Shown in pieces: positions 1 through 63,671 of a stretch of DNA of 63,671 nucleotides; the stretch's first letter is position 1; each line of letters opens with the position of its first letter. The notes under the pieces were generated by a model. The model was not told the DNA's origin, made no database searches, and was given only the letters and a program-made list of their open reading frames with translations. The position numbers and the translations under genes are program-made. The stretch lies in NCBI GenBank assembly GCA_028287445.1, contig JAQBPQ010000141.1, positions 1 through 63,671 of the forward strand, in the 5' to 3' direction. This DNA comes from Cohnella sp. (GTDB taxonomy: Bacteria; Bacillota; Bacilli; Paenibacillales; Paenibacillaceae).

Positions 1-216
1 ATGCTGCCGTTGAAACGGGACAATGTCGGTTTTATCGAGGTACCGATTAAAGCGTATAAAGATGAGGAGTTCGATGCTTATACGGGTTATGTCAAATTCG
101 CCTATCAAGCGGATGGTCCTTACCTTCCGTTCGCGGGGGAGTGGAAAGCGCAAGTCCGGGTTACGGATGCGAAGGATAACGAAATGGTGCGGGAGACGAC
201 GTTCCGTATCTATTAA
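1..216 (+). CDS. C-terminal end of a YcnJ-like copper transport protein (partial)
   Basis: The frame is open from the first base, so the first ATG is probably internal and only the last ~71 residues are visible. They form a beta-rich YtkA-like tail with the pattern YLPFAGEWKAQVRVTD, as found at the C-terminus of CopC-CopD-YtkA fusion proteins such as B. subtilis YcnJ. YcnJ-type proteins sit in the membrane and take up copper. A YcnI-domain gene lies nearby (2001-2606), as in the ycnKJI cluster, with a two-component system between them. The CopC and CopD parts lie outside the window, so the full architecture is inferred. Confidence 0.6.
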   Translation: MLPLKRDNVGFIEVPIKAYKDEEFDAYTGYVKFAYQADGPYLPFAGEWKAQVRVTDAKDNEMVRETTFRIY

Positions 217-246
217 ACGGGATCTGTGCGAAAGCGGGGATACAAA

Positions 247-1107
247 ATGAAGTTCCGGGTGACGGACCGAGGAATCAAATGGCTCATCCTGCTCATTCCG
301 ACGCTCACGATCGGGATCTGGGAAGAAGTCCGCCACGCTTTTTTGCTGCCTTATTTGTCGATCGAACTCGGGAATCTGCTGGCTCCTGTTATCGTGCTGG
401 TCGTCACCCTGACTTTGGTACGAGGGCTGTTTGCCCGGCTGGAGCAGTCGCAGGAAGCGCTGCAGAGGGAGCGTTCGTTAAGCGCGGCTCTGGAGGAGCG
501 GGAGCAGCTCGCCCGGGAGCTTCATGACGGCATCGCGCAATCTTTGTTTTTACTCGCGGTGAAGCTGGACCGGCTGGACCGGACGGCCGCCGAAGGCGAA
601 GCCCAGGTACGGGAACAATCCGGTGAGCTGCGGGAGACGGTGCGGGTGATCGATGATGATTTGCGGCAGGCGATCGCCAATTTGCGTCTGCCTCCGTCTC
701 CTGCGGAGCCCGCTTGGGTTGTCTCTCTCCGGGAGTTGCTGGGCGATACGGCTGGTGTCATAGAAGCGCAGGCGGAATTCCGATGGACGATTCCCGACGA
801 CGAACTGTCCGGCAAAGAGAAAGTAGAGCTCCACGCTTGTCTTCGTGAAGCGTTGATCAACGTGCGCAAACATGCCAAAGCGACAAGGATGCTGGTCATC
901 GGAGAATCGGATCGCAGCGGCGGTTTCCGCTGGGCGGTGGAGGATGACGGCGTCGGGTTTGCCGGAGACCCGCTGTCGGCACACGAGCGGTTCGGCCTGC
1001 GGATGGTGCGGGATCGATCCCAGCGGATGGGTTGGACGTTCAAAGCCGAGAGGCGGGGAGATTGGACCGTGGTGGAAATCACGAAGCCGGGAGGGGAAAC
1101 CAAATGA
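247..1107 (+). CDS. NarL-type sensor histidine kinase
   Basis: Membrane sensor kinase of 286 aa. Two N-terminal hydrophobic segments (about residues 8-25 and 42-62) have almost no external loop between them, so it may sense within the membrane. A HisKA_3 dimerisation domain follows, with the phospho-acceptor His in ARELHDGIAQSL (about residue 95), then a HATPase domain with the N-box CLREALINVRKHA and the G-box DDGVGF. The frame extends upstream to a GTG at 226, but the ATG at 247 follows a purine-rich GCGGGG and gives the usual start. It overlaps the response regulator by 4 bp (ATGA), so the two are translationally coupled. Its position between copper genes suggests metal or envelope sensing, which is an inference. 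Confidence 0.85.
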   Translation: MKFRVTDRGIKWLILLIPTLTIGIWEEVRHAFLLPYLSIELGNLLAPVIVLVVTLTLVRGLFARLEQSQEALQRERSLSAALEEREQLARELHDGIAQSLFLLAVKLDRLDRTAAEGEAQVREQSGELRETVRVIDDDLRQAIANLRLPPSPAEPAWVVSLRELLGDTAGVIEAQAEFRWTIPDDELSGKEKVELHACLREALINVRKHAKATRMLVIGESDRSGGFRWAVEDDGVGFAGDPLSAHERFGLRMVRDRSQRMGWTFKAERRGDWTVVEITKPGGETK

Positions 1108-1775
1108 CGCAGCCGATTCGGGTGTTGCTGGCGGACGATCATCGCCATGCCAGAGAAGGGATGCGGGAAATCGTTTCCGCCGACCCTTGGTTTGTGATCG
1201 TGGGGGAGGCGGAGAGCGGCGAAAAGGCGCTTGAGCTGGTTGGAACGGATCGCCCCGATTTGGTCTTGATGGACGTTCATATGCCGGGAATGGGCGGCTT
1301 CGAAGCCGTGAAGGCGATCAAGAGCGCTTACCCGCAAGTGAAGATCGTGATGGTGACCGTGTCCGACGATCCGGCGCATTTGTTCGAAGCGCTCAAGAAG
1401 GGCGCGCAAGGGTATTTGCTGAAGAACTTGAATCCTTCGGCTTGGAGAGACTACTTGCGCGCGGTTGCTTTCGACGAGGCGCCGCTGAATCCGGATCTTG
1501 CCTTGTCGATCCTGCGCGAATTCGCCGGCCGGAAGAAGACGCCGCCAGTGGAGACGGGGGCGCCGCCTGTCGAAGATCTTACCCCGCGTGAGCGGGACAT
1601 CCTGCAGGAAGTGGCGCGCGGACAGACGAACCGGGACGTCGCATTGGTGCTCGGATTATCGGAGCATACCGTCAAAAACCACCTCAAGAACATTTTGCAG
1701 AAGCTGCATTTGGGTAACCGAGTCCAGTTGACTCGTTATGCGTACGAGCATGGATGGGTGGATGCGGGGGATTGA
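1104..1775 (+). CDS. NarL/FixJ-family response regulator
   Basis: Cytoplasmic response regulator of 223 aa, partner of the upstream kinase. The receiver domain (about 1-125) has the acidic pair in LLADDH, the phospho-acceptor Asp in DLVLMDVHMPG and the conserved Lys in LKKGAQGYLLKN. The C-terminal LuxR-type helix-turn-helix (about 155-215) starts at LTPRERDILQEVARG and carries the recognition-helix pattern SEHTVKNHLKNILQKL. The start is the ATG at 1104, preceded by GGAGGGG. A frame reading back to 1032 exists but overlaps the kinase. Likely targets are the flanking ycnJ- and ycnI-like genes, by position only. Confidence 0.88.
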   Translation: MTQPIRVLLADDHRHAREGMREIVSADPWFVIVGEAESGEKALELVGTDRPDLVLMDVHMPGMGGFEAVKAIKSAYPQVKIVMVTVSDDPAHLFEALKKGAQGYLLKNLNPSAWRDYLRAVAFDEAPLNPDLALSILREFAGRKKTPPVETGAPPVEDLTPRERDILQEVARGQTNRDVALVLGLSEHTVKNHLKNILQKLHLGNRVQLTRYAYEHGWVDAGD

Positions 1776-2000
1776 GTCTGGCCGCACGAGGGCTGTTCGG
1801 GCACAATAAAAGCGGAAAATCCGCGCTATTGCAAGTATGCAGGGCAGCTCAATCTCGGAGGTGTCTTGTTTCTTGATCCCTTCGTCATGGGATTGACACT
1901 AAAATTTGCACGGCTTGACCCTTTCGAGTCATGTGGGGGAGACAGGTCCCGACTATACTGGTTACTGTGAGATACGAAAGAGGGAAGGTATCGGGTAACC

Positions 2001-2606
2001 ATGAAAAAAAGTTTGATGATTTCGCTCGTTATGTTGCTCACGTTTACTTTTGGAAGTATGGCCAGCGCGCATGTGACGGTTCAGCCTAAGGAAGTGCCGG
2101 CAAACTCGTATCAGGTATTCACGCTCCGCGTGCCATCGGAGAAAGATGCGGCCACGACCCAAGTGAAATTGGAAGTTCCGGCAGGAGTTGAAGTATCCAA
2201 GTTCGAGCCGAAGCCGGATTGGACTTATCAGATGGACAAAAACTCGGACGGCAAAATCACCTCCGTCATCTGGAAAGCGACAGGCAAAGGGTTCAGCGCC
2301 ACGGAATTCGGTCAATTTAACTTCCAGGGCAAAGTGGCGGCCGACGCCAAGGAGCTTGCGTGGAAGGCGTACCAAACTTACTCGGACGGCAGTGTCGTGG
2401 AATGGACAGGCGCTCCGGACGCAGACAAACCGGCATCCGTTACAATGGTTACCGCGGCAACAGGCGGAGACGGCGCCGCATCGGGAGTTGCGGTAGCAGC
2501 AAATAATGCCGGCGGCAACGACAAGCTGACGCTTTGGCTGTCGATCGCGGCACTTGTGGCCGGCGTGTTGGCGCTGATCGTCTCGCTGGGCCGCAAACGG
2601 GCGTAA
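2001..2606 (+). CDS. ycnI: YcnI-like copper-associated envelope protein (DUF1775)
   Basis: Exported, membrane-anchored protein of 201 aa. It has a signal peptide (about 1-23, cleavage after SMASA). The mature protein then starts with a His (HVTVQPKEVPANSYQ), the N-terminal His that binds copper together with a conserved Trp in YcnI-family domains. Residues 24-140 form the DUF1775 fold, including KPDWTYQMDKN and a late VEWTG. A low-complexity Ala/Gly/Asn linker leads to a C-terminal membrane helix (about 176-196) and a GRKRA cytoplasmic anchor. The 225 bp upstream (1776-2000) shows no gene and only weak promoter-like sequence. Position beside a CopD-type protein fits copper handling. Confidence 0.85.
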   Translation: MKKSLMISLVMLLTFTFGSMASAHVTVQPKEVPANSYQVFTLRVPSEKDAATTQVKLEVPAGVEVSKFEPKPDWTYQMDKNSDGKITSVIWKATGKGFSATEFGQFNFQGKVAADAKELAWKAYQTYSDGSVVEWTGAPDADKPASVTMVTAATGGDGAASGVAVAANNAGGNDKLTLWLSIAALVAGVLALIVSLGRKRA

Positions 2607-2675
2607 AGATCGTTGTTGAACATGCTTGGTACTGGCAACTAAACCGTGTTCGGAGGCAAGTGGGCCGCAGTCCGC

Positions 2676-2704
2676 TTGCCTCTGCCTCCGACATGGCCTA
2701 TAAT
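2676..2704 (+). promoter_or_regulatory. sigma-A promoter of the pheST T-box transcript
   Basis: TTGCCT at 2676-2681, a 17-bp spacer, then a perfect TATAAT at 2699-2704. The predicted start of transcription near 2711 sits just before the T-box leader. The -35 lies inside the right arm of an inverted repeat (GAGGCAAG ... CTTGCCTC, about 2652-2683). Confidence 0.7.
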
Positions 2705-2711
2705 AATCTGT

Positions 2712-3015
2712 AAATCTCGAAATGCCATGATGGAGACCAGTAAGCAGTGCCTTCTTTCAGGGAGGGAACGCCTTAGACTGCAAGCGTTCCTAGGAAACCA
2801 GACTGCCGAAATTCACTCCGGAGTTGTCCCTTGAACGTGAGGTTGCGCCGCGCATAGGGCAGCCGTAACCAATAGAGGGTACCGGCCGCGGGCCGTTATT
2901 TCGCTGAGAGCGGGAATGCCTCAAGCTTCGCCTACACGGCGAAACATTTGGCGTTCCAACAAGGGTGGTACCACGGTCCTTTCGTCCCTTACGGGGAGGA
3001 AGGGCCTTTTTTATT
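2712..3015 (+). promoter_or_regulatory. T-box leader of pheST (tRNA-Phe sensing)
   Basis: Transcriptional T-box riboswitch. The conserved T-box sequence AAGGGTGGTACCACG lies at 2961-2975, followed by a terminator stem (about 2976-3007) closed by CCTTTTTTATTT. Stem I contains AGTA-type bulge sequence near 2740 and a candidate specifier TTC (Phe) around 2812-2814. The acceptor-pairing TGGT would match a tRNA ending in ACCA (discriminator A), as expected for tRNA-Phe. Uncharged tRNA-Phe would stabilise the antiterminator and turn on pheS-pheT. Confidence 0.9.
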
Positions 3016-3054
3016 TCCTGCCAAGAAGAGCCTAAACCATTAAAGGAGAGAACC

Positions 3055-4092
3055 ATGATGAAAGACCGATTGGAGGCGCTCCGCCGGGAAGCCTTGGATC
3101 AACTAGAGACGGTGGCCGACGCCGCCGCGCTGAACGACCTTCGGGTTCACTACCTCGGCAAGAAAGGTCAACTGACCGAAATTTTGCGGGGCATGGGCAG
3201 CTTAAGCGCGGAGGAACGGCCGATCATCGGCCAGGTGGGCAACGAAGTCCGTGCGGCCATTGAAGAAGTGATCTCGCAGAAACAGCAAATGTTTGACCGT
3301 GCCGACACCGCCCGGCGCCTGCAGGCGGAGACGATCGACGTGACGCTGCCCGGCAAAACTCCGTCTGTCGGAGCCGTTCACCCACTGAACAAGGTGGCGC
3401 AGGAGATCGAAGATATTTTCATAGGGATGGGATACTCCATTGCGGAAGGACCGGAGGTGGAGACGGACTTCTTCAACTTCGAAGCGCTGAATCTGCCCAA
3501 GAACCATCCGGCTCGCGACATGCAGGACTCCTTCTACATCACGGAAGAAATCCTGCTTCGCACGCATACGTCGCCGGTGCAAATCCGCACCATGAAGGCG
3601 ATGAACGGCCAAACGCCGGTCAAAGTCATTTGTCCGGGCAAAGTGTACCGGCGCGACGACGACGATGCGACCCATTCCTTCATGTTCCATCAGATCGAAG
3701 GGCTCGTCATCGGGCCGAACATCCGGATGAGCGATCTCAAAGGCACGCTGCTGCAATTCGTTCGGGAAATGTACGGTCCTCAGGTGCAAATCCGCCTTCG
3801 TCCAAGCTTCTTCCCGTTCACCGAACCGAGTGCCGAAGTGGACGTCACGTGCGTTCGCTGCGGCGGCCAGGGCTGCAGGATGTGTAAGCAGACCGGCTGG
3901 ATCGAAATTCTCGGCTGCGGCATGGTTCATCCGAAGGTGCTCGAGCACGGCGGTTATGACCCGGCGGAAGTGACGGGTTTTGCTTTTGGCATGGGTGTCG
4001 AACGTATCGCGCTGCTGAAATATGAAATTGACGACATTCGCCATTTCTATGCGAATGACGTGCGGTTCCTCGGACAGTTCGCACGAATGTGA
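3055..4092 (+). CDS. pheS: Phenylalanine--tRNA ligase alpha subunit
   Basis: Catalytic subunit (345 aa) of the alpha2-beta2 PheRS that charges tRNA-Phe in the cytoplasm. The N-terminal coiled coil (about 1-90) binds tRNA. The class II core follows with [11 protein letters not shown], motif 2 around [19 protein letters not shown] and motif 3 [15 protein letters not shown] Cys-rich segment ([11 protein letters not shown], then CKQTGW) is usual in Bacillus-type PheS. The start is the ATG at 3055, 6 nt after AAAGGAG. A second ATG follows directly at 3058. The longer frame back to 2965 would run into the T-box terminator and is rejected. Co-transcribed with pheT under T-box control. Confidence 0.97.
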
Positions 4093-4143
4093 CCACGGGC
4101 CGTTTCCGATACCATTTTAGATGAAAAAGAGGGGGAGTATCCC

Positions 4144-6591
4144 ATGAACGTTTCCTATAAGTGGTTATCCGACTATATCGATCTGAGCGCCATTCCGCCC
4201 GAAGAGCTGGCCGAAAAACTGACGCGCGGTGGAATCGAAATCGATAACGTGCCGTCCCGAAACCAGGGCGTGTCCAAAGTTGTCGTCGGTTTTGTGAAAA
4301 CGCGTGAAAAACATCCGGATGCGGACAAACTGAATGTATGTACGGTGGATGCCGGGCAAGAGACGGATTTACAAATTGTATGCGGGGCACCGAATGTGGC
4401 CGCAGGCCAGAAAGTGCCGGTCGCACTCGTTGGCGCGAAGCTGCCTGGCGGACTGGAAATCAAACGGGCGAAATTGAGAGGCGTCGAATCGCAGGGGATG
4501 ATCTGTTCTGCGCGTGAGCTTGGCATCAATGACAAGCTGCTGCCCAAGGAACTGCAGGAAGGCATTCTGGTTCTGCCGGAAGACACCAAGGTAGGCGATG
4601 ATATCCTCGAAGTGCTCGGTTTGAACGATTCGATCCTCGAACTGGACTTGACGCCGAACCGTTCGGACTGTCTGAGCCTGCTCGGTGTGGCGTACGAAAC
4701 GTCAGCCCTGACCGGACGGCCGATCCGACTGCCTCATCCGGAGCGCGAGCTGTTCTCGACGACCGATAAAACCTCCGATCACGTATCGGTGACTATTCAT
4801 GCGACGGAGCTTTGCTCGCATTATACCGCCCGGTATATCAAGGGCGTGAAGGTAGGGCCATCCCCGCTTTGGATGCAAAACCGGCTAATCGCGGCGGGAG
4901 TTCGTCCGATCAGCAATATCGTCGATATTACGAACTATGTCATGCTCGAATACGGTCAACCACTTCATGCATTCGATGCGGCGAAAGTGGCCGGCGGACG
5001 CATCGATGTAAGACTCGCGCACGAAGGCGAAACCCTGCTCACGTTGGACGGGCAGGAGCGCAGGCTGGAGCCGCACATGCTGGTCATCGCGGATGCTGAA
5101 AAGCCGATCGCACTGGCTGGTGTCATGGGTGGCGCCAATTCGGAAGTATCGGTGGGGACAACCAACATCATCCTGGAATCCGCCAAATTCGACGGGGGTA
5201 CGGTGCGCAGAACATCCCGCCAGTTAGGTCTCCGTTCCGAGGCGTCGGCACGGTTCGAGAAGGAAGTCGATCCTGGGCGAGTGCTGGCAGCGAACGACCG
5301 GGCAGCCGCGCTTATGGCGCGCTATGCCGGGGGAACTGTGATGGAAGGTGTGGCCGAGGCCGTCGTATCGACGCCGGAGCCGGTCGTCATTGACTTGGCG
5401 CTTTCCCGAATCAACGGAATGCTCGGAACTCATTTGTCCTCTCTTGAAGTCAAAACGCTTTTGTCCCGTCTCGATTTCACGGCGGATTCGCCGGAAAACG
5501 GCAAATGGCGCGTCACGGTGCCTTCCCGCCGCGGAGACATTACGCGCGATGTGGATCTTGTCGAAGAAGTGGCAAGGCTGTATGGCTATGATGAAATCCC
5601 GACGACTTTGATTGAAGGGCCGACGACGACCGGCGCACTAACCTCGTCCCAGGCGATCCGTCGTGAAATCCGGGACGCTTTGTCGCATGCGGGGATTCAG
5701 GAGGCCATTTGTTACTCGGTGACATCGCCCGCCATGGCGCAGTTATTCCCCGAGTTGACGCTGGAGGCAAGTCCGATCGCATTGGCGATGCCCATGAGCG
5801 AGGAGCGCAGCGTGCTGCGGACCGTGCTTCTGCCGAGCTTGCTGGAAGCGGCGTCGTACAACTTGTCCCGCAAAAACAACGATTTGGCGCTGTTTGAAAT
5901 CGGCAGCGTTTATCACACGGATGAAGCCGTCCTGACGCGGCTGCCGCGGGAAAAACCACGGCTCGCCTTACTGCTCACCGGCAATATGCGGACCGCGAGC
6001 TGGAACCGCAAAGCTGAGCCCGCCGACTTCTATGATGCCAAGGGGTTGTTGGAGGCGGTATTCCGCCGTCTCGGTTTGGAACCGGTCATTTCGTTCGAGG
6101 CGGCGCGGCCGGAAGGGTTCCACCCCGGTCGAACGGCAGCGGTCAAACTTCGCAGCGAGCGAGGACCGGAAACGATCGGATACGTCGGGCAGCTTCACCC
6201 GGATCTGCAGCGGGAATACGATTTGCCGGACACGTATGTGGCGGAAATCGAACTGGCCCCGGTTTATGAGCATGCGGACCAACGGATCGAATTTCGTACG
6301 CTCCCGAGATTTCCTTCCGTGGAACGGGATTTGGCTGTAGTGGTAGACACCGCGGTGACAGGCGGAGCGTTGACGGAAGCGATTCGCGGAGTGGCCGGCG
6401 CGCTGCTGGAAGCCGTGTCCGTATTCGATGTTTACACGGGCGAGCGTCTTGGCACGGATAAGAAAAGCGTTGCTTTGGCCTTGGTTTACCGGCATGGGGA
6501 ACGCACGCTGACGGATGAGGAAGTGACCGAAGCACATTCCCGTGTTTTGGCGATATTGGAACAATCTTTCGATGCGGAACTTCGCAAATAG
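4144..6591 (+). CDS. pheT: Phenylalanine--tRNA ligase beta subunit
   Basis: Non-catalytic subunit of PheRS (815 aa, the usual bacterial length). Domains in order: an EMAP-like tRNA-binding domain (about 40-150), the B3/B4 editing domain (about 210-380), B5 (about 410-480), the catalytic-like core, and a C-terminal FDX-ACB domain (about 720-812) with FPSVERDLAVVVD and the ending VYRHGERTLTDEEV. It begins 51 nt after pheS with GAGGGGGAG before the ATG and completes the alpha2-beta2 enzyme. The editing site removes mischarged Tyr-tRNA-Phe in this family. Confidence 0.97.
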   Translation: MNVSYKWLSDYIDLSAIPPEELAEKLTRGGIEIDNVPSRNQGVSKVVVGFVKTREKHPDADKLNVCTVDAGQETDLQIVCGAPNVAAGQKVPVALVGAKLPGGLEIKRAKLRGVESQGMICSARELGINDKLLPKELQEGILVLPEDTKVGDDILEVLGLNDSILELDLTPNRSDCLSLLGVAYETSALTGRPIRLPHPERELFSTTDKTSDHVSVTIHATELCSHYTARYIKGVKVGPSPLWMQNRLIAAGVRPISNIVDITNYVMLEYGQPLHAFDAAKVAGGRIDVRLAHEGETLLTLDGQERRLEPHMLVIADAEKPIALAGVMGGANSEVSVGTTNIILESAKFDGGTVRRTSRQLGLRSEASARFEKEVDPGRVLAANDRAAALMARYAGGTVMEGVAEAVVSTPEPVVIDLALSRINGMLGTHLSSLEVKTLLSRLDFTADSPENGKWRVTVPSRRGDITRDVDLVEEVARLYGYDEIPTTLIEGPTTTGALTSSQAIRREIRDALSHAGIQEAICYSVTSPAMAQLFPELTLEASPIALAMPMSEERSVLRTVLLPSLLEAASYNLSRKNNDLALFEIGSVYHTDEAVLTRLPREKPRLALLLTGNMRTASWNRKAEPADFYDAKGLLEAVFRRLGLEPVISFEAARPEGFHPGRTAAVKLRSERGPETIGYVGQLHPDLQREYDLPDTYVAEIELAPVYEHADQRIEFRTLPRFPSVERDLAVVVDTAVTGGALTEAIRGVAGALLEAVSVFDVYTGERLGTDKKSVALALVYRHGERTLTDEEVTEAHSRVLAILEQSFDAELRK

Positions 6592-6714
6592 GCAGGAAAC
6601 GATCTCGGGCGCAGCGAATACGTCAAGACGCCGGCAGGTGTTCGTGATGGCATCGCTGCTCTTTTTCACAATTCAGAATACTTAGAACAACGGGAACAAT
6701 GGGAGGAACACGCC

Positions 6715-7782
6715 GTGAATGAAGAAAATCGAACGCGCGTGACGGTTGACATATACGGGACGCAATATTCGCTTAAAGGCCACTCGAGTCCGGATTATAT
6801 GAAAAGGGTCGCGGCTCTTGTTAACGAGCAAATGATCAAGGTTTCCGGGAGCGATCCCCGGCTCGATCTGCCTCGGCTTGCCGTTTTGTCTTCGGTGAAT
6901 ATGGCGGACGAGCTGCTGAGGCTCCGCCGGGATAATGAGCGTCTGCTCCAGGAGGAGTCGGAGCGCAAAGGGCTGACGGAAGAGCTGGAGCAGACGCGCG
7001 CGGAAGCGGACAGGCTTCGGGAGGCACTCGAGACGGAGCGCCTTCATGCACAGAGACAGTTGGAAGAGCTTCAGAGTCAACATGAGGTCTGGGCGGAGAC
7101 GCTGCAGTTGGAACGAAGCGAGGAGCGTTTACGCGCGGAAGAGTCGCTTGCCGAAGAAAAGCGCACCATAGAGGCGGAACGTGCCGCATGGGCAAGCGAA
7201 CAGGGGCAGTGGCTGACCCGAGAGATGGAATGGCTGAAACAGCGCTCGCAGCTGGAGAAAGCCGTCGAGCGGTTATCGCGGGAAGCCGAGGAGCTGCGCG
7301 GCGAAGCGGCCGAAAGTTTGAGCCGGCGGCAAGCGGCGGACGCCGAGGCGGCGGAACGGCTGCGCTTGCAGACCGCTGCCCGAGAACGGGCAGAGCGGGA
7401 GCGTGACGACTCCAGCCGTCAGCTCAGCGAGCTGGGGGAGCGGGAGCAGGAATCGCGCGAGTCGGCGATGCAGCTGCAGGAGCAGCTGGCGTCCACGCAG
7501 CAGCAACAGCGCGCCGCGGAGGATCGAGCCGTGGCGATTGAAGCGCGCCTGGCCGAACTGGCCGAGGCGGAGGAATCCATGCTCAAGGCCAGGGATCTGG
7601 CCGCGAAAGAACTCGAGGCGGCTGAGGCGCAAGCCGCCGCCTTGGGTGAGCGTGAGGCGGAGCTCACAGCTTCCATGCAGGAGCTCTCGCAGCTTCGGCG
7701 GGAGCATGAGGCCCTTCGCAGCGAGTATGCGAAGCTTCAAAGCGAATATAATGAATGGATCGATTTGCTCGAACATCCGTAA
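6715..7782 (+). CDS. zapA: ZapA-domain protein with a long coiled-coil extension
   Basis: Residues 1-80 match cell-division protein ZapA: TRVTVDIYGTQYSLKGHSSPDYMKRVAALVNEQM and a following helix with LPRLAVLSSVNMADELLRL. ZapA binds FtsZ and bundles protofilaments at the septum. The usual Bacillus protein is about 85 aa. Here the frame continues for another ~275 residues of almost uninterrupted Glu/Arg/Ala/Gln-rich heptads with no break or frameshift. The start is a GTG at 6715 after GGGAGGAAC. Position after pheT is the same as B. subtilis zapA (yshA). A strong terminator follows at 7825. The function of the extension is unknown to me; a longer reach or a partner-binding arm is a guess. Confidence 0.8.
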   Translation: MNEENRTRVTVDIYGTQYSLKGHSSPDYMKRVAALVNEQMIKVSGSDPRLDLPRLAVLSSVNMADELLRLRRDNERLLQEESERKGLTEELEQTRAEADRLREALETERLHAQRQLEELQSQHEVWAETLQLERSEERLRAEESLAEEKRTIEAERAAWASEQGQWLTREMEWLKQRSQLEKAVERLSREAEELRGEAAESLSRRQAADAEAAERLRLQTAARERAERERDDSSRQLSELGEREQESRESAMQLQEQLASTQQQQRAAEDRAVAIEARLAELAEAEESMLKARDLAAKELEAAEAQAAALGEREAELTASMQELSQLRREHEALRSEYAKLQSEYNEWIDLLEHP

Positions 7783-7824
7783 TGGGCAAGTAGATGAAAT
7801 GGTGAAACTTATAAGATTGAAATA

Positions 7825-7858
7825 GGCCGTCGCCCGTATTTGAGGCGGCGGCTTTTTG
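7825..7858 (+). terminator. Intrinsic terminator after pheST-zapA
   Basis: GCCGTCGCC - CGTATTTGA - GGCGGCGGC hairpin followed by TTTTTG. It ends the pheST-zapA transcript about 45 nt after the zapA stop. Confidence 0.85.
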
Positions 7859-7874
7859 TCGCTGTCCAGAAGGA

Positions 7875-9143
7875 ATGAGGTCCGAGCAAACCCCTTTACC
7901 ATGGGTATTGACCATTTCCCAAACGTATACAATAAGGCTGCGACGCAAGGTACCGAAGGAGGCGGCGGAAATAGATCCTGACATTTACAAGGTGCTTGAA
8001 TTAGATACGATCATCAACGCGGCAGGCAACGTCACCGCCATCGGCGGATCCAGAATGAGCGAGCGTACGATTGCCCGCATGAAAGAAGCGGCAGCCTGTT
8101 ATGTCGATCTTCTGCAGCTCCAACAGGAACTGCATCGACGGATAGCCGTCATGACACACAACGAAGCCGCGTACATCTGTAACGGGGCCACCTCGGGTCT
8201 TTATCTGGCGCTGGCCGCTTGTCTGGCGGAGAAGATGAAAAAGCCGTTTAACCGAATTCCGCCGGAACAAATTGTTAAAAAAGAAGTTGTCCTGTTCACA
8301 GCGCATCGCAACCCTTATGATTGGGTCATTCGGCAATTGGGCATGCGGCCGGTGCAAGTCGGTTATCCCAATGTGATCGACCCGCTCAGCCCGAATGATC
8401 TGACACAGGCGATCACGGAAGAAACAATCGCCATTTATTATGTGGCGGGAAGTGAACAGGGGTGGCTGCCCAAGGGCGCCATGCCTCTGAGCGAGGTTGT
8501 GCCCGTGGCTCAGGCAAAAGGGATTCCGATCATCGTGGATGCAGCGGCTCAACTGCCTCCTGTTGACAATCTGTGGCGATTCACCTCTGAAGGAGCGGAC
8601 GCCGTCGTATTCAGCGGCGGTAAAGATTTGGCTGGCCCCCAATCCAGCGGGTTAATTCTGGGGAAGCAAAAACTGCTCCTAAAGGTGCAGCAAATCGGAT
8701 TTCCGAACTACGGCATCGGAAGGATCATGAAAGTCGGCAGGGAAGAAATGATCGGTTTATATGCAGCTCTCGAACAGTATCTAACCATGGATCATGAGGA
8801 ACGGCTGAAAAACGCGGAACGGCAGATCGGGGCTTTGGCGGAAGGCTTGAAGGACAGCCGGCTTTATCGGGTGGAGAGAACATTTCCGAACGAGTCGGGG
8901 CAACCGGTACCTCGGGGATTCGTCCGGTTAGTTCGTACGGACAAGCTTTCGCCGGAAGGGCTGACGCGGCGTCTCATAGAGGGGAAGCCCCGGATCTACG
9001 CCGTGCTCGATGGAGAGCCGGGCATTTATCTCAATCCGATGACCCTTCGGGAAGCGGAGTGGCACGCGGTGATTAGCAGGCTCCGGGAAATCGAATGGGA
9101 AGTGGCAGGGACCCATTTGGCGACACCGCCGAATAATGGATAG
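7875..9143 (+). CDS. SelA-like PLP-dependent lyase/transferase
   Basis: Fold-type I PLP enzyme of the family covering L-seryl-tRNA(Sec) selenium transferase (SelA) and D-glucosaminate-6-phosphate ammonia-lyase (DgaE). Family marks are IINAAGNVTAIGGSRM near the N-terminus, ICNGATSGLYLALAAC, IIVDAAAQLPP, and the PLP lysine in SGGKDLAGPQSSGLILG (Lys codon 8622-8624). No selenocysteine gene is in view, so a sugar-acid or amino-acid lyase role is more likely. The start is unclear. ATG 7875 has no spaced SD. A perfect AAGGAGG at 7956-7962 points to codon 7971, which is ATA, just before the family-like IDPDIYKVLELDTIINA. The next GTG is at 7992. The coordinates given are the longest frame. Confidence 0.75.
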   Translation: MRSEQTPLPWVLTISQTYTIRLRRKVPKEAAEIDPDIYKVLELDTIINAAGNVTAIGGSRMSERTIARMKEAAACYVDLLQLQQELHRRIAVMTHNEAAYICNGATSGLYLALAACLAEKMKKPFNRIPPEQIVKKEVVLFTAHRNPYDWVIRQLGMRPVQVGYPNVIDPLSPNDLTQAITEETIAIYYVAGSEQGWLPKGAMPLSEVVPVAQAKGIPIIVDAAAQLPPVDNLWRFTSEGADAVVFSGGKDLAGPQSSGLILGKQKLLLKVQQIGFPNYGIGRIMKVGREEMIGLYAALEQYLTMDHEERLKNAERQIGALAEGLKDSRLYRVERTFPNESGQPVPRGFVRLVRTDKLSPEGLTRRLIEGKPRIYAVLDGEPGIYLNPMTLREAEWHAVISRLREIEWEVAGTHLATPPNNG

Positions 9144-9155
9144 CCGCGTGCAATA

Positions 9156-9202
9156 ATTACCGCCCTGAAGCCTCGAATGAGTTCCTTCCGGGCGGGTTAT
9201 TT
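9156..9202. terminator. Convergent bidirectional terminator
   Basis: CCGCCCTGAAG and CCTTCCGGGCGGG form a hairpin between the SelA-like gene and the convergent CuA lipoprotein gene, with TTATTTT on the plus side. It overlaps the stop of the minus-strand gene. Confidence 0.6.
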
Positions 9203-9580
9203 TACGACCAGTTTGGATACCATTTTGCCGTGTCCGGTGCCGCACGGAATGCTGCAGTGGAACTCGTATATGCCCTCCTTCAGGGTAACGATGGTTGACG
9301 GTTTGCCTGGCCCGAGATTGATGTCCGTTCCCGGCACCTTGACGCCGTGTGCTCCCTTGGTACTTTCGAGTGTGATTTTTACAGGTGTGTCCTTGGGTAT
9401 GACGTATTCCGATTGGTCGAATGCCCAAGTGGTGGCCTTGATGACGATCTCTTGCGAGGCCGTCTGCGGTTCCGTCGCGCTTCCCCCGTTCGCTCCATTG
9501 TCGTTCTTACCGCCGCCGCAGGCCGCGAGCGCCAGAACAAGTGCGGCAAGCACCATCATGGATGCCAGCTTTTGATGCAT
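9197..9580 (-). CDS. Cupredoxin lipoprotein with CuA site (CoxII-like)
   Basis: Secreted lipoprotein of 127 aa. A lipoprotein signal with lipobox LALAAC (lipidated Cys about residue 21) is followed by a Gly/Asn/Ser linker and a cupredoxin domain (about 43-127). The C-terminal loop CSIPCGTGHGKM carries Cys-x3-Cys-x3-His-x2-Met, the binuclear CuA ligand set of cytochrome c oxidase subunit II. An upstream His (about GAHGVKVPG) supplies the remaining ligand. No oxidase transmembrane helices or subunit I are present. It is therefore probably a free electron carrier or copper donor on the outer face of the membrane. The SD GGGGGAAACC lies upstream on the minus strand. Confidence 0.85.
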   Translation of the reverse strand: MHQKLASMMVLAALVLALAACGGGKNDNGANGGSATEPQTASQEIVIKATTWAFDQSEYVIPKDTPVKITLESTKGAHGVKVPGTDINLGPGKPSTIVTLKEGIYEFHCSIPCGTGHGKMVSKLVVK

Positions 9581-9701
9581 GATTGGTTTCCCCCTCCGAA
9601 AAAAGAAAAAAATGTCGGTTTTATTGTATCATAATGGTGCCGGGCATTCGGCCGGTCTCCGATGGCATTTTAGTGAACGCAAGCCAACCGGAAATAACAC
9701 A

Positions 9702-9735
9702 AAAACCCCCGATGCGATAGACGCATGGGGGTACT
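9702..9735 (-). terminator. Terminator of the YvlD-like gene
   Basis: On the minus strand, ACCCCCATGCG - TCTAT - CGCATCGGGGGT is followed by TTTTTG. It lies about 30 nt past the stop of the minus-strand membrane-protein gene. Confidence 0.8.
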
Positions 9736-9761
9736 GCGGTGCCATACAACGAGGGCGAAGA

Positions 9762-10127
9762 TCAGCTCCGCTGCCTGTTGTCCTGCCCGGCTCGGAACGG
9801 GCTCGCTACCGGGATGAACAGGTCGATGATCCCGATGACCAATGCGGCCAAAATGGCGCCGATAAGGGTCGCGCGCACGCCGCCAACCACGAACTGGGCG
9901 AGCCAGATGACGAGGGCGCTGGACAGAAAACCGACGATGCCGCGGCCGAACGGAGTGACCCGTTTGCCAAAAATGCCCTCGATGATCCAGCCCAGCACGG
10001 CGATGACCAGGGCGAGAAACAGCGCACTCCAAAATCCGCCTACACTGAACCTCGGCACGAGCCATCCCACAATCATCAGCACGATAGCGGACACGATGAA
10101 CCGTACGACATGACCGAGAAATTGCAT
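9762..10127 (-). CDS. Phage-holin-4_2/YvlD-like membrane protein
   Basis: Integral membrane protein of 121 aa with four hydrophobic segments: about 6-27 (FIVSAIVLMIVGWLVP), 33-53 (FWSALFLALVIAVLGWII), 60-82 and 86-108 (ATLIGAILAALVIGIIDLF). This is the small four-helix family often called phage holin family 4 superfamily II, with B. subtilis YvlD as the chromosomal type. No endolysin or phage gene is nearby, so the holin label should not be read as phage origin. The ATG at 10127 follows AAAGGAGG at the right distance. A longer frame to 10202 lacks an SD. It is transcribed divergently from mutS2. Confidence 0.75.
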   Translation of the reverse strand: MQFLGHVVRFIVSAIVLMIVGWLVPRFSVGGFWSALFLALVIAVLGWIIEGIFGKRVTPFGRGIVGFLSSALVIWLAQFVVGGVRATLIGAILAALVIGIIDLFIPVASPFRAGQDNRQRS

Positions 10128-10241
10128 GTCAACTTGCCTCCTTTGACGAGATACCCATAGTGTATCCCTAGATCGATTCCCTATGAGTGGAACGTTTCGC
10201 AAGATTGAGCGGTTCGGCTATAATAAGGGGCGAGAGGAGTT

Positions 10242-12620
10242 GTGAATCACGCCGTGAACGACAAGGCGCTTCATACATTGGAATACGACAAAATCGTCCG
10301 GCAGCTGACGGCTTCCTGCGCCACATCGCTCGGTAAGGAGCTTGCCGAGAAACTGCGGCCGACCCGGGACCTGCGCGAAGCCCAGCGGCTTCTGCAGGAA
10401 ACCGACGAAGCGGTCAGGGCCACAGCGCTTAAAGGTTCAGCTCCGTTCGGGGGCATCACCGATGTTCGTTCCTCGTTGACCCGGGCGAAGCTGGGCGGAA
10501 TGCTGCAGCCGTCGGAACTGATCGATATTGCACAATTAATAGCGGGCATTCGGAAGCTCAACCGTTTTGTCGAATTGGCTGCGGAAGAGGCGAAGCTGCC
10601 TCTGCTCGAAGACCTGTGCGAGCCGCTGACCGATTTTAAACCACTCGAGGAAGAAATTCGCCGCTGCATCGACGAGCAGGGAGACGTACTCGATTCGGCA
10701 AGCAGCGAGCTTGCTTCGGTACGTCGGGATATCCGAATCGGAGAAGGGCGGGCACGCGAGAAGCTGGAAAGCCTCATTCGCTCGTCGTCGGTGCAAAAAA
10801 TGCTGCAGGAATCGCTGATCACCATTCGGGGAGACCGCTATGTCATCCCGGTCAAACAGGAATACCGGGCGCACTTCGGCGGGATCGTGCACGATCAGTC
10901 CGGCAGTGGAGCCACCTTGTTCATCGAGCCGGAACCGGTCGTTCAGTTGAATAACAAGCTCAGGGAATTCAAGCTGCGCGAGCAAAAAGAAATCGAGCGC
11001 ATCCTCCGCCACCTGAGCGAGAAGACAGGCGAACGTGCCGATTTGCTCAACGGCGACTCCGAAATCGTCGGCCTGCTGGATTTTATTTTCGGCAAAGCCG
11101 TAATGGCTGTATCGGGTTTCTGCTCCCTGCCGAAGATGAACGACGAAGGCCGTGTGGATTTGCGTAGAGCCCGACATCCGTTGATTGATCCGAAGAAAGT
11201 CGTGGCGACCGACATGGAACTGGGTCGGGAGTACTCGGCCATTATCGTGACGGGCCCGAATACCGGGGGCAAAACGGTTTCGCTCAAGACGATGGGTCTG
11301 CTGAGCCTGATGGCAATGTCCGGGCTATTCATTCCAGCGGACGAAGGAAGCGAGTTGTGCGTATTCGACGGCATTTACGCCGATATCGGGGACGAGCAGA
11401 GCATTGAGCAGAATTTAAGTACATTCTCGAGCCATATGACGAACTTGATTTCGATGCTCGGCCAAGTGACTCCCAAAAGTCTCGTGTTGCTTGACGAATT
11501 GGGCGCGGGCACGGATCCGGCCGAAGGGTCGGCGCTGGCGATCGCGATTTTGGAGCATTTGCACCGGATCGGCTGCCGGATCGTCGCGACTACCCATTAT
11601 AGTGAGCTGAAAGCCTATGCATACAATCGGGAAGGCCTGATCAATGCGAGCATGGAGTTTGATGTGGCCACACTTAGCCCAACCTATCGCCTGCTCGTAG
11701 GGGTACCGGGACGGAGCAACGCATTCGCGATCGCCGCACGACTCGGTCTGCCGTACGGCATCATTGAGCATGCCCGGGGAGAAGTCAGCGAGGATGAGAT
11801 GAAGGTCGACACGATGATCGCCTCGCTTGAACAAGACCGGCGCCGGGCGGAATCGGAGCGGGTGTCGGCCGAGCGTCTGCGTGCGGAAGTAGAGAAACTC
11901 CGGCAGCAGATGGAGGAAGAACGCCATCGTTTTCAGGAGCAAAAGGTTAAACTGCTCGATGAAGCGCGGGAAGAAGCCCGGCATTCCATCGCCAAGGCGA
12001 AGCGGGAAGCCGAGGAGATCATTGCCGATCTTCGCAAAATGGCCATGGAAGAAGGAGCCGCCGTCAAGGATCATAAACTGATCGAGGCACGGCGCCGGCT
12101 GGAAGATGCGGTTCCGGCTGCTGCCGCCCGCGCTTCCCGGGCCGCTTCCGGCGGCAAAGCCGCCAAGATTGAAGCGGGGGACGAGGTAAGAGTTCTTTCG
12201 CTAGGCGGACAGAAAGGCCACGTGGTGGAATTGTCAGGCAGCTCGGAGGCTGTGGTTCAACTCGGCATCATGAAAATGAAAGTGGCGCTGACGGATCTGG
12301 ATCCGGTTCGCAAATCGGCACCTGCCAAGGCTCCGGTCCAAGCGGCCGCCTCGGTAAAGCGCACGCGCGATGAGAATCTGCGAACGGAATTGGACTTGCG
12401 CGGCGCTACGCTGGATGAAGCGATTTTGGACGTCGACCGGTTCCTGGATGAAGCTTTTCTCGCCAATCTTGGCCAAGTATATATCATCCACGGCAAAGGT
12501 ACGGGGGCTTTGCGTGCGGGCATGCAGGATTTTCTGCGTCGGCATAAGCATGTCAAAAGCTACCGGCTGGGCAATTATGGGGAAGGCGGCGCGGGTGTCA
12601 CCGTGGCTGAGCTCCACTGA
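10242..12620 (+). CDS. mutS2: Endonuclease/ATPase MutS2
   Basis: MutS2 of about 790 aa, which acts on branched DNA and on collided ribosomes in Bacillus-type bacteria. The N-terminal helical core leads to a MutS ATPase domain: Walker A TGPNTGGKTVSLKTMG (about residue 335), Walker B LVLLDELGAGTDPAEGSALA, and the signature THYSELK. A coiled-coil region (about 520-630), a KOW-like segment (about 645-685) and a C-terminal Smr nuclease domain (about 715-792; LDLRGATLDEA ... HGKGTGALR) follow. A perfect TATAAT lies at 10219-10224. The frame opens with GTG 10242, only 2 nt past AGGAG. GTG 10254 (MNDKALHTLEYDKI) matches the family N-terminus better. Confidence 0.95.
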   Translation: MNHAVNDKALHTLEYDKIVRQLTASCATSLGKELAEKLRPTRDLREAQRLLQETDEAVRATALKGSAPFGGITDVRSSLTRAKLGGMLQPSELIDIAQLIAGIRKLNRFVELAAEEAKLPLLEDLCEPLTDFKPLEEEIRRCIDEQGDVLDSASSELASVRRDIRIGEGRAREKLESLIRSSSVQKMLQESLITIRGDRYVIPVKQEYRAHFGGIVHDQSGSGATLFIEPEPVVQLNNKLREFKLREQKEIERILRHLSEKTGERADLLNGDSEIVGLLDFIFGKAVMAVSGFCSLPKMNDEGRVDLRRARHPLIDPKKVVATDMELGREYSAIIVTGPNTGGKTVSLKTMGLLSLMAMSGLFIPADEGSELCVFDGIYADIGDEQSIEQNLSTFSSHMTNLISMLGQVTPKSLVLLDELGAGTDPAEGSALAIAILEHLHRIGCRIVATTHYSELKAYAYNREGLINASMEFDVATLSPTYRLLVGVPGRSNAFAIAARLGLPYGIIEHARGEVSEDEMKVDTMIASLEQDRRRAESERVSAERLRAEVEKLRQQMEEERHRFQEQKVKLLDEAREEARHSIAKAKREAEEIIADLRKMAMEEGAAVKDHKLIEARRRLEDAVPAAAARASRAASGGKAAKIEAGDEVRVLSLGGQKGHVVELSGSSEAVVQLGIMKMKVALTDLDPVRKSAPAKAPVQAAASVKRTRDENLRTELDLRGATLDEAILDVDRFLDEAFLANLGQVYIIHGKGTGALRAGMQDFLRRHKHVKSYRLGNYGEGGAGVTVAELH

Positions 12621-12634
12621 CGAGGGGGGATACC

Positions 12635-13054
12635 ATGCAGGGGCTTGTCGATTCTTTAATGGACGTTCCGATCGCCGCGGTGCTGGCCTATTTCTCAGTC
12701 GGCATCCTCTCGCTGATCGTGTTTCTGTCCATTTTCGAATGGGTCACCAAGTACGACGGCTGGGACGAAATCCGCAAAGGCAACGTTTCGGTGGCGATGG
12801 CAACGGGCGGTAAAATCTTCGGTATTTGCAATATTTTCCGCTTCTCCATCCAAGCCCACCAGTCGATCTATGTGAGTCTATTATGGGCTGCCGGCGGGTT
12901 TCTGCTGCTTCTGGCCGCGTATTTTCTGTTCGAGTTTTTGACCCCCGTGTTCCGGATTGACGAAGAAATCGGGAAAGACAACCGGGCCGTCGGCCTGCTG
13001 GCGATGATTATTTCCGTCTCGTTATCCTATATTATCGGAGCTGCGGTGACGTAA
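12635..13054 (+). CDS. DUF350 membrane protein (YshE-like)
   Basis: Membrane protein of 139 aa with four predicted helices (about 14-36, 53-72, 80-102, 118-138). It matches the DUF350 family, including B. subtilis YshE, which also follows mutS2. Polar residues inside the helices and the loop FEWVTKYDGWDEIRKGN are typical. It starts 14 nt after mutS2 with GAGGGGGGATACC before the ATG. Biochemical function is unknown. Co-transcription with mutS2 is likely from the spacing. Confidence 0.85.
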   Translation: MQGLVDSLMDVPIAAVLAYFSVGILSLIVFLSIFEWVTKYDGWDEIRKGNVSVAMATGGKIFGICNIFRFSIQAHQSIYVSLLWAAGGFLLLLAAYFLFEFLTPVFRIDEEIGKDNRAVGLLAMIISVSLSYIIGAAVT

Positions 13055-13071
13055 ATCGGAGGATTTGTCGG

Positions 13072-13155
13072 ATGAAATATTTGTGGGGAACTTTGTTCGC
13101 TTTGGCTATTTTATTTATCCTATTTGGCGTTTGGTATATGGTGAGGCAGGGCTGA
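13072..13155 (+). CDS. 27-residue single-helix membrane peptide
   Basis: A short frame, ATG AAA TAT TTG TGG ... CAG GGC TGA, encodes a peptide with a Lys at residue 2, one hydrophobic helix (about 4-22, LWGTLFALAILFILFGVW) and a C-terminal YMVRQG. The SD CGGAGG (13057-13062) lies 9 nt before the ATG. It is tucked between the DUF350 gene and the zinc-ribbon gene in an apparent operon. This supports a real gene despite the length. I do not recognise a family. A small subunit or regulator of the DUF350 membrane protein is possible. Confidence 0.5.
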   Translation: MKYLWGTLFALAILFILFGVWYMVRQG

Positions 13156-13194
13156 CGTCCGGCTTCGATACAGAGATGATGGGAGGCGCGGGCG

Positions 13195-13731
13195 ATGTCC
13201 GTTGTCGTATGTCCTTGGTGCCAGAGTGAAATACCGCAAGAAGAAGGCGAGCAGCCGGAGAAATATTGCCCGGTATGCGAGAATGAGCTGGACGGTTACC
13301 GGACGCTCAGAGTCGGAATCGGAGACGACACCGACGAGGAAGACGAAGAGGACTCGGTAGACGCGGCGCCCGGCATCGAAGAGCTTCATTGGGCGCAGGA
13401 GGGCGACCTCACAGAGAAAAATGAGGCGCTGCTTCAATTTGAAGAAACGGTGGAGCGCCTGCTCGACGAACAGGATACCGTGCCGGATTGCCCTCAATGC
13501 CGGGAGTATATGCTGGAGGCGGGAGAACATACTGTCACTCCGGAGACGTTCCGCGCTCGTGTGCCGCAATCGCTGGGGCAGCCGGTGTTGGAAGCTCCCT
13601 TCGCGCTCACTGTTTACGTGTGCCCGTCGTGTTTTTCGGTGCAGTATTCATTGGCTGAACAGGGGCGGTTTGAGTTGGCTCGCCGGCTCAGTGGAACCGA
13701 AGCTTCCGGACGGAAGGCCGCTCCGTCATGA
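13195..13731 (+). CDS. Zinc-ribbon protein of unknown function
   Basis: Soluble acidic protein of 178 aa with two or three metal-binding elements. Residues 6-30 have CPWC ... CPVC, residues about 100-105 have CPQC, and residues about 142-146 have CPSC. Between the first two is an acidic stretch with DDTDEEDEEDS. The pairs could bind two zinc ions. It overlaps cysK by 4 bp (ATGA), so the two are translated together. I recognise it only as a conserved hypothetical of this bacterial group. Coupling to cysteine synthesis is suggested by position and by nothing else. Confidence 0.7.
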   Translation: MSVVVCPWCQSEIPQEEGEQPEKYCPVCENELDGYRTLRVGIGDDTDEEDEEDSVDAAPGIEELHWAQEGDLTEKNEALLQFEETVERLLDEQDTVPDCPQCREYMLEAGEHTVTPETFRARVPQSLGQPVLEAPFALTVYVCPSCFSVQYSLAEQGRFELARRLSGTEASGRKAAPS

Positions 13732-14645
13732 CGCGGATCGTCAGCTCGGTAACGGAGCTCATCGGGGATACGCCGGCCGTACGTCTGCAGCGTCTCACGG
13801 GTCCGGATATGGCTGAGGTACTGGTCAAGCTGGAAAAACTAAACCCGAGCGGCAGCGTGAAAGACCGCGCAGCCCTTGGCCTGATCGAAGATGCGGAAAG
13901 GCGGGGCATGATTGGTCCCGGATCTGTCATCGTGGAGCCGACCAGCGGCAATACCGGAATCGGACTGGCCATGATTGCCGCGGCCAAAGGTTATCGGCTC
14001 ATTCTGGTTATGCCGGACAACATGACGAGGGAACGCATCGCCTTGCTGCAAGGCTATGGCGCTGAAGTCGTGCTGACGCCTGCCGCAGAACGGATGCCGG
14101 GTGCGATCGCCAAAGCCCGGAATCTGTTGGCGGATATTCCCGGCAGCTACATGCCCAATCAATTCGAGAACGCCGCCAATCCGGACATTCACCGTCGTAC
14201 GACGGCCATCGAGATTTTGCAGCAGACGCAAGGCCGTCTGGATGCTTTTGTAGCGACAGCGGGTACCGGCGGCACGATCACGGGTGTCGGCGAGACGCTG
14301 CGAGAGCATCTGTCGGGCTTATACATCGCGGTCGTGGAGCCGGCCGGTTCTCCCGTGCTGAGCGGAGGCGAACCGGGCCCCCACAAGCTGGTCGGCACGA
14401 GCCCGGGATTTGTTCCGGTGATCTTGAACACGTCCGTTTACGACGAGATCATTCAGGTGACGGATGAGGACGCATTGGAGACGACCCGGCAACTCGCCGC
14501 GCGCGAAGGCATCCTCGTCGGGCCATCGTCCGGCGCCTCCGTATGGGCGGCTTTGCGGGTCGCCCGCCGACTCGGCCCCGGCAAACGCGTGCTCTGCATC
14601 GCCCCCGACACCGGCGAGCGCTATTTGAGCATGGGCATTTTTTGA
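13728..14645 (+). CDS. cysK: Cysteine synthase (O-acetylserine sulfhydrylase)
   Basis: Fold-type II PLP enzyme of 305 aa that makes cysteine from O-acetylserine and sulfide. The PLP lysine lies in KLEKLNPSGSVKDRAAL (about residue 42), the substrate loop is EPTSGNTGIGLAMIAA, and the phosphate-binding loop is ATAGTGGTITGVGETL. The C-terminus has VGPSSGASVWAA. The region where methionine appears in classic CysK active-site loops is standard. A cystathionine beta-synthase-like role is less likely because there is no neighbouring cystathionine lyase. A terminator-like hairpin lies at 14756-14797. Confidence 0.9.
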   Translation: MTRIVSSVTELIGDTPAVRLQRLTGPDMAEVLVKLEKLNPSGSVKDRAALGLIEDAERRGMIGPGSVIVEPTSGNTGIGLAMIAAAKGYRLILVMPDNMTRERIALLQGYGAEVVLTPAAERMPGAIAKARNLLADIPGSYMPNQFENAANPDIHRRTTAIEILQQTQGRLDAFVATAGTGGTITGVGETLREHLSGLYIAVVEPAGSPVLSGGEPGPHKLVGTSPGFVPVILNTSVYDEIIQVTDEDALETTRQLAAREGILVGPSSGASVWAALRVARRLGPGKRVLCIAPDTGERYLSMGIF

Positions 14646-14755
14646 AACATAGATCCGGATTTATTCCGTTTGAGACATAACTTCTGGCTAGACAGGATAT
14701 ACCGGACAAGTTACAATCGTTTTATTCGCAATACCCCACAACGACGCAAAGCATG

Positions 14756-14797
14756 CGCCGATCCTTCGGAGGTTCTCCGGATGGGCGGCGTTTTTCC
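14756..14797 (+). terminator. Probable terminator after cysK
   Basis: CGCCGATCC ... GGATGGGCGGCG pairing around an inner TCGGAGG/TTCTCCGG stem, followed by TTTTTCC. It lies about 110 nt past the cysK stop. The rest of 14646-14940 shows no gene. Confidence 0.6.
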
Positions 14798-14940
14798 ATA
14801 TCGTTCCCGCTGCCTATTTGACGGTTTTTTTTCTTTTCACGCGGCCTGTATTTGATGTAATATGGAGAGTAATTCAGGCGAGACATACCGGTCGGACCAG
14901 GCGTTGAGGGCGACCCAGTTTACGGTAAAGAGGGATCATC

Positions 14941-15432
14941 ATGAATCAGTTGAAGTTAAGTATCCTGGATCTGCTCAAGGAAGACGCGCGGCTGCCGGCA
15001 TCGACGATCGCGACGATGCTTGGTGTCAAGGAAACGGAAATATCGGCTGCGATTAAGGAAATGGAAGACGAACACGTGATTATCAAATATGCCGCGGTGA
15101 TCAATTGGAGCAAGGTAGACGACGAAAAAGTAACGGCGCTTATCGAGGTCGAGTGCACGCCGGAGCGGGGACGCGGGTTTGAAAACATTGCGGAGCGGGT
15201 TTATTTGTACCCGGAGGTAAAGTCGGTATATTTGATGTCCGGCGCGTACGACCTGCTCGTGGAGATCGAGGGTAAAAACCTGAAGGAAGTCGCTTCATTC
15301 GTGTCCAACAAGCTGTCTACGATCGAATCCGTCATCTCTACCAAAACCTTTTTCATCTTAAAAAAATATAAGCAGGACGGCATCATTTTCGAGGAATTCG
15401 AGGATGACGGGCGTTTGTTGGTCTCCCCGTAA
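14941..15432 (+). CDS. alaR: Lrp/AsnC-family regulator (AlaR-like)
   Basis: Leucine-responsive-type regulator of 163 aa. The N-terminal winged helix-turn-helix (about 1-50) is LSILDLLKEDARLPASTIATMLGV, followed by the RAM/ACT-like effector and oligomerisation domain (about 65-150) with YLMSGAYDLLVEIEGKNLKEV. In B. subtilis the same pair is yugG-yugH, renamed alaR-alaT, where AlaR activates the alanine transaminase gene. Here the aminotransferase starts 32 nt downstream. The SD AAAGAGGG lies 7 nt before the ATG. Confidence 0.85.
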   Translation: MNQLKLSILDLLKEDARLPASTIATMLGVKETEISAAIKEMEDEHVIIKYAAVINWSKVDDEKVTALIEVECTPERGRGFENIAERVYLYPEVKSVYLMSGAYDLLVEIEGKNLKEVASFVSNKLSTIESVISTKTFFILKKYKQDGIIFEEFEDDGRLLVSP

Positions 15433-15464
15433 CCCGTCAGTCCCGCGCAAAGGAACGGTGCCTC

Positions 15465-16691
15465 ATGATCAAGAATCAGGAAGTTTCCCAGACGTTAACG
15501 AAGGCTCCGCTGAATAAGGGTATGCAGGATTACTTGGCCGCACATGCGCGCGCAATTGCCCCATCGGGGATCCGGCGTTTTTTTGACTTGGTGAGTACAA
15601 ACAAAGACAAAGATATCATTTCTCTCGGTGTCGGAGAACCCGATTTCGTTACGCCTTGGCGGGTTCGCGATGCGGCCGTGTACTCTTTGGAAAAAGGAAA
15701 AACGCAATATACGCCAAATGCCGGAACGCCGGAACTTAGGGAAGCGATTGGACAATACCTGCACAATGAGTTCCATGTGGACTATGATCCGGCCAATGAG
15801 ATTATTGTGACTGTCGGCGGAAGCGAAGGGATCGACTTGGCGCTGCGCGCTTTGATCGAGCCCGGGGATGAGATCCTCGTTCCCGAACCTTGTTATATCT
15901 CTTATTCTCCGATAACGGCACTTGGCGGCGGCGTGCCCGTGGGCATCGAAACGTTCGCCAAAGACCATTTCAAACTTACCGCCGAAAATCTCCGTGAGGC
16001 GATTACACCCCGTTCGAAGCTGCTCGTTCTCTGCTATCCGAGCAACCCGACGGGCGCGATCATGACATACGAAGACATGCTTCCGATCGCCAAAGTGGTC
16101 GAGGAGCATGATTTGATCGTTATTTCCGATGAAATCTATGCCGAGCTTTCGTATGGAACCAAACATGTGAGCTTCGCCTCGCTTCCGGGAATGAAGGACA
16201 GGACCATTTTGGTCAGCGGCTTCTCCAAAGCGTTCGCGATGACCGGCTGGCGGATGGGATACGCTTGCGGGCATCCCGATCTGATCGGTGCGATGCTCAA
16301 AATTCATCAATACACGGTCATGTGCGCCCCCGTCATGGGTCAGGTGGCCGCTTTGGAATCGCTCACCCAGAACGGTTTGGAAGAGAAAGACCGGATGATC
16401 GAATCGTATAACCAGCGGAGGCGGCTGGTCGTGCAAGGTTTCCGCGAATTGGGTCTGCCTTGCCATGAACCGCAGGGAGCTTTTTACGCGTTCCCTTCCA
16501 TTCAGTCAACCGGCATGACCTCCGAAGAATTCGCGCAAAGGTTGGTTCTTGAGGCCAAAGTCGCTGCGGTTCCGGGACACGTGTTCGGCAAAGGCGGAGA
16601 AGGTTTCCTGCGCTGCTGCTATGCCACCTCGGTCACCCAATTGACGGAAGCGATAGAACGGATTGGCAACTTTTTAAGGAAAATCGGTTAA
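15465..16691 (+). CDS. alaT: Alanine transaminase-type aminotransferase (AlaT/YugH)
   Basis: Class I/II aminotransferase of 408 aa. PLP contacts are visible in VGGSEGIDLALRAL, LCYPSNPTGAIM (Asn), ISDEIYAELSY (Asp/Tyr), and the PLP lysine in VSGFSKAFAMTGWRMGY. The C-terminal Arg that binds the substrate carboxylate is in GFLRCCYATS. Its pairing with an AlaR-type regulator supports pyruvate/alanine transamination, as for B. subtilis AlaT. Aspartate aminotransferase activity remains possible from sequence alone. ATG 15465 follows AAAGGAACGG. Confidence 0.85.
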   Translation: MIKNQEVSQTLTKAPLNKGMQDYLAAHARAIAPSGIRRFFDLVSTNKDKDIISLGVGEPDFVTPWRVRDAAVYSLEKGKTQYTPNAGTPELREAIGQYLHNEFHVDYDPANEIIVTVGGSEGIDLALRALIEPGDEILVPEPCYISYSPITALGGGVPVGIETFAKDHFKLTAENLREAITPRSKLLVLCYPSNPTGAIMTYEDMLPIAKVVEEHDLIVISDEIYAELSYGTKHVSFASLPGMKDRTILVSGFSKAFAMTGWRMGYACGHPDLIGAMLKIHQYTVMCAPVMGQVAALESLTQNGLEEKDRMIESYNQRRRLVVQGFRELGLPCHEPQGAFYAFPSIQSTGMTSEEFAQRLVLEAKVAAVPGHVFGKGGEGFLRCCYATSVTQLTEAIERIGNFLRKIG

Positions 16692-16779
16692 AACGATTCC
16701 CAGCGAATGTGTGTTTATTTATAGAGGTATCTGCTATAATAACTTTTGTTTTGAATCGGTTCGGGGAAGGAGAGAGTGT

Positions 16780-17058
16780 ATGGACGCGGTGAATTACAGT
16801 GATATTGCCAACATTGTACGGGCCGAGGAACATGTCGACTCCACGACTCTCCAACGGACGGACAGCCTGGCCGGACGAACGCCAAACAGCACCGGCTTGG
16901 CGGATGAAATCGACCGCTTGCGCCAAATCATGGCGGAAACGTTCGTGACGGAATGCTCCTTCACAGCGGACACAGTCATTCGGATCAGTCGACAGTTGGA
17001 TGTCAAAATTAACGAATATATGACAAAATCGGTTATTGGCCGCAAGAAGGCCCGGTGA
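16780..17058 (+). CDS. Spo0E-like sporulation regulatory protein
   Basis: Small soluble protein of 92 aa whose C-terminal half (about 43-85) has the Spo0E-family pattern: EIDRLRQIMAETF, then VIRISRQLDVKINEYM. In Spo0E-type phosphatases the motif is SQxLD, and the family dephosphorylates Spo0A-P. Here the motif reads SRQLD, with the key Ser, Leu and Asp kept. The extended N-terminus (about 1-40) is polar and unlike the minimal ~60-aa members. The start is the ATG at 16780 after GAAGGAGAGAG. A perfect TATAAT (16735-16740) lies upstream, with no clear -35. Confidence 0.75.
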   Translation: MDAVNYSDIANIVRAEEHVDSTTLQRTDSLAGRTPNSTGLADEIDRLRQIMAETFVTECSFTADTVIRISRQLDVKINEYMTKSVIGRKKAR

Positions 17059-17083
17059 AGTTCGCCGGCCTTTTCTTTTGGGC
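17044..17083 (+). terminator. Terminator overlapping the Spo0E-like stop
   Basis: GGCCCGG ... CCGGCC stem followed by TTTTCTTTT. The stem begins within the last codons of the Spo0E-like gene. Confidence 0.6.
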
Positions 17084-17190
17084 AAAACCGCGATTATGCT
17101 ATAGTGGAAACAGGCAACGCTTATACCGGCTGACGGCGGGTATGGCCGTGGAAGTCAAGGGAAACCGAGTGAAACGGAGGAATCCGAAGC

Positions 17191-17778
17191 ATGAACATTT
17201 ATACACGGACCGGAGATGAAGGAAACACTTCGGTGATCGGCGGCGGCCGGGTGGCCAAGGATGATCTCCGGGTCGAAGCATATGGAACCGTAGACGAGCT
17301 TAATGCTTTCGTGGGGCAGGCGGCCGCCTGGACGGCGGACGACAGCGGCGGGCTCTGGAGCGACATGACCGAAAGGCTGCTCTGGATTCAGCATGAATTG
17401 TTTGATTGCGGCTCTGATTTGTCCTATGCCGATCCCGTGCCCGACAAGATGAAAGTGTCGGAACAGATGGCCTCTCGTCTGGAATTATGGATCGACGAAT
17501 ACGACAATGAAACCGCACCGATTGAGCGGTTTATTCTTCCAGGCGGCAGCCAGCCTGCGGCTCTGCTGCATGTATGCCGGACCGTTTGCCGGCGGGCGGA
17601 ACGCCGCGTGGTCACCTTGGCCGCGCAACGGCCTTGTCCGGCAGAGGTGCGGCGGTACTTAAACCGGCTGTCTGACTTTTTCTTCACCGCTGCCCGGGCG
17701 GCGAACGCCCGTCTGGGTGTGACGGATGTCGAATACGAACGCGGAGCGGCGGTATTCCGGCGGAGGCCGCAGGAGTGA
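17191..17778 (+). CDS. Cob(I)alamin adenosyltransferase, PduO type
   Basis: Enzyme of 195 aa that transfers the adenosyl group of ATP to cob(I)alamin. The N-terminal ATP-binding stretch is IYTRTGDEGNTSVIGG. The helical bundle has the conserved VEAYGTVDELNAFVG, and the C-terminal third carries CRTVCRRAERRVV and LNRLSDFFFTAARAAN, both hallmarks of the PduO family. ATG 17191 follows AACGGAGGAAT. It overlaps the next gene (RluA family) by 4 bp at GTGA. No other cobalamin gene is in the window, so the role may be salvage. Confidence 0.92.
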   Translation: MNIYTRTGDEGNTSVIGGGRVAKDDLRVEAYGTVDELNAFVGQAAAWTADDSGGLWSDMTERLLWIQHELFDCGSDLSYADPVPDKMKVSEQMASRLELWIDEYDNETAPIERFILPGGSQPAALLHVCRTVCRRAERRVVTLAAQRPCPAEVRRYLNRLSDFFFTAARAANARLGVTDVEYERGAAVFRRRPQE

Positions 17779-18794
17779 ACCGAGAGATTGCCAACAAATA
17801 TTACAGCCCGCTCGTCCATGTGGCAGACTCCGCGGACGACGGAAGGCTGCTTTACCGTGTGTTGCAGCGCCGGTTCGGCATGTCCCGGCGGCTGCTCGTC
17901 CGGTTGAAGACGACGGAGGAAGGGATTATCGTGAACGGCCGGCGAGCCCGTACCATTGATCCGGTATCGGCGGGAGACCGCATTGAGCTGCGGATCGAAC
18001 GAGAGGAATCGCCTGATATTTTGCCTGAACCGATGGAGCTCAACATCGTTCTCGAAGATGAACATTTGCTGGTCGTCAACAAGCCGGCGGGCCAAATTGT
18101 GCATCCGACGACAGGTCATTATTTGGGTACGATGGCGAATGGCATTGTCCATTATTGGCGGGAGCGGGGCGAAATCTGCCGCTTCCATCCGGTTCATCGG
18201 CTCGATGAGTTTACGTCCGGCTTGGTCGTGGTGGCCAAGCACGCCTATGCCCATCATCAGTTGTCGGAACAGATGGCCGCGGGCGGCATGGAGAAGCATT
18301 ACCGCGCTTACGTGTACGGGCAGCCGCCGGAGAGGATCGGTGAAGTGAATGCGCCGATTGACCGGTCCTCGGAGGATCCGCATCGGCGTGTTGTGCGGGA
18401 TGACGGTGCACCTTCGCTCACCTTTTATGAAGTGGCTGAATCTTATCCATGTAACGCATCGGTGTTGGACATTCGGCTCGGGACAGGCCGGACGCACCAG
18501 ATCCGGGTGCATATGCTGCATATCGGATGTCCCTTGATCGGCGACGATTATTATTCGGACGAGAGGTGGAAGGCTTCACCTTTGGCTGCCGAGTTGGCGG
18601 GTGTCATTCGCAGGCAGGCGCTGCATGCCATGACACTCGTTTTCTCCCATCCGATCACCGGAGAGAGGCTTCAACTGGACGCGGCATTGCCGGAAGATTT
18701 GCGCAGGTTGGGAATGACACTTTCGGCACATACGAGTCCTGCTGCGGGGGCATCTGAGACAATAACGGGAGAGGGGCCACAGGCACGGCAATGA
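17775..18794 (+). CDS. RluA-family pseudouridine synthase
   Basis: RNA pseudouridine synthase of 339 aa. An S4-like N-terminal domain (about 15-80) is followed by the catalytic core. The catalytic Asp is in VHRLDEFTSGLVVVAK, where most family members have HRLDxxTSG. Other marks are LLVVNKPAGQIVHPT and the C-terminal LGTGRTHQIRVHMLHIGCPLIGDDYY. It modifies uridine in 23S rRNA or tRNA; the target cannot be assigned. It starts with GTG at 17775, overlapping the adenosyltransferase stop, and its last bases overlap the ArsC-like gene. Confidence 0.9.
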   Translation: MNREIANKYYSPLVHVADSADDGRLLYRVLQRRFGMSRRLLVRLKTTEEGIIVNGRRARTIDPVSAGDRIELRIEREESPDILPEPMELNIVLEDEHLLVVNKPAGQIVHPTTGHYLGTMANGIVHYWRERGEICRFHPVHRLDEFTSGLVVVAKHAYAHHQLSEQMAAGGMEKHYRAYVYGQPPERIGEVNAPIDRSSEDPHRRVVRDDGAPSLTFYEVAESYPCNASVLDIRLGTGRTHQIRVHMLHIGCPLIGDDYYSDERWKASPLAAELAGVIRRQALHAMTLVFSHPITGERLQLDAALPEDLRRLGMTLSAHTSPAAGASETITGEGPQARQ

Positions 18795-19153
18795 AAAAGC
18801 AAAAGCTGACGGTGTATCATTATCCACCATGCGATACTTGCCGGGCGGCGGTCAAGTCGCTCAAGGAACGCGGATTTGAATTGGATCTGCATAATTTGTG
18901 GGAGGAAACACCTTCCGCTGCAGTTTTGAAGAAGTGGATTGGGCTCAGCGGCCTTCCGATTTCCAAATGGTTTAATGTGTCGGGCGAGGCCTACCGGGAG
19001 CTGGGATTGAAGGATAAGCTGCCCGGCATGTCCGAAGATGACAAAATCGCTCTGCTCGCCGGTAACGGACGACTGATCAAACGGCCGGTTGTAACCGATG
19101 GACAGAGGGTGACCGTGGGCTACAAGGAAGAGGAGTACAATCGCGTTTGGTGA
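18791..19153 (+). CDS. ArsC/Spx-family thioredoxin-fold protein
   Basis: Protein of 120 aa with the Spx/ArsC fold (YusI/YffB-like). The N-terminus has YHYPPCDTCRAAVKSL, where Cys-x2-Cys is the redox switch seen in Spx and MgsR. Later come LSGLPISKWFNVSGEAYRELGL and RPVVTDGQRVTVGYKEEEY, both standard in this family. Spx itself contacts the RNA polymerase alpha subunit. The RPV motif fits an ArsC-like reductase at least as well. It overlaps both neighbours by 4 bp, so it belongs to the adenosyltransferase operon. Confidence 0.82.
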   Translation: MKKQKLTVYHYPPCDTCRAAVKSLKERGFELDLHNLWEETPSAAVLKKWIGLSGLPISKWFNVSGEAYRELGLKDKLPGMSEDDKIALLAGNGRLIKRPVVTDGQRVTVGYKEEEYNRVW

Positions 19154-20268
19154 AATCAAGTCAGGATCGAACGGAATGGGGAGTGAAGGTGTCTTTGCCG
19201 AATCAGGAACGCAAGCTGCAGTCGAAACCCAACGGAAAAGGAACATGGGCGGCGGGAGCCGGTATCCTGCTCCTTCTGACCAAGTTCAAAACGGCACTGT
19301 TTTTTTTGTTAAAGGCCGGAAAGCCATTGTGGACGATGGTTCTCAGCATTGGAGCGTACGCGCTGATCTCTCCATGGACGTTCGCGGTCGGCTTTGTCCT
19401 GCTGTTGTTCGTGCATGAGATGGGCCATGTGCTGGCGGCGCGTCGCAAAGGACTGCCGGTATCCGCACCGGTGTTCATTCCGTTCCTCGGAGCATTGATT
19501 TTACTCAAAAGACATCCGAAAGACGCGGAAACGGAGGCTTTTATCGGGATGGGCGGTCCGGTGCTCGGCAGTGTCGGGGCGTTCGTCTGTTATGCGATCG
19601 GATATGGGACCGGATATGAGATCTGGTACGCGCTTGCCTATGCGGGATTTTTCCTCAATTTGCTCAATCTGATGCCGATTCATCCGCTTGACGGGGGACG
19701 AATCGTCACGGCGGTTAGCCGTTGGCTGTGGCTGATCGGAGTCATTGCGGGGCCATTTGTGATCTGGCGCTTCGGCGGCTTTATTTTCATTTACATCTGG
19801 CTGCTGTTTTTATGGGAAATGTATAAGCGATTCTTCCGCAACCGTCGGAAGGCCGCTTCCTACGTCGTGGAAGGGGAATATCACGCAACCTTGGATCCCT
19901 CACTGCCTGGATGGTTTCTGTCGGGTGGATCTCATCGTAGGGAACTGCCGTATACCGCTTATTGCCGGTTGGACGGTGAGCATGTGGTCGAGTTTTGGTG
20001 GGAGCCGCTTTCGTTTAAGGGAGAACTGAGTTTGTCTCAGCCATGTCTGATCGATAAAGTCGTGTTAACGAATGTCACTGTACCGGCTAATACTAGCGAG
20101 CTGAAGTTTACGGTCCGGATGGAGGGTACTCGCTTCGAGCCGGATCGGTATTACGAGGTCCCTCTCCGCGTGCGGATCCGCATGGGATTGATGTATGGGG
20201 GCTTGATCGCGGTTTTGTTTTATATGATCTGGAAAATAGGTGAAACGGGATTGGTTGCTCCTTTATAG
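19150..20268 (+). CDS. Site-2 protease-family (M50) membrane metalloprotease
   Basis: Polytopic membrane protein of about 372 aa. The zinc site is HEMGH (about residue 95) in VLLLFVHEMGHVLAARR, with the third ligand Asp in NLMPIHPLDGGRIVTA. About six helices are visible, then a soluble C-terminal domain (about 235-345) of beta-rich sequence and a last helix (about 346-366). M50 proteases cut transmembrane substrates inside the bilayer. The C-terminal domain is not a PDZ and I do not recognise it. The start is uncertain: GTG 19150 overlaps the preceding stop, while GTG 19189 sits behind a better SD (TGGGGAG). Confidence 0.82.
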   Translation: MKSSQDRTEWGVKVSLPNQERKLQSKPNGKGTWAAGAGILLLLTKFKTALFFLLKAGKPLWTMVLSIGAYALISPWTFAVGFVLLLFVHEMGHVLAARRKGLPVSAPVFIPFLGALILLKRHPKDAETEAFIGMGGPVLGSVGAFVCYAIGYGTGYEIWYALAYAGFFLNLLNLMPIHPLDGGRIVTAVSRWLWLIGVIAGPFVIWRFGGFIFIYIWLLFLWEMYKRFFRNRRKAASYVVEGEYHATLDPSLPGWFLSGGSHRRELPYTAYCRLDGEHVVEFWWEPLSFKGELSLSQPCLIDKVVLTNVTVPANTSELKFTVRMEGTRFEPDRYYEVPLRVRIRMGLMYGGLIAVLFYMIWKIGETGLVAPL

Positions 20269-20304
20269 GGGCTGTTGCGTGGGGGGAGAGGGAAGGAGCG
20301 CATC

Positions 20305-21495
20305 ATGGCGGAAACGAAATGGAGATCCGGACGGCTGGATCGGCTTGGATCGGCTATCTTCGCGGAAGTGGCGGCATGGAAAGCGGAAGCCAGGCAACAT
20401 GGAAAAGACGTGATTTCGCTCGATATCGGGAGTCCCGATCAGCCGCCGGCGGAAGAGGTGCGGCAGGCATTGGCAGCGGCAAGTTTGCGTCTCGACCTGT
20501 ATCGGTACCCTGGAACGGAGGGGTCGGAGCGGTTTCGCGCGGCGGTCGTGCGTTGGTTCCACCACCGCTTCGGGGTCGAGCTCGATCCGGTGCACGAGGT
20601 ACTGTCGCTCATGGGGACGCAGGATGGTCTTGGCCATTTGCCGCTGGCCATCAGTGATCCGGGCGACGCGGCATTGCTGCCGGATCCCGGATATCCGATC
20701 TACGGAGCGGGATTGGCCGTTGCCGGTGTAGAAGCGATTCCCCTTCCATTGATGGAGCAGAACGGGTATCTGCCTGATTTCGATGCCATCCCGGACGCGG
20801 TATGGGAACGAGTAAAATTCATGATTCTCAATTATCCGAGCAACCCGTTGTCGGCAGTGGCCGATCTCGCTTTCTTTGAGAAGGCCGTCGATACGGCGAG
20901 ACGACGCGGAGTATTGCTCGTGCACGATAATGCTTACAGCGAGATGGCATTTGACGGTTTCCGGCCGCCGAGTGTGCTGGAGGTGCCCGGCGCGTTCGAA
21001 GTGGCGGTGGAGTTTCATTCGCTATCGAAGTCGTTTCACATGGCGGGCACACGGCTTGGATTTGCGGTGGGCAACCGGCAGGCGTTGGACTCGCTGCGGG
21101 CACTCAAGAACAACCTCGACTTCGGCGTATTTCACGGCATTCAGGAAGCGGGTGTAGCCGCGCTGGAAATGGATATGCGGGAACCGCGGCCGGTGGCGGA
21201 GCTATATGAGCGGCGGCGGAATGTTTTGGTCGACGGCTTGCGGCGAGCGGGTTGGGATGTGCCGTCGCCGCGGGCGACGATGTTTGTGTGGGCGCCGGTG
21301 CCGGCGGGCTGGTCTTCGCGGAGTTTCTCCCGCGAAATGCTGGCCGGGTCGGGCGTGGCCAGCATTCCCGGCGACGCCTTCGGCGCGCGGGGGGAAGGCT
21401 TTGTCCGGCTGGCGCTTGTCGAGCCGGAAGATCGCTTGCGCGAGGCCCCCGAGCGGATCGGCAAGTTCCTGCGCGCCGCGGATCCGAAGAAGTGA
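20305..21495 (+). CDS. Class I aminotransferase (LL-DAP/aspartate aminotransferase-like)
   Basis: PLP-dependent aminotransferase of 396 aa. Visible marks are ISLDIGSPDQPP near the N-terminus, LNYPSNPLSAVADLAFFEKAV (Asn), LLVHDNAYSEMAFDG (Asp, Tyr), and the PLP lysine in FHSLSKSFHMAGTRLGFAVGN. GEGFVRLALVEPEDRL at the end supplies the carboxylate-binding Arg. The overall pattern is close to DapL/PatA-like enzymes. The substrate cannot be assigned. ATG 20305 follows GGAAGGAG. An open frame to 20275 lacks an SD. Confidence 0.82.
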   Translation: MAETKWRSGRLDRLGSAIFAEVAAWKAEARQHGKDVISLDIGSPDQPPAEEVRQALAAASLRLDLYRYPGTEGSERFRAAVVRWFHHRFGVELDPVHEVLSLMGTQDGLGHLPLAISDPGDAALLPDPGYPIYGAGLAVAGVEAIPLPLMEQNGYLPDFDAIPDAVWERVKFMILNYPSNPLSAVADLAFFEKAVDTARRRGVLLVHDNAYSEMAFDGFRPPSVLEVPGAFEVAVEFHSLSKSFHMAGTRLGFAVGNRQALDSLRALKNNLDFGVFHGIQEAGVAALEMDMREPRPVAELYERRRNVLVDGLRRAGWDVPSPRATMFVWAPVPAGWSSRSFSREMLAGSGVASIPGDAFGARGEGFVRLALVEPEDRLREAPERIGKFLRAADPKK

Positions 21496-21808
21496 GCGGC
21501 TTGTGCGCTTGCCGTGACCAGCTAAAATAGCAACTTTCCGCTCCTTCTTGCGATCGCAGCAAAGCCAGAGTTCCTCGTATAGCAGCTCCCTGCTACTTAA
21601 CCCTGATAAACTAACGCTAGAGCGCCGCCCATAGTAGCTCTGTGCTCCGTACGGGAACGTGGCGATTATGGGAGAATAGGCAATTGCGGATGAATGTTAC
21701 GCTATTGCATAGAATCGGATACTTAGGGCTAAATATCGGAACTACGCGCCGGTAAGTCTAGCATGGATTCCTAATCATTTTTGATCATAGAAAGGAGATT
21801 GGCTCGAC
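21496..21808. other. Intergenic region with near-repeated TAGCAGCTCC-type words
   Basis: No gene is seen in these 313 bp. Two related words occur about 60 bp apart: CGTATAGCAGCTCCCTGCT (from about 21577) and CATAGTAGCTCTGTGCTCCGT (from about 21630). Each holds a small inverted repeat (AGCAG...CTGCT; AGCTC...GTGCT). The 3' end holds the SD AAAGGAG of the exonuclease gene. No clear promoter or terminator was found. Confidence 0.3.
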
Positions 21809-22693
21809 ATGTTACAACAATCGAACGGCGACACTCCATCGGTATTGCTGGTTGACGGGATGGCGCTGCTTTTTCGAGCTTACTTCGGCACCGCTTGGGG
21901 CGGTTCGGTAAAGAAAAATCGGGACGGTGTTCCGGTGAACGCGGTTCACGGTTTTCTTCGCATCCTCGGCGATGCCGTGCGCAGAATCAAGCCGACCCAC
22001 CTCGTCTGCTGCTGGGATTTGGCCGGGGGTTCGTTCCGCGCTAACGATTTCCCGGATTACAAAGGCAATCGGCCGGAAGCTCCTGAAGATCTCATCCCGC
22101 AGTTTGAGCTCATCAAAACCGTAACCGAACACTTCGGCATCCTCAATGTAAGTTCGGAAGGCTATGAGGCGGACGATTGCATCGGAACCCTCGCGCGCCG
22201 ATTTGCTGTGGAAACCGAAGTGTTCGTCCTCACGGGTGATCACGATCTTCTACAGTTGGTGGACGAGCGTATTTCCGTTGTCATCATGAAGAAGGGTCAG
22301 GGCAATTATGCCGTTTATACGCCTGCTTTCCTGTTGGAAGAGCGGCAAATGACCGCGGCCCAAATTATCGATCTCAAAGGGCTGATGGGAGACACGAGCG
22401 ACAACTATCCAGGCGTACGGGGAATCGGCGAGAAAACGGCACTGAAACTGCTCCAGGAATATGCGTCCATCGAGGGCATTTTGACGAACCTTAACCAGCT
22501 TCCGCCGGCCATTCGCAAAAAAATTGAAGCGGATTTGGACATGCTCCATTTATCCCGGCGTCTGGCGACCATTCATTGCGAAGCGCCGCTTACGGTTGAA
22601 CTGTCCGAGTGTCTCTGGATTGTGGACCGCGACCGGGTGACGGCCATTTGCGAACATGTGGAATTCCGGGATGCCCTGCGCTGGATCGGTTAA
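21809..22693 (+). CDS. 5'-3' exonuclease (YpcP/PolA N-terminal-like)
   Basis: FEN-type nuclease of 294 aa, equivalent to the N-terminal 5' nuclease domain of DNA polymerase I without the polymerase. Metal-binding acidic residues are visible in LLVDGMALLFRAYF, DFPDYKGNRPEAPEDL, SSEGYEADDCIGTLAR and VLTGDHDLLQLV. The helix-hairpin-helix is LKGLMGDTSDNYPGVRGIGEKTALKLL. It would remove RNA primers or flaps. SD AAAGGAG precedes ATG 21809. It appears monocistronic. Confidence 0.92.
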   Translation: MLQQSNGDTPSVLLVDGMALLFRAYFGTAWGGSVKKNRDGVPVNAVHGFLRILGDAVRRIKPTHLVCCWDLAGGSFRANDFPDYKGNRPEAPEDLIPQFELIKTVTEHFGILNVSSEGYEADDCIGTLARRFAVETEVFVLTGDHDLLQLVDERISVVIMKKGQGNYAVYTPAFLLEERQMTAAQIIDLKGLMGDTSDNYPGVRGIGEKTALKLLQEYASIEGILTNLNQLPPAIRKKIEADLDMLHLSRRLATIHCEAPLTVELSECLWIVDRDRVTAICEHVEFRDALRWIG

Positions 22694-22714
22694 TCGAATA
22701 TCTTCTCCCAGCGT

Positions 22715-22996
22715 CTATCCGAACGTATCGTCTTCCCCGTCGGCATGGTCATGAAGCTGATGATCTCCCGGGTAATCTCGGTCTAATCCGGCGTGCAGTT
22801 CGCGGTTCTCGTACGTGTAAGTGTTTGGAGGACGCTGGTCGTCCCTCCAAGGCGTACTTTTACCCAGCGATTCCACGGTAATGGAGGAGCCGTAGGGTCC
22901 TTCCGGGAACTCTTCGGCCGTAAGGTCGTTGCGCCGGGATTCTACTGTGGACAAATCGGGATCCGGCTGCTTTTTTTCGGGAAGAAACGGCGCCAT
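22715..22996 (-). CDS. Small conserved hypothetical protein
   Basis: Acidic soluble protein of 93 aa, rich in Pro, Asp and Glu and with no membrane segment. The central part EEFPEGPYGSSITVESLG and the following STPWRDDQRPPNTYTYENRELH look like a conserved short family of this bacterial group, but I cannot name a function. The minus-strand ATG at 22996 is preceded by GAGGGGGG. It converges on the exonuclease gene with only 21 bp between the stops. Confidence 0.65.
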   Translation of the reverse strand: MAPFLPEKKQPDPDLSTVESRRNDLTAEEFPEGPYGSSITVESLGKSTPWRDDQRPPNTYTYENRELHAGLDRDYPGDHQLHDHADGEDDTFG

Positions 22997-23054
22997 CGGA
23001 AAACCCCCCTCTTAATGGATCGATTTTCGATAGGTTATCCGCCTTATGTAAAAA

Positions 23055-23351
23055 TTAATCGGTAAAATGGACTTCCCCCAACACGAGCATGAGAAACTGC
23101 GCAAGCTCGGCAGCTTCTTCTTCGTTGATTCGGAAGATCGATTCGAGTACCCCTTCTTCCTCCAAATCATCGGATCCCAAAACCCCGCTCCGTCCGGATT
23201 GCATGTCGGTGACCAGTTTTTTGCCGTAAAAACGGTTGGTTGTCAAAATGACCAGATCAAAACGATAAAGTCCCGGTGTCACAAACGTCACAAAACGGGT
23301 CGATGTCTGTTCAGTGCTGTCGGACAGGAAATCAAAATCTTTCATATGCAA
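23055..23351 (-). CDS. DUF3055-family protein
   Basis: Soluble protein of about 98 aa. It shows the DUF3055 pattern TRFVTFVTPGLYRFDLVILTTNRFYGKKLVTDMQSGRSGVLGSDD, then an acidic EEEGVLESIFRINEEEAAELAQFL. The best start is a TTG at 23351, 8 nt after AAGGAGGG. An ATG two codons later (23345) sits 15 nt from the SD. The frame extends to 23498, but that part does not resemble the family. Function is unknown. Confidence 0.75.
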   Translation of the reverse strand: MHMKDFDFLSDSTEQTSTRFVTFVTPGLYRFDLVILTTNRFYGKKLVTDMQSGRSGVLGSDDLEEEGVLESIFRINEEEAAELAQFLMLVLGEVHFTD

Positions 23352-23627
23352 GGCCGGAGCCCTCCTTATCTGTGTTCGTGTAATGCTCATTATACGTGAA
23401 AGACCCCGCCTGCCCAAGAGAACCTTTGAACTTGTCCTCATACGGGAACTGTACCCCTTGTCAAATTGCCGCTTTTTTGCTAATCTGGAATCGTTCAAGG
23501 CTGTTGGAATGAGGAAGCACCTCTCCGCCGTTCGCGCGGGAGGTGCTTTTTTTGGCGTTCCGGGACGGCGGGGGCGGCCGGACTCATTTTACGGATCCCG
23601 CGAGAAGCGGGCAGAGGAGGAAACGTC

Positions 23628-24623
23628 ATGCAGATTGTGTTTTTGAACCGGCTGGACCGTGTGGACGCCCGGGGAGAGGATCGGGGACAGGTGTTCATCG
23701 GGGAGCAGCAGGGAACTTGGACGGCCGGATGGCGGACAAGCGATGCCCAGTCGGGCGCAGAGGAAGAAATCTGGTATGAGGGAATCAGTTGGGAAGAGCT
23801 GCTCGCTGCGTTCCGCCACGGAGCCGCAGGCAAAATGAGGGAAGGCTTTCGGCCGATGATCGACGGGATGCTGGATGAGCCGGTATGGGAGCGGAAACCG
23901 CAGCAAGCGGTGATGCTGCAGTGCTACGCCGATCTTCAGGAAGCGGATCCGGATCTGGTCAACCGACTGCGCTTATGGCGGAGGGCCAAGGCATCGGAGG
24001 AAGGACGGTCCGCTTATTTGGTGGCCACCAATCGGGAGCTGCAGCTGCTCGCTGTTTTCCGTCCCGCCACCCCGGAGGAGCTTGGCCATATCCCGGGATT
24101 CGCCAAGTTAAAGACGGAGAGGTACGGCAGCGATTTGTCGGAAATGTTCAAGGGTATGCCCAGAGAGCATGCGTTTCCTCTTGATTGGGTTAGCCAAGCC
24201 GTCGACCCGGAACGATTCGCGGAGTGGACGTTCCGCCAGAAGGAGCAGAAATACGGCAAGACGCTGGCTTCCGTTCGCGACAAACGGTCTTTACTGAATG
24301 CCATTCGGGAAGGGCAGTCATTGGCCGACATGGAAAGCCTGCTGCAGTGCTCCCGCCGACAATTGGTGGAGCGGATTGAGCGACTCGACGAGGAAGGTTA
24401 TGACGTGCTGCCCATTATCGACCGGGAGCTTACGGCCGTCACGGCGGAGGAGTGGACGCAAGCCTCCGAAGCGATGGTGGAGCTAGGCGATCGCTATCTG
24501 AAGCCGCTGCTCCTCAAACTTTACGGCGAGGCGACCGGCGGCGATCAAGAAGTGGAACGGCAGTACGAGAGACTGCGCATGATGCGAATCCGGTTCCGCC
24601 GCGAACGGCAGACGGCCATTTAA
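23628..24623 (+). CDS. HRDC-domain protein
   Basis: Protein of 331 aa. The N-terminal ~110 residues are a domain I do not recognise. Residues about 112-180 are an HRDC domain (LRLWRRAKASEEGRSAYLVATNRELQLLAVFRP, then LGHIPGFAKLKTERYG), a nucleic-acid-binding module of RecQ and RNase D. A C-terminal helical part (about 215-275) with GQSLADMESLLQCSRRQLVERIERL looks like the helix-turn-helix that follows HRDC in RecQ-type proteins. No helicase or nuclease motif is present, so it is likely an accessory DNA- or RNA-binding protein. ATG 23628 follows GAGGAGG. Confidence 0.8.
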   Translation: MQIVFLNRLDRVDARGEDRGQVFIGEQQGTWTAGWRTSDAQSGAEEEIWYEGISWEELLAAFRHGAAGKMREGFRPMIDGMLDEPVWERKPQQAVMLQCYADLQEADPDLVNRLRLWRRAKASEEGRSAYLVATNRELQLLAVFRPATPEELGHIPGFAKLKTERYGSDLSEMFKGMPREHAFPLDWVSQAVDPERFAEWTFRQKEQKYGKTLASVRDKRSLLNAIREGQSLADMESLLQCSRRQLVERIERLDEEGYDVLPIIDRELTAVTAEEWTQASEAMVELGDRYLKPLLLKLYGEATGGDQEVERQYERLRMMRIRFRRERQTAI

Positions 24624-24649
24624 GTCGCAGTCCCTCTTTATCGCATGAC

Positions 24650-24706
24650 AAAAGGCTGTCCATCGGTTTCATTTCACCGTTGGACAGCCCTTATGTCTGT
24701 TTTTGA
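24650..24706. terminator. Bidirectional terminator between the HRDC gene and corA
   Basis: GGCTGTCCA ... TGGACAGCC stem with CTTATGTCTGTTTTTG on the plus side and CTTTTGTC on the minus side. It can serve both convergent genes. Confidence 0.75.
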
Positions 24707-24715
24707 GGGGGGTGT

Positions 24716-25651
24716 TTACAGCCAATCCTTCCTGCGGAAAAAATAAAACATGCCGAATCCGAGCAAGACCATGATAATCATCAACACCACGGCGCCATAA
24801 TGATGATGCATGCCCGGAATGTAGGGAAAGTTCATCCCATATACTCCGGTAATGAAAGTAAGCGGCATGAAAATGGTCGTCAATGCGGTGAATACGCGCA
24901 TGATTTCGTTCGCACGGTTGGCCACGCTGGATTGGTAGGCCTCGCGCAAGTTGCCCATGAGGTCGCGATAAGTTTCGAAGGTTTCAAAAATTTTGACGGC
25001 GTTCTCGTGGATGTCGCCGAAATATTTTTGCAGTTGGTCATCGATGAGCCGCAGATCCTTTTTGTTCAAGGTTGCGATCACGTCACGCTGCGGACCCAGC
25101 ACTTTTTTGAGCCATAAAATCTCGCTGCGAAGACCGATGATTTGTGTGAGATGCGTCTTGTTCGTATGCATCAGGATATCTTCTTCCAATCCTTCGATCC
25201 TGGCTTCAATCCTGTCCCCGACAATGAAGTAATTATCGACGACGGTGTCGACAAGGTGATACAGGAATCGATCTGCACTTCCGACTTCCTGTTCCAATAA
25301 TACGGGTTTAATACTGCGCAGTTCATTGATTCGCTGGCGAGTAACGGTAATGAGATAATGACGTCCGAGAAAAATGTTCAAGGCACGCAAGAAAATCTCT
25401 TCATCATCGAATCGGATGCTGTTGATCACGAGAAAGTATTGGCCCTCGTATATTTCCAGCTTTGGCCGCTGCTCTTCTTCGGTCAGACAGTCTTCGACCG
25501 CCAGATCATGAAGTCCGAACAGAGGTTGAAGCACGGCTAGATCGTCCAGGTCGGCGTCGATCCAATAAAAGCCCTCAGAAGGGGGGGTTACGGCTTCATT
25601 AATTTCTTCCACCGGCGTAAATACGCCGTTGTGAACCAAACGGATTTTCAT
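24716..25651 (-). CDS. corA: CorA-family magnesium/cobalt transporter
   Basis: Divalent-cation channel of 311 aa forming pentamers in the membrane. A large acidic cytoplasmic domain (about 1-250) is followed by two helices (about 254-274 and 288-305). Between them lies the selectivity motif in FITGVYGMNFPYIPGM (Gly-Met-Asn), and the end is the basic tail FFRRKDWL. The start is the ATG at 25651 after AAAGGAGGGAC on the minus strand. It is preceded by an unusually long leader (to about 25911) with its own terminator hairpin, so it is probably controlled by transcription attenuation. Confidence 0.95.
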   Translation of the reverse strand: MKIRLVHNGVFTPVEEINEAVTPPSEGFYWIDADLDDLAVLQPLFGLHDLAVEDCLTEEEQRPKLEIYEGQYFLVINSIRFDDEEIFLRALNIFLGRHYLITVTRQRINELRSIKPVLLEQEVGSADRFLYHLVDTVVDNYFIVGDRIEARIEGLEEDILMHTNKTHLTQIIGLRSEILWLKKVLGPQRDVIATLNKKDLRLIDDQLQKYFGDIHENAVKIFETFETYRDLMGNLREAYQSSVANRANEIMRVFTALTTIFMPLTFITGVYGMNFPYIPGMHHHYGAVVLMIIMVLLGFGMFYFFRRKDWL

Positions 25652-25739
25652 GGATGTCCCTCCTTTACTGTTAACGCCGGTCGAATCCTCATCCGATTAA
25701 CGGTAAGGGTTCGAGTTAGCAGTCAGGCATCCATCGGCT

Positions 25740-25911
25740 AATAAAAGGATCAGCCTACCCGGCGAAGCCGGACAAGGCGTGGATCCCCCAATCGGAATAC
25801 CCTCCTGCGATCAGGATCACACGATGACAACTAGGCCTCGGATGATCTCCTTCCATGTCCGGCTCACCCCTCAAAGTCCGTATTTTCCGGCGCCTTGGCG
25901 CCCGGTGGACG
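25740..25911 (-). promoter_or_regulatory. Attenuator-like leader of corA (candidate riboswitch)
   Basis: The corA mRNA would carry about 260 nt of leader. On the minus strand, GGATC ... GCCT ... CCGGC-TTC-GCCGG ... AGGC ... GATCC (plus 25747-25786) is followed by CTTTTAT, an intrinsic terminator inside the leader. Its 5' arm GGATCCAC (25779-25786) can instead pair with GTGATCC 28 nt upstream (25814-25820), which would block the terminator. Two exclusive folds upstream of a Mg transporter suggest a metal-sensing riboswitch. The sequence does not convincingly match the M-box consensus as I know it. Confidence 0.5.
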
Positions 25912-25916
25912 TGATA

Positions 25917-25945
25917 AGTATAAGCCCGGCCTGTAATTGTTTCAA
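25917..25945 (-). promoter_or_regulatory. sigma-A promoter of corA
   Basis: On the minus strand, TTGAAA (25945-25940), a 17-bp spacer, then TATACT (25922-25917). Transcription would begin near 25911, about 260 nt before the corA ATG. Confidence 0.65.
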
Positions 25946-26031
25946 GAATAATTTCAGCGAAGAAGTACTATCATTATGCCTGAAATCGTATCCGCAAGTC
26001 CGTTTGATCGACTCCTTTTATGTGTATAACA

Positions 26032-26062
26032 AAAAAACCGACATGGTGTTCTCCAACGTCGC
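26032..26062 (-). terminator. Orphan minus-strand terminator-like hairpin
   Basis: On the minus strand, CGACGTTGG - AGAACA - CCATGTCG is followed by GTTTTTTTG. No recognisable gene lies upstream of it on that strand before the metA leader. It may end a short RNA starting near the metA promoter, or it may be chance. Confidence 0.35.
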
Positions 26063-26112
26063 GGCTTTCACCTATGGCCAGTCCGGAGCAGGCGCCGACG
26101 GCGAACCGCCAC

Positions 26113-26141
26113 TTGACGCACTTATTAATTTCAGGTACATT
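26113..26141 (+). promoter_or_regulatory. Promoter of the metA SAM-riboswitch transcript
   Basis: TTGACG (26113-26118), a 17-bp spacer, then TACATT (26136-26141). Transcription would start near 26148, about 25 nt before the riboswitch P1 stem. A 9-bp direct repeat (ATTAATTTC at 26124-26132 and 26139-26147) overlaps the spacer, the -10 and the start site. Confidence 0.55.
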
Positions 26142-26171
26142 AATTTCAAACGACAACTGAATGAGTTTTGC

Positions 26172-26290
26172 CATCTTATCAAGAGCAGGCGGAGGGACCA
26201 GCCCGATGAAGCCCGGCAACCGACGTGGACGTTACACGCACGGTGCTAATTCTTGCGGAGACGCGATTTGCGTTTCGGACAGATGAGAGG
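26172..26290 (+). promoter_or_regulatory. SAM-I (S-box) riboswitch
   Basis: The core matches the S-box consensus: CTTATCAAGAG, then GGCGGAGGGA, GCCCGATGAAGCCCGGCAACC, and a closing GATGAGAG. P1 pairs about 26172-26181 with 26280-26290. It is followed by a terminator at 26310-26342 and then metA. High S-adenosylmethionine would favour the terminator and switch off the methionine operon. Confidence 0.93.
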
Positions 26291-26309
26291 GGCGCGCTGA
26301 ATCACATTT

Positions 26310-26342
26310 TCAACGACCCTATCTCGTTTGGGTCGTTTTTTA
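26310..26342 (+). terminator. Riboswitch-controlled terminator upstream of metA
   Basis: AACGACCC - TATCTCGTTT - GGGTCGTT followed by TTTTATTT. It is the expression platform of the SAM-I riboswitch, 30 nt before metA. Confidence 0.85.
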
Positions 26343-26372
26343 TTTGGTTAACCTCAAGGAGGAGATGAATGG

Positions 26373-27305
26373 ATGCCGATCAAGGTGCCTGACCACTTAC
26401 CCGCGAAGGAAGTGCTGGCGGGCGAAAACATCTTTGTGATCGAAGAGAGCGTGGCCTATCATCAGGATATCCGTCCGTTAAGGATCGCGATCCTGAATCT
26501 GATGCCCACCAAGGAAACAACGGAAACACAGCTGCTCCGTCTGATCGGCAATACGCCGCTGCAGGTGGAGGCGGTTCTGCTCCATCCGAAAACCCATACC
26601 TCGAAAAACACGTCCACCGATCATTTGGAGACGTTCTACAAAACGTTTGACGATATCGAAGACGAGCGTTACGACGGCATGATCATCACCGGCGCTCCCG
26701 TGGAACAGCTTCCGTTCGAGGAAGTCAACTACTGGGACGAATTGAAAACGATCATGGATTGGACGGTCGACAACGTGACCTCTACCCTGCATATATGCTG
26801 GGGTGCCCAAGCCGGCCTATACCACCACTTCGGCGTTGCAAAATATCCGCTCGAGGACAAGATTTTCGGTGTCTTCCCCCATGTGGTCACCAAGCCGAAT
26901 ACACAGTTGATGCGGGGTTTCGATGAGATGTTTTATGTTCCTCAATCGCGGCATACGGAAGTGCGCCGCGAAGACATCGACAAGGTGCCGGGCTTGGAAG
27001 TGCTGTCCGAATCCGAAGAAACCGGCGTTTATATCGCGTCATGTCAGCAAGGGAAGCAAATTTTCGTTACCGGCCATGCGGAATATGATCCGCAGACGCT
27101 CAAATGGGAATATGACCGGGATAAGGAGAAGGGGCTGAGCATCGACGTGCCCAAAAACTATTTCCCCGGCGACGATCCGACCCGGGTTCCTAGATCCACT
27201 TGGCGTGCCCATGCGAACCTGTTGTTCTCGAATTGGCTTAATTACTACGTTTACCAGGCAACTCCGTACGAACTCGGCAAAGCACAGAAGTTTTCGTTGC
27301 GATAG
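26373..27305 (+). CDS. metA: Homoserine O-acyltransferase MetA
   Basis: Enzyme of 310 aa that activates homoserine for methionine synthesis. In Firmicutes this MetA type generally uses acetyl-CoA, despite the succinyltransferase name. It closely follows the Bacillus protein: [33 protein letters not shown], and the nucleophilic Cys in [17 protein letters not shown], with the catalytic His in [13 protein letters not shown]. Three nearby ATGs exist. ATG 26373 gives the family N-terminus and follows AAGGAGGAG. It is the first gene of the SAM-controlled operon. Confidence 0.93.
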
Positions 27306-27318
27306 GAGGACTTTTTTT

Positions 27319-28485
27319 ATGAACATCGAGAGCCGATTGGCCCAAATCGGATCGTTGGATGATGCCGAGACGGGAGGCGTCAGCTTCCCCGTCTATCACT
27401 CCACCGCGTTCCGGCATCCTAAGCTCGGCCATAGCACGGGATTCGACTACGCCCGAACCAAGAGTCCAACCCGCTCCGTACTGGAAGCGGCCGCGGCGGA
27501 TCTGGAAAACGGCGATGCCGGCTTTGCCTGCAGCTCCGGCATGGCCGCGCTGCAAACCATTTTTGCCTTGTTTAGCCAAGGAGATCATTTGCTCGTTTCT
27601 CTTGATCTCTATGGCGGTACTTACCGGATGCTCGAACAAATCATGTCCCGCTTCGGCGTGACTGCTTCGTACATCGACACGGACGATCTCGACGCGTTGG
27701 AATCGCACTTCAAACCGAACACCAAAGCGGTGCTGGTCGAGACGCCGACCAACCCGCTCATGATGGTCACCGACATCGCCAAAATATCGGCATGGGCCAA
27801 ACGCAAAGAATGTCTCCTCATTATCGACAACACGCTGCTTACGCCTTATTTTCAACGGCCGATCGAGCTAGGCGCCGACATTGTCATCCATAGCGCAACG
27901 AAGTATCTTGGCGGGCATAACGATGTATTGGCCGGGCTGATCGTGACCAAAGGCGAGGAACTGTCGAAGGAAGTCGCGTTCCTGCACAACTCCATCGGAG
28001 CGGTCCTCGGCCCGCAAGATTCCTGGCTGCTGATGCGTGGGATGAAGACGCTGGCGCTCAGGATGGAACGCCACCAGGACAATTCCATTCGTATCGCTGC
28101 CTGGTTGAAGGCACATCCGGCGGTAGAAGAAGTGTATCATCCGGCGCTTCCACACCATCCGGGCCATGAAGTGCAAAACCGGCAATCGTCGGGCAATACA
28201 GGTATTTTCTCTTTTAAAATGAAGGATGTTCGAACCATCGAACCCATTCTGCGTCATATCCGGCTGATCGCTTTCGCGGAAAGCCTGGGCGGCGTTGAGT
28301 CGCTTATGACCTATCCGGCGGTGCAGACACATGCCGACATCCCATTGGAAATCCGCGAAGCCGTAGGCGTGGACGACCGTCTGCTTCGCTTCTCGGTCGG
28401 CATCGAGCATATCGATGACCTGATCGCCGACCTGGGTGAGGCAATTGACGCCGCGTTGCGGGAAATCGGAGGGAAACAGCCATGA
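27319..28485 (+). CDS. metI: Transsulfuration PLP enzyme (MetI-like cystathionine gamma-synthase/thiolyase)
   Basis: Cys/Met-metabolism PLP enzyme of 388 aa. Marks are YARTKSPTRSVLEAAAADLE, CSSGMAALQTIF, VETPTNPLMMVTDIAKI, and the PLP lysine in VIHSATKYLGGHNDVLAG. The C-terminal ESLGGVESLMTYP is typical. By order after metA and before a MalY/PatB lyase it most likely replaces the acyl group of O-acetylhomoserine with cysteine or sulfide, as B. subtilis MetI does. Cystathionine beta-lyase activity cannot be excluded. ATG 27319 follows ATAGGAGGA. Confidence 0.85.
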   Translation: MNIESRLAQIGSLDDAETGGVSFPVYHSTAFRHPKLGHSTGFDYARTKSPTRSVLEAAAADLENGDAGFACSSGMAALQTIFALFSQGDHLLVSLDLYGGTYRMLEQIMSRFGVTASYIDTDDLDALESHFKPNTKAVLVETPTNPLMMVTDIAKISAWAKRKECLLIIDNTLLTPYFQRPIELGADIVIHSATKYLGGHNDVLAGLIVTKGEELSKEVAFLHNSIGAVLGPQDSWLLMRGMKTLALRMERHQDNSIRIAAWLKAHPAVEEVYHPALPHHPGHEVQNRQSSGNTGIFSFKMKDVRTIEPILRHIRLIAFAESLGGVESLMTYPAVQTHADIPLEIREAVGVDDRLLRFSVGIEHIDDLIADLGEAIDAALREIGGKQP

Positions 28486-29657
28486 AATATGATTTCGATC
28501 GTGTCATCGATCGGATGGGTACTGCTTCGTATAAGTGGGATCAGTCGGAGAAGCTGTTCGGTCATTCGGATGTGCTGCCCCTGTGGGTGGCGGATATGGA
28601 TTTCGAACCGCCGCAGGAAGTCGTGGACGAGATTCAGCGCAGGGCGAAGCAAGGCGTGTACGGGTATACCATTCGTATGCCCGAATACTTCGATGCGGTC
28701 AGCGGCTGGTTGAAACGGCGACATCAATGGGACATCCGGCACGAGTGGATCACTTCGAGTCCGGGTGTCGTTCCGGCACTGAGCCTCATCGTTCACGCGT
28801 TCACGCAGCCGGGCGATAAGGTCATTCTTCAGTCGCCGGTCTACTATCCGTTCTACGACGTCATCAAGATGAATGGACGGAACGTTGTCGACAATGCGCT
28901 GGTTTTGCGTGACGGGCGTTATGAAATTGACTTCGATCTATTGGAGAATCAGGCGGCCGACGGAGCGAAACTTCTGCTGCTCTGTTCCCCGCACAATCCG
29001 GGTGGACGAGTCTGGACGCGCGAAGAGTTAACGAGGATCGGCGACATTTGCGTGCGTCACGGGGTGCTGGTCGTGGCCGACGAGATCCATCACGATCTTG
29101 TGTACCGTGGGCACGAGCATATTCCGTTCGCCGGAATCAAGGATGAATTTGCGCAGATCTCGTTCACATGCATCGCGACGAGCAAAACGTTTAATTTGGC
29201 AGGTTTGCAGGCCGCGTCGGTGATCATTCCGAATGATGAACTTCGCCGCCTCTACAACCAAGCGATCAAAACTTTTTCGATTCACATGGAATCTTATTTT
29301 GGCATGTCGTCCGTCGTTGCCGGTTATACCCACGGAGACGAGTGGCTGGAGCAGCTGATCGATTACTTGCAGGGCAATCTCACGTACATGCTCGATTTTG
29401 TCGCGAATCGTCTTCCCGAAATCACCGTGATGCGTCCGGATGCGACCTACTTGGTTTGGATGGATTGCCGCGCGATTTCCGAAGATCCGGCCGATTTGAA
29501 AAAACTGATGTATGACGAAGCCCGGGTAGCGTTTACCGAAGGCTCGGTGTTCGGCAAGCAAGGCGAAGGATATCTTCGCGTGAATATCGCTTGTCCGAGG
29601 TCGATTCTTGCGGAAGCGCTCGAACGGTTCGCAAGTGCAGTTCGGCAGCGCACTTAA
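28482..29657 (+). CDS. patB: MalY/PatB-type cystathionine beta-lyase
   Basis: Fold-type I PLP enzyme of 391 aa. The N-terminus has FDRVIDRMGTASYKWD followed by LPLWVADMDFEPPQEV, diagnostic of the MalY/PatB C-S lyase family. PLP contacts are LLCSPHNPGGRVWTREEL, VVADEIHHDLVY, and the PLP lysine in TCIATSKTFNLAGLQAA. The family cleaves cystathionine to homocysteine, pyruvate and ammonia. It overlaps the preceding gene by 4 bp (ATGA) and completes the metA-metI-patB pathway from homoserine to homocysteine. Confidence 0.88.
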   Translation: MKYDFDRVIDRMGTASYKWDQSEKLFGHSDVLPLWVADMDFEPPQEVVDEIQRRAKQGVYGYTIRMPEYFDAVSGWLKRRHQWDIRHEWITSSPGVVPALSLIVHAFTQPGDKVILQSPVYYPFYDVIKMNGRNVVDNALVLRDGRYEIDFDLLENQAADGAKLLLLCSPHNPGGRVWTREELTRIGDICVRHGVLVVADEIHHDLVYRGHEHIPFAGIKDEFAQISFTCIATSKTFNLAGLQAASVIIPNDELRRLYNQAIKTFSIHMESYFGMSSVVAGYTHGDEWLEQLIDYLQGNLTYMLDFVANRLPEITVMRPDATYLVWMDCRAISEDPADLKKLMYDEARVAFTEGSVFGKQGEGYLRVNIACPRSILAEALERFASAVRQRT

Positions 29658-29779
29658 AAGTAAATGCTCGTCAAAAAGCCGCGGTATCGTCATGTAGATG
29701 ACTATCGCGGTGCCATTATGTTACGATGGAAGTCAGCAAGGGAACCGAATGGTGTTTAACGGAAAAGGAGGTTCCTCGA

Positions 29780-30916
29780 ATGAATCAAGTGGACCGAATT
29801 TTACAAGGCGCTCTCCAAGGCCAGCGATTGGGTTTGGAAGATATCGTGACCTTGTTTGAATCCGATGAAATCGAGAAAATGGGCGACACCGCCAACCGGC
29901 TGATGATGAAACGGCATCCTGAACCGGTGACCACGTTCGTGGTGGGACGCAACATTAATTATACGAACGTTTGCGATGTTTATTGCCGCTTCTGCGCGTT
30001 TTACCGCGCACCGGGATCGAAGGAAGGGTACGTGCTGCCGGACGAGGTCATTTTCAAAAAAATCCAGGAAACGATCGACGTCGACGGAACAGAAATATTG
30101 ATGCAGGGAGGGACGAATCCCGACTTGCCATTCGAGTATTACTTGAATTTGCTGAGGGAAATCAAGAAGCGTTTTCCCGGTATCACGATGCACTCTTTCT
30201 CCCCGGCCGAAATCCGCAAAATGCAGGTAGTGGCCGGGAACATTCCGCTTGAGGACGTTGTCCGGCAGCTGCATGAGGCTGGGCTGGATTCGCTGCCGGG
30301 TGGAGGCGCGGAGATTCTCGACGATCGTACCCGGAGTAAGATCAGCAAGCTCAAAGGCACATGGCGCGACTGGATGGACGTCATGACCACAGCCCACAAG
30401 ATCGGCATGAATACGACGGCGACGATGGTCATCGGTTTCGGGGAGTCGATGGAGGAGCGCGCGCTTCATTTGCTCCGGGTGCGCGACGCGCAGGATGAAT
30501 GCCTGGTCAACGCTTATCCTTCCCGGGGATTCCTCGCCTTTATACCTTGGACGTTCCAGCCCGACAATACGAATATGAAGCGGGAGAAAGCGACGCCGGA
30601 GGAGTACTTGAAGACACTGGCGATCAGCCGGATCGCGCTCGACAACATCGACAATTTCCAATCGTCTTGGGTGACGATGGGGCCGGAGATCGGCAAGGTG
30701 ACCTTATCCTATGGTTGCAACGATTTCGGAAGCACGATGATCGAGGAGAATGTCGTATCGGCTGCGGGAACCACCCACAAGGTTAATATCAATTCGACGC
30801 TTCAAATCATCCGCGAAGCGGGCAAAATTCCGGCCCAACGCGACACGAAGTACCGGATCATCAAAACCTATGCGGAGAACGACTCCGCCGCCAAAGATTT
30901 CGTCATGCAAAACTAA
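29780..30916 (+). CDS. mqnC: Cyclic dehypoxanthine futalosine synthase
   Basis: Radical SAM enzyme of 378 aa in the futalosine pathway of menaquinone synthesis. The cluster motif Cys-x3-Cys-x2-Cys is in NVCDVYCRFCAFYR (about residue 70), followed by GTEILMQGGTNPDLPFEYY and SLPGGGAEILDDRTR. C-terminal marks are YGCNDFGSTMIEENVVSAAG. The related MqnE would have a different substrate loop. Length and motif spacing match MqnC. The other mqn genes are not in the window. ATG 29780 follows AAAAGGAGG. Confidence 0.93.
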   Translation: MNQVDRILQGALQGQRLGLEDIVTLFESDEIEKMGDTANRLMMKRHPEPVTTFVVGRNINYTNVCDVYCRFCAFYRAPGSKEGYVLPDEVIFKKIQETIDVDGTEILMQGGTNPDLPFEYYLNLLREIKKRFPGITMHSFSPAEIRKMQVVAGNIPLEDVVRQLHEAGLDSLPGGGAEILDDRTRSKISKLKGTWRDWMDVMTTAHKIGMNTTATMVIGFGESMEERALHLLRVRDAQDECLVNAYPSRGFLAFIPWTFQPDNTNMKREKATPEEYLKTLAISRIALDNIDNFQSSWVTMGPEIGKVTLSYGCNDFGSTMIEENVVSAAGTTHKVNINSTLQIIREAGKIPAQRDTKYRIIKTYAENDSAAKDFVMQN

Positions 30917-30960
30917 CAACAAGCCTCCGGGTCCCGAATAACGGGAACGGAGGCTTGTTT
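30917..30960. terminator. Bidirectional terminator between mqnC and the diguanylate cyclase
   Basis: AACAAGCCTCCG - GTCCCGAATAACGGGA - CGGAGGCTTGTT, with T and A tracts on either side. The two convergent genes stop 46 bp apart around it. Confidence 0.9.
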
Positions 30961-30962
30961 GG

Positions 30963-32045
30963 TTATGCCGTCACATTCGTTCGATTTTTACCGGAGTGTT
31001 TGGCTTCATACAAAGCGGCGTCCGCCCCATGGAAAAACCGCTCCTTGCCCATCCCCGCCACGTAGTGGTTAATGCCGGCGCTAACGGTTACCGAGAGTCC
31101 GTTCAGCGACTCATGCGTCGTGGCCGCAATGGTTTGGCGAAGGTTCTCGATGGTGTCATAAGCTTCCAAGAAATCGAGCTCCGTAAACAAAATGACAAAC
31201 TCTTCCCCGCCGTAACGGGCCACAAAATCATGCGGTCCGACCACGGATCTGGCAACCGCTGCGACCGCGCGCAGTACATTGTCTCCCGCTCGATGACCAT
31301 AAGAATCGTTGATGGATTTAAAATTGTCGATGTCCAAGACGGCCAGGTGCAGTTGGAGCCGGCCTTTCTCGGCTTGCTCCACCAGCTTGTCCACCAATTC
31401 GTGGTAGGCCATGTGATTGTACGTATCCGTTAAATAATCGGTTTTGGCGAGCTTGTACATTTCCATGTTGCGGACTTGGAGTGCCTGATTGGACTCGTAA
31501 GAAGAAATAAGATTTTTCAGAACTTCCCGCCCCCGGGCTAGCACGAAAAAGGCAATACCGCAATATATCGCAAGGATAACCGTCACGGAAACCATCCCCA
31601 GAGGGCCAATGCGCGCGTGTATACCGGGGTTAAAAAAGTACAAGGAGTACAGCGCGAACGCGGTATTGAGAATGGCATATAAAAGTGGCTTGTATTGGAA
31701 ATAGAAGATGCTGATCATGATGGGGAAAAACAAAAAGAACAAGAGGTAATCCATCGAAGCGTGTGTGCCGGTCACGATGAGGGTAAACAGAGTGGAAGCG
31801 GATATAAGAAGGTAATCATGGTGCTTCTTTAACAGTCGGATCCCGGCTTCCGCGATCAGGATAACGATGGCTAAGAGGAAGGAGGGCAGAAGGATGTATC
31901 GCCGGAGGAATTCATCCCTCGGCATATTGGTCACGAAGAGCAGGTAAAGACACTCGATCAAGATGGATAGGAAGAACACGATCCAAAAACTGTGGAGCAG
32001 AAGCCGATTCCACCGTTTTTGGTTGAATTCCATGGATGAGGACAT
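30963..32045 (-). CDS. Membrane diguanylate cyclase (GGDEF)
   Basis: Protein of 360 aa with about six N-terminal membrane helices (residues about 15-190), a short coiled linker, and a GGDEF domain (about 205-358). The active-site signature is RYGGEEFVILF, within the GG[D/E]EF consensus, and the fold core has DIDNFKSINDSYGHRAGDNVLRAVA. It should make cyclic di-GMP. No RxxD inhibitory site is obvious just before the signature. The frame extends to 32435, but that part is antisense to ytxC. ATG 32045 gives MSSSMEFNQKRW and follows GAAGGGATG. Confidence 0.9.
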   Translation of the reverse strand: MSSSMEFNQKRWNRLLLHSFWIVFFLSILIECLYLLFVTNMPRDEFLRRYILLPSFLLAIVILIAEAGIRLLKKHHDYLLISASTLFTLIVTGTHASMDYLLFFLFFPIMISIFYFQYKPLLYAILNTAFALYSLYFFNPGIHARIGPLGMVSVTVILAIYCGIAFFVLARGREVLKNLISSYESNQALQVRNMEMYKLAKTDYLTDTYNHMAYHELVDKLVEQAEKGRLQLHLAVLDIDNFKSINDSYGHRAGDNVLRAVAAVARSVVGPHDFVARYGGEEFVILFTELDFLEAYDTIENLRQTIAATTHESLNGLSVTVSAGINHYVAGMGKERFFHGADAALYEAKHSGKNRTNVTA

Positions 32046-32162
32046 AAAGACATCCCTTCGGTTGCTCGCTTTATAAAATATACCATAGCTCAGCGCCCAT
32101 CGTATATCCCCTTTTAGGCCACCATATAGTAAGTAACAAGCTCTAAAGACGGGGGTGAGCGC

Positions 32163-33023
32163 TTGAAACGGATGGAGTTTTGGGTGGAGCGCCGACACGA
32201 TCCGGGTTCGTTGGAGCGGTTGGCGGCGATGCTGAACCGGACGGTGATGGGAGCGGAACATGCGGTGGACGCGATCCAATGGGAATTGTCGGGCGATGAA
32301 GGCTTTATCCACTGCCAGTTCCCGCTCGGACCGGGACCGGCGGCCAAAAGACGTTCCTGCGAACAGGTGGGGCAAGTGTTGGCGGATTTCACGCTGACGG
32401 AGCATGAACCTCAACTGCTGCGGCGATTGTTTCAAGACAAGTTAGGGGTGGAGGATGCCGTTGAGGCCGACGCTTTAATCGCCGAAACCGTCTCGCTGCT
32501 CGATGGAGTCCAAGAAATCGGCGATCCATGGCCGGGTAAAGGACGGGAAACAAGGCTGCGCAAACTGACCACCCGGTTCGCCGCATATTTGGCGGATCAT
32601 AATCGGCTTCATCTAGACGGGTTCATTCGGTTTCGGCTCGGCGAGTACCGTTCGGAAGTGCTGGAAGCGGCAGAAACCGCATTGGAAGAAAGAATGGTGG
32701 AGCGCCAATACGAGGAATTCATGGCGCTTCTGAAATCAATGGTCGAGTGGCAGGAAACCCGGATCCCGGCCGTTCACGTGCTGCATGGCGGAGGACATGC
32801 CTTCCGCTTGCTGGACGAGGACATGCGTCCGTTAGAACGAGAAGGCCAGGGCGGCGAGGAACCTTCGGAGGAAGAGGAAAGTGTGCTCGTCAGCCGGCTC
32901 CTCGCGGCCTCGCCCGGTCAACTATACATTCACACCCCGGAGCCGGATTCCCAAGTGATTCGTACGTTGATCGGGATCTTCGGGGATCGGGCCGCTTTAT
33001 ATCCTCACAGCCCTTTGTTATAA
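32163..33023 (+). CDS. ytxC: Sporulation protein YtxC
   Basis: Soluble protein of 286 aa in the YtxC family, encoded just upstream of thrS as in B. subtilis. Residues about 100-285 carry the family region (LRKLTTRFAAYLADHNRLHLDGFIRFRL, then YEEFMALLKSMVEWQE and the ending LYIHTPEPDSQVIRTLIGIFGDR). Its role in sporulation is known only genetically. The start is a TTG at 32163 after GGGGGTGAG. It is transcribed divergently from the cyclase across about 117 bp. Confidence 0.85.
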   Translation: MKRMEFWVERRHDPGSLERLAAMLNRTVMGAEHAVDAIQWELSGDEGFIHCQFPLGPGPAAKRRSCEQVGQVLADFTLTEHEPQLLRRLFQDKLGVEDAVEADALIAETVSLLDGVQEIGDPWPGKGRETRLRKLTTRFAAYLADHNRLHLDGFIRFRLGEYRSEVLEAAETALEERMVERQYEEFMALLKSMVEWQETRIPAVHVLHGGGHAFRLLDEDMRPLEREGQGGEEPSEEEESVLVSRLLAASPGQLYIHTPEPDSQVIRTLIGIFGDRAALYPHSPLL

Positions 33024-33038
33024 GCGGTACACTTGATC

Positions 33039-33068
33039 TTGACGAGGCACGGCGGCGGTTGTTATAAT
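33039..33068 (+). promoter_or_regulatory. sigma-A promoter of the thrS T-box transcript
   Basis: TTGACG (33039-33044), an 18-bp spacer, then a perfect TATAAT (33063-33068). The start of transcription would be near 33075, at the 5' end of the T-box leader. Confidence 0.8.
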
Positions 33069-33075
33069 GCGGAAT

Positions 33076-33395
33076 ATCCTTATCGCGCAACATCACCAGA
33101 AATGAACAGCGAAGATAAAGACACGATCCCTTCTTCCCGGACGGACCAGAGAGAGGAAACCAGGCTGAAATTTCCTTGCGGACCGGCGATCGGATTACCC
33201 CTTTGGAGCTGAGCGGTTGAACCGGACGGCATGAGCCGGACGACAGGTAAGCCGCAACGGATCATTCCCGTTACTGAATGCACCGAGGGTCTATCCCGGA
33301 GACGTCCCATGCGGACCGATCCGAACAGACCGAATCAGGGTGGAACCACGGGCCAGTAACCAGGCATCGTCCCTTATGAGACGGTGTCTTTTTTG
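33076..33395 (+). promoter_or_regulatory. T-box leader of thrS (tRNA-Thr sensing)
   Basis: The T-box sequence AATCAGGGTGGAACCACGG lies at 33333-33351. Its acceptor-pairing TGGA would match a tRNA with discriminator U, as in Bacillus tRNA-Thr, while the pheS leader has TGGT. A terminator stem (GGCATCGTC - CCTTATGA - GACGGTGTC) with TTTTTT lies at about 33363-33394. Stem I sequence occupies roughly 33090-33250. I could not fix the Thr specifier codon by eye. Confidence 0.88.
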
Positions 33396-33439
33396 TTTTC
33401 CGGAAATGTGAAACGCGAAAAATTTGGGAGGAATGCCGC

Positions 33440-35377
33440 ATGGTACAAGTAAAACTGCCGGACGGAGCGATTCGGGAATACGACGCCGGTGTGACGGTGG
33501 AAGATGTGGCGGGCTCGATCAGCCAGGGGCTCAAGAAAAATGCCGTGGCCGGGAAGATCAACGGCAAAACCGTCGATCTGAATACTCCTGTGACGGACAA
33601 CGTTTCGCTCGAAATTTTGACGCTCGATCAGCAAGACGGAGTGGAAGTGATGCGGCACAGCACCGCGCATGTGATGGCTCAGGCGATCAAACGGGTGTTC
33701 GGCGGCGATAACGTAAAGTTGGGCATCGGTCCGGTCATCGAAGACGGCTTCTATTACGATATCGACATGGAGCAGTCCATCACCCCGGACGATTTGGCTC
33801 GCATCGAACAGGAAATGGAGAAAATCGTCAAGGAAGATCTCCCCATTGTCCGGCGGGTCGTGAGCCGCGAGGAAGCGCTGGCGATTTATGAAAAAGTCGG
33901 GGACCCGCTAAAACTGGAATTGATTCGTGATTTGCCGGCGGATTCCGTGATTACGATTTACGACCAAGGCGAATTTTTCGATCTGTGCCGCGGTCCCCAC
34001 CTGCCGTCCACCGGACGGATCAAGGTGTTTAAGCTGCTCAGCGTGGCCGGGGCCTACTGGCGCGGCGACAGCAAAAACAAAATGCTGCAGCGTATTTATG
34101 GCACGGCGTTCGCGAAGAAAGCGCAGCTTGACGAGCACCTTCATTTTTTGGAAGAAGCCAAGAAGCGCGACCACCGGAAGCTGGGCCGGGAACTGAAGAT
34201 GTTTACCTTCTCCCGTGAGGTCGGCCAAGGGCTGCCATTGTGGCTGCCGTACGGAGCGAAGCTGCGTCGTACGCTGGAGCGCTATATCGTGGACTTGGAG
34301 GAGAGTCTCGGTTACCAGCACGTGTATACTCCGGTGCTCGCCAACGTTGATCTTTACAAAACTTCCGGCCACTGGGAACATTACAAAGAAGACATGTTCC
34401 CGCCCATGCAGCTGGACAACGAGGAACTTGTCCTGCGCCCCATGAACTGCCCGCACCACATGATGGTTTATAAAAGCGATATGCGCAGCTACCGCGATCT
34501 TCCTCTGCGGATAGCCGAACTCGGAACGATGCATCGATACGAATTGTCCGGTGCCCTGACGGGCCTTCATAGGGTACGCGCCATGACGCTGAACGACGCG
34601 CATATTTTTTGCCGGATGGATCAAATCAAGGAAGAATTCATGAGATGCGTAAATCTGATCCGTCGAGTGTACCAAGATTTCGGAATTAAGGATTACCGGT
34701 TCCGGTTGTCCTACCGCGATCCTCATGATACAGAGAAATACTGGCCGGACGACCAAATGTGGGAGACTACACAGCGGATGCTTCGCGAAGTCGTGGAGGA
34801 CTTGGACCAGCCGTTTTTCGAAGCTGAAGGGGAAGCCGCGTTCTACGGTCCCAAGCTGGATGTGCAAATCAAAACCGCTCTCGGCAAAGAAGAAACGTTA
34901 TCCACGGTGCAACTGGACGTTCTTCTGCCGGAACGGTTCGATCTCGAATACGTCGGAGACGACGGCAAGAAACATCGCCCGGTCGTTATCCATCGGGGCA
35001 TTATCAGCACGATGGAGCGCATGACCGCGTTCCTGCTCGAGAACTTCGCGGGCGCTCTGCCTCTTTGGCTCTCGCCGGTACAGGCCAAAATCATCCCGGT
35101 CAGTACCGCTTACGAATCCTATGTACTTGAAGTGGCTGAGAAGCTGCAGGCGGCAGGCATCCGGGCGGAAACGGATTTGCGCAATGAGAAGCTCGGCTAC
35201 AAAATCCGTGAAGCCCAGCTGGAGAAAACTCCTTATATGCTGATCGTCGGCGAACAGGAAGCGGCTAACGGCACCGTATCGGTGCGACGACGCGGCGAAG
35301 GCGATTTGGGCGCCCAGCCTTTGGCGGACTTCATCGCCCGGGCAGCCGGAGAGATTGCCACGAAACGCGTGGATTAA
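33440..35377 (+). CDS. thrS: Threonine--tRNA ligase
   Basis: Class II synthetase of 645 aa. Domains in order: TGS (about 1-62), the N2 editing domain (about 63-240) with the metal site [12 protein letters not shown], the catalytic core (about 243-535) with zinc ligands in [15 protein letters not shown] and motif 2 [19 protein letters not shown], and a C-terminal anticodon-binding domain (about 540-645). It charges tRNA-Thr and hydrolyses Ser-tRNA-Thr. ATG 33440 follows GGGAGGAATG. Expression is under the T-box leader. Confidence 0.97.
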
Positions 35378-35403
35378 GATCACGGTCAAACAGCGGAATC
35401 GTG

Positions 35404-35460
35404 GGTCAACAGGGCTGTCCCCATGGTCTTTCATAGACCACGAGGCAGTCCCGTTTTTCC
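35404..35460 (+). terminator. Terminator after thrS
   Basis: GGGCTG ... TGGTCT-TTCAT-AGACCA ... CAGTCCC hairpin followed by GTTTTTCC. Confidence 0.75.
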
Positions 35461-35570
35461 ACATGGAATGCTCAACAAATGTCGATTGATTGGGAAATAT
35501 TCTCTTTTTGTCGAGGCTGTGTTAGAATGGCATTACTTATCTCTACCATTGTTGAGGAGTGACCCATGTC

Positions 35571-36092
35571 ATGAGCATCCTCCGCAACACCGATCTTCCC
35601 CCGACGTTTCACACGGAAGAAGAATTGTTGGTCGAACTGTACCGCCAAATGCTGCGGGTCGTTCGGTACAAGCTGCACAACAAGAACGACGCCGGAGATG
35701 TGGTTCAAGAAGCATGGGTTCGAATTTTAGAGAAACACTCGAGTTTGCGTGAATCGGACAAGCTCATTCCGTGGGCCAAAACGATCGCGTCCAATCTGGC
35801 CTCCAACGCCAATCGTGCCAAACGGTTGGAAGCGGTTTATGACGGTTACGTTCGCTATTTGTCAAGCCAAAGCTCTATCCCTGAGCCGGAGTTGTTGACG
35901 GAATTGTCCGATCTGCTCGGAAGGCTGGATCCCCAGACACGCACGCTGCTGCTTTACAAATTTTATTACGGCTTCAAGGACGACGAGATCGCCGCTGCGA
36001 TGGATGTTCCCGTGGGTACGGTCAAAGCCCGGATTCATCGGAGCAAAGCCCGGCTCAAGGAACAGGTTCGGGAAGAGTTTCCGAATACATAA
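35571..36092 (+). CDS. ECF-type RNA polymerase sigma factor
   Basis: Sigma-70 family protein of 173 aa with only regions 2 and 4. Region 2 (about 20-85) includes YRQMLRVVRYKLHNKNDAGDVVQEAWVRIL, and region 4 (about 110-165) includes LDPQTRTLLLYKFYYGFKDDEIAAAMDVPVGTVKARIHRSKARLKEQ. No anti-sigma factor gene is adjacent; the next gene is a tiny SASP-like frame. ATG 35571 lies 11 nt after GAGGAG. A GTG at 35559 and an out-of-frame ATG also exist. The stimulus and regulon are unknown. Confidence 0.85.
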   Translation: MSILRNTDLPPTFHTEEELLVELYRQMLRVVRYKLHNKNDAGDVVQEAWVRILEKHSSLRESDKLIPWAKTIASNLASNANRAKRLEAVYDGYVRYLSSQSSIPEPELLTELSDLLGRLDPQTRTLLLYKFYYGFKDDEIAAAMDVPVGTVKARIHRSKARLKEQVREEFPNT

Positions 36093-36138
36093 ACAACCCC
36101 TTCTCCGCTCAAGCTAACAGCGGGGAGGTGAGGTCAAC

Positions 36139-36282
36139 ATGGCTAAAAACAGAAAGCTGAGAACGAGCGGCAACTCCAACGCTGCCCAGACGGAATTCGC
36201 TTCGGACAGAGGCAGCAACAACGGCAGTGCCTGCGGTACAGGAGCATCCACGAACAATTCGAACCGCAGCAGCAATAGATAA
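36139..36282 (+). CDS. 47-residue SASP-like protein (possible gamma-type)
   Basis: A short frame with a good SD (GGGGAGGTGAGG, ending 7 nt before the ATG) encodes a basic, Asn/Ser/Gly-rich, unstructured peptide. It contains QTEFASD, close to the TEFASE sequence where the GPR protease cuts gamma-type small acid-soluble spore proteins (SspE). Gamma SASPs are amino-acid stores in spores and are low-complexity. This one is shorter than SspE and has a single site. It follows the sigma factor gene by 46 bp and is closed by a terminator. The identification is tentative. Confidence 0.5.
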   Translation: MAKNRKLRTSGNSNAAQTEFASDRGSNNGSACGTGASTNNSNRSSNR

Positions 36283-36309
36283 TTGGGAATCTTACTTCAA
36301 CCGCCATCA

Positions 36310-36341
36310 TGAGAGGGACCTAATGGTTCCTCTTTTTCTGT
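36310..36341 (+). terminator. Terminator after the SASP-like gene
   Basis: AGAGGGACC - TAAT - GGTTCCTCT followed by TTTTC. Confidence 0.85.
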
Positions 36342-36391
36342 ACTTTTGAAGCAATCATTCCCGCATCTTTCTGGCAGGAGGAAAAGCGTTC

Positions 36392-37174
36392 ATGACAAAC
36401 CCGTCTCTGGATCATACGATGGATAAGCAAAGGTTGCTGCGCGATCTCCGGCAATTGGGTGTACAACCGGGCATGGAACTGCTCGTCCACAGCTCACTGT
36501 CGCGTATTGGTCATGTGGAGGGCGGTGCAAATACCGTCATTGACGTTTTGTTGGAGTCGATCGACCCGGCCAAGGGCACGCTGCTTGTGCCGACGTTAAC
36601 CGGATCGAGCGCGGACGGACCGCAACACCCTCCCCGTTTCGACACCAAGGAGTCTCGTTGCTGGACAGGTCTCATTCCCGAAACCTTACGGTTGCGGGAG
36701 GAGGCGTATCGCTCCGTAAGTCCTACCCATTCTGTAGCCGCAATCGGCAAACATGCTTTCGAATGGACCAGAGGCCATGAAGATTGCTGGACACCTTGCG
36801 GCTATGGCAGCCCGTATTACCGGTTGTGCCGGCGAGGCGGCCATATTTTGCTGCTTGGCGTCACGCTGGAATCGAACACAACGTTCCATACGGTGGAAGA
36901 AGTGGTCGGAGTTTCTTATCATCTCCAGTCCATACCGGTCACATGCGCAATGACGGATGTCGATGGAAATGAGATTGTGCGGCAACTGATGCTCCACGAT
37001 TGGGGAACACCGAGAAGGTTTTCCGTCTTGGAGCCTGCACTCCTCGCAGAAGGAATCATGAAACGAGCACGGATCGGTCAAGCCGACTCTTTGCTTATCG
37101 ATGCCGCCCGGATGTTTACTTACGCCTCCGCTCGACTCATGAACGATCCTCGCCTCTTTGTATCTCCGACCTGA
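36392..37174 (+). CDS. AAC(3)-family N-acetyltransferase (YokD-like)
   Basis: Protein of 260 aa of the aminoglycoside 3-N-acetyltransferase fold. Marks are LRQLGVQPGMELLVHSSLSRIGHVEGGANTVIDVLL, LLVPTLTGSS, SVSPTHSVAAIGKHA and the region GGHILLLGVTLESNTTFHTVEE, which holds the conserved catalytic His/Glu. Chromosomal members such as B. subtilis YokD are common in soil bacilli, and many do not confer resistance. Substrate and phenotype cannot be inferred here. ATG 36392 follows CAGGAGGAAAAG. Confidence 0.82.
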   Translation: MTNPSLDHTMDKQRLLRDLRQLGVQPGMELLVHSSLSRIGHVEGGANTVIDVLLESIDPAKGTLLVPTLTGSSADGPQHPPRFDTKESRCWTGLIPETLRLREEAYRSVSPTHSVAAIGKHAFEWTRGHEDCWTPCGYGSPYYRLCRRGGHILLLGVTLESNTTFHTVEEVVGVSYHLQSIPVTCAMTDVDGNEIVRQLMLHDWGTPRRFSVLEPALLAEGIMKRARIGQADSLLIDAARMFTYASARLMNDPRLFVSPT

Positions 37175-37277
37175 GACGGATGAAGGTTTCCAACCCGCGC
37201 CGCTGTCCGCTGGAGCTGGCTTGCATTATACTGGGGTCAAGTTACGATATTTTGCGGCAAATCGGAGGAAATCAATT

Positions 37278-38333
37278 ATGCAACAGTCTATCTTGCACCG
37301 CCTGTTTTGGGGGATGGTGATCATTGCAGTCGGGGTTGTATTTCTGCTCAACCAGACCGGCGCAACCACCTTCGATCTCGGTGACTTGTTTAAGAACTTC
37401 TGGCCTGTGTTCATCATTTTGTTCGGTGTTCAGGGATTGCTTATTCAACGGGCCGGCGGATTTTGGTGGAACCCCATCGTGATTTTGGTCGGAATTGTGT
37501 TCCTCGGGAGAAATTTGGGCTGGTTCACTTGGAACGTAGGGGATATCTTCCGTTTGATCGGTCCGGTTGTCCTCATTCTGTTCGGCATTAACATGATCCT
37601 TAGAGGAAGCAAACCGAAGCGGGACAAATACCGCGCAGATTGGAAGGCTAACGGCTGGAACCCGGTGACGCCGCCGCCGGTCGTGCCTCAGCCGCCGTTG
37701 GAGCCGTTGGGACCGCCGCCGGCCCCACCCATGTCGGAAGATCCGAACGCTTCCTTTTCAGGTACGCAAAACAACATGCCTCGCCAGGATACGCCTCCGC
37801 CGAATGAACAGTGGAACCAAAAGCAAACGCACCGAGAAGAACAATGGCAGCAACGCCACGCTTACCGCCAAGAGCGGTGGCAGCAGCGACAGGAGCACAG
37901 AGAGGAACGCAGGAAACATCAGCATGAGTGGTGGCATCACCACTACGACCCGAACCGCGATCAACATAACCGTTTCATCGGCGATGTGCATATCGGACAC
38001 GATTACTGGGAGTTGCGGCCGATGTCCATTTCCCATTTCATCGGAGACACGACGCTCGATTTGACCAAGGCGCAAATTCCGCTTGGCGAAACCCGAATTT
38101 ACGTATCCTGCTTTATCGGAGACGTCAAAGTGTTCGTGCCGAACGACCTTGGCGTGGGGATCCAAGTCGTATCCAGCTCACTCATCGGAGACGTCAAGGT
38201 TCTCGATCACAAACGCGGCGGATTTTTTAATCAAATGACGGTGGAAACGCCGAGTTATTCCGATACGGACAAACGGGTCGTACTCATCGCCAGTTCTTTC
38301 ATCGGTGATGTCCGGGTGACGAAAGTAGGTTAA
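37278..38333 (+). CDS. liaF: LiaF-like membrane inhibitor of LiaRS
   Basis: Membrane protein of 351 aa. Four N-terminal hydrophobic segments (about 7-25, 33-52, 58-76, 85-103) form the DUF5668-type part. The C-terminal ~115 residues are the LiaF domain (cell-wall-active antibiotics response) with the recurring motif FIGDV or LIGDV five times. Between them is a long linker: Pro-rich (about 128-165), then Gln/Trp/Arg/His-rich with repeated QRxxxRxERW units (about 175-225). LiaF holds LiaS inactive until the envelope is damaged. ATG 37278 follows ATCGGAGG. It is followed at once by liaS. Confidence 0.92.
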   Translation: MQQSILHRLFWGMVIIAVGVVFLLNQTGATTFDLGDLFKNFWPVFIILFGVQGLLIQRAGGFWWNPIVILVGIVFLGRNLGWFTWNVGDIFRLIGPVVLILFGINMILRGSKPKRDKYRADWKANGWNPVTPPPVVPQPPLEPLGPPPAPPMSEDPNASFSGTQNNMPRQDTPPPNEQWNQKQTHREEQWQQRHAYRQERWQQRQEHREERRKHQHEWWHHHYDPNRDQHNRFIGDVHIGHDYWELRPMSISHFIGDTTLDLTKAQIPLGETRIYVSCFIGDVKVFVPNDLGVGIQVVSSSLIGDVKVLDHKRGGFFNQMTVETPSYSDTDKRVVLIASSFIGDVRVTKVG

Positions 38334-38337
38334 ACGA

Positions 38338-39384
38338 ATGATGCGTTTGGTTCGCAACAGCAAATGGGAGACGGCGATTTACGCGGGTGTCTCCACGCTC
38401 GTCTTGATGCTGCTTTTATACTTCGGTTGGGTTGCGCAGGCCGACGTCCCGCCCGTCATGGAGTCTTGGCTCGGCTGGACGTTCGTGTTCCTGATCGTAC
38501 AGATGGCGGTCGCATATATGATCGGCCATCGTACGCAGCGCCGTCTAGACCAGTTGCAGTTGGCCCTCAAACAGGCCAAGGCGGGAAACTGGAACGCGCG
38601 GCTTCCCTCCTTGGGGATGGATGCCTTCGGCGGAGTCTATAACGAATTCAACGATATGTTGTCCCGTCTGGAAGCTCGTTTGAAACTGCTTCAGCAACTG
38701 GGAGAGCGGGACATCATGGAGGAGGCTTCTTCCAAAGAAGCGATTGTGTTGGAGGAACGCCGAAGACTCGCCCGCGACTTGCATGATACGGTCAGCCAGC
38801 AGTTGTTCGCCCTTCATATGTCCGCATCTTCCCTGCCGAAGCTGCTGGAAAAGGATCAAGCGCACGCCCACAAGGTGATGGAGCAATTGATCGCAATGTC
38901 CTCCTCGGCGCAGCGTGAGATGCGGGGGCTGATCGCTCAGCTTCGGCCCATGGAGCTGCAAGGTCGAACATTGGCGGAAGCGCTGGAACGCTGGTTTCCG
39001 GATTATTGCCGGCACAATGGGCTGCAAGGTACGCTGGATATACAGTTGCAAGGACCGTTGTCCGAAGCGAAGGAACATCAATTGTTTCTCGTGATCCAGG
39101 AAGCGATGGCCAATGTGGTCAAACACGCGGAAGCCGGCACTGTCCGGCTGATGCTCGGTGAAACCGACCGCCAAGTAACGCTGCAAATTGAGGACAACGG
39201 AACCGGCTTTCAGGCGGATCAAGTTCGTGAAGGGGCATACGGTTTGTCCACAATGAGCGAGCGCGCGCTGAAGATGGGCGGGGAAGCCGAGATTGTGACG
39301 AAACAAGGAGCCGGCACCCGTGTCCGGGTATCGTTTCCGAAATTTGATGAAAAAGCCGCAACCGACAGACAGAGGAGCGAATAA
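38338..39384 (+). CDS. liaS: LiaS sensor histidine kinase
   Basis: NarL-type kinase of 348 aa. Two helices (about 12-31 and 43-62) are separated by a very short loop, typical of intramembrane-sensing kinases. A HAMP domain (about 65-120), a HisKA_3 domain with the phospho-acceptor His in RRLARDLHDTVSQQLFALHM, and an ATPase domain (VIQEAMANVVKHAEAG, IEDNGTGF) follow. It begins 4 nt after liaF, with ATG codons at 38338 and 38341. Together with LiaF and LiaR it forms the response to lipid-II-targeting antibiotics. Confidence 0.93.
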   Translation: MMRLVRNSKWETAIYAGVSTLVLMLLLYFGWVAQADVPPVMESWLGWTFVFLIVQMAVAYMIGHRTQRRLDQLQLALKQAKAGNWNARLPSLGMDAFGGVYNEFNDMLSRLEARLKLLQQLGERDIMEEASSKEAIVLEERRRLARDLHDTVSQQLFALHMSASSLPKLLEKDQAHAHKVMEQLIAMSSSAQREMRGLIAQLRPMELQGRTLAEALERWFPDYCRHNGLQGTLDIQLQGPLSEAKEHQLFLVIQEAMANVVKHAEAGTVRLMLGETDRQVTLQIEDNGTGFQADQVREGAYGLSTMSERALKMGGEAEIVTKQGAGTRVRVSFPKFDEKAATDRQRSE

Positions 39385-39386
39385 AA

Positions 39387-40061
39387 GTGAGCGTTGGGGA
39401 AACGACCGTATCGAATGTTTTGATCGTGGACGATCACGAAATGGTGCGAATGGGACTCAAAACGTATCTCATGCTGGATTCGAGGTTTGATGTGATCGGC
39501 GAAGCGTCCGGCGGACAAGAAGCAATTCGAAAACTGACAGAGGGTGGATTTGACGGTAAAATGCCCCACTTGGTGCTCATGGATTTGATGATGCCGGAGA
39601 TGAACGGGGTAGAGACCACGAAAGCATTGCTGGAACGGTTTCCCGAGCTTCGGATTATTATATTGACGAGCTTCTTGGAGGACGATAAAATCGTTGAGGC
39701 CATCGAAGCAGGTGCGGTCAGTTATGTACTTAAGACGGTGTCGGCCGACGAGCTGATTTATGCGATGCAAGGGGCGCTTCGCAACATGCCGGTCATGAGC
39801 GGGGATGTTTCCCAGGCATTGACCCGCGGACTGCGCAAACGCTCTGTGCAAAGCGAAGATGAAGGCTTGACGGAACGCGAACGGGAAGTGCTCCTGCTCA
39901 TTGCCGAGGGCAAATCCAACAAGGAGATCGGGGATGAGCTGCACATCAGCGTCAAAACCGTGAAAACCCACGTAAGCAACCTGCTCATGAAATGCGAACT
40001 CGAGGATCGTACGCAGCTCGCCATTCACGCCCACCGCAAAGGATGGGTGAAACAGGGATAA
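39387..40061 (+). CDS. liaR: LiaR response regulator
   Basis: NarL/FixJ-type regulator of 224 aa. The receiver (about 1-130) has the Asp pair in VLIVDDHEMVRMG, the phospho-Asp in LVLMDLMMPEMNG and Lys in SYVLKTVSAD. The LuxR-type DNA-binding domain (about 155-215) contains LTEREREVLLLIAEGKSNKEIGDELHIS. The start is a GTG at 39387, two bases past the liaS stop. LiaR normally activates its own operon. Confidence 0.93.
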   Translation: MSVGETTVSNVLIVDDHEMVRMGLKTYLMLDSRFDVIGEASGGQEAIRKLTEGGFDGKMPHLVLMDLMMPEMNGVETTKALLERFPELRIIILTSFLEDDKIVEAIEAGAVSYVLKTVSADELIYAMQGALRNMPVMSGDVSQALTRGLRKRSVQSEDEGLTEREREVLLLIAEGKSNKEIGDELHISVKTVKTHVSNLLMKCELEDRTQLAIHAHRKGWVKQG

Positions 40062-40111
40062 CTAGCGCGAGCAGTGGATATGCTAAAGGGTAAAAGGGGG
40101 AGACCCAGACC

Positions 40112-40525
40112 ATGTATCCGATCTCTTCTTCCCTCACCTCGCAAGTTCAGGAATTCGATAAAGTTCGGAGCGCTGTGGCAGGACATGGTTTTACATTGAG
40201 CGGCAATTGGGATTATGACAGCGGGACATTCGATTGCGCGTTGGACGACGCCAACCAAGTGTGGCTGCGGCTCCCTTTTGACGTGACGATCGGTAACCTG
40301 GACAGCGAGACGGACGAGACGGATGCCAAAATCCGTTTCGGCGAACCGTTCGTTTTAAAACATGTGTATAACGAAGGTCTGGATCGGGAAGCGCAGCCTC
40401 GAACGGCGGGGGCGGTGCTTGATCAATTCTCTGACCCGGTTAACGCGGATGCGGACATCGAGCCTCGCTGGATCGAGAAAGCTAAGCAACGGTTACAAGA
40501 GATTGAAACGATCTATCCCGTTTAA
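40112..40525 (+). CDS. YugN-like family protein
   Basis: Soluble acidic protein of 137 aa in the YugN family: GHGFTLSGNWDYDSGTFDCALDDANQVWLRLPFDV and the C-terminal IEPRWIEKAKQRLQEIE. Members are of unknown function in bacilli. ATG 40112 follows AAAAGGGGGAGACCC. It stands alone, with a terminator at 40564-40599. Confidence 0.8.
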   Translation: MYPISSSLTSQVQEFDKVRSAVAGHGFTLSGNWDYDSGTFDCALDDANQVWLRLPFDVTIGNLDSETDETDAKIRFGEPFVLKHVYNEGLDREAQPRTAGAVLDQFSDPVNADADIEPRWIEKAKQRLQEIETIYPV

Positions 40526-40563
40526 CCCAGAGGAGCAGGTTACGCTTCATGACGGAATAGGAG

Positions 40564-40599
40564 AAAAATCGTCGGGAATGTTTTCTGACGATTTTTTGT
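40564..40599 (+). terminator. Terminator after yugN-like gene
   Basis: AAAAATCGTC - GGGAATGTTTTCT - GACGATTTTTT. Confidence 0.88.
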
Positions 40600-40771
40600 T
40601 TGCTCCGGTTGTTTTTTAACAGCTCGAATTGGATAATGAAGCGGGAAGGGAATTTTTTGCGTTTTTTACTTCGCGTTCATTTCCGTTTAAGATAGTTTTA
40701 AGGTTCGCAGTCCAAGATAGAGTCAGGAAGTCAGAACAGCGTAACCGAATCGCGCCAAGGAGGAATGAACG

Positions 40772-42331
40772 ATGGACGATCAAAACAAGAAACCGGAAGA
40801 TGAGCAGGGTTTTTCATATGGCGGTCAGAACCGTCCGGATCATCGCGAAGAAGAGCCGGTCACCCGGGAGCAAAGAGACGATCCTTACGCGGGAGTCCGC
40901 AACGAATCGGAACCGTACAGTTTCGGACCGTTCGGAAGCCAGCCGCCTTACCGGCAGAATCGAGGCGGGCAGCCGGCAGACCCGTCGCAGACGGAAGTCG
41001 TACCCGCCACACGGGAATACCGGCCTTTCACGGTATCCAGCAATGGCCGGGGAGGCGCTTGGCAGGCTCCGCCCAGACGCAGTTCCTTTCGCTCGCTTTT
41101 TGCGGGGTTCATGGTAGGAGTTATCGTGCTGGGAGGCTTGATGTTCGCGGCGGATCGCGGCAACTGGTTCTCGTCTCAGATGTTAGGCGGCAGCACAGTG
41201 GCTCCCCCCGCTGCGAGAACGGCGAGCAATCCTGTAAGCAACTCGGCGGACGTCGTACGGCCGAACAATATTGCGAAAATTTTCCAGCAATCGTCTCCTG
41301 CGGTCGTTAAAATTGAAACTTATGTAAACCCGAGTTCCAGCCAAGGCGGGTCGCCGGACGATTTCTTCCGCCAGTTTTTCGGTGACGGCACGGGTAACGG
41401 TGGCAATGGAGGCGGTAACGGAGGCGGCAACGGCAGCGGTGGAAACGGCGGCAACAGCGGTTCGCTGCAGCAAAGCGGAATGGGCTCCGGCTTCCTCTTT
41501 GATTCCACCGGCTATATTTTAACCAATCAGCACGTCATTGCGGATGCGTCAGATATCCAAGTGACCGTCGTTGGCCATAACAAGCCGTTCAAAGCCAAGC
41601 TGCTTGGATCCAACTACGATCTGGACTTGGCGGTACTCAAAATCGAAGGCAGCGATTTCCCGACCCTGAAGATTGGCGACTCCGGCGCTTCCAACATGGG
41701 AGACTGGGTAGTGGCAATCGGCAATCCCTACGGCTTCGACCATACGGTAACCGTTGGTATTCTAAGCTCTACAGAACGTAAAATCAGCATTCAAGATCAA
41801 GCCGGAACCCGCAATTATGAACATCTTCTGCAGACTGACGCTTCCATCAACCCCGGCAACTCCGGCGGCCCGCTGCTGAACTTGAGTGGTGAGGTCATTG
41901 GGATCAACACCGCGGTCAGCTCACAGGCACAAGGAATCGGGTTCGCGATTCCCACGAGCACGATTTCGGGAGTGCTGAATGATTTGAAGAACAACAAGCA
42001 AATTCCGAAAAAACCGGATCCGTTTATCGGAGCGAGCTTGTACACGTTAACGCCTGATGTTGCCAAAAAGTTAGGCGCCGCAGGAACGACCGGGGCATGG
42101 GTCAAAGATGTCGTATACGGATCCCCTGCTTTTAAGGCAGATCTGAGAGCTTATGATATCATTACCGGAATAGACGGCACGCCGTGCAAAGACAATAATG
42201 AACTGGTAGCCGCCATCAAAAAGAAAAGCATCGGGGATAAGGTAACCCTTAACATTATTCGGAACGCCCAAAAGATGGATTTGTCGGTTGAGATCGCCGA
42301 CAAGAACAAGTTCCAGTCGACTCAACCATAA
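40772..42331 (+). CDS. HtrA-like membrane serine protease
   Basis: Membrane-anchored S1C protease of 519 aa. A long disordered cytoplasmic N-terminus (about 1-105, rich in Pro, Gln, Arg) precedes one helix (about 109-128). Outside lie the trypsin-like domain and a PDZ domain (about 405-505). The triad is His in LTNQHVIADA, Asp in NYDLDLAVLKIEG and Ser in NPGNSGGPLLNLSGEV. A Gly/Asn repeat (about 208-230) fills the loop between N-terminal strands. It degrades or refolds damaged secreted proteins. ATG 40772 follows CAAGGAGGAATG. A two-component pair follows, as with htrB-cssRS in Bacillus. Confidence 0.93.
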   Translation: MDDQNKKPEDEQGFSYGGQNRPDHREEEPVTREQRDDPYAGVRNESEPYSFGPFGSQPPYRQNRGGQPADPSQTEVVPATREYRPFTVSSNGRGGAWQAPPRRSSFRSLFAGFMVGVIVLGGLMFAADRGNWFSSQMLGGSTVAPPAARTASNPVSNSADVVRPNNIAKIFQQSSPAVVKIETYVNPSSSQGGSPDDFFRQFFGDGTGNGGNGGGNGGGNGSGGNGGNSGSLQQSGMGSGFLFDSTGYILTNQHVIADASDIQVTVVGHNKPFKAKLLGSNYDLDLAVLKIEGSDFPTLKIGDSGASNMGDWVVAIGNPYGFDHTVTVGILSSTERKISIQDQAGTRNYEHLLQTDASINPGNSGGPLLNLSGEVIGINTAVSSQAQGIGFAIPTSTISGVLNDLKNNKQIPKKPDPFIGASLYTLTPDVAKKLGAAGTTGAWVKDVVYGSPAFKADLRAYDIITGIDGTPCKDNNELVAAIKKKSIGDKVTLNIIRNAQKMDLSVEIADKNKFQSTQP

Positions 42332-42352
42332 TAACGAACAATCACGTGTATC

Positions 42353-42392
42353 AGCGGGACGGTCCGGAAACGGGCTTCTCCCGCTGTTTTTG
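42353..42392 (+). terminator. Terminator after htrA
   Basis: AGCGGGA ... TCCCGCT hairpin followed by GTTTTTG. Confidence 0.75.
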
Positions 42393-42440
42393 TAAATCCG
42401 TTAAAATGAGGATACATGCTTATAGGAGGGCGGTTCTCGC

Positions 42441-43127
42441 GTGAGACCCCATATCGTGGTCATCGACGATGACGAGAAAATCATTTCGTTATTGCGGCGA
42501 AGTCTGGCATTCGAAGGATACGACGTCACCACGGCACATGACGGCGCCGAGGGACTGAAACAACTCGGTCAGCGCCAGGCCGACCTGGTCATTCTGGATG
42601 TGATGATGCCGAATATCGACGGTTGGGAAGTTTGCCGCAGGCTCAGGGAAGCCGGCGTGATTTCGCCGGTGCTGCTGCTGACGGCCCGGGACGACGTACA
42701 GGATCGCGTCAAGGGACTGGATCTGGGCGCTGACGATTATCTGGTTAAGCCTTTTGCGCTGGAAGAGCTGATGGCGCGTGTCCGTGCACTTCTGCGACGC
42801 AGGCCGGAAACGGCCGAGGAGGACGGCAGGCTGCGGTTCGACGATCTCGTGTTGGACGTGGACGGTCGGGAGACCATCCGGGCAGACCGGCGAATCGAGC
42901 TCACGGCCAAAGAGTTCGAGCTGCTCCGTATGTTCATGCAAAACCCGAAAAGGGTGCTTTCGAGGGATCAGATTATGGAGCGAATCTGGGGATATGACTT
43001 CAGCGGCGAATCCAACGTGCTGGAGGTTTACGTGGCCATGCTTAGGCAGAAGCTGGAGGAGCATGGAGGTAAACGGATCATCCAGACCGTACGCGGCGCC
43101 GGATACGTGATGAAAGGAGACAGTTAG
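42441..43127 (+). CDS. OmpR-family response regulator
   Basis: Response regulator of 228 aa. The receiver (about 1-120) has the acidic pair in VVIDDDEKI, the phospho-Asp in LVILDVMMPNIDGWEV and Lys in DDYLVKPFALEEL. The winged-helix DNA-binding domain (about 130-225) has IELTAKEFELLRMFMQNPKRVLSRDQIMERIWG and the wing sequence TVRGAGYVMKG. It starts with GTG at 42441 after TAGGAGGG. The kinase begins one base past its stop. Adjacency to htrA suggests a secretion- or heat-stress system like CssRS. This is not proven by sequence. Confidence 0.9.
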   Translation: MRPHIVVIDDDEKIISLLRRSLAFEGYDVTTAHDGAEGLKQLGQRQADLVILDVMMPNIDGWEVCRRLREAGVISPVLLLTARDDVQDRVKGLDLGADDYLVKPFALEELMARVRALLRRRPETAEEDGRLRFDDLVLDVDGRETIRADRRIELTAKEFELLRMFMQNPKRVLSRDQIMERIWGYDFSGESNVLEVYVAMLRQKLEEHGGKRIIQTVRGAGYVMKGDS

Positions 43128-43128
43128 G

Positions 43129-44613
43129 ATGTCCATCCGGCTTCGCCTGACCTTATGGTATTCAGGTTTGCTGGCGGTGGCGCTGGTGGTGTTCGGGATC
43201 GTGATTTATGCCGTGGTCTACCGGAATACGATGTCCGCATTACAGAAAGATCTGAATCAAGTGGATGCACATCTAAGGGTGAACGTGTCTGCACTGATGT
43301 CGACGAACGGCATTGACTCGAGCATCCTTCCCCCAAGAGGCATCGACTCCAACATTTACGGGATCCAACTGGTAAATTTCTCGCAAGACCCAAACGGGAA
43401 ATCCATCGCCACAACACCGAATCTGAGCACAAGTAAAATCACATTTCCCGTTCCCCGGTACAATCAGGTGAAAGACCGATTCGTTTCAATTGAAGTGGAC
43501 GGTGTCCCCTTCTTGGTGTTGGAACGAAAGCTGATCCTGAATGACACGCTGGTCGGGCTGCTGCAAATCGGAAGGTACACCGGTACGGAAGAACACCTTT
43601 TCACGCAGCTGCGAACCATTTTATGGATTACAGGTGTACTCGGTTTACTGGCAGCCTTTCTCCTGGGCATGTTCCTTTCCCGCAAAGCACTTCGGCCCAT
43701 CGGAAGAGTAACCGCGGCCGCCCAGCAGATCCAGAGCGGATCGGAACTCGGACTGCGAATTCCCCGTGAGAAGCCGAATGACGAGATCGGACGGCTTACC
43801 GATACACTCAACGGTATGCTCATCCGAATTGAGAGAGCGTACAATGAGTTGGAAGAATCCAACGTCTCACAGCGCCGTTTTGTCTCCGACGCTTCTCATG
43901 AACTGCGCACACCTCTGACCACAATACGAGGCAACGTCGACCTGCTCGAGAAGATATGGACGACCGATGAGCAGGCGGCTGACCGCAAGGACACGGGTTT
44001 GACACCGGCGGACCGACAGCAAATGTCGTTGGAAGCGGTGCGGGATATCTCCGATGAAGCTCGTCGGATGAGTACCCTGGTGAACGATTTGCTGTCGCTC
44101 GCCAGGGCAGACACCGGTTACCAGATGCAAATGGAGCCTCTGCCGCTCCGCCAGCTGACGGAAGAGGCGGCGCGGCGCGCTCAATTCCTGCCGCGGAAAG
44201 CCGAGTGGATCACCGGACCGCTGGAAGCGCTCAACCACACATGGGTGCGCGGCAACCGGGATTATTTGCTTCAGTTGCTTTTCATCCTGATCGAGAATGG
44301 CTTTAAGTACACCCCTGCGGGCGAGGTGAAGCTTTATGCCTCCCGCAGCGGAGACAGGGTCGGATTAACGGTGGCGGATACCGGCATCGGCCTCGATCCG
44401 GATGACGAGCCTCATATCTTCGAACGTTTTTATCGCGCCGACCGGTCCAGAGGTCAAACGGCGGGCACAGGCTTGGGGCTGTCGATCGCCCAATGGATCT
44501 CCGACATGCACAAAGGCAAGTTGGAAGTGCAATCCGCTCCCGGAGAAGGAACGAAGTTTACCCTCTGGCTGCCCGTCTTATCGCAACCCGATCCCGCACC
44601 GGATGTTTTTTGA
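43129..44613 (+). CDS. Sensor histidine kinase (HAMP type)
   Basis: Kinase of 494 aa paired with the preceding regulator. TM1 (about 9-31) and TM2 (about 164-184) enclose an external sensor domain of ~130 residues. A HAMP domain (about 185-240), HisKA with the phospho-His in FVSDASHELRTPLTTIRGNVDLL (about 259), and a C-terminal ATPase domain (NGFKYTPAGE, DTGIGLDPDDEPHIFERFYRAD, GTGLGLSIAQW) follow. A Gln/Asp-rich insert sits inside the dimerisation region (about 280-310). A terminator hairpin overlaps its last codons and stop. Confidence 0.92.
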   Translation: MSIRLRLTLWYSGLLAVALVVFGIVIYAVVYRNTMSALQKDLNQVDAHLRVNVSALMSTNGIDSSILPPRGIDSNIYGIQLVNFSQDPNGKSIATTPNLSTSKITFPVPRYNQVKDRFVSIEVDGVPFLVLERKLILNDTLVGLLQIGRYTGTEEHLFTQLRTILWITGVLGLLAAFLLGMFLSRKALRPIGRVTAAAQQIQSGSELGLRIPREKPNDEIGRLTDTLNGMLIRIERAYNELEESNVSQRRFVSDASHELRTPLTTIRGNVDLLEKIWTTDEQAADRKDTGLTPADRQQMSLEAVRDISDEARRMSTLVNDLLSLARADTGYQMQMEPLPLRQLTEEAARRAQFLPRKAEWITGPLEALNHTWVRGNRDYLLQLLFILIENGFKYTPAGEVKLYASRSGDRVGLTVADTGIGLDPDDEPHIFERFYRADRSRGQTAGTGLGLSIAQWISDMHKGKLEVQSAPGEGTKFTLWLPVLSQPDPAPDVF

Positions 44614-44632
44614 AACCGGTGCGGTTTTTTTT
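44594..44632 (+). terminator. Terminator overlapping the kinase stop
   Basis: CCGCACCGG - loop containing the stop - CCGGTGCGG followed by TTTTTTTT. Confidence 0.9.
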
Positions 44633-44743
44633 CGTAGAAGTAGGAAGAGAGGCGAATGTTTAGTCGAATGCTTGTCGACTTTTCCCGCCGGCTGGAATAG
44701 GATATAATAAATGCATACGCAATGGGAAAGCAGGCGTTTGCCC

Positions 44744-45691
44744 ATGGAAGTTTTGAAAATTTCACCCAGGGGATACTGTTATGGCGTGGTGGATGCTATG
44801 GTGTTGGCCCTTCAGACGGCCCGCAACCTGGATCTGCCGCGCCCCATTTATATTTTGGGCATGATTGTTCACAACAGCCACGTCACCGATGCGTTCGAGC
44901 AGGAAGGCATCATTACGCTGGACGGAAACGACAGGCTCGAAATTCTCGATCAAATCGAACAGGGTACCGTTATTTTTACCGCTCACGGGGTGTCTCCGGA
45001 AGTACGTAGACGCGCTCGGGATAAAGGGCTCACTCTGGTCGATGCCACCTGCCCGGACGTGACGAAGACGCATGATTTGATCCGGGATAAGGTAGCCGAA
45101 GGATACGAGGTCATCTATATCGGCAAGAAAGGCCATCCTGAGCCGGAGGGCGCGATCGGAATCGCTCCCGGCCATGTCCACCTGATCGAACGGGAAGAAG
45201 ACATCGCGAAGCTGTCGCTATCAGCCGAGCGTGTCATCATCACCAACCAGACCACCATGTCGCAATGGGACATTAAACATTTGATAACCCAGCTCTTGGA
45301 AGCTTTCCCGCAGGCGGAGATTCACAACGAGATTTGTCTCGCGACGCAAGTTCGCCAAGAAGCGGTGGCGGAGCAGGCCAAGGAAGCCGATCTGTGCATC
45401 GTGGTCGGCGATCCCCGCAGCAATAATTCCAACCGGTTGGCGCAAGTATCGGATGAAATTGCCGGAGTACCGGCTTATCGGGTGTCCGACGTAACCGAAA
45501 TTCAGCCGGAATGGCTTCAGGGGATCCGCAAGGTGGCCGTCACTTCGGGCGCGTCGACACCGACTCCGATCACCAAGGAAGTCATTCACTATTTGGAGCA
45601 GTACGATCCAGGCAATGCAGGGACATGGCCGATCCGTCGTACCGTGAACTTAAACAAGCTGCTGCCGACCGTCCGTGAGAAATCCAAATAA
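44744..45691 (+). CDS. ispH: 4-hydroxy-3-methylbut-2-enyl diphosphate reductase
   Basis: Iron-sulfur enzyme of 315 aa for the last step of the MEP isoprenoid pathway, giving IPP and DMAPP. Cluster cysteines are in [25 protein letters not shown] and [11 protein letters not shown]. Active-site marks are the His in [17 protein letters not shown], and the Glu in GHPEPEG. The ATG at 44744 ([14 protein letters not shown]) matches the family N-terminus. The in-frame ATG at 44711 lies almost on the predicted transcription start, just 3' of the -10 TATAAT at 44703-44708. Confidence 0.95.
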
Positions 45692-45736
45692 GAACGATCG
45701 CAGTTCGTCAGCAAACTCGGGAAAGGTGGGCCCCTC

Positions 45737-46234
45737 ATGGAAAAACGTCGGAATTTCCGCCGCTGGATCAAATATAAGTACGTGATGCTGATGCGCGCCA
45801 AAGGCGGCACCTCCAGAGTCGCTATGGGCTTCGCCATCGGCATCGCCATAGAGATGTTCACGCTGCCGACGTTCGGATTCGCCTTTTTACTTATTTTTCC
45901 ACTGATTTATTTGCTCAAGGGCAACCTGCCCGCAGCATTGATCGGATTCGTGATCGGCAAGGTGATTTACCTGCCCATGGCCTTCCTTAATGCGATGGTA
46001 GGCGGATGGATGCTGCCGGAACATTTCACGTTGCATATCCCCTTCCTATATGGTTGGGTCAACCGGGTATTATCCACTTCGCTCAAACTGATTATCGGCG
46101 GCATGATTAACGGCGTCGTACTCGGCGTGTTGTTTTATTTCCCGATCAAATTCAGCCTTGAGGCCTTTAAAAACAAACGCCGAGAGAAACGCAAACTCAG
46201 ACGAAGCCGGTTGGAAACTCGCGTCGCTGACTGA
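45737..46234 (+). CDS. DUF2062 membrane protein
   Basis: Membrane protein of 165 aa. Family marks are GGTSRVAMGFAIGIAIEMFTLPTFGF, LKGNLPAALIGFVIG and FLNAMVGGWMLPE. Three to four helices end in a strongly basic tail (KNKRREKRKLRRSRLE). The domain occurs fused to glycosyltransferases in other bacteria, but stands alone here. It follows ispH by 45 bp, with AAAGGTGGG before the ATG, and is probably co-transcribed. Function is unknown. Confidence 0.85.
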   Translation: MEKRRNFRRWIKYKYVMLMRAKGGTSRVAMGFAIGIAIEMFTLPTFGFAFLLIFPLIYLLKGNLPAALIGFVIGKVIYLPMAFLNAMVGGWMLPEHFTLHIPFLYGWVNRVLSTSLKLIIGGMINGVVLGVLFYFPIKFSLEAFKNKRREKRKLRRSRLETRVAD

Positions 46235-46290
46235 AGTCTATTGGCTCCTGCACATCCAACTCTACTATATTATGCGTGGTAGAACCGGGC

Positions 46291-46319
46291 TTGACATGGG
46301 GCCAACTATTCGCTATATT
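46291..46319 (+). promoter_or_regulatory. sigma-A promoter of aroF
   Basis: A perfect TTGACA (46291-46296), a 17-bp spacer, then TATATT (46314-46319). Transcription would start near 46326, giving a leader of about 77 nt. Confidence 0.8.
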
Positions 46320-46334
46320 TGCTTTAGTGCTTAA

Positions 46335-46370
46335 AAGCGTATAAGCGTCAAAGCGAACAAGCGTGAAAGT
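46335..46370 (+). repeat. AAGCG tandem words in the aroF leader
   Basis: Four spaced copies of AAGCG(T/A) within about 36 bp: AAAAGCGTAT, AAGCGTCA, AAGCGAAC, AAGCGTGA. They lie in the predicted 5' untranslated region of aroF. A role in translation or RNA-protein binding is possible but unproven. Confidence 0.4.
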
Positions 46371-46402
46371 GATTAGTCATTATTTTCAGGAGCGTGAAAG
46401 CC

Positions 46403-47464
46403 ATGATCGTCATTACTTCTCCTCATATTTCGGATGAGCGGATGAACGAAATCGTTCGCCATATCGAACAAGGGGGCGTGCAAGCGCACCTATCCCGCGG
46501 AATCGATCGTACCGTCATCGGCATTATCGGCAAAGCCGATCCGCATTTGGCGGAACATTTGCGATCCATGCAAGGCGTGGAGAACGTGATCAAAATTTCA
46601 AAATCCTACAAACTGGCGAGCAGAGACTTTCATCCGGACGATACGATTATCGATATCAAAGGTGTCCGCATCGGCGGCGATCATCTCGTGGTGATGGGTG
46701 GACCCTGTGCGGTAGAAACTCCCGAACAGATCGATGAGATCGCCCGTCTGGTCAAAGCGGCCGGGGGGCAGGTGCTGCGCGGGGGTGCGTTCAAGCCCCG
46801 GACCGGTCCGTACAGCTTTCAGGGCATCGGAGTGGACGGTTTGAAATGGATGAAGGACGCGGGGGACAAATACGGACTGCTGACGATCACCGAAGTGATG
46901 GCGCCGGAGTTCGTTGACGTCTGCGCAGAGTATGCGGACATTTTGCAGGTGGGTACCCGGAACATGCAGAATTTTGATCTGCTCCGCAAGCTGGGCACCA
47001 TTCAAACGCCGGTGCTCCTCAAGCGCGGCATGAGCGCCACCTATGACGAGTGGCTGAACGCGGCTGAATATATTCTCGCGGGCGGCAACCCGAACGTCAT
47101 GCTCTGCGAGCGCGGGATCCGTACGTTCGAAACCTACACGCGCAACACGTTCGATTTGGCCGCCATTCCGGCTGTTCATCAGCTGTCGCATCTGCCGGTC
47201 ATCGCCGATCCCAGTCATGCCACGGGGCGCCGCGAGCTGGTGGAAAGTATGACCAAAGCTTCGGTGGCTGCAGGCGCCAACGGTCTCATTATCGAGATGC
47301 ATACCGATCCGGACAATTCCGCGACGGGTGACGGTGTCCAATCGCTATTCCCCGACCAATTCGCCAAACTGCTGAAGGAATTGGAGCAACTGGCACCGCT
47401 ATGCGGCAAAAACTTCAATACCGGCAAACAGCCGGCAGAAGCATTTTTGGTTTGGATGAAGTAG
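46403..47464 (+). CDS. aroF: 3-deoxy-7-phosphoheptulonate (DAHP) synthase, type I-beta
   Basis: First enzyme of the shikimate pathway, 353 aa. An N-terminal ferredoxin-like/ACT-type regulatory domain (about 1-70) is followed by the TIM barrel. Barrel marks are MGGPCAVETPEQ, LRGGAFKPRTGPYSFQG, EVMAPEFVD, LLKRGMSAT, and the metal ligands in PVIADPSHATGRRELV and LIIEMHTDPDNSATGDG. The extra N-terminal domain gives feedback control in related enzymes. ATG 46403 lies 10 nt after AGGAG. The GTG at 46394 is too close to the SD. Confidence 0.94.
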   Translation: MIVITSPHISDERMNEIVRHIEQGGVQAHLSRGIDRTVIGIIGKADPHLAEHLRSMQGVENVIKISKSYKLASRDFHPDDTIIDIKGVRIGGDHLVVMGGPCAVETPEQIDEIARLVKAAGGQVLRGGAFKPRTGPYSFQGIGVDGLKWMKDAGDKYGLLTITEVMAPEFVDVCAEYADILQVGTRNMQNFDLLRKLGTIQTPVLLKRGMSATYDEWLNAAEYILAGGNPNVMLCERGIRTFETYTRNTFDLAAIPAVHQLSHLPVIADPSHATGRRELVESMTKASVAAGANGLIIEMHTDPDNSATGDGVQSLFPDQFAKLLKELEQLAPLCGKNFNTGKQPAEAFLVWMK

Positions 47465-47482
47465 AGTTAAAAGAAATCAACA

Positions 47483-47510
47483 ACGGCCTGCTAAATGCAG
47501 GTCGTTTTTC
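47483..47510 (+). terminator. Terminator after aroF
   Basis: ACGGCCTGC - TAAAT - GCAGGTCGT followed by TTTTC. Confidence 0.8.
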
Positions 47511-47538
47511 ATTTCGATTTTGCCATTTTCCTGAAGAA

Positions 47539-47555
47539 TGTAAGTATTGCTAACA
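47539..47555 (+). promoter_or_regulatory. GlnR/TnrA box upstream of glnA
   Basis: TGTAAGTATTGCTAACA is an exact match to the Bacillus nitrogen-control consensus TGTNA-N7-TNACA, with an extra A/T pair extending the palindrome. Its centre is about 71 bp before the predicted transcription start. This is further upstream than sites that block the promoter directly. Confidence 0.8.
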
Positions 47556-47583
47556 TGAACGCAAAAAATACCTGACATAACTA

Positions 47584-47612
47584 TTGACGCTCTTCAGACG
47601 CGGTTTTATAAT
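47584..47612 (+). promoter_or_regulatory. sigma-A promoter of glnA
   Basis: TTGACG (47584-47589), a 17-bp spacer, then a perfect TATAAT (47607-47612). The start of transcription near 47618 gives a leader of about 78 nt. Confidence 0.85.
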
Positions 47613-47695
47613 AAATCACAATAAGTTCGTGCGATATTGGAACAATAAGTCGATTTTGGGCAGATAATGTTCGGAAATAGAGGAGGATATACAAG

Positions 47696-49120
47696 ATGTC
47701 AGTCAAAAATGTATTGGATTTAATCGCAGAAAAGAATATTGAATTCGTCGATTTCCGGTTTATCAGTCTGCTGGGCCAAGCCCATCACATCACACTGCCG
47801 GTTACCGAAGTGGATGAGGATACATTCGTTAACGGCGTGGCATTTGATGGTTCCTCAATTACAGGTTTCCGCGGCATTGAAGAATCGGATATGGTCATGA
47901 TGCCGGACACGGAATCGGCTTATATAGATCCTTTCACCGCTCACTCCACTCTGATCGTGATATGCGACATTCATACGCCGGACGGCGAGCGTTATGAGCG
48001 CGACCCGCGTTCCATCGCTCAGAAAGCCGAAGAATATCTGCAAAAATCCGGTGTGGGCTCGGCTGCTTTCTTCGCGCCGGAATCGGAATTTTTCATTTTT
48101 GACGATGTCCGCTATGAGAGCACAATGAACTCCTCCTCATTCTCCGTCGATTCCGAGGAAGCCGCATGGAACACGAACCGCAAGGAAGAAGGCGGCAACC
48201 TCGGCTTCAAGGTCCGCGTTAAGGGCGGTTATGTACCTGTTGCTCCGATCGATTCCCAGCAAGATATCCGCAGCGAAATGGTTCGCCTCATGCAAGAATC
48301 CGGCATGCGCGTCGAGCGCCATCACCACGAAGTGGCCACGGCCGGTCAAGCTGAGATCAATTTCCGCTTCGACACGCTGACCAAAACCGCCGATAACCTG
48401 ATGAAGTACAAATACATCATCCACAATGTGGCACGCCAGTACGGCAAAGTCGCCACGTTCATGCCGAAGCCTCTCTTCGGGGACAACGGCAGCGGAATGC
48501 ACGTTCACCAATCCATTTTTAACGAGGGCGAGCCGTTGTTCTATGAGAAAGGCGGATACGCCAATCTGAGCCCGATGGCTTTGCACTACATCGGCGGTAT
48601 TTTGCATCATGCTCCGGCTCTTATCGCGGTCACGAACCCGTCCACGAACTCGTTCAAACGACTCGTTCCGGGTTATGAAGCGCCGGTTAATCTCGTATTC
48701 TCCAAGGGCAACCGTTCCGCAGCGGTCCGGATTCCGGTCGCGGCCGTTACGCCCAAAGGCTGCCGCATCGAGTTCCGTACGCCGGACTCCACAGCTAACC
48801 CGTACTTGGCGTTTGCTGCGATGCTGCTGGCCGGATTGGACGGCATCAAGCGCAAAATCGATCCGACCGCTCTCGGCTACGGACCTTTCGATAAGAACAT
48901 CTATGAGCTCTCGGACGAGGACAAGAAAGAAATCCGCAGTGTACCGGGCACTTTGGATGAAGCCCTCGACGCTCTGGAAGCGGACAGCGACTTCCTGACC
49001 GAAGGCGGCGTGTTCTCCAAAGATTTCATCGAGAATTATGTGGCGCTTAAGCGCTCCGAGGCCAAAGCTGTTGCGATCCGCGTTCATCCGCACGAGTACA
49101 GCCTCTACTTCGATTGTTAA
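47696..49120 (+). CDS. glnA: Glutamine synthetase, type I-beta-like
   Basis: Dodecameric ATP-dependent enzyme (474 aa) that makes glutamine from glutamate and ammonia. Marks are FDGSSITGFRGIEESDM, APESEFFIFDDVRY, GGYVPVAPIDSQQDIRSEM, HHHEVATAGQAEINFRF, FGDNGSGMHVHQS, LVPGYEAPVNLV and NRSAAVRIP. The insert after FDDVRY and the C-terminal NIYELSDEDKKEI, aligned with the E. coli adenylylation site NLYDLP, place it with the proteobacterial-type GSI-beta rather than the 444-aa GSI-alpha of bacilli. No GlnR gene is adjacent, but a GlnR box lies upstream. ATG 47696 follows AGAGGAGG. Confidence 0.93.
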   Translation: MSVKNVLDLIAEKNIEFVDFRFISLLGQAHHITLPVTEVDEDTFVNGVAFDGSSITGFRGIEESDMVMMPDTESAYIDPFTAHSTLIVICDIHTPDGERYERDPRSIAQKAEEYLQKSGVGSAAFFAPESEFFIFDDVRYESTMNSSSFSVDSEEAAWNTNRKEEGGNLGFKVRVKGGYVPVAPIDSQQDIRSEMVRLMQESGMRVERHHHEVATAGQAEINFRFDTLTKTADNLMKYKYIIHNVARQYGKVATFMPKPLFGDNGSGMHVHQSIFNEGEPLFYEKGGYANLSPMALHYIGGILHHAPALIAVTNPSTNSFKRLVPGYEAPVNLVFSKGNRSAAVRIPVAAVTPKGCRIEFRTPDSTANPYLAFAAMLLAGLDGIKRKIDPTALGYGPFDKNIYELSDEDKKEIRSVPGTLDEALDALEADSDFLTEGGVFSKDFIENYVALKRSEAKAVAIRVHPHEYSLYFDC

Positions 49121-49146
49121 TTCCTATCATCCGACATCATCAGATG

Positions 49147-49176
49147 GGACTCGCCCTTGCGGCGGGTCCTGTTTTT
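49147..49176 (+). terminator. Terminator after glnA
   Basis: GGACTCGCC - CTTGC - GGCGGGTCC followed by TGTTTTTC. Confidence 0.85.
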
Positions 49177-49242
49177 CATTCCGTTTACGAGTGGGCGGCG
49201 GCCCTTTATGGTATCGATGTTTAACGGAACGTTTGCCGACAC

Positions 49243-49273
49243 ACAAAAAAGCGGCCCGCATGTCTGCGGGCCA
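49243..49273 (-). terminator. Terminator of thpR
   Basis: On the minus strand, GGCCCGCA - GACA - TGCGGGCC followed by GCTTTTTTG. It lies about 75 nt past the thpR stop. Confidence 0.85.
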
Positions 49274-49347
49274 AATGATATCAGAGAGGATATTTAGATC
49301 GTAACAGCTCAATGTGAATGAAAACTGAAGAGAACCTGAAAGATTCA

Positions 49348-49947
49348 TTAAATCTCCTTCAGCGGCCCCACGAGCGGGAATTCATGCAGCCGTTCATAGC
49401 TGGGACGGCGGCTGAGATGGGAACGAAACAGCGTGACATGATCCGCGTTCCATGTGAGAGGATTCGGCTCGGTCGCATCTATGGCCGCCTGCCAGGCTGC
49501 TGCGACCGCTTCCCGTCCGCAGCCTGCCCCGCCTTGCCGCGCGAGCGTGATGTGGGGGCGAAGCGGGCGTTCCTCAAGCCTGCACCCCGCGGCGGCGAGT
49601 CTCGGCGCCAGTGCTGCGTGCAGCCTTGTCATCGCGCCGGGCGTGCCTTGTTCCGACAGACCGCACCATAACACGCGGGGGGTCCCCGCCGGGCCGAAAG
49701 TTCCCGGCCCGGTTAATGCCAGGGGAATTGACGGCGCGTCGGCCGCGGTTTGCGCTACAGCGTCCCGTATCGCATCCGTGAGATGGACCGGGATGTCACC
49801 TAGGAAATGGAGTGTCACGTGAAGATCGGCCGGATGGGTCCAGCGGCGAAACGGTAATTCGACTGCCATTCGATCCATGATGGAGGACAGGCGGCCGGTT
49901 ACCGGGTGCGGGAGCGACAAGCCGATAAAAAGACGAAAATTTTCCAT
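49348..49947 (-). CDS. thpR: RNA 2',3'-cyclic phosphodiesterase (LigT/ThpR)
   Basis: Two-histidine phosphoesterase of 199 aa. The two HxT/S-x signatures are HVTLHFLG (about residue 44) and RPHITLARQ (about residue 129), at the spacing expected for the family. The N-terminus MENFRLFIGLSLP and the closing HVTLFRSHL are also typical. It opens 2',3'-cyclic phosphates at RNA ends. Base composition is more GC-rich than its neighbours. The minus-strand ATG at 49947 follows GAAAGGTGAAT. Confidence 0.9.
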   Translation of the reverse strand: MENFRLFIGLSLPHPVTGRLSSIMDRMAVELPFRRWTHPADLHVTLHFLGDIPVHLTDAIRDAVAQTAADAPSIPLALTGPGTFGPAGTPRVLWCGLSEQGTPGAMTRLHAALAPRLAAAGCRLEERPLRPHITLARQGGAGCGREAVAAAWQAAIDATEPNPLTWNADHVTLFRSHLSRRPSYERLHEFPLVGPLKEI

Positions 49948-50008
49948 TCAATATTCACCTTTCGTTCGGAATTTACCTCATTTTTAGGCAAAATGGAGCT
50001 TTTTCTGG

Positions 50009-50037
50009 TTGCCCCCGCCATGCCCCTTTGTTATGAT
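50009..50037 (+). promoter_or_regulatory. Promoter of serC
   Basis: TTGCCC (50009-50014), a 17-bp spacer, then TATGAT (50032-50037), about 30 nt before the serC start. Confidence 0.6.
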
Positions 50038-50071
50038 AGGCCTATCTTGATTTTAACAAGGTGGGAATGTG

Positions 50072-51160
50072 ATGGCTAGCCGCGCTTACAATTTCAACGC
50101 CGGACCCGCCGCTCTTCCGCTGGAAGTGCTGCAGCAGGCGCAGGAACAATTCGTGGAGTTCGAAGGAACGGGCATGTCACTGATGGAGATGTCGCATCGT
50201 GGCGAATCCTACGAAGGCGTCCACTTTGAAACGGAAAAGCTGCTTCGCGAACTGCTGGCCATTCCAGAAGGCTACAAAGTACTATTCCTTCAGGGCGGGG
50301 CCAGTACGCAATTTGCCATGGTACCGATGAACCTGCTCGCCCCAGGCAAAAAAGGCGTATATGTGAACACGGGCAATTGGGCAACCAAAGCGATCAAGGA
50401 AGCCAAAATGTTCGGTGAAGTGGCGATTGCCGCTTCCACCGGAGCGGATGATTTCATGCGCGTCCCGTCTCCCGGCGAATTGGTGATCCCCAGTGACGCT
50501 GCTTACGTCCATTTGACCAGCAACGAGACGATCGGCGGTACGCAATGGAAGGACTATCCGGACCTCGATTCCGTTCCACTTATCGGAGACTTGTCGAGTG
50601 ACATTCTCAGCCGTTCATTGAACGTTTCCCAATTCGGCATGATCTATGCAGGCGCTCAGAAAAATCTCGGTCCGTCGGGCGTCACCATCGTGATCATCCG
50701 GGAAGACTTGATCGGTCAGCCATCGATGCCAGTGCCCACGATGCTGCAGTACACAACGCATGTGAAGAGCGATTCGCTTTATAACACGCCTCCGACGTTT
50801 GCCATTTATATGGTGAACCTGATGCTAAAATGGATCAAGAACAATGGCGGAGCTGCGGCGATGCAACGTGTCAACCAGGAGAAGGCGGAGTTGTTGTACG
50901 GGGCGATCGACGGCAGCGGCGGATTTTACCGGGGCTGCGCCCAACTGGGAAGCCGCTCGAACATGAACGTGACCTTCCGGCTGGAGAACGAGGATCTGAA
51001 CAAACGTTTCGTGAAGGACTCGGAAGCGGCCGGATTCGTCGGCCTCAAAGGCCATCGGGACGTTGGCGGTTTGCGTGCATCGATCTACAACGCCGTTCCG
51101 GTTGACAACGTCCAAGCACTGGTTAAGTTCATGTACAGCTTTAAACAACAGAATGGCTAA
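50072..51160 (+). CDS. serC: Phosphoserine aminotransferase
   Basis: PLP enzyme of 362 aa in serine synthesis. Marks are YNFNAGPAALPLEVL, MEMSHRGESYE, LFLQGGASTQFAMVPMNL, LTSNETIGGTQW, and the PLP lysine in IYAGAQKNLGPSGVT. C-terminal GHRDVGGLRASIYNAV supplies phosphate- and carboxylate-binding residues. GTG 50069 and ATG 50072 are adjacent; ATG 50072 is preferred after AAGGTGGG. serA and serB are not in the window. Confidence 0.96.
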   Translation: MASRAYNFNAGPAALPLEVLQQAQEQFVEFEGTGMSLMEMSHRGESYEGVHFETEKLLRELLAIPEGYKVLFLQGGASTQFAMVPMNLLAPGKKGVYVNTGNWATKAIKEAKMFGEVAIAASTGADDFMRVPSPGELVIPSDAAYVHLTSNETIGGTQWKDYPDLDSVPLIGDLSSDILSRSLNVSQFGMIYAGAQKNLGPSGVTIVIIREDLIGQPSMPVPTMLQYTTHVKSDSLYNTPPTFAIYMVNLMLKWIKNNGGAAAMQRVNQEKAELLYGAIDGSGGFYRGCAQLGSRSNMNVTFRLENEDLNKRFVKDSEAAGFVGLKGHRDVGGLRASIYNAVPVDNVQALVKFMYSFKQQNG

Positions 51161-51185
51161 AATGTTCGGGTGACGGGGGAGACAT

Positions 51186-51665
51186 ATGCCTTTTCATATC
51201 GTGCTCGTTCATCCGGAAATTCCGGCCAATACGGGTAACATTGCCCGCACCTGTGCGGCTACGGGTACCCATCTTCATCTGGTCCGGCCGCTAGGGTTCT
51301 CTACGGACGACCGGGAGCTCAAACGGGCGGGCTTGGATTATTGGTATGCCGTCAATATTTCTTATTACGACTCGTTTGAAGAAGTGAAGGCGGCTCATCC
51401 GGAGGGCCGATTCTTATTTACGAGTACGCGGGTCAAGAAACCGTATTCGGATTTTCAGTTTCGCGACGGGGATTTGTTCGTATTCGGCAAAGAAACGAAA
51501 GGCCTTCCCCAGGAAATGTTGGACGCCCATCCGGATACCTGCATGCGATTGCCGATGACGGACAAGGTTCGCTCGCTGAATTTGGCGAATACGGCCGCGA
51601 TTGTCGTATATGAAGCCCTTCGCCAAAACGGGTTTCCCGGGTTGGATTCGACACTGGATCGTTGA
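51186..51665 (+). CDS. trmL: tRNA (cytidine(34)-2'-O)-methyltransferase
   Basis: SPOUT-fold methyltransferase of 159 aa, also known as CspR/YibK. Motif 1 is LVHPEIPANTGNIARTCAATG, motif 2 is FVFGKETKGLPQEML, and motif 3 is RLPMTDKVRSLNLANTAAIVVYEALRQ. The trefoil knot binds SAM, and the enzyme methylates the wobble base of tRNA-Leu. ATG 51186 follows GACGGGGGAG. It lies 25 bp after serC, so co-transcription is likely. Confidence 0.94.
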   Translation: MPFHIVLVHPEIPANTGNIARTCAATGTHLHLVRPLGFSTDDRELKRAGLDYWYAVNISYYDSFEEVKAAHPEGRFLFTSTRVKKPYSDFQFRDGDLFVFGKETKGLPQEMLDAHPDTCMRLPMTDKVRSLNLANTAAIVVYEALRQNGFPGLDSTLDR

Positions 51666-51801
51666 TTTTGTCGAAAACATTGCACGATATTAAGCAAAAT
51701 AGCTCGAAATGAAGGATTAAGCCGGATTCTATCGAACGCTATAGAGTGGCTAAAAGGTTTCATTGACTAGCTAGATACGCGAGGAATGGGAGGAACTGCA
51801 T

Positions 51802-52044
51802 TTGAAACCTGCAGGCGTAGTTCGTAAAGTTGATCAATTGGGGCGCATTGTACTGCCCAAATCGCTGCGCAAACGTTACCAGATGAATGAAGGGGATCCT
51901 GTAGAAATTTTGGTCCAAGGGGATCATATTATTCTCGAAAGATACCGGCCCCGCTGCGTATTTTGTTCTTCGATGGAAGGCGTCGGAGACTTCAAGGAGC
52001 GCTATGTTTGCGCTGCTTGCCTGAAAGAAATGCAGGGGCTGTAA
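51802..52044 (+). CDS. AbrB-family transition-state regulator with zinc-ribbon tail
   Basis: DNA-binding protein of 80 aa. The N-terminal swapped-hairpin AbrB domain (about 1-50) has GVVRKVDQLGRIVLPKSLRKRYQMNEGDPVEIL, nearly the Bacillus AbrB/Abh sequence. The C-terminal part is different from AbrB. It holds CVFC (about 53-56) and CAAC (about 69-72), which may bind zinc. The start is a TTG at 51802 after GGGAGGAACTGC. AbrB-type proteins repress post-exponential genes. A strong terminator follows. Confidence 0.88.
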   Translation: MKPAGVVRKVDQLGRIVLPKSLRKRYQMNEGDPVEILVQGDHIILERYRPRCVFCSSMEGVGDFKERYVCAACLKEMQGL

Positions 52045-52067
52045 AACATACGTCCCAATGAAACGCC

Positions 52068-52117
52068 GAATCGCCCGACCCTCCGCTCTTGTAAGCGGAG
52101 TCCGGGCGATTTTTTGT
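52068..52117 (+). terminator. Terminator after the abrB-like gene
   Basis: AATCGCCCG ... CTCCGC-TCTTGTAA-GCGGAG ... CGGGCGATT followed by TTTTTG. Confidence 0.9.
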
Positions 52118-52214
52118 TTCACTTTGACAACGGAAAAACGGACTACCTTACAATGGACGCTTTAGAAGTATTCGATCCATGATGGTGGCCGTGCCATGTG
52201 CGTGCTCACTGAAA

Positions 52215-52255
52215 CAAAAAATGCCGGGCGTCGACATGTCGACGACCCGGCATTC
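52215..52255 (-). terminator. Terminator of the 46-aa membrane peptide gene
   Basis: On the minus strand, ATGCCGGGTCGTCGACA - TGTCGACGCCCGGCAT followed by TTTTTTG. The stem is nearly perfect over 16 bp and starts about 5 nt past the stop codon. Confidence 0.9.
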
Positions 52256-52259
52256 GGTC

Positions 52260-52400
52260 TTACAGACCTTTGGTTTTGTCTTCGTTATAAGAAGATGTCA
52301 CGATGGCGGTTAGGAAAAGCACCAAGACGATCATGACAATCCAGAACTTGCCGGACATCCCCAAGAAATGAACCGCTTGATTAGCTTCCGCTAGAAACAT
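52260..52400 (-). CDS. 46-residue single-helix membrane protein
   Basis: A short minus-strand frame encodes an N-terminal amphipathic stretch (MFLAEANQAVHFLGMSG), one hydrophobic helix (about 19-36, FWIVMIVLVLFLTAIVTS), and a charged tail YNEDKTKGL. GGAGG lies 8 nt before the ATG and a strong terminator follows directly. The gene is therefore a complete transcription unit. I do not recognise a family. Its short stress-type or respiratory-subunit-like form is suggestive only. Confidence 0.65.
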   Translation of the reverse strand: MFLAEANQAVHFLGMSGKFWIVMIVLVLFLTAIVTSSYNEDKTKGL

Positions 52401-52472
52401 ATCCCACACCTCCAACTTAAACTTCTCTCATTATACCCAAGCCCCGACAAAAAGAAAACGTAAAATGTTGTG

Positions 52473-52585
52473 ACAAAACGCGCATCCGTTAAAGCAAGCG
52501 GATGCGCGCTTTCGGTGTGCGGAACTTAGGACCGAAGGAGTTGCGCCCAGCGCAACGTTCGGTCCTGAGCAAACGCGCATCCGTC
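52473..52585. repeat. Structured intergenic palindromes with repeated ACGCGCATCCG
   Basis: Hairpin 1 (about 52477-52511) pairs GCGCATCCG with CGGATGCGC. Hairpin 2 (about 52528-52566) pairs GGACCGAA with TTCGGTCC around an inner TTGCGC/GCGCAA. A third word, AACGCGCATCCGT (52571-52583), repeats the left arm of hairpin 1. There is no T-tract, so terminator function is not obvious. No gene is seen here. Confidence 0.55.
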
Positions 52586-52686
52586 TCGAGTATATATTTT
52601 GTTTCGGACAATTCACGATCGGGCTTGCGGCGCACGGCTGGGCATACAATGTTAGCAAGTCGCACGGCTTGACGGGGAGGGCTCGT

Positions 52687-53823
52687 ATGAACAACATCAT
52701 CAACTGGATGGGCGGTTGGCCGAAGGACGGCCTGGTTTCGGCATTGGAGTGGGAGGAACGGCTCGCGGTTGCAGCGGAAAGTTCTAAGCGGGAAGCAGGA
52801 GCCAATCGTGCGACACCGTACGGATTGAACGAGCTGAGGGAATTGCTCGCAGAGGGATTACTGAAAGGGAAGGCGGACGGGAAAGCATCGCGGCTATGGC
52901 TGGCGGCCGGCGCAGACGCTGTGCTTTCCCGATTGGCGGAATACTCGTTGACCCAGGGGGATGTGGTGCTGACCGAACGGCTAACCTCCCGTTCAGCGCT
53001 TCAAGTGTTCCGCAAAGCGGGCATACGAGTCGAGACGGTGTATGGAGACAATCATGGCATGGATCCCGAGGCTCTGAGCGCCGCGATCGCACTTCATCGT
53101 CCGCGGCTCGTGTATGCGGCACCGGTTTGTTCCGACCCGGCGGGCGCGGTGTGGGCACAGGAACGGTTTGTCGCGGTGGCGCGGATATGTGCAGGTAACC
53201 GTGTCACGCTGCTGCGAGACGACCGGCAGGAAATGTTGCTATACGATCAAGAAACGTACCGGCAAGTCGGGAACGAATCGACTGAGCATGGCGTCATTTC
53301 GATCGGCCAATTGCCGCCGGGGTTGGTGGCGGGGCTGCGATTCGGCTGGGCTGCAGGAGATCCGGAAGAGCTGATACGGTGGTTTCCGCCGGGTCTATTC
53401 GCGGATGCCGCGAAGGAACCGGAAGTTATGTCCTTGGAGAGACAGGCATTAACGGGGTTGCTGAAGGAGCAGCCCATGGAGCCGCTGCTCGAAATGCTTC
53501 GGGTGCAAAGCGGGGGGCGGATGCACCGGCTGACCGATATGCTCAAGAAGCGGCGTGTGCCCGATATGAGTTGGCAGACGCCTCAAGGCGGCGTTCATCT
53601 GTGGTTGAAATTGCCTGAAGGTTTAGATGGTGAGGCATTGCTGCGCGGGGCGTGGATCAAGGGGCTTATGTTTCAGCCGGGAGCGCCTTTCTATGCAGCA
53701 CAGCCGAAGCGTAATACGTTGCGGTTGACGTTCGCTTATGCCGACGAACGTCAAATGAAGCTGGGCGTATCGCGGCTCATTGACGCAATGGGCGATTTTC
53801 TCGGCCGATTCGATATCGGGTAA
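52687..53823 (+). CDS. MocR-like aminotransferase-fold protein lacking the PLP lysine
   Basis: Protein of 378 aa that resembles the aminotransferase half of MocR/GntR regulators (RATPYGLNELRELLAEGL, LVYAAPVCSDPAGAVW, QTPQGGVHLWLKLP). It has no N-terminal helix-turn-helix. Where active members have a SFSK-type PLP lysine before PGLRxGW, this one reads VISIGQLPPGLVAGLRFGW, with no lysine. The usual Asp-x-Tyr is replaced by LRDDRQEMLLY. It is thus probably a pseudoenzyme or binding protein. ATG 52687 follows GACGGGGAGGG. Function is unknown. Confidence 0.75.
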   Translation: MNNIINWMGGWPKDGLVSALEWEERLAVAAESSKREAGANRATPYGLNELRELLAEGLLKGKADGKASRLWLAAGADAVLSRLAEYSLTQGDVVLTERLTSRSALQVFRKAGIRVETVYGDNHGMDPEALSAAIALHRPRLVYAAPVCSDPAGAVWAQERFVAVARICAGNRVTLLRDDRQEMLLYDQETYRQVGNESTEHGVISIGQLPPGLVAGLRFGWAAGDPEELIRWFPPGLFADAAKEPEVMSLERQALTGLLKEQPMEPLLEMLRVQSGGRMHRLTDMLKKRRVPDMSWQTPQGGVHLWLKLPEGLDGEALLRGAWIKGLMFQPGAPFYAAQPKRNTLRLTFAYADERQMKLGVSRLIDAMGDFLGRFDIG

Positions 53824-53854
53824 AGGGAAGCGGGTGGACGATCGGGACATATGC

Positions 53855-54154
53855 TTAGAAATCTGTGCCTACGGCATAAAGTCTTCCGTCTGCCCGCAGC
53901 TCCACCTGGCGCTGCATGAGCCGTTCGTCGGATACGTTCATACAAGCGCCGTCTGTCTGGGCAAAGGTCCAGTAATGCAAAGGACATAAAAACATGTCCT
54001 CGTACACGCGGACTTCGCCGCCGGCATGGGGACACAATGCGGACAGCAGCCGATAGCCGCCTTCCTCGTTTCGGACAAGCCAATAAGGGGCGCCGTCCAA
54101 CGTAACCGAGGCGGGTAACCGGCTGAAATCCTCCGGCCGTCCCAAATCACTCAT
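53855..54154 (-). CDS. Rieske [2Fe-2S] ferredoxin-like protein
   Basis: Small soluble Rieske protein of 99 aa. Ligands are in ALCPHAGGEV (Cys-x-His) and FLCPLHYWTFA (Cys-x2-His), at normal spacing. It has no signal peptide or membrane anchor, so it is probably a cytoplasmic electron carrier or oxygenase partner. No oxygenase or reductase is adjacent. It overlaps the upstream nuclease-like gene by 4 bp (ATGA), so the two are co-translated. Confidence 0.9.
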   Translation of the reverse strand: MSDLGRPEDFSRLPASVTLDGAPYWLVRNEEGGYRLLSALCPHAGGEVRVYEDMFLCPLHYWTFAQTDGACMNVSDERLMQRQVELRADGRLYAVGTDF

Positions 54155-54999
54155 AACTCATTCTCCTCCCCCGCTGCGGCAGACTTCTCCATTTGCCATT
54201 CCGCCGCCCAAGAAAACCTCGAAGCCCATACCGAAGTGATGTCGGTATATTCTTGCAGCGCTTGTTCCCCGGTCGATGTGAGACGATAAATCCCCTTCTC
54301 CACCTTGGCGAACCATCCGTAGACATTGTCCCTGAGCAGGCTGCCGACGTTGACGCAGCTTGTCCAATCCCGGATTTTCCGAGGTGAGGACGGCCCATGA
54401 CATCGCAGAGCCAGCGCACACTGCAGCGCCCGTTCACGGTAGGCGGTCACCAATTTGCGGCCGGTGCTCCCCCCGAGATTATAGTCGCCGCTTCGGTCTG
54501 TGAATTCCTTGAGCAGCCGCGAAGCGCGTTTGCGTGACCGGCCTCCTGTGGGGACCGGATCTGCCACATAGGAAGACGAGGCCTCGGCGGCAGCATCGAC
54601 GGCGGCTCCAGCCCTCCTCTGACCCGCGCCCGTGCCGGGTTCGCACCAGACTTCTACAACAGGTTCTTTTGTCTTATAGAAAGTAATGGTCATAAACCCG
54701 AGCCGCAGCCTGCGGCACAAGGCGGTTAACTCCGGGAACCGCTGGTTGTGGGCGCCCCGCTTGGTCCGGTTGCGCTCCACGGCAAGCCAGACGGATGCGC
54801 CTGTTTGCTGCCGGTCGATCCCTTGCAGAAGCAACGGAAGCGTGAAAATCTTTTTCATCTCGACGATGGTCGGATCCGGCTCGTCAGGGCGTACGGCGAA
54901 TAAATCGCAGCCGCCGATTTCCGCCTTCACTTCGTACCCCCGGCCTGCAAAAAAAGCTTTGACGGGCGGGTATAAATCCGTCTCCCGGGTTACGGCCAT
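54151..54999 (-). CDS. DUF2161-family PD-(D/E)XK nuclease-like protein
   Basis: Protein of 282 aa. The N-terminal half (about 1-125) has the nuclease-like pattern EVKAEIGGCDLFAVRPDEPDPTIVEMKK, giving Glu, Asp and Glu-x-Lys at the expected places. The middle (about 130-175) is Ala/Arg-rich, and the C-terminal part (about 180-270) looks like a winged helix (VGSLLRDNVYGWFAKVEKGIYRLTSTGEQAL). A restriction- or repair-like role is possible. ATG 54999 follows AAGGAGG. A frame back to 55023 lacks an SD. No methyltransferase is near. Confidence 0.75.
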   Translation of the reverse strand: MAVTRETDLYPPVKAFFAGRGYEVKAEIGGCDLFAVRPDEPDPTIVEMKKIFTLPLLLQGIDRQQTGASVWLAVERNRTKRGAHNQRFPELTALCRRLRLGFMTITFYKTKEPVVEVWCEPGTGAGQRRAGAAVDAAAEASSSYVADPVPTGGRSRKRASRLLKEFTDRSGDYNLGGSTGRKLVTAYRERALQCALALRCHGPSSPRKIRDWTSCVNVGSLLRDNVYGWFAKVEKGIYRLTSTGEQALQEYTDITSVWASRFSWAAEWQMEKSAAAGEENEL

Positions 55000-55120
55000 C
55001 CCGATTCCTCCTTGGGCGCACATCTAGATGTCATTATAGCATTCCGGGCAACTTCGTCTATTCGTTCGCATAGGTATGTAATACGTTTTTGTAGAGACAC
55101 CAGAGCGAGGAGGAAGCGGG

Positions 55121-57016
55121 ATGGATATTTTCAAGCGGGTCGCGGAGTACCGGACCGAAAGCGATAAGCTGGGCTGGATGGGAACATTCCGGGACTACAT
55201 CGATCTGCTCAAGCAGGACCCTACACCGACAATGACGGCGCACGCCCGCGTTTATGACATGATCGTATCGCATGGCGTGGAGGACAAAAGCGGCCATAAA
55301 CAATACAAGTTTTTTGAAAGCGAAATTTTTGGCTTGGATCGCACAATGGAACGGTTGGTGGAGGAATATTTCCATTCGTCGGCACGACGCCTTGATGTGA
55401 GGAAACGGATATTGCTGCTCATGGGACCGGTCAGCGGCGGCAAGTCGACGATCGTTACCCAGCTTAAAAAAGGGCTGGAGCGATACTCCCGTACCGAACG
55501 TGGAGCGGTGTACGCGATTAAAGGCTGCCCGATGCACGAAGAGCCGCTGCATTTGATTCCGAGTGAGCTCAGAACGGATGTCGAGCGTGAACTTGGCGTA
55601 CGGATTGAAGGCAATTTGTGCCCTTCCTGCCAAATGCGTGTTCGGACAGAGTTCGAGGGTGAGATCGAGCGGGTTCCGGTCGAGAGGGTGCTCATTTCCG
55701 AAGAGAACCGGGTCGGCATCGGCACATTCAGTCCCTCCGACCCGAAGTCGCAGGATATTGCCGATTTGACGGGCAGCATCGATTTTTCTACCATTACGGA
55801 ATATGGCTCGGAATCCGATCCCCGCGCCTACCGGTTTGACGGCGAACTGAACAAAGCCAACCGCGGACTCATGGAATTCCAGGAGATGCTCAAGTGTGAC
55901 GAGAAATTTCTATGGAACCTACTGTCACTGACCCAGGAAGGGAACTTCAAAGCCGGCCGGTTTGCGCTCATCAGCGCGGATGAATTGATAGTGGCTCATA
56001 CGAACGAATCCGAATACAAGGCGTTTATTTCAAACAAGAAGAACGAAGCGCTGCAGTCCCGCATGATCGTCATGCCGGTTCCTTATAATTTGAAAGTGAC
56101 CGATGAAGAAAAAATTTATAACAAACTCATCGGACAATCGGACATGAGCCACGTGCACATTTCTCCACATGCATTGCGGGCCGCCTCCATTTTTTCCATT
56201 TTGACGCGCTTGAAAGAATCGAAGAAACAGGGCATGGACCTGGTCAAAAAAATGCGGATGTACGACGGCGAAGAGGTGGAGGGATATAAGGAAGCGGATT
56301 TGAAGGAGATGCAAAACGAATATACGGAAGAAGGGATGTCGGGCATCGACCCGCGTTACGTCATCAACCGGATCTCGAGCGCGTTGATCAAGCACGACAT
56401 GCCTTGCATCAATGCGCTGGATGTGCTGCGGGCGCTGAAGGACGGCTTGGATCAGCATCCTTCCATCACGAAGGAGGAGCGCGAGAAGTACCTGAACTTC
56501 ATCTCGGTGGCGCGTAAGGAATACGATAACCTGGCCAAAAAAGAAGTGCAAAAGGCGTTCGTTTACTCGTTTGAAGAGTCGGCGCGCACGCTGTTTGAGA
56601 ATTACTTAGACAACATAGAAGCTTACTGCAACTGGGCCAAGATCAAAGACCCGCTGACCGGTGAGGAAATGGATCCGGACGAAAGGCTGATGCGGTCCAT
56701 CGAGGAGCAGATCGGCGTATCGGAGAACGCGAAGAAAGCGTTCCGCGAGGAGATCCTGATCCGCATTTCCGCATTTTCCCGCAAAAGCCGCAAATTCGAC
56801 TACAGCACGCACGAACGCTTGCGCGAGGCGATCGAGAAGAAGCTGTTTACGGATTTGAAGGATATCGTCAAAATTACCACATCCACCAAGACGCCGGACG
56901 AGAACCAGCTCAAACGAATCAACCAAGTCACCAAGCGCCTGATCGAAGAACACGGCTATTGCCCGGTGTGCTCAAACGAACTGATGCGGTATGTAGGAAG
57001 TTTGTTGAATCGGTAA
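55121..57016 (+). CDS. prkA: PrkA serine protein kinase/AAA+ protein
   Basis: Soluble protein of 631 aa. The N-terminal AAA domain has Walker A in MGPVSGGKSTIVTQLKKGL (about residue 105) and ESEIFGLDRTME. A Cys pair in LCPSCQMRV and a C-terminal kinase-like region (about 400-600) follow, ending YCPVCSNELMRYVG. The family is expressed early in the mother cell during sporulation in B. subtilis, and recent work favours protease activity over kinase activity. In many bacteria it forms a cluster with yhbH and spoVR. Here yhbH is absent and spoVR lies 4.5 kb away on the other strand. ATG 55121 follows GAGGAGGAAG. Confidence 0.94.
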   Translation: MDIFKRVAEYRTESDKLGWMGTFRDYIDLLKQDPTPTMTAHARVYDMIVSHGVEDKSGHKQYKFFESEIFGLDRTMERLVEEYFHSSARRLDVRKRILLLMGPVSGGKSTIVTQLKKGLERYSRTERGAVYAIKGCPMHEEPLHLIPSELRTDVERELGVRIEGNLCPSCQMRVRTEFEGEIERVPVERVLISEENRVGIGTFSPSDPKSQDIADLTGSIDFSTITEYGSESDPRAYRFDGELNKANRGLMEFQEMLKCDEKFLWNLLSLTQEGNFKAGRFALISADELIVAHTNESEYKAFISNKKNEALQSRMIVMPVPYNLKVTDEEKIYNKLIGQSDMSHVHISPHALRAASIFSILTRLKESKKQGMDLVKKMRMYDGEEVEGYKEADLKEMQNEYTEEGMSGIDPRYVINRISSALIKHDMPCINALDVLRALKDGLDQHPSITKEEREKYLNFISVARKEYDNLAKKEVQKAFVYSFEESARTLFENYLDNIEAYCNWAKIKDPLTGEEMDPDERLMRSIEEQIGVSENAKKAFREEILIRISAFSRKSRKFDYSTHERLREAIEKKLFTDLKDIVKITTSTKTPDENQLKRINQVTKRLIEEHGYCPVCSNELMRYVGSLLNR

Positions 57017-57021
57017 CGCGA

Positions 57022-57069
57022 ACAACCCCCGTCTCTTTGGATGAACCAACCAAGAAGACGGGGGTTTTA
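57022..57069 (+). terminator. Terminator after prkA
   Basis: CCCCCGTCT ... AGACGGGGG stem with a 20-nt loop, followed by TTTTAA. Confidence 0.85.
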
Positions 57070-57119
57070 AATACCTGTTTTGCGATCCGATGGGGATTCT
57101 GGCAAAATGATGAGTGCGT

Positions 57120-57141
57120 TTTGATAAAAATTTGATAAAAT
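57120..57141 (+). promoter_or_regulatory. 11-bp tandem repeat in the agr-like cassette promoter
   Basis: TTTGATAAAAA is followed directly by TTTGATAAAAT: two copies differing at one base, exactly one helical turn apart. The second copy ends in TAAAAT, a good -10 with no matching -35. This suggests an activator-dependent promoter with the repeat as operator. It lies about 46 bp before the first gene of the cassette. Confidence 0.5.
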
Positions 57142-57186
57142 AGAACTAGACATCGTTCGGCTGTAGATACGGGGGAACTCTGCATA

Positions 57187-57846
57187 ATGAAATTCATCGA
57201 GTTTATGTTCTTCTCTACGCTTGAAAATATCGCCTTCATTTATTTCATTCTTACGATGTTCCGGTTTCATGTCCGGGAAAGCATGTTGAAGTTTATCATC
57301 GTCGCGATCGTATTAAGCCTCGTATCCAATTCATTGCTGACCGAATCGCTCCAGGCCGTATCGTCCTTATTGCAAGCAGTATTGATGATTTGCTTCGTTG
57401 CTTTTTTCTTACGAGTACATCTCTTTAACTCACTGATCATGGTGATCACCGGCTATGTGATTAACTTTATCGTTCAATGGATTATTATCGCCATGGCCAT
57501 GCATTTTAGCGGTTCTGTCGAAATCATTCCTGCCAGTCCCAAAGCATTTATCGTGCAGGCAGCTTCCTCGTCGATCATGTGTTTATTCGGCCTCATCACT
57601 TATCACCAAAAAGGCGGTTTTAGCTTTATCGACCACGAAAGCCGATCCAAGCGCAGCAAGATTTTCGTCAGAGAGAACCGGCCGCTTATTTTGTTGGTCG
57701 CTTTCTCCATCGTATTGACTTTTGTGGCAAATGTTCTACTATATACTCAACATACTCCTTATTTGATTATTTCCATTCTATTGTTCGTGGCTCTTACCGG
57801 ATTGATATACATATGCGTTAAAAGGGATGAGCATGGAAATGGTTGA
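57187..57846 (+). CDS. Seven-helix membrane sensor-like protein without kinase domain
   Basis: Membrane protein of 219 aa with about seven helices (about 5-25, 33-51, 57-75, 83-105, 118-139, 166-187, 192-211). Layout and neighbours resemble the peptide-sensing half of AgrC. AgrC would continue with a HPK10 dimerisation and ATPase domain, but this frame stops 8 residues after the last helix (KRDEHGNG). No kinase frame follows: agrB begins within its last 20 bases. A cytoplasmic loop (about 140-165, basic SRSKRSK) is the only sizeable soluble part. It could be a stand-alone receptor or an inhibitor of the LytTR protein. I know no named family. Confidence 0.65.
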   Translation: MKFIEFMFFSTLENIAFIYFILTMFRFHVRESMLKFIIVAIVLSLVSNSLLTESLQAVSSLLQAVLMICFVAFFLRVHLFNSLIMVITGYVINFIVQWIIIAMAMHFSGSVEIIPASPKAFIVQAASSSIMCLFGLITYHQKGGFSFIDHESRSKRSKIFVRENRPLILLVAFSIVLTFVANVLLYTQHTPYLIISILLFVALTGLIYICVKRDEHGNG

Positions 57847-58366
57847 GACGTTGGCCTTGCGGATTGCGGAAGCTCTCAAAAGAGTAGAGTCGGAGAAGAC
57901 GGCCAGCATCGAGGTCATGAAGTTTGCATTAGAGGCCATTCTGAATACCCTGATTACGCTTGCGTTAATTGTGATCGTGGGAATCGTAACGGGAAGTCTG
58001 GGCAGTACGATGCTCGGGTTTGCCGCTTTTGCGTTTCTCCGATTTTTTGCAGGAGGCCTGCATTTGAACAGTGCCGTGCATTGTTCCTTGCTATCCGCGA
58101 TTCTAATTTCTGCAGCTCCCCACTTTCATCTCGTAAACAATTGGATTATAATGGTAGGATCGGTGAGCCTGGCATTGATTCTCCTACTCGCTCCGGCGAA
58201 CATAGAAGGCCATGCCCGCATTCCTCAAAAGTACTTCTTTATCCTGAAACTCATTTCGGCGGCTATCGTGTGCTCCAACTTCTTTTTCTTGAATTCCACA
58301 CTTTCGATTGTATTTGCGATTCAGGCCGTTACCTTGCTGCCTTTTATAAAGGAGGTGAGACTATGA
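57827..58366 (+). CDS. agrB: AgrB-like prepeptide peptidase
   Basis: Accessory gene regulator B family cysteine endopeptidase of 179 aa. It removes the C-terminal tail of AgrD and closes the macrocycle. Catalytic residues are His79 and Cys86 in FFAGGLHLNSAVHCSLLS, with the same spacing of seven as S. aureus His77/Cys84. About six hydrophobic segments are present (for example LNTLITLALIVIVGIVTG, IIMVGSVSLALILLLAP). Starts at 57827, 57833 or 57839 are all possible. It overlaps both neighbours, by 20 bp upstream and 4 bp downstream. Confidence 0.9.
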   Translation: MSMEMVETLALRIAEALKRVESEKTASIEVMKFALEAILNTLITLALIVIVGIVTGSLGSTMLGFAAFAFLRFFAGGLHLNSAVHCSLLSAILISAAPHFHLVNNWIIMVGSVSLALILLLAPANIEGHARIPQKYFFILKLISAAIVCSNFFFLNSTLSIVFAIQAVTLLPFIKEVRL

Positions 58367-58485
58367 AACGTACCGCCGTAATCGGTATTTCTAAAGTTTT
58401 GCTCGTCATTGCAACCGTGTTTGTCAGCACTTCTTCTTTCATTTGCTTGCACCGTCCTGAAATCCCTGCAGAACTGAAACGGTAA
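58363..58485 (+). CDS. agrD: AgrD-like cyclic lactone autoinducer prepeptide
   Basis: Prepeptide of 40 aa with an amphipathic, membrane-associating leader (about 1-20, ISKVLLVIATVFV), then STSSFICLHRPEIPAELKR. The tail EIPAEL aligns without gaps with EVPKEL of S. aureus AgrD. In that register the five-residue ring is Ser25-Phe-Ile-Cys-Leu29, and AgrB would cut before His30. The nucleophile is then Ser, giving a lactone, although Cys28 is present inside the ring. SD AAAGGAGGTGAG is excellent. The ATG overlaps the agrB stop (ATGA). Confidence 0.88.
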   Translation: MKRTAVIGISKVLLVIATVFVSTSSFICLHRPEIPAELKR

Positions 58486-58511
58486 TTTTTTTCGAGTAAG
58501 GAGACAAAGCC

Positions 58512-58898
58512 ATGTCGCAACAAATTCGGCTGCTGGATCGAGACGGGAATGCTTGTACCGTGAATGTCGAAGAGCTGACCGCGATTCGACCCACGGCCGA
58601 TGGTCCCGAGTTTCATACGAAGGACGCCATGTATTTCTATCCCACCACGCTTGAAGAGCTGCAAATGCTTTTCAAGGAGTTCGGCTTTGAAAGGCTCGAC
58701 CGCACCAATCTCGTCAATCTGAATCATGTTAAAGCTTTTGATCCGAAAGCGCGCAAAGTGTATTTCGACCATCCTTGGACGAAGGACAGCAAGTTCGCTA
58801 CGGTATCGGAAGCAAATGTGAGCAAGGTCGAACATTTGGCAAAGGAAAGCACCGCGAAGTACATACCAGTCGGCAAGCCATTGTTCGATCAAGGTTGA
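58512..58898 (+). CDS. Stand-alone LytTR DNA-binding protein
   Basis: Soluble protein of 128 aa that is essentially one LytTR domain, with no receiver domain and no other module. Marks are ELTAIRPTADGPEFHTKD, FYPTTLEELQMLFKEFGFERLDRTNLVNLNHVKAFDP, close to the LytTR core in AgrA-type regulators. The first ~12 residues and the last ~20 are short extensions. It follows agrD by 26 bp after an AAGGAGAC SD and ends in a terminator, so it is the last gene of the cassette. It is the likely output regulator. How it senses the signal is not visible. Confidence 0.85.
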   Translation: MSQQIRLLDRDGNACTVNVEELTAIRPTADGPEFHTKDAMYFYPTTLEELQMLFKEFGFERLDRTNLVNLNHVKAFDPKARKVYFDHPWTKDSKFATVSEANVSKVEHLAKESTAKYIPVGKPLFDQG

Positions 58899-58913
58899 CG
58901 CAGGTTGAGGAAG

Positions 58914-58945
58914 AAGGAGGCCGAAAGGCCTCTTTCTTTCTCTTT
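58914..58945 (+). terminator. Terminator of the agr-like cassette
   Basis: AGGAGGCC - GAAA - GGCCTCTT followed by TCTTTCTCTTT. The GAAA tetraloop stem begins about 17 nt past the LytTR stop. Confidence 0.8.
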
Positions 58946-59069
58946 ATATTTAAATCGCCGGCTTCGCCTATTGGCGGTGAATGCAGCCTGAGCGGTATCA
59001 TACGTTGACAGGTTGGGGTTTCTACGGGAGAATGGGACCATCTGTGAGAAAAAGAAGGATATGAACAGC

Positions 59070-60416
59070 ATGGAGATATGGAAACATTGGGGAAAGATTC
59101 TCCTTCTCGCTTTGCCTTCGTTATTCGCATTCGCTACGCAAACGCTCACCGGTACGATCAACCTCATTATGGTTGGTGATCTGGGCGCACTCATCATCGG
59201 GGTCGTCGGTGTTTCCAATATCATTATGTACAACGTATTCGCCATCTTTTCCGGTATCGGCCATTCGATCAATTATTTGGTTGCGCAAAATTACGGAGCC
59301 GGAGAGATGCGCAAAGGAATTCAGCGTACGTACATGGCTTTGTTTGTCATCCTGGCCGTGGCTGGAATAATTATCTTAGCGGGCTGGGGTGCCAGCGAAT
59401 CGATTTTGAGGTGGACGGGCGCCAAACCGGACTTGATTGCCGCGGGCAAAACTTATCTCGAGCTTCGATTCTATGCGATGGGCTTGGGGATCATCAGCTT
59501 TGTGTTCCACGGATTTTTCCGAGGTGTCGGCGACACCCGAACCTCGATGGTCATCTCGATCGTTGCGAATGTCATCATGATCGCATTAACGTACGGTCTG
59601 ACATACGGAGAATGGAGTCTTCCCCGTCTAGGTCTGCCTGGCGCCGGATATGCCATCTTGATCGGTGAGGCCGTTGGACTGGCCATATGTCTGGCGGTGT
59701 TCTGGGGACCGATGCATAAAAGGTTTCATACGCGGAAATTGCCCAAACCGGACTTGGGAGAGCTGGCGCTCATTGGACGGGAAGGCGGCAAACTCGGATT
59801 GATGGAGTTTTCCATGAGTATCTCGATGTATATTTTCACGATATTCGTCATCCGGCTTGGCACGGTCCCGCTTGCCGCGAACGAAGTGGCGCTCAGTATC
59901 ATGTCGTTCGGCTTCATGCCGGCGTTCGCTTTCGGTTCCACGGCAACCATCTTGGTGGGCCAGGAAATCGGGCGAGGGCGACCGCTCGAAGCGCGTCGCG
60001 AGGGAACCCATACGGCGATATTGGGCACGATCTTTCTGATCTTGCTCGGCACGGTCGAACTCATCTGGGCTCATCAGATTGCAGGTTTATATACGAAGGA
60101 TACCGCTGTGGCCGAGTTAGCTGCGTTCCTTATTCAGGTATCGGCTTATTTGCAAATTTTCGACGGACTCTATAATTTTTATGCCGGCGGTTTGCGCGGA
60201 ATTGGAGACACTTCTTTCCTGATGAAAGCGTCCCTTACGCTCAGTTGGCTGATGTTCGTTCCGCTCACTTACGTGTTCGTCAATGTGTTGCATTGGGGGA
60301 GCATGGGAGCTTGGCTCGCGTTATACGCTTTTCTCACAGCACTAGGGTTAGCCGTCATGTTTCGTTATTACCGGACCGACTTCCGCGAGGTCAAGCTGAA
60401 ACAAGCTACAGCCTGA
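59070..60416 (+). CDS. MATE-family efflux transporter
   Basis: Polytopic membrane protein of about 448 aa with twelve helices in two related halves. Family marks are LLLALPSLFAFATQTLTGTINLIMVGDLG at the start, HGFFRGVGDTRTSMVISIVANVIMIALTYGL in the middle and the matching GGLRGIGDTSFLMKASLTLSWLMFVPLTYV near the end. MATE proteins export drugs or metabolites using Na+ or H+ gradients. ATG 59070 lies 10 nt after AAGGA; ATG 59061 is almost on the SD. It lies about 170 bp after the cassette and could export a product under its control, which is speculative. Confidence 0.92.
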   Translation: MEIWKHWGKILLLALPSLFAFATQTLTGTINLIMVGDLGALIIGVVGVSNIIMYNVFAIFSGIGHSINYLVAQNYGAGEMRKGIQRTYMALFVILAVAGIIILAGWGASESILRWTGAKPDLIAAGKTYLELRFYAMGLGIISFVFHGFFRGVGDTRTSMVISIVANVIMIALTYGLTYGEWSLPRLGLPGAGYAILIGEAVGLAICLAVFWGPMHKRFHTRKLPKPDLGELALIGREGGKLGLMEFSMSISMYIFTIFVIRLGTVPLAANEVALSIMSFGFMPAFAFGSTATILVGQEIGRGRPLEARREGTHTAILGTIFLILLGTVELIWAHQIAGLYTKDTAVAELAAFLIQVSAYLQIFDGLYNFYAGGLRGIGDTSFLMKASLTLSWLMFVPLTYVFVNVLHWGSMGAWLALYAFLTALGLAVMFRYYRTDFREVKLKQATA

Positions 60417-60424
60417 AGCACGGC

Positions 60425-60456
60425 AAAAAACCGTTCATGGAGTGAACGGTTTTTGT
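60425..60456. terminator. Bidirectional terminator between the MATE and SDR genes
   Basis: AAAAAACCGTTCA - TGGAG - TGAACGGTTTTT. The A and T tracts on both sides fit the two convergent genes. Confidence 0.9.
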
Positions 60457-60485
60457 TGTGCTTCAACCAGGACCAGGTACCGGAA

Positions 60486-61367
60486 TCAACCGTTTACGAT
60501 TTCCCCGCCATTCACATGCAGCGTCTGGCCAGACACATAGGAAGAATCCTCGGATGCCAGATATACATAGGCAGGAGCCAGCTCGTCCGGCTGTCCGGCG
60601 CGTTTCATCGGGGTGTCTGAGCCGAACTTAGCCACTTGCTGATCGTCGAAGGTGGACGGGATCAGCGGCGTCCAGATCGGACCCGGCGCCACGGCGTTCA
60701 CGCGTATGCCTTGTCCGGCCAAATTCCCGGAAAGCGAGCGGGTGAACGCCACGATCGCGCCCTTGGTCGAAGAGTAATCCAACAGGCTGGGACTGCCCTT
60801 ATAGGCCGTAATGGATGCGGTATTGATGATGGCCGAGCCCGAGGACAAATGAGGCATGGCGGCCTGGGTCAAATAAAACATGCCGAACACGTTGGTTCTG
60901 AACGTGCGTTCCAGTTGCTGCGGCGTAATCTGCTCGAGCTTGTCCTGCGGATGCTGCTCGGCGGCGTTGTTGACGAGAATGTCGAGCTTGCCGAGCGTTT
61001 TTACCGCTTCATCCATAGCGTGCTTGCAATGCTCCGGATCGCCGATATCTCCCCCCAGCAGGAAACACCGGCGGCCTTCGGCTTCGATTTGTTTTTGCGT
61101 TTCCCGGGCGTCGACCTCTTCGTTCAAATAAAGAACGGCCACGTCCGCTCCTTCCTTGGCGAACGCGATGGCGACGGCGCGGCCGATCCCGCTGTCTCCT
61201 CCGCTGATAAGCGCGACTTTTCCATTGAGTTTGCCGCCCGGACGAAATACGGGAGATTCCGATTCCGGCTTCGGATTCATGTCTGTCTGCAGCCCCGGCT
61301 GACGGTTCTGATGCTGCGGCGGGAACGATTCCGGACGCCGCGGTGTTCCTTGATCCTGAGAGGTCAT
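60486..61367 (-). CDS. Short-chain dehydrogenase/reductase (YhdF/YhxC type)
   Basis: NAD(P)-dependent oxidoreductase of 293 aa. A Pro/Gln-rich N-terminal extension (about 1-45), usual in the stress-induced YhxC/YhdF group, precedes the Rossmann fold. Marks are ALISGGDSGIGRAVA (cofactor), DILVNNAAEQHPQ, and the catalytic triad with Ser in INTASITAYKG and YSSTKGAI (Tyr and Lys). VNAVAPGPIWTPLIPS and YVSGQTLHVNGGEIVNG complete it. Substrate is unknown. ATG 61367 follows AAGGAG on the minus strand. Confidence 0.9.
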   Translation of the reverse strand: MTSQDQGTPRRPESFPPQHQNRQPGLQTDMNPKPESESPVFRPGGKLNGKVALISGGDSGIGRAVAIAFAKEGADVAVLYLNEEVDARETQKQIEAEGRRCFLLGGDIGDPEHCKHAMDEAVKTLGKLDILVNNAAEQHPQDKLEQITPQQLERTFRTNVFGMFYLTQAAMPHLSSGSAIINTASITAYKGSPSLLDYSSTKGAIVAFTRSLSGNLAGQGIRVNAVAPGPIWTPLIPSTFDDQQVAKFGSDTPMKRAGQPDELAPAYVYLASEDSSYVSGQTLHVNGGEIVNG

Positions 61368-61395
61368 GGCTTCCAACTCCTTACGTTCGAATGAG

Positions 61396-61442
61396 GAGCT
61401 GCGCACGCGCAACGATCAGTGTGCGGTGTGCGTGCGCAGCTC
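61396..61442. repeat. Perfect 13-bp inverted repeat
   Basis: GAGCTGCGCACGC (61396-61408) and GCGTGCGCAGCTC (61430-61442) are exact reverse complements around a 21-bp centre with further GTGCG words. It lies between spoVR and the SDR gene, both on the minus strand. With no T-tract on either strand it is not a standard terminator. It may be an operator for the SDR gene or a REP-like element. Confidence 0.6.
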
Positions 61443-61485
61443 TACGCGCATGTTCTAGTAGTAGGTTAAACCAATCCCGATCGGC

Positions 61486-62895
61486 TTACGCATTTTTGCG
61501 AGTGGTTTTTGTACCGTCGCAGCTGAATAAAACCTTTTTGTCGTCCACCAGTGTCTCCAAATGTACCGGTTTCCCCCACAACTGCGACAGATAAGGGAGT
61601 GTCCGTTCAACATATTTCAAATCGAGCTCCACCTGTTCGTAACGATGGGTAACATGAAGCTCACCCGTTCTCTGCCAATCCGCATCGGTGACTTCCAGGT
61701 ACGGGAATCCCCCATTCACCCTGGAAAACACCAGTTGGTCCCGGATCGTTTTCCACGTTTTATCGGTGATTTGCCATTCCGGTCCTTTCTTCTCGAAAAC
61801 GTACAAGTCGAGTTCATCCGTTAATGATTTGGTCAAATAATTACGGATAAAGGAAGGGTCGGAGTCCATCTCGCGCACGTCAAAAATGTGTTCCCTGCTG
61901 TACCTTTTCTCAATATCTTCGAACATTTTGAGTCCCAGATAGTAAGGGTTAAGGGAATGGCGGGAAGGCTGTACCACGGAGGAATTGAGTTTCGCGTATT
62001 CGATCGTTTCTTCGCTGGTGAGCGGGAGCTCGCGCATGATGCGTTGGTGCCAGTAGGTCGCCCAGCCTTCGTTCATGATCTTGGTCTCGATTTGCGGCCA
62101 GAAATAAAGCATCTCCTCCCGCAGCATGCTCATGATGTCGCGCTGCCAATCTTCCAGCACCGGCGAGAACTGCTGCACGAACCAGACCAGATCTTTTTCC
62201 GGATGCGGCGGAAAACGGTGGTTGTCGCGGCTGTTTTCCAGCGCTTTGCCCTCGGCTTCTCCTCCCGAAGTTGAATCGTCTAAATCCCATAGATCGTCGT
62301 AAGCTGAGGCGGGTGGCGTTTCCAAGCTTCGTTCCTTGTCGATCTTCCTCCGCCATTCCATATATCTGTTCTTGTCCTGTCCGTATGGCTTAAGAAGAAC
62401 CGGATCCACATGCTCTTGAACGGCCATGACCGCATCCAGAAACCGCTCCACTTGCTCCGTACCGTGTTCGATTTCATAACCACTGATCCGTTCGGCTGCG
62501 GCGGACATGCTTTCCACCATGTCACGGTTAGAGCGTGAGAAGCGGGCGTTGTTTTTGAAAAAGTCGCAGTGGGCGAGCACGTGGGCGACGATCAGCTTGT
62601 TTTGTACCAAGGAGTTGCCCTCCAGCAGAAACGCGTAACACGGGTTGGAGTTGATTACCAGCTCGTAAATTTTACTCAGACCCAAGTCGTACTGCATTTT
62701 CATCCGGTTAAACGTCTTTCCGAAACTCCAATGCGAGAATCGTGTCGGCATCCCATAAGCCCCGAACGTGTAGATAATGTCTGAAGGGCAAATTTCGTAT
62801 CTCATCGGATAAAAGTCGAGTCCGAAGCCAGTGGCGATTTCGGTTATTTCCTCGATGGCGGTTTCGAGAGCGCGATGCTCATCCGTTTGCGGCAT
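61486..62895 (-). CDS. spoVR: SpoVR-family protein
   Basis: Soluble protein of 469 aa of the SpoVR family (cortex formation in B. subtilis). Marks are [35 protein letters not shown], the His-rich [44 protein letters not shown], and [18 protein letters not shown]. The C-terminal ~80 residues are less conserved. The biochemical role is unresolved; in enterobacteria the gene is in an operon with yeaG (prkA) and yeaH. Here only prkA is nearby and faces the other way. It is divergent from helD. Confidence 0.93.
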
Positions 62896-63114
62896 AATTG
62901 GTCAGGCCCCCTGTCCCAAGCAAAGATTTCACCATGTTATGTATATGAAGATCCGGGGTTTTGTGAACCGCATACGGGGATGGGATCGGAATCAGGAGGA
63001 AACCCTACCTGTTCGAATCCGGGCGACGGCGTGAGGCCGCTCCCCGGTTGCACTCCCAGGCGACACGTGATACAACAAGGGATATGAGATCTCGGGAAGA
63101 GAGGACCAAGGACT

Positions 63115-63671
63115 ATGACGATATCCCCTCGGGAAGAGGAAGAGAAACGGTTGTCGGAAGTGCTGGAGCAGGTGGAACGGCGGCTGGACAAGGAACTCTT
63201 CGTATTAGGAGAACGCCGCGGCGATGTGGTGGGCATCCGCCGGGAATTTTGGGACGATGTGCGGATGAGCTTCTCCGACGCCACTGAAATGGGCGAAACG
63301 TGGACCAGCATCATGCAGCAGAAGGAACTGCTGCTCGAGCGGGAACGGAGCCATCGTCTCGCATTCGAGGCCGTGGAGCGGCTCGCGCATATGCACGACA
63401 ATCCGTATTTTGCACGGATCGATTTTGCCGAAGACGGCCGGGAGACGGAAAAAATGTACATCGGTCGCGCCTCTCTGGTCGGGGAAGACGGGGAGACGTA
63501 TTATGTATATGATTGGCGCGCTCCGGTGTCGAGTCTGTTCTACGATCATGAGCCGGGTCCGGCTGCGTACGATACCCCGGAAGGGGAGATCGAGGGCGAC
63601 CTCGAGCTGAAGAGGCAATTCGTCATCCGGGTCGGGAAGCTGAAGCATGTATTCGATACGGACGAAACCGT
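63115..63671 (+). CDS. helD: HelD-like RNA polymerase-associated helicase, N-terminal part (partial)
   Basis: The frame opens at ATG 63115 and is still open at the window edge, giving the first ~185 residues. A long N-terminal coiled coil (about 5-90, REEEKRLSEVLEQVERRLDKEL) is followed by YIGRASLVGEDGETYYVYDWRAPVSSLFYDHEPGPAAYDTP, the signature region before the first helicase domain of HelD. In B. subtilis HelD binds stalled RNA polymerase and releases it from DNA. The SD lies in the purine-rich GAAGAGAGGACCAAGG. ATP-binding motifs lie beyond the window. Confidence 0.88.
   Translation, partial: MTISPREEEEKRLSEVLEQVERRLDKELFVLGERRGDVVGIRREFWDDVRMSFSDATEMGETWTSIMQQKELLLERERSHRLAFEAVERLAHMHDNPYFARIDFAEDGRETEKMYIGRASLVGEDGETYYVYDWRAPVSSLFYDHEPGPAAYDTPEGEIEGDLELKRQFVIRVGKLKHVFDTDET

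Follow-up and report, generated by a model that had tools for sequence, protein, structure and literature searches.

The DNA analysed here (the window) comprises 63,671 nt and represents an entire contig of a Cohnella genome, which is distributed over 278 contigs and is 78% complete. On the + strand, at 57187-58898, four open reading frames form one tight operon, in which the first gene overlaps the gene of AgrB by 20 bp, the genes of AgrB and AgrD overlap by 4 bp, and AgrD is followed after 26 bp by the gene of a LytTR protein. A preliminary description of this DNA had claimed such a four-gene cassette, and all four reading frames were found at their place and on this strand. The 219-aa membrane protein encoded by the first gene is abbreviated as MEM in the following. 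The features of the locus are:

57113-57142, + strand: operon promoter with the -35 region AGTGCG and the extended -10 TGATAAAATA at 57133-57142
57120-57129 and 57131-57140, + strand: doubled TTTGATAAAA, overlapping the extended -10, unconserved
57187-57846, + strand: MEM gene, 219 aa, seven transmembrane helices, proposed kinase-less peptide receptor
57827-58366, + strand: AgrB gene, 179 aa, peptide-processing membrane protease (PF04647, E 2.6e-18)
58363-58485, + strand: AgrD gene, precursor of 40 aa (TIGR04223, 35.8 bits, cut-off 19)
58512-58898, + strand: LytTR gene, 128 aa, single-domain, DNA-binding (PF04397, E 7.7e-9)
58907-58942, + strand: probable intrinsic terminator, a terminator-like hairpin with a stem of 16 pairs

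The hairpin agrees with the terminator that had been claimed 3' of the cassette; the whole stretch comprises two terminator-like sites compared to a mean of 2.4 in shuffled sequences. In the window genome overall, two LytTR proteins, one AgrB and eight HATPase_c_5 matches were found.

The peptide-producing half of the cassette shows the features of agr. AgrB, assigned by PF04647, carries the catalytic His and Cys, seven residues apart and invariant in 10 compared sequences, and AgrD lies above the cut-off of TIGR04223. For the comparison with other genomes, 27 loci (L012-L038) were used, i.e. the places with the best similarity to MEM, one per genome and including that of the window. Since AgrD shows the pattern [CS]xxxx[HY]RP in all 27 loci, a ring of five residues is predicted. 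The ring residue is Ser in 10 and Cys in 17 of them, and 22 distinct rings occur; for the window, the predicted ring is SFICL, closed through Ser. The register of five residues, two more and then Pro is the same as in AgrD of S. aureus. We infer the chemistry of the peptide (lactone or thiolactone) as well as its binding by MEM.

An AlphaFold2 model of MEM (pLDDT 85.4, pTM 0.83) comprises seven helices, from residues 2-24 to 192-211, followed by a C-terminal tail of 8 residues, which matches the claim that the protein stops 8 residues after its last helix. A sequencing frameshift hiding a kinase domain could be ruled out, as the tails past the last helix comprise 3-8 residues in all 27 orthologues. 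Searches of the window MEM against Pfam and NCBIfam gave no significant match, neither to a kinase nor to DUF3021 or DUF2154, and no fold match to the model was found in the PDB (best E 0.37). Because the loops contain 8.5 Lys and Arg per protein inside compared to 0.7 outside (27 sequences), the charge distribution suggests a topology with the N-terminus outside and the C-terminus inside. The outer and inner halves of the helices were alike in variability (p 0.65), and the difference between outer and inner loops (1.90 and 1.31 bits, p 0.06) is suggestive only.

For the 128-aa LytTR protein, the only Pfam match was LytTR at residues 15-106; it shows no receiver, as had been claimed, and has one of the two domains of AgrA. 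The best match of its AlphaFold2 model was the promoter-bound LytTR domain of AgrA (E 6.4e-5, probability 1.00, TM 0.39/0.50). With a broad LytTR profile, AgrA LytTR domains were likewise the best solved relatives (E 1e-7); with a narrow profile, AgrA (E 0.0028) ranked behind SEC14 chains (E 0.002). Past the domain, most of 23 aligned Cohnella proteins carry a conserved tail, KPSLFWKK and variants of it, which is a candidate docking site. An AgrA-type partner encoded elsewhere was also considered. Among 28 LytTR proteins from six Cohnella genomes, each assembled in one or two contigs, none was of the receiver type: Pfam shows a fusion to an ABC ATPase in three, one frame of 210 aa holds a 128-aa protein, and the remaining 24 frames comprise at most 162 aa. 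Since the latter are too short for a receiver plus LytTR, no AgrA-type partner was found in these six genomes.

Homologues of MEM were found in 45 of 60 relatives, and the search for the four-gene order in other genomes recovered MEM-AgrB-AgrD-LytTR in all of the 27 loci picked by MEM similarity. Among these loci, the mean identity is about 43% for MEM and 68% for LytTR, corresponding mean distances are 0.57 for MEM and AgrB and 0.32 for LytTR, and prkA is found on the contig of the cassette, at a distance of up to about 25 kb, in 23 of the 27 genomes. Picking the loci by LytTR instead gave all four genes in 25 of 27 (22 of 24 from Cohnella, 3 of 3 from Paenibacillus), and the prevalence of Cohnella among these named relatives agrees with placing the window in this genus. 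The two others, L067 (Cohnella sp. CFH 77786) and L074 (C. laeviribosi), have a LytTR gene after prkA and no MEM, AgrB or AgrD in the stretch examined around it. C. laeviribosi also has a full cassette at L077.

Beyond these relatives, a search of 296 genomes from the order with a broad alignment (E <= 1e-8, at most 10 candidates scored in each) found the MEM family in at least 212; at the level of the class, a match at E <= 1e-10 was obtained in 35 of 348 genomes. From the best matches listed, 40 loci were picked by hand across genera, with the profiles iterated on the same set. The full four-gene set was present in 30 of these picked loci, one of which holds two sets, while seven comprise MEM-AgrB-AgrD without a neighbouring LytTR gene, two MEM alone, and one ran into a contig end and was unreadable. 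Within the stretch examined, one of the 40 showed an AgrC-like kinase. At L045 (six genes) and L046, MEM genes stand in tandem, with no agrBD in between. Since LytTR stands alone in 2 of 24 Cohnella loci and is absent nearby in 7 of 40 order-wide loci, MEM and LytTR are not an obligate pair in cis. Altogether, these comparisons support the view that kinase-less MEM, agrBD and a receiver-less LytTR protein form a conserved and widespread module.

A comparison of the distances within the cassette showed that those of MEM track AgrB (r 0.83) and not prkA (r 0.06), while those of LytTR barely track MEM (r 0.19). Because of the first two values, it looks as if MEM, AgrB and the peptide were swapped or diversified as one unit, i.e. 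as the signal half of the cassette. After removal of prkA, AgrB and LytTR, the peptide ring still covaried with MEM (partial r 0.39, with none of 2000 permutations as high); the same treatment gave r of -0.09 for ring and AgrB and of -0.19 for ring and LytTR. This covariation is good support for MEM as the receptor, though not final, since the permutation ignores tree structure.

Further indications come from the sensor parts of kinases. Compared to AgrC, MEM with its 219 aa has no kinase, and it is distantly similar to AgrC-like sensors: a broad MEM profile matched the sensor part of AgrC-like kinases with E 1.2e-4 over 175 columns (hhalign probability 54.5%), whereas an AgrB control profile gave E 0.22 over 20 columns. 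The narrow MEM profile built from 27 sequences gave no significant match to these kinases (E 0.25). In genus g9 (family f9), MEM forms the N-terminal part of HATPase_c proteins of 452-469 aa (three tested), and these fusions lie near AgrB, AgrD and a 199-aa receiver protein with a GerE match below the cut-off (L042, L183). When 47 MEM domains were placed in a midpoint-rooted tree, the g9 fusions formed one clade (99/97), which joins a free-form cassette from this genus (96/94). It looks as if a kinase of g9 had captured a free MEM domain as its input, provided that the root lies outside the fusion clade, and such a capture would fit a role of MEM in sensing a ligand. Loci of family f21 (L193, L194, L197) begin with a MEM that carries a kinase-like tail, after which come AgrB, AgrD and a 240-aa receiver-LytTR protein, the latter with the receiver Asp in place by eye; L196 comprises MEM-AgrB-AgrD without the receiver-LytTR gene. 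No ATPase was detected by Pfam in the C-terminal half of the f21 MEM proteins, and no phospho-accepting His was seen there. At L195, L198 and L199, comparable long MEM proteins stand downstream of a separate kinase gene (Pfam on two). All seven long proteins (L193-L199) cluster in a second clade (94/92) on long branches; with a root set by midpoint only, no direction from kinase to free form is claimed. Based on the relatives that serve as sensor domains of kinases elsewhere and on the covariation with the peptide ring, MEM is probably the peptide receptor.

Kinases also occur as neighbours of the cassette. Beside many Cohnella cassettes lies the gene of a divergent AgrC-like kinase of 450 aa with an RGQRHDFLNH box, SPOB_a and HATPase_c (Pfam run on L065). 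Among the 27 genomes, this kinase adjoins the cassette intact in 13 and broken in two (G008, G011), and a copy with 44-47% identity is located elsewhere in the genome in five. The last seven comprise three genomes with the kinase domain only, one with a 39% relative elsewhere, and three in which no such kinase was found at E <= 1e-10, namely the window genome (78% complete, 21 candidates scored) as well as G009 and G014 (28 candidates scored). Since all 27 genomes, including those with the broken kinase, have a complete cassette, it is independent of this neighbour. Nonetheless, because an intact kinase adjoins 13 of the 27 cassettes, the peptide may have a second, kinase reader in the species that possess it. 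The removal of the phosphorelay, as it had been claimed, holds true for MEM without a kinase and LytTR without a receiver, and is qualified by these 13 neighbouring kinases.

In the upstream region, the extended -10 TGATAAAATA was matched at 9-10 of 10 positions in 18 of the 27 orthologous regions (5% of shuffles) and at 8 or more positions in 25 (36% of shuffles), while the other two showed 7. A search of the window genome for GATGCGTTTTC-N9-TGATAAAATA with three mismatches allowed returned the cassette promoter as the sole site, and the reversed control returned none. Among eight searched genomes, the exact motif occurs in four, once each and at the cassette operon, and within three mismatches it is present in seven. 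A shared regulon was rejected, since beyond the cassette promoters these eight genomes contain a single site with three mismatches (G028:C8:20753). The repeat which the preliminary description had seen in the promoter, the doubled TTTGATAAAA, did not withstand the comparison: it matches at 10 of 10 positions in the window and at 1-6 of 10 in the other 26 orthologues, and was therefore ruled out as a LytTR site.

The same layout was found in phages. Brevibacillus phages Abouo, Emery and Davies and Paenibacillus larvae phages Paisley and Harrison carry a membrane gene, AgrB, a gene of 39-43 codons and a gene for a protein of 118-122 aa in a row, with two membrane genes each in Emery and Davies. 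The MEM, AgrB and LytTR profiles matched in all five phages and the AgrD profile in Abouo, Emery and Davies, so that these three resemble the window cassette in all four genes. The Pfam LytTR score exceeded the cut-off (22.6) in Abouo, Paisley and Harrison and lay below it in Emery (19.1) and Davies (16.9). Near the cassette, all five have annotated integrase or recombinase genes. In IMG/VR, three loci were obtained, one of which is Abouo itself; the two further contigs comprise all four genes, one of them with AgrB first, and additional IMG/VR searches gave no further loci. A plasmid of Paenibacillus rhizovicinus carries the four-gene set as well, with the fourth gene recognised by the LytTR profile only. 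With the window proteins as queries, MEM gave no match in phages and plasmids and AgrB none in plasmids, while MEM of a relative matched one phage and one plasmid, and AgrB of a relative nine phage records.

For Davies, Emery and Abouo, AgrB, AgrD and ATPase-less membrane proteins were described before (Hargreaves 2014, PMC3901668). The passages on these phages leave the regulator unnamed, whereas here the next gene matches LytTR. This was the only account of kinase-less relatives found in the open-access literature, and it concerns phages; other descriptions are possible. As summarised in the relevant part of a 2025 review (PMC11945551), phage agr sets lack AgrA. The agr3 locus of the Clostridioides phage phiCDHM1 (agrC-B-D) is likewise a phage-borne agr without AgrA, but its AgrC, one of the proteins of 453 and 445 aa compared in the source, is of full length, unlike MEM (PMC3901668).

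In summary, the cassette has AgrB, AgrD and the AgrA-type LytTR fold in common with agr (agrBDCA) of Staphylococcus and others. It differs in a receptor without kinase, a regulator without receiver and the order receptor-B-D-LytTR. In S. aureus agr, the half comprising receptor, AgrB and peptide is variable and the regulator more conserved, and the cassette shows a parallel division. The second system to be compared is the LytTR regulatory system (LRS; HdrRM, BrsRM), which according to the part of its description considered here (PMC6193735) pairs a single-domain LytTR protein with a kinase-less membrane partner that inhibits its own regulator. The regulator gene lies directly upstream of the inhibitor gene, most members have a DUF3021 or DUF2154 membrane protein, and 9-bp direct repeats, 11-13 bp apart, are located just upstream of the -35 region (PMC6193735). 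A merger of agr and LRS had been proposed for the cassette. What stands of it is that, as in LRS, one operon encodes a kinase-less membrane protein and a single-domain LytTR protein, here together with agrBD, which LRS does not have; the gene order is reversed, with MEM first and LytTR last in 27 of 27 loci, a DUF3021/DUF2154 match is missing, and the repeats are absent. For the 27 promoters, with the -35 position set by spacing from the -10, the mean best match to such repeats upstream of the -35 was 5.07 of 9 compared to 5.08 in shuffled sequences, which rules them out as LytTR sites. Since two domains of agr are missing and order, membrane family and repeats of LRS fail, the cassette is a strict member of neither; in the preferred reading, its mode of action would resemble that of LRS to some degree, and its signal would be produced as in agr.

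The cassette is a widespread agr variant without phosphorelay, and the explanation we regard as probable is that the operon is self-contained for peptide quorum sensing, with MEM as the receptor that controls LytTR without phosphotransfer. The main objection would be that an AgrC-like kinase beside the cassette or elsewhere reads the peptide, with MEM as an accessory (decoy or immunity) and LytTR doing something else. The kinases beside 13 cassettes, the copies elsewhere in five genomes, the g9 kinases adjoining AgrB-AgrD and the two loci with LytTR alone are in line with it. We nevertheless consider it unlikely, since the kinase was not found at E <= 1e-10 in the window genome, G009 and G014, the cassette is intact where the kinase is broken, the search of six Cohnella genomes gave no receiver-LytTR partner, and a kinase lies nearby in only one of 40 picked order-wide loci. 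That MEM is an exporter or a processing partner of AgrB rather than the receptor appears improbable: it would explain why MEM adjoins AgrB in nearly all loci read and tracks it closely in distance, but not the tandem MEM genes without agrBD between them, the fusion of MEM to kinases in g9, or a ring that covaries with MEM after removal of AgrB, while the reverse does not hold.

There is similarly little to be said for an LRS that happens to carry agrBD, with MEM as a plain inhibitor sensing something else. The operon of single-domain LytTR and kinase-less membrane protein corresponds to this reading, whereas the reversed order, the missing DUF3021/DUF2154 match, the absent repeats and the covariation of ring and MEM contradict it. 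Finally, the missing kinase and receiver, and the two Cohnella loci which lost or never had all genes but LytTR, could be taken as signs of a decaying agr remnant without function. With four open genes kept in 27 of 27 genomes at the identities given above, and with the cassette present in phages and a plasmid, this can hardly be maintained.

In the self-contained operon that is preferred here, AgrB would cut and cyclise AgrD to a hydrophobic lactone of five residues (SFICL in the window genome), which the seven-helix MEM would bind from outside. The conserved inner face of MEM (FRF, GGFSF and the charged tail) would then directly control the small LytTR protein, which would bind DNA, so that phosphate transfer would be absent from the whole circuit. 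A release of an inhibited LytTR activator seems somewhat likelier than an activation of bound LytTR, and release from the membrane could be only one possible mode of this control.

To our knowledge, every characterised agr-type system signals by phosphate, from AgrC to AgrA. If the proposed circuit is true, it represents another route from a membrane pheromone receptor to DNA, in which the peptide half is kept without the domains of the phosphorelay, and it would account for agrBD loci that seemingly have neither AgrC nor AgrA. MEM of the window lacks a significant Pfam or NCBIfam match, even though at least 212 of the 296 genomes sampled from the order carry relatives. As a circuit of four genes and one peptide, the cassette is easily transferred to a laboratory host. 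We see about an even chance that an order-wide branch of agr free of phosphotransfer exists, in which a detached seven-helix receptor acts on a single-domain LytTR protein, and which in phages, beside integrase and repressor-type genes, could report the density of lysogens in an arbitrium-like manner. For phages, the cassette would represent a second form of peptide communication that is open to testing.

In five phages (Brevibacillus phages Abouo, Emery and Davies, and Paenibacillus larvae phages Paisley and Harrison; loci L159-L161, L181 and L182), integrase or recombinase genes were found near the cassette. The fourth cassette gene of these phages showed a LytTR match, although its annotation reads hypothetical protein or peptidase. 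Several AgrD-like peptides comprise neither Cys nor Ser at position 1 of the putative ring, and position 2 is occupied by Lys:

L159 4507-4647, AgrD-like peptide of this type
L160 4527-4643, AgrD-like peptide of this type
L059 3857-4261, AgrD-like peptide of this type
L201 2752-2868, AgrD-like peptide of this type
L202 2192-2326, AgrD-like peptide of this type

No LytTR gene adjoins the genes of the membrane protein, AgrB and AgrD in loci L135, L140, L141, L144, L146, L147 and L152. In two Cohnella loci, an orthologue stands without these three genes:

L067 6983-7387, LytTR orthologue directly 3' of prkA
L074 7001-7387, LytTR orthologue directly 3' of prkA

Furthermore, three Cohnella genomes (L174, L175 and L176) encode proteins of roughly 390 aa in which Pfam showed a LytTR domain fused to an ABC ATPase.

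Between the cassette and the divergent AgrC-like kinase gene, a block TTTATACCATTAAA...GGAGTATT is conserved (upstream regions of L014, L018, L019 and L021), which may be the kinase's own promoter. Three tandem AgrC-like kinase genes adjoin the cassette of Cohnella endophytica (L071 1322-5494). At L203 (genome G530, contig C5), the genes of a complete receiver-LytTR regulator and a kinase-like protein lie downstream of a full cassette and share its strand.

Rows of free-standing membrane-receptor genes, among which AgrB and AgrD are absent, were observed in two loci, each some kb away from a full cassette:

L045 9847-14220 (genome G047, contig C71), row of six genes
L046 2730-4503 (genome G039, contig C17), row of membrane-receptor genes

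These rows possibly represent eavesdropping or decoy receptors.
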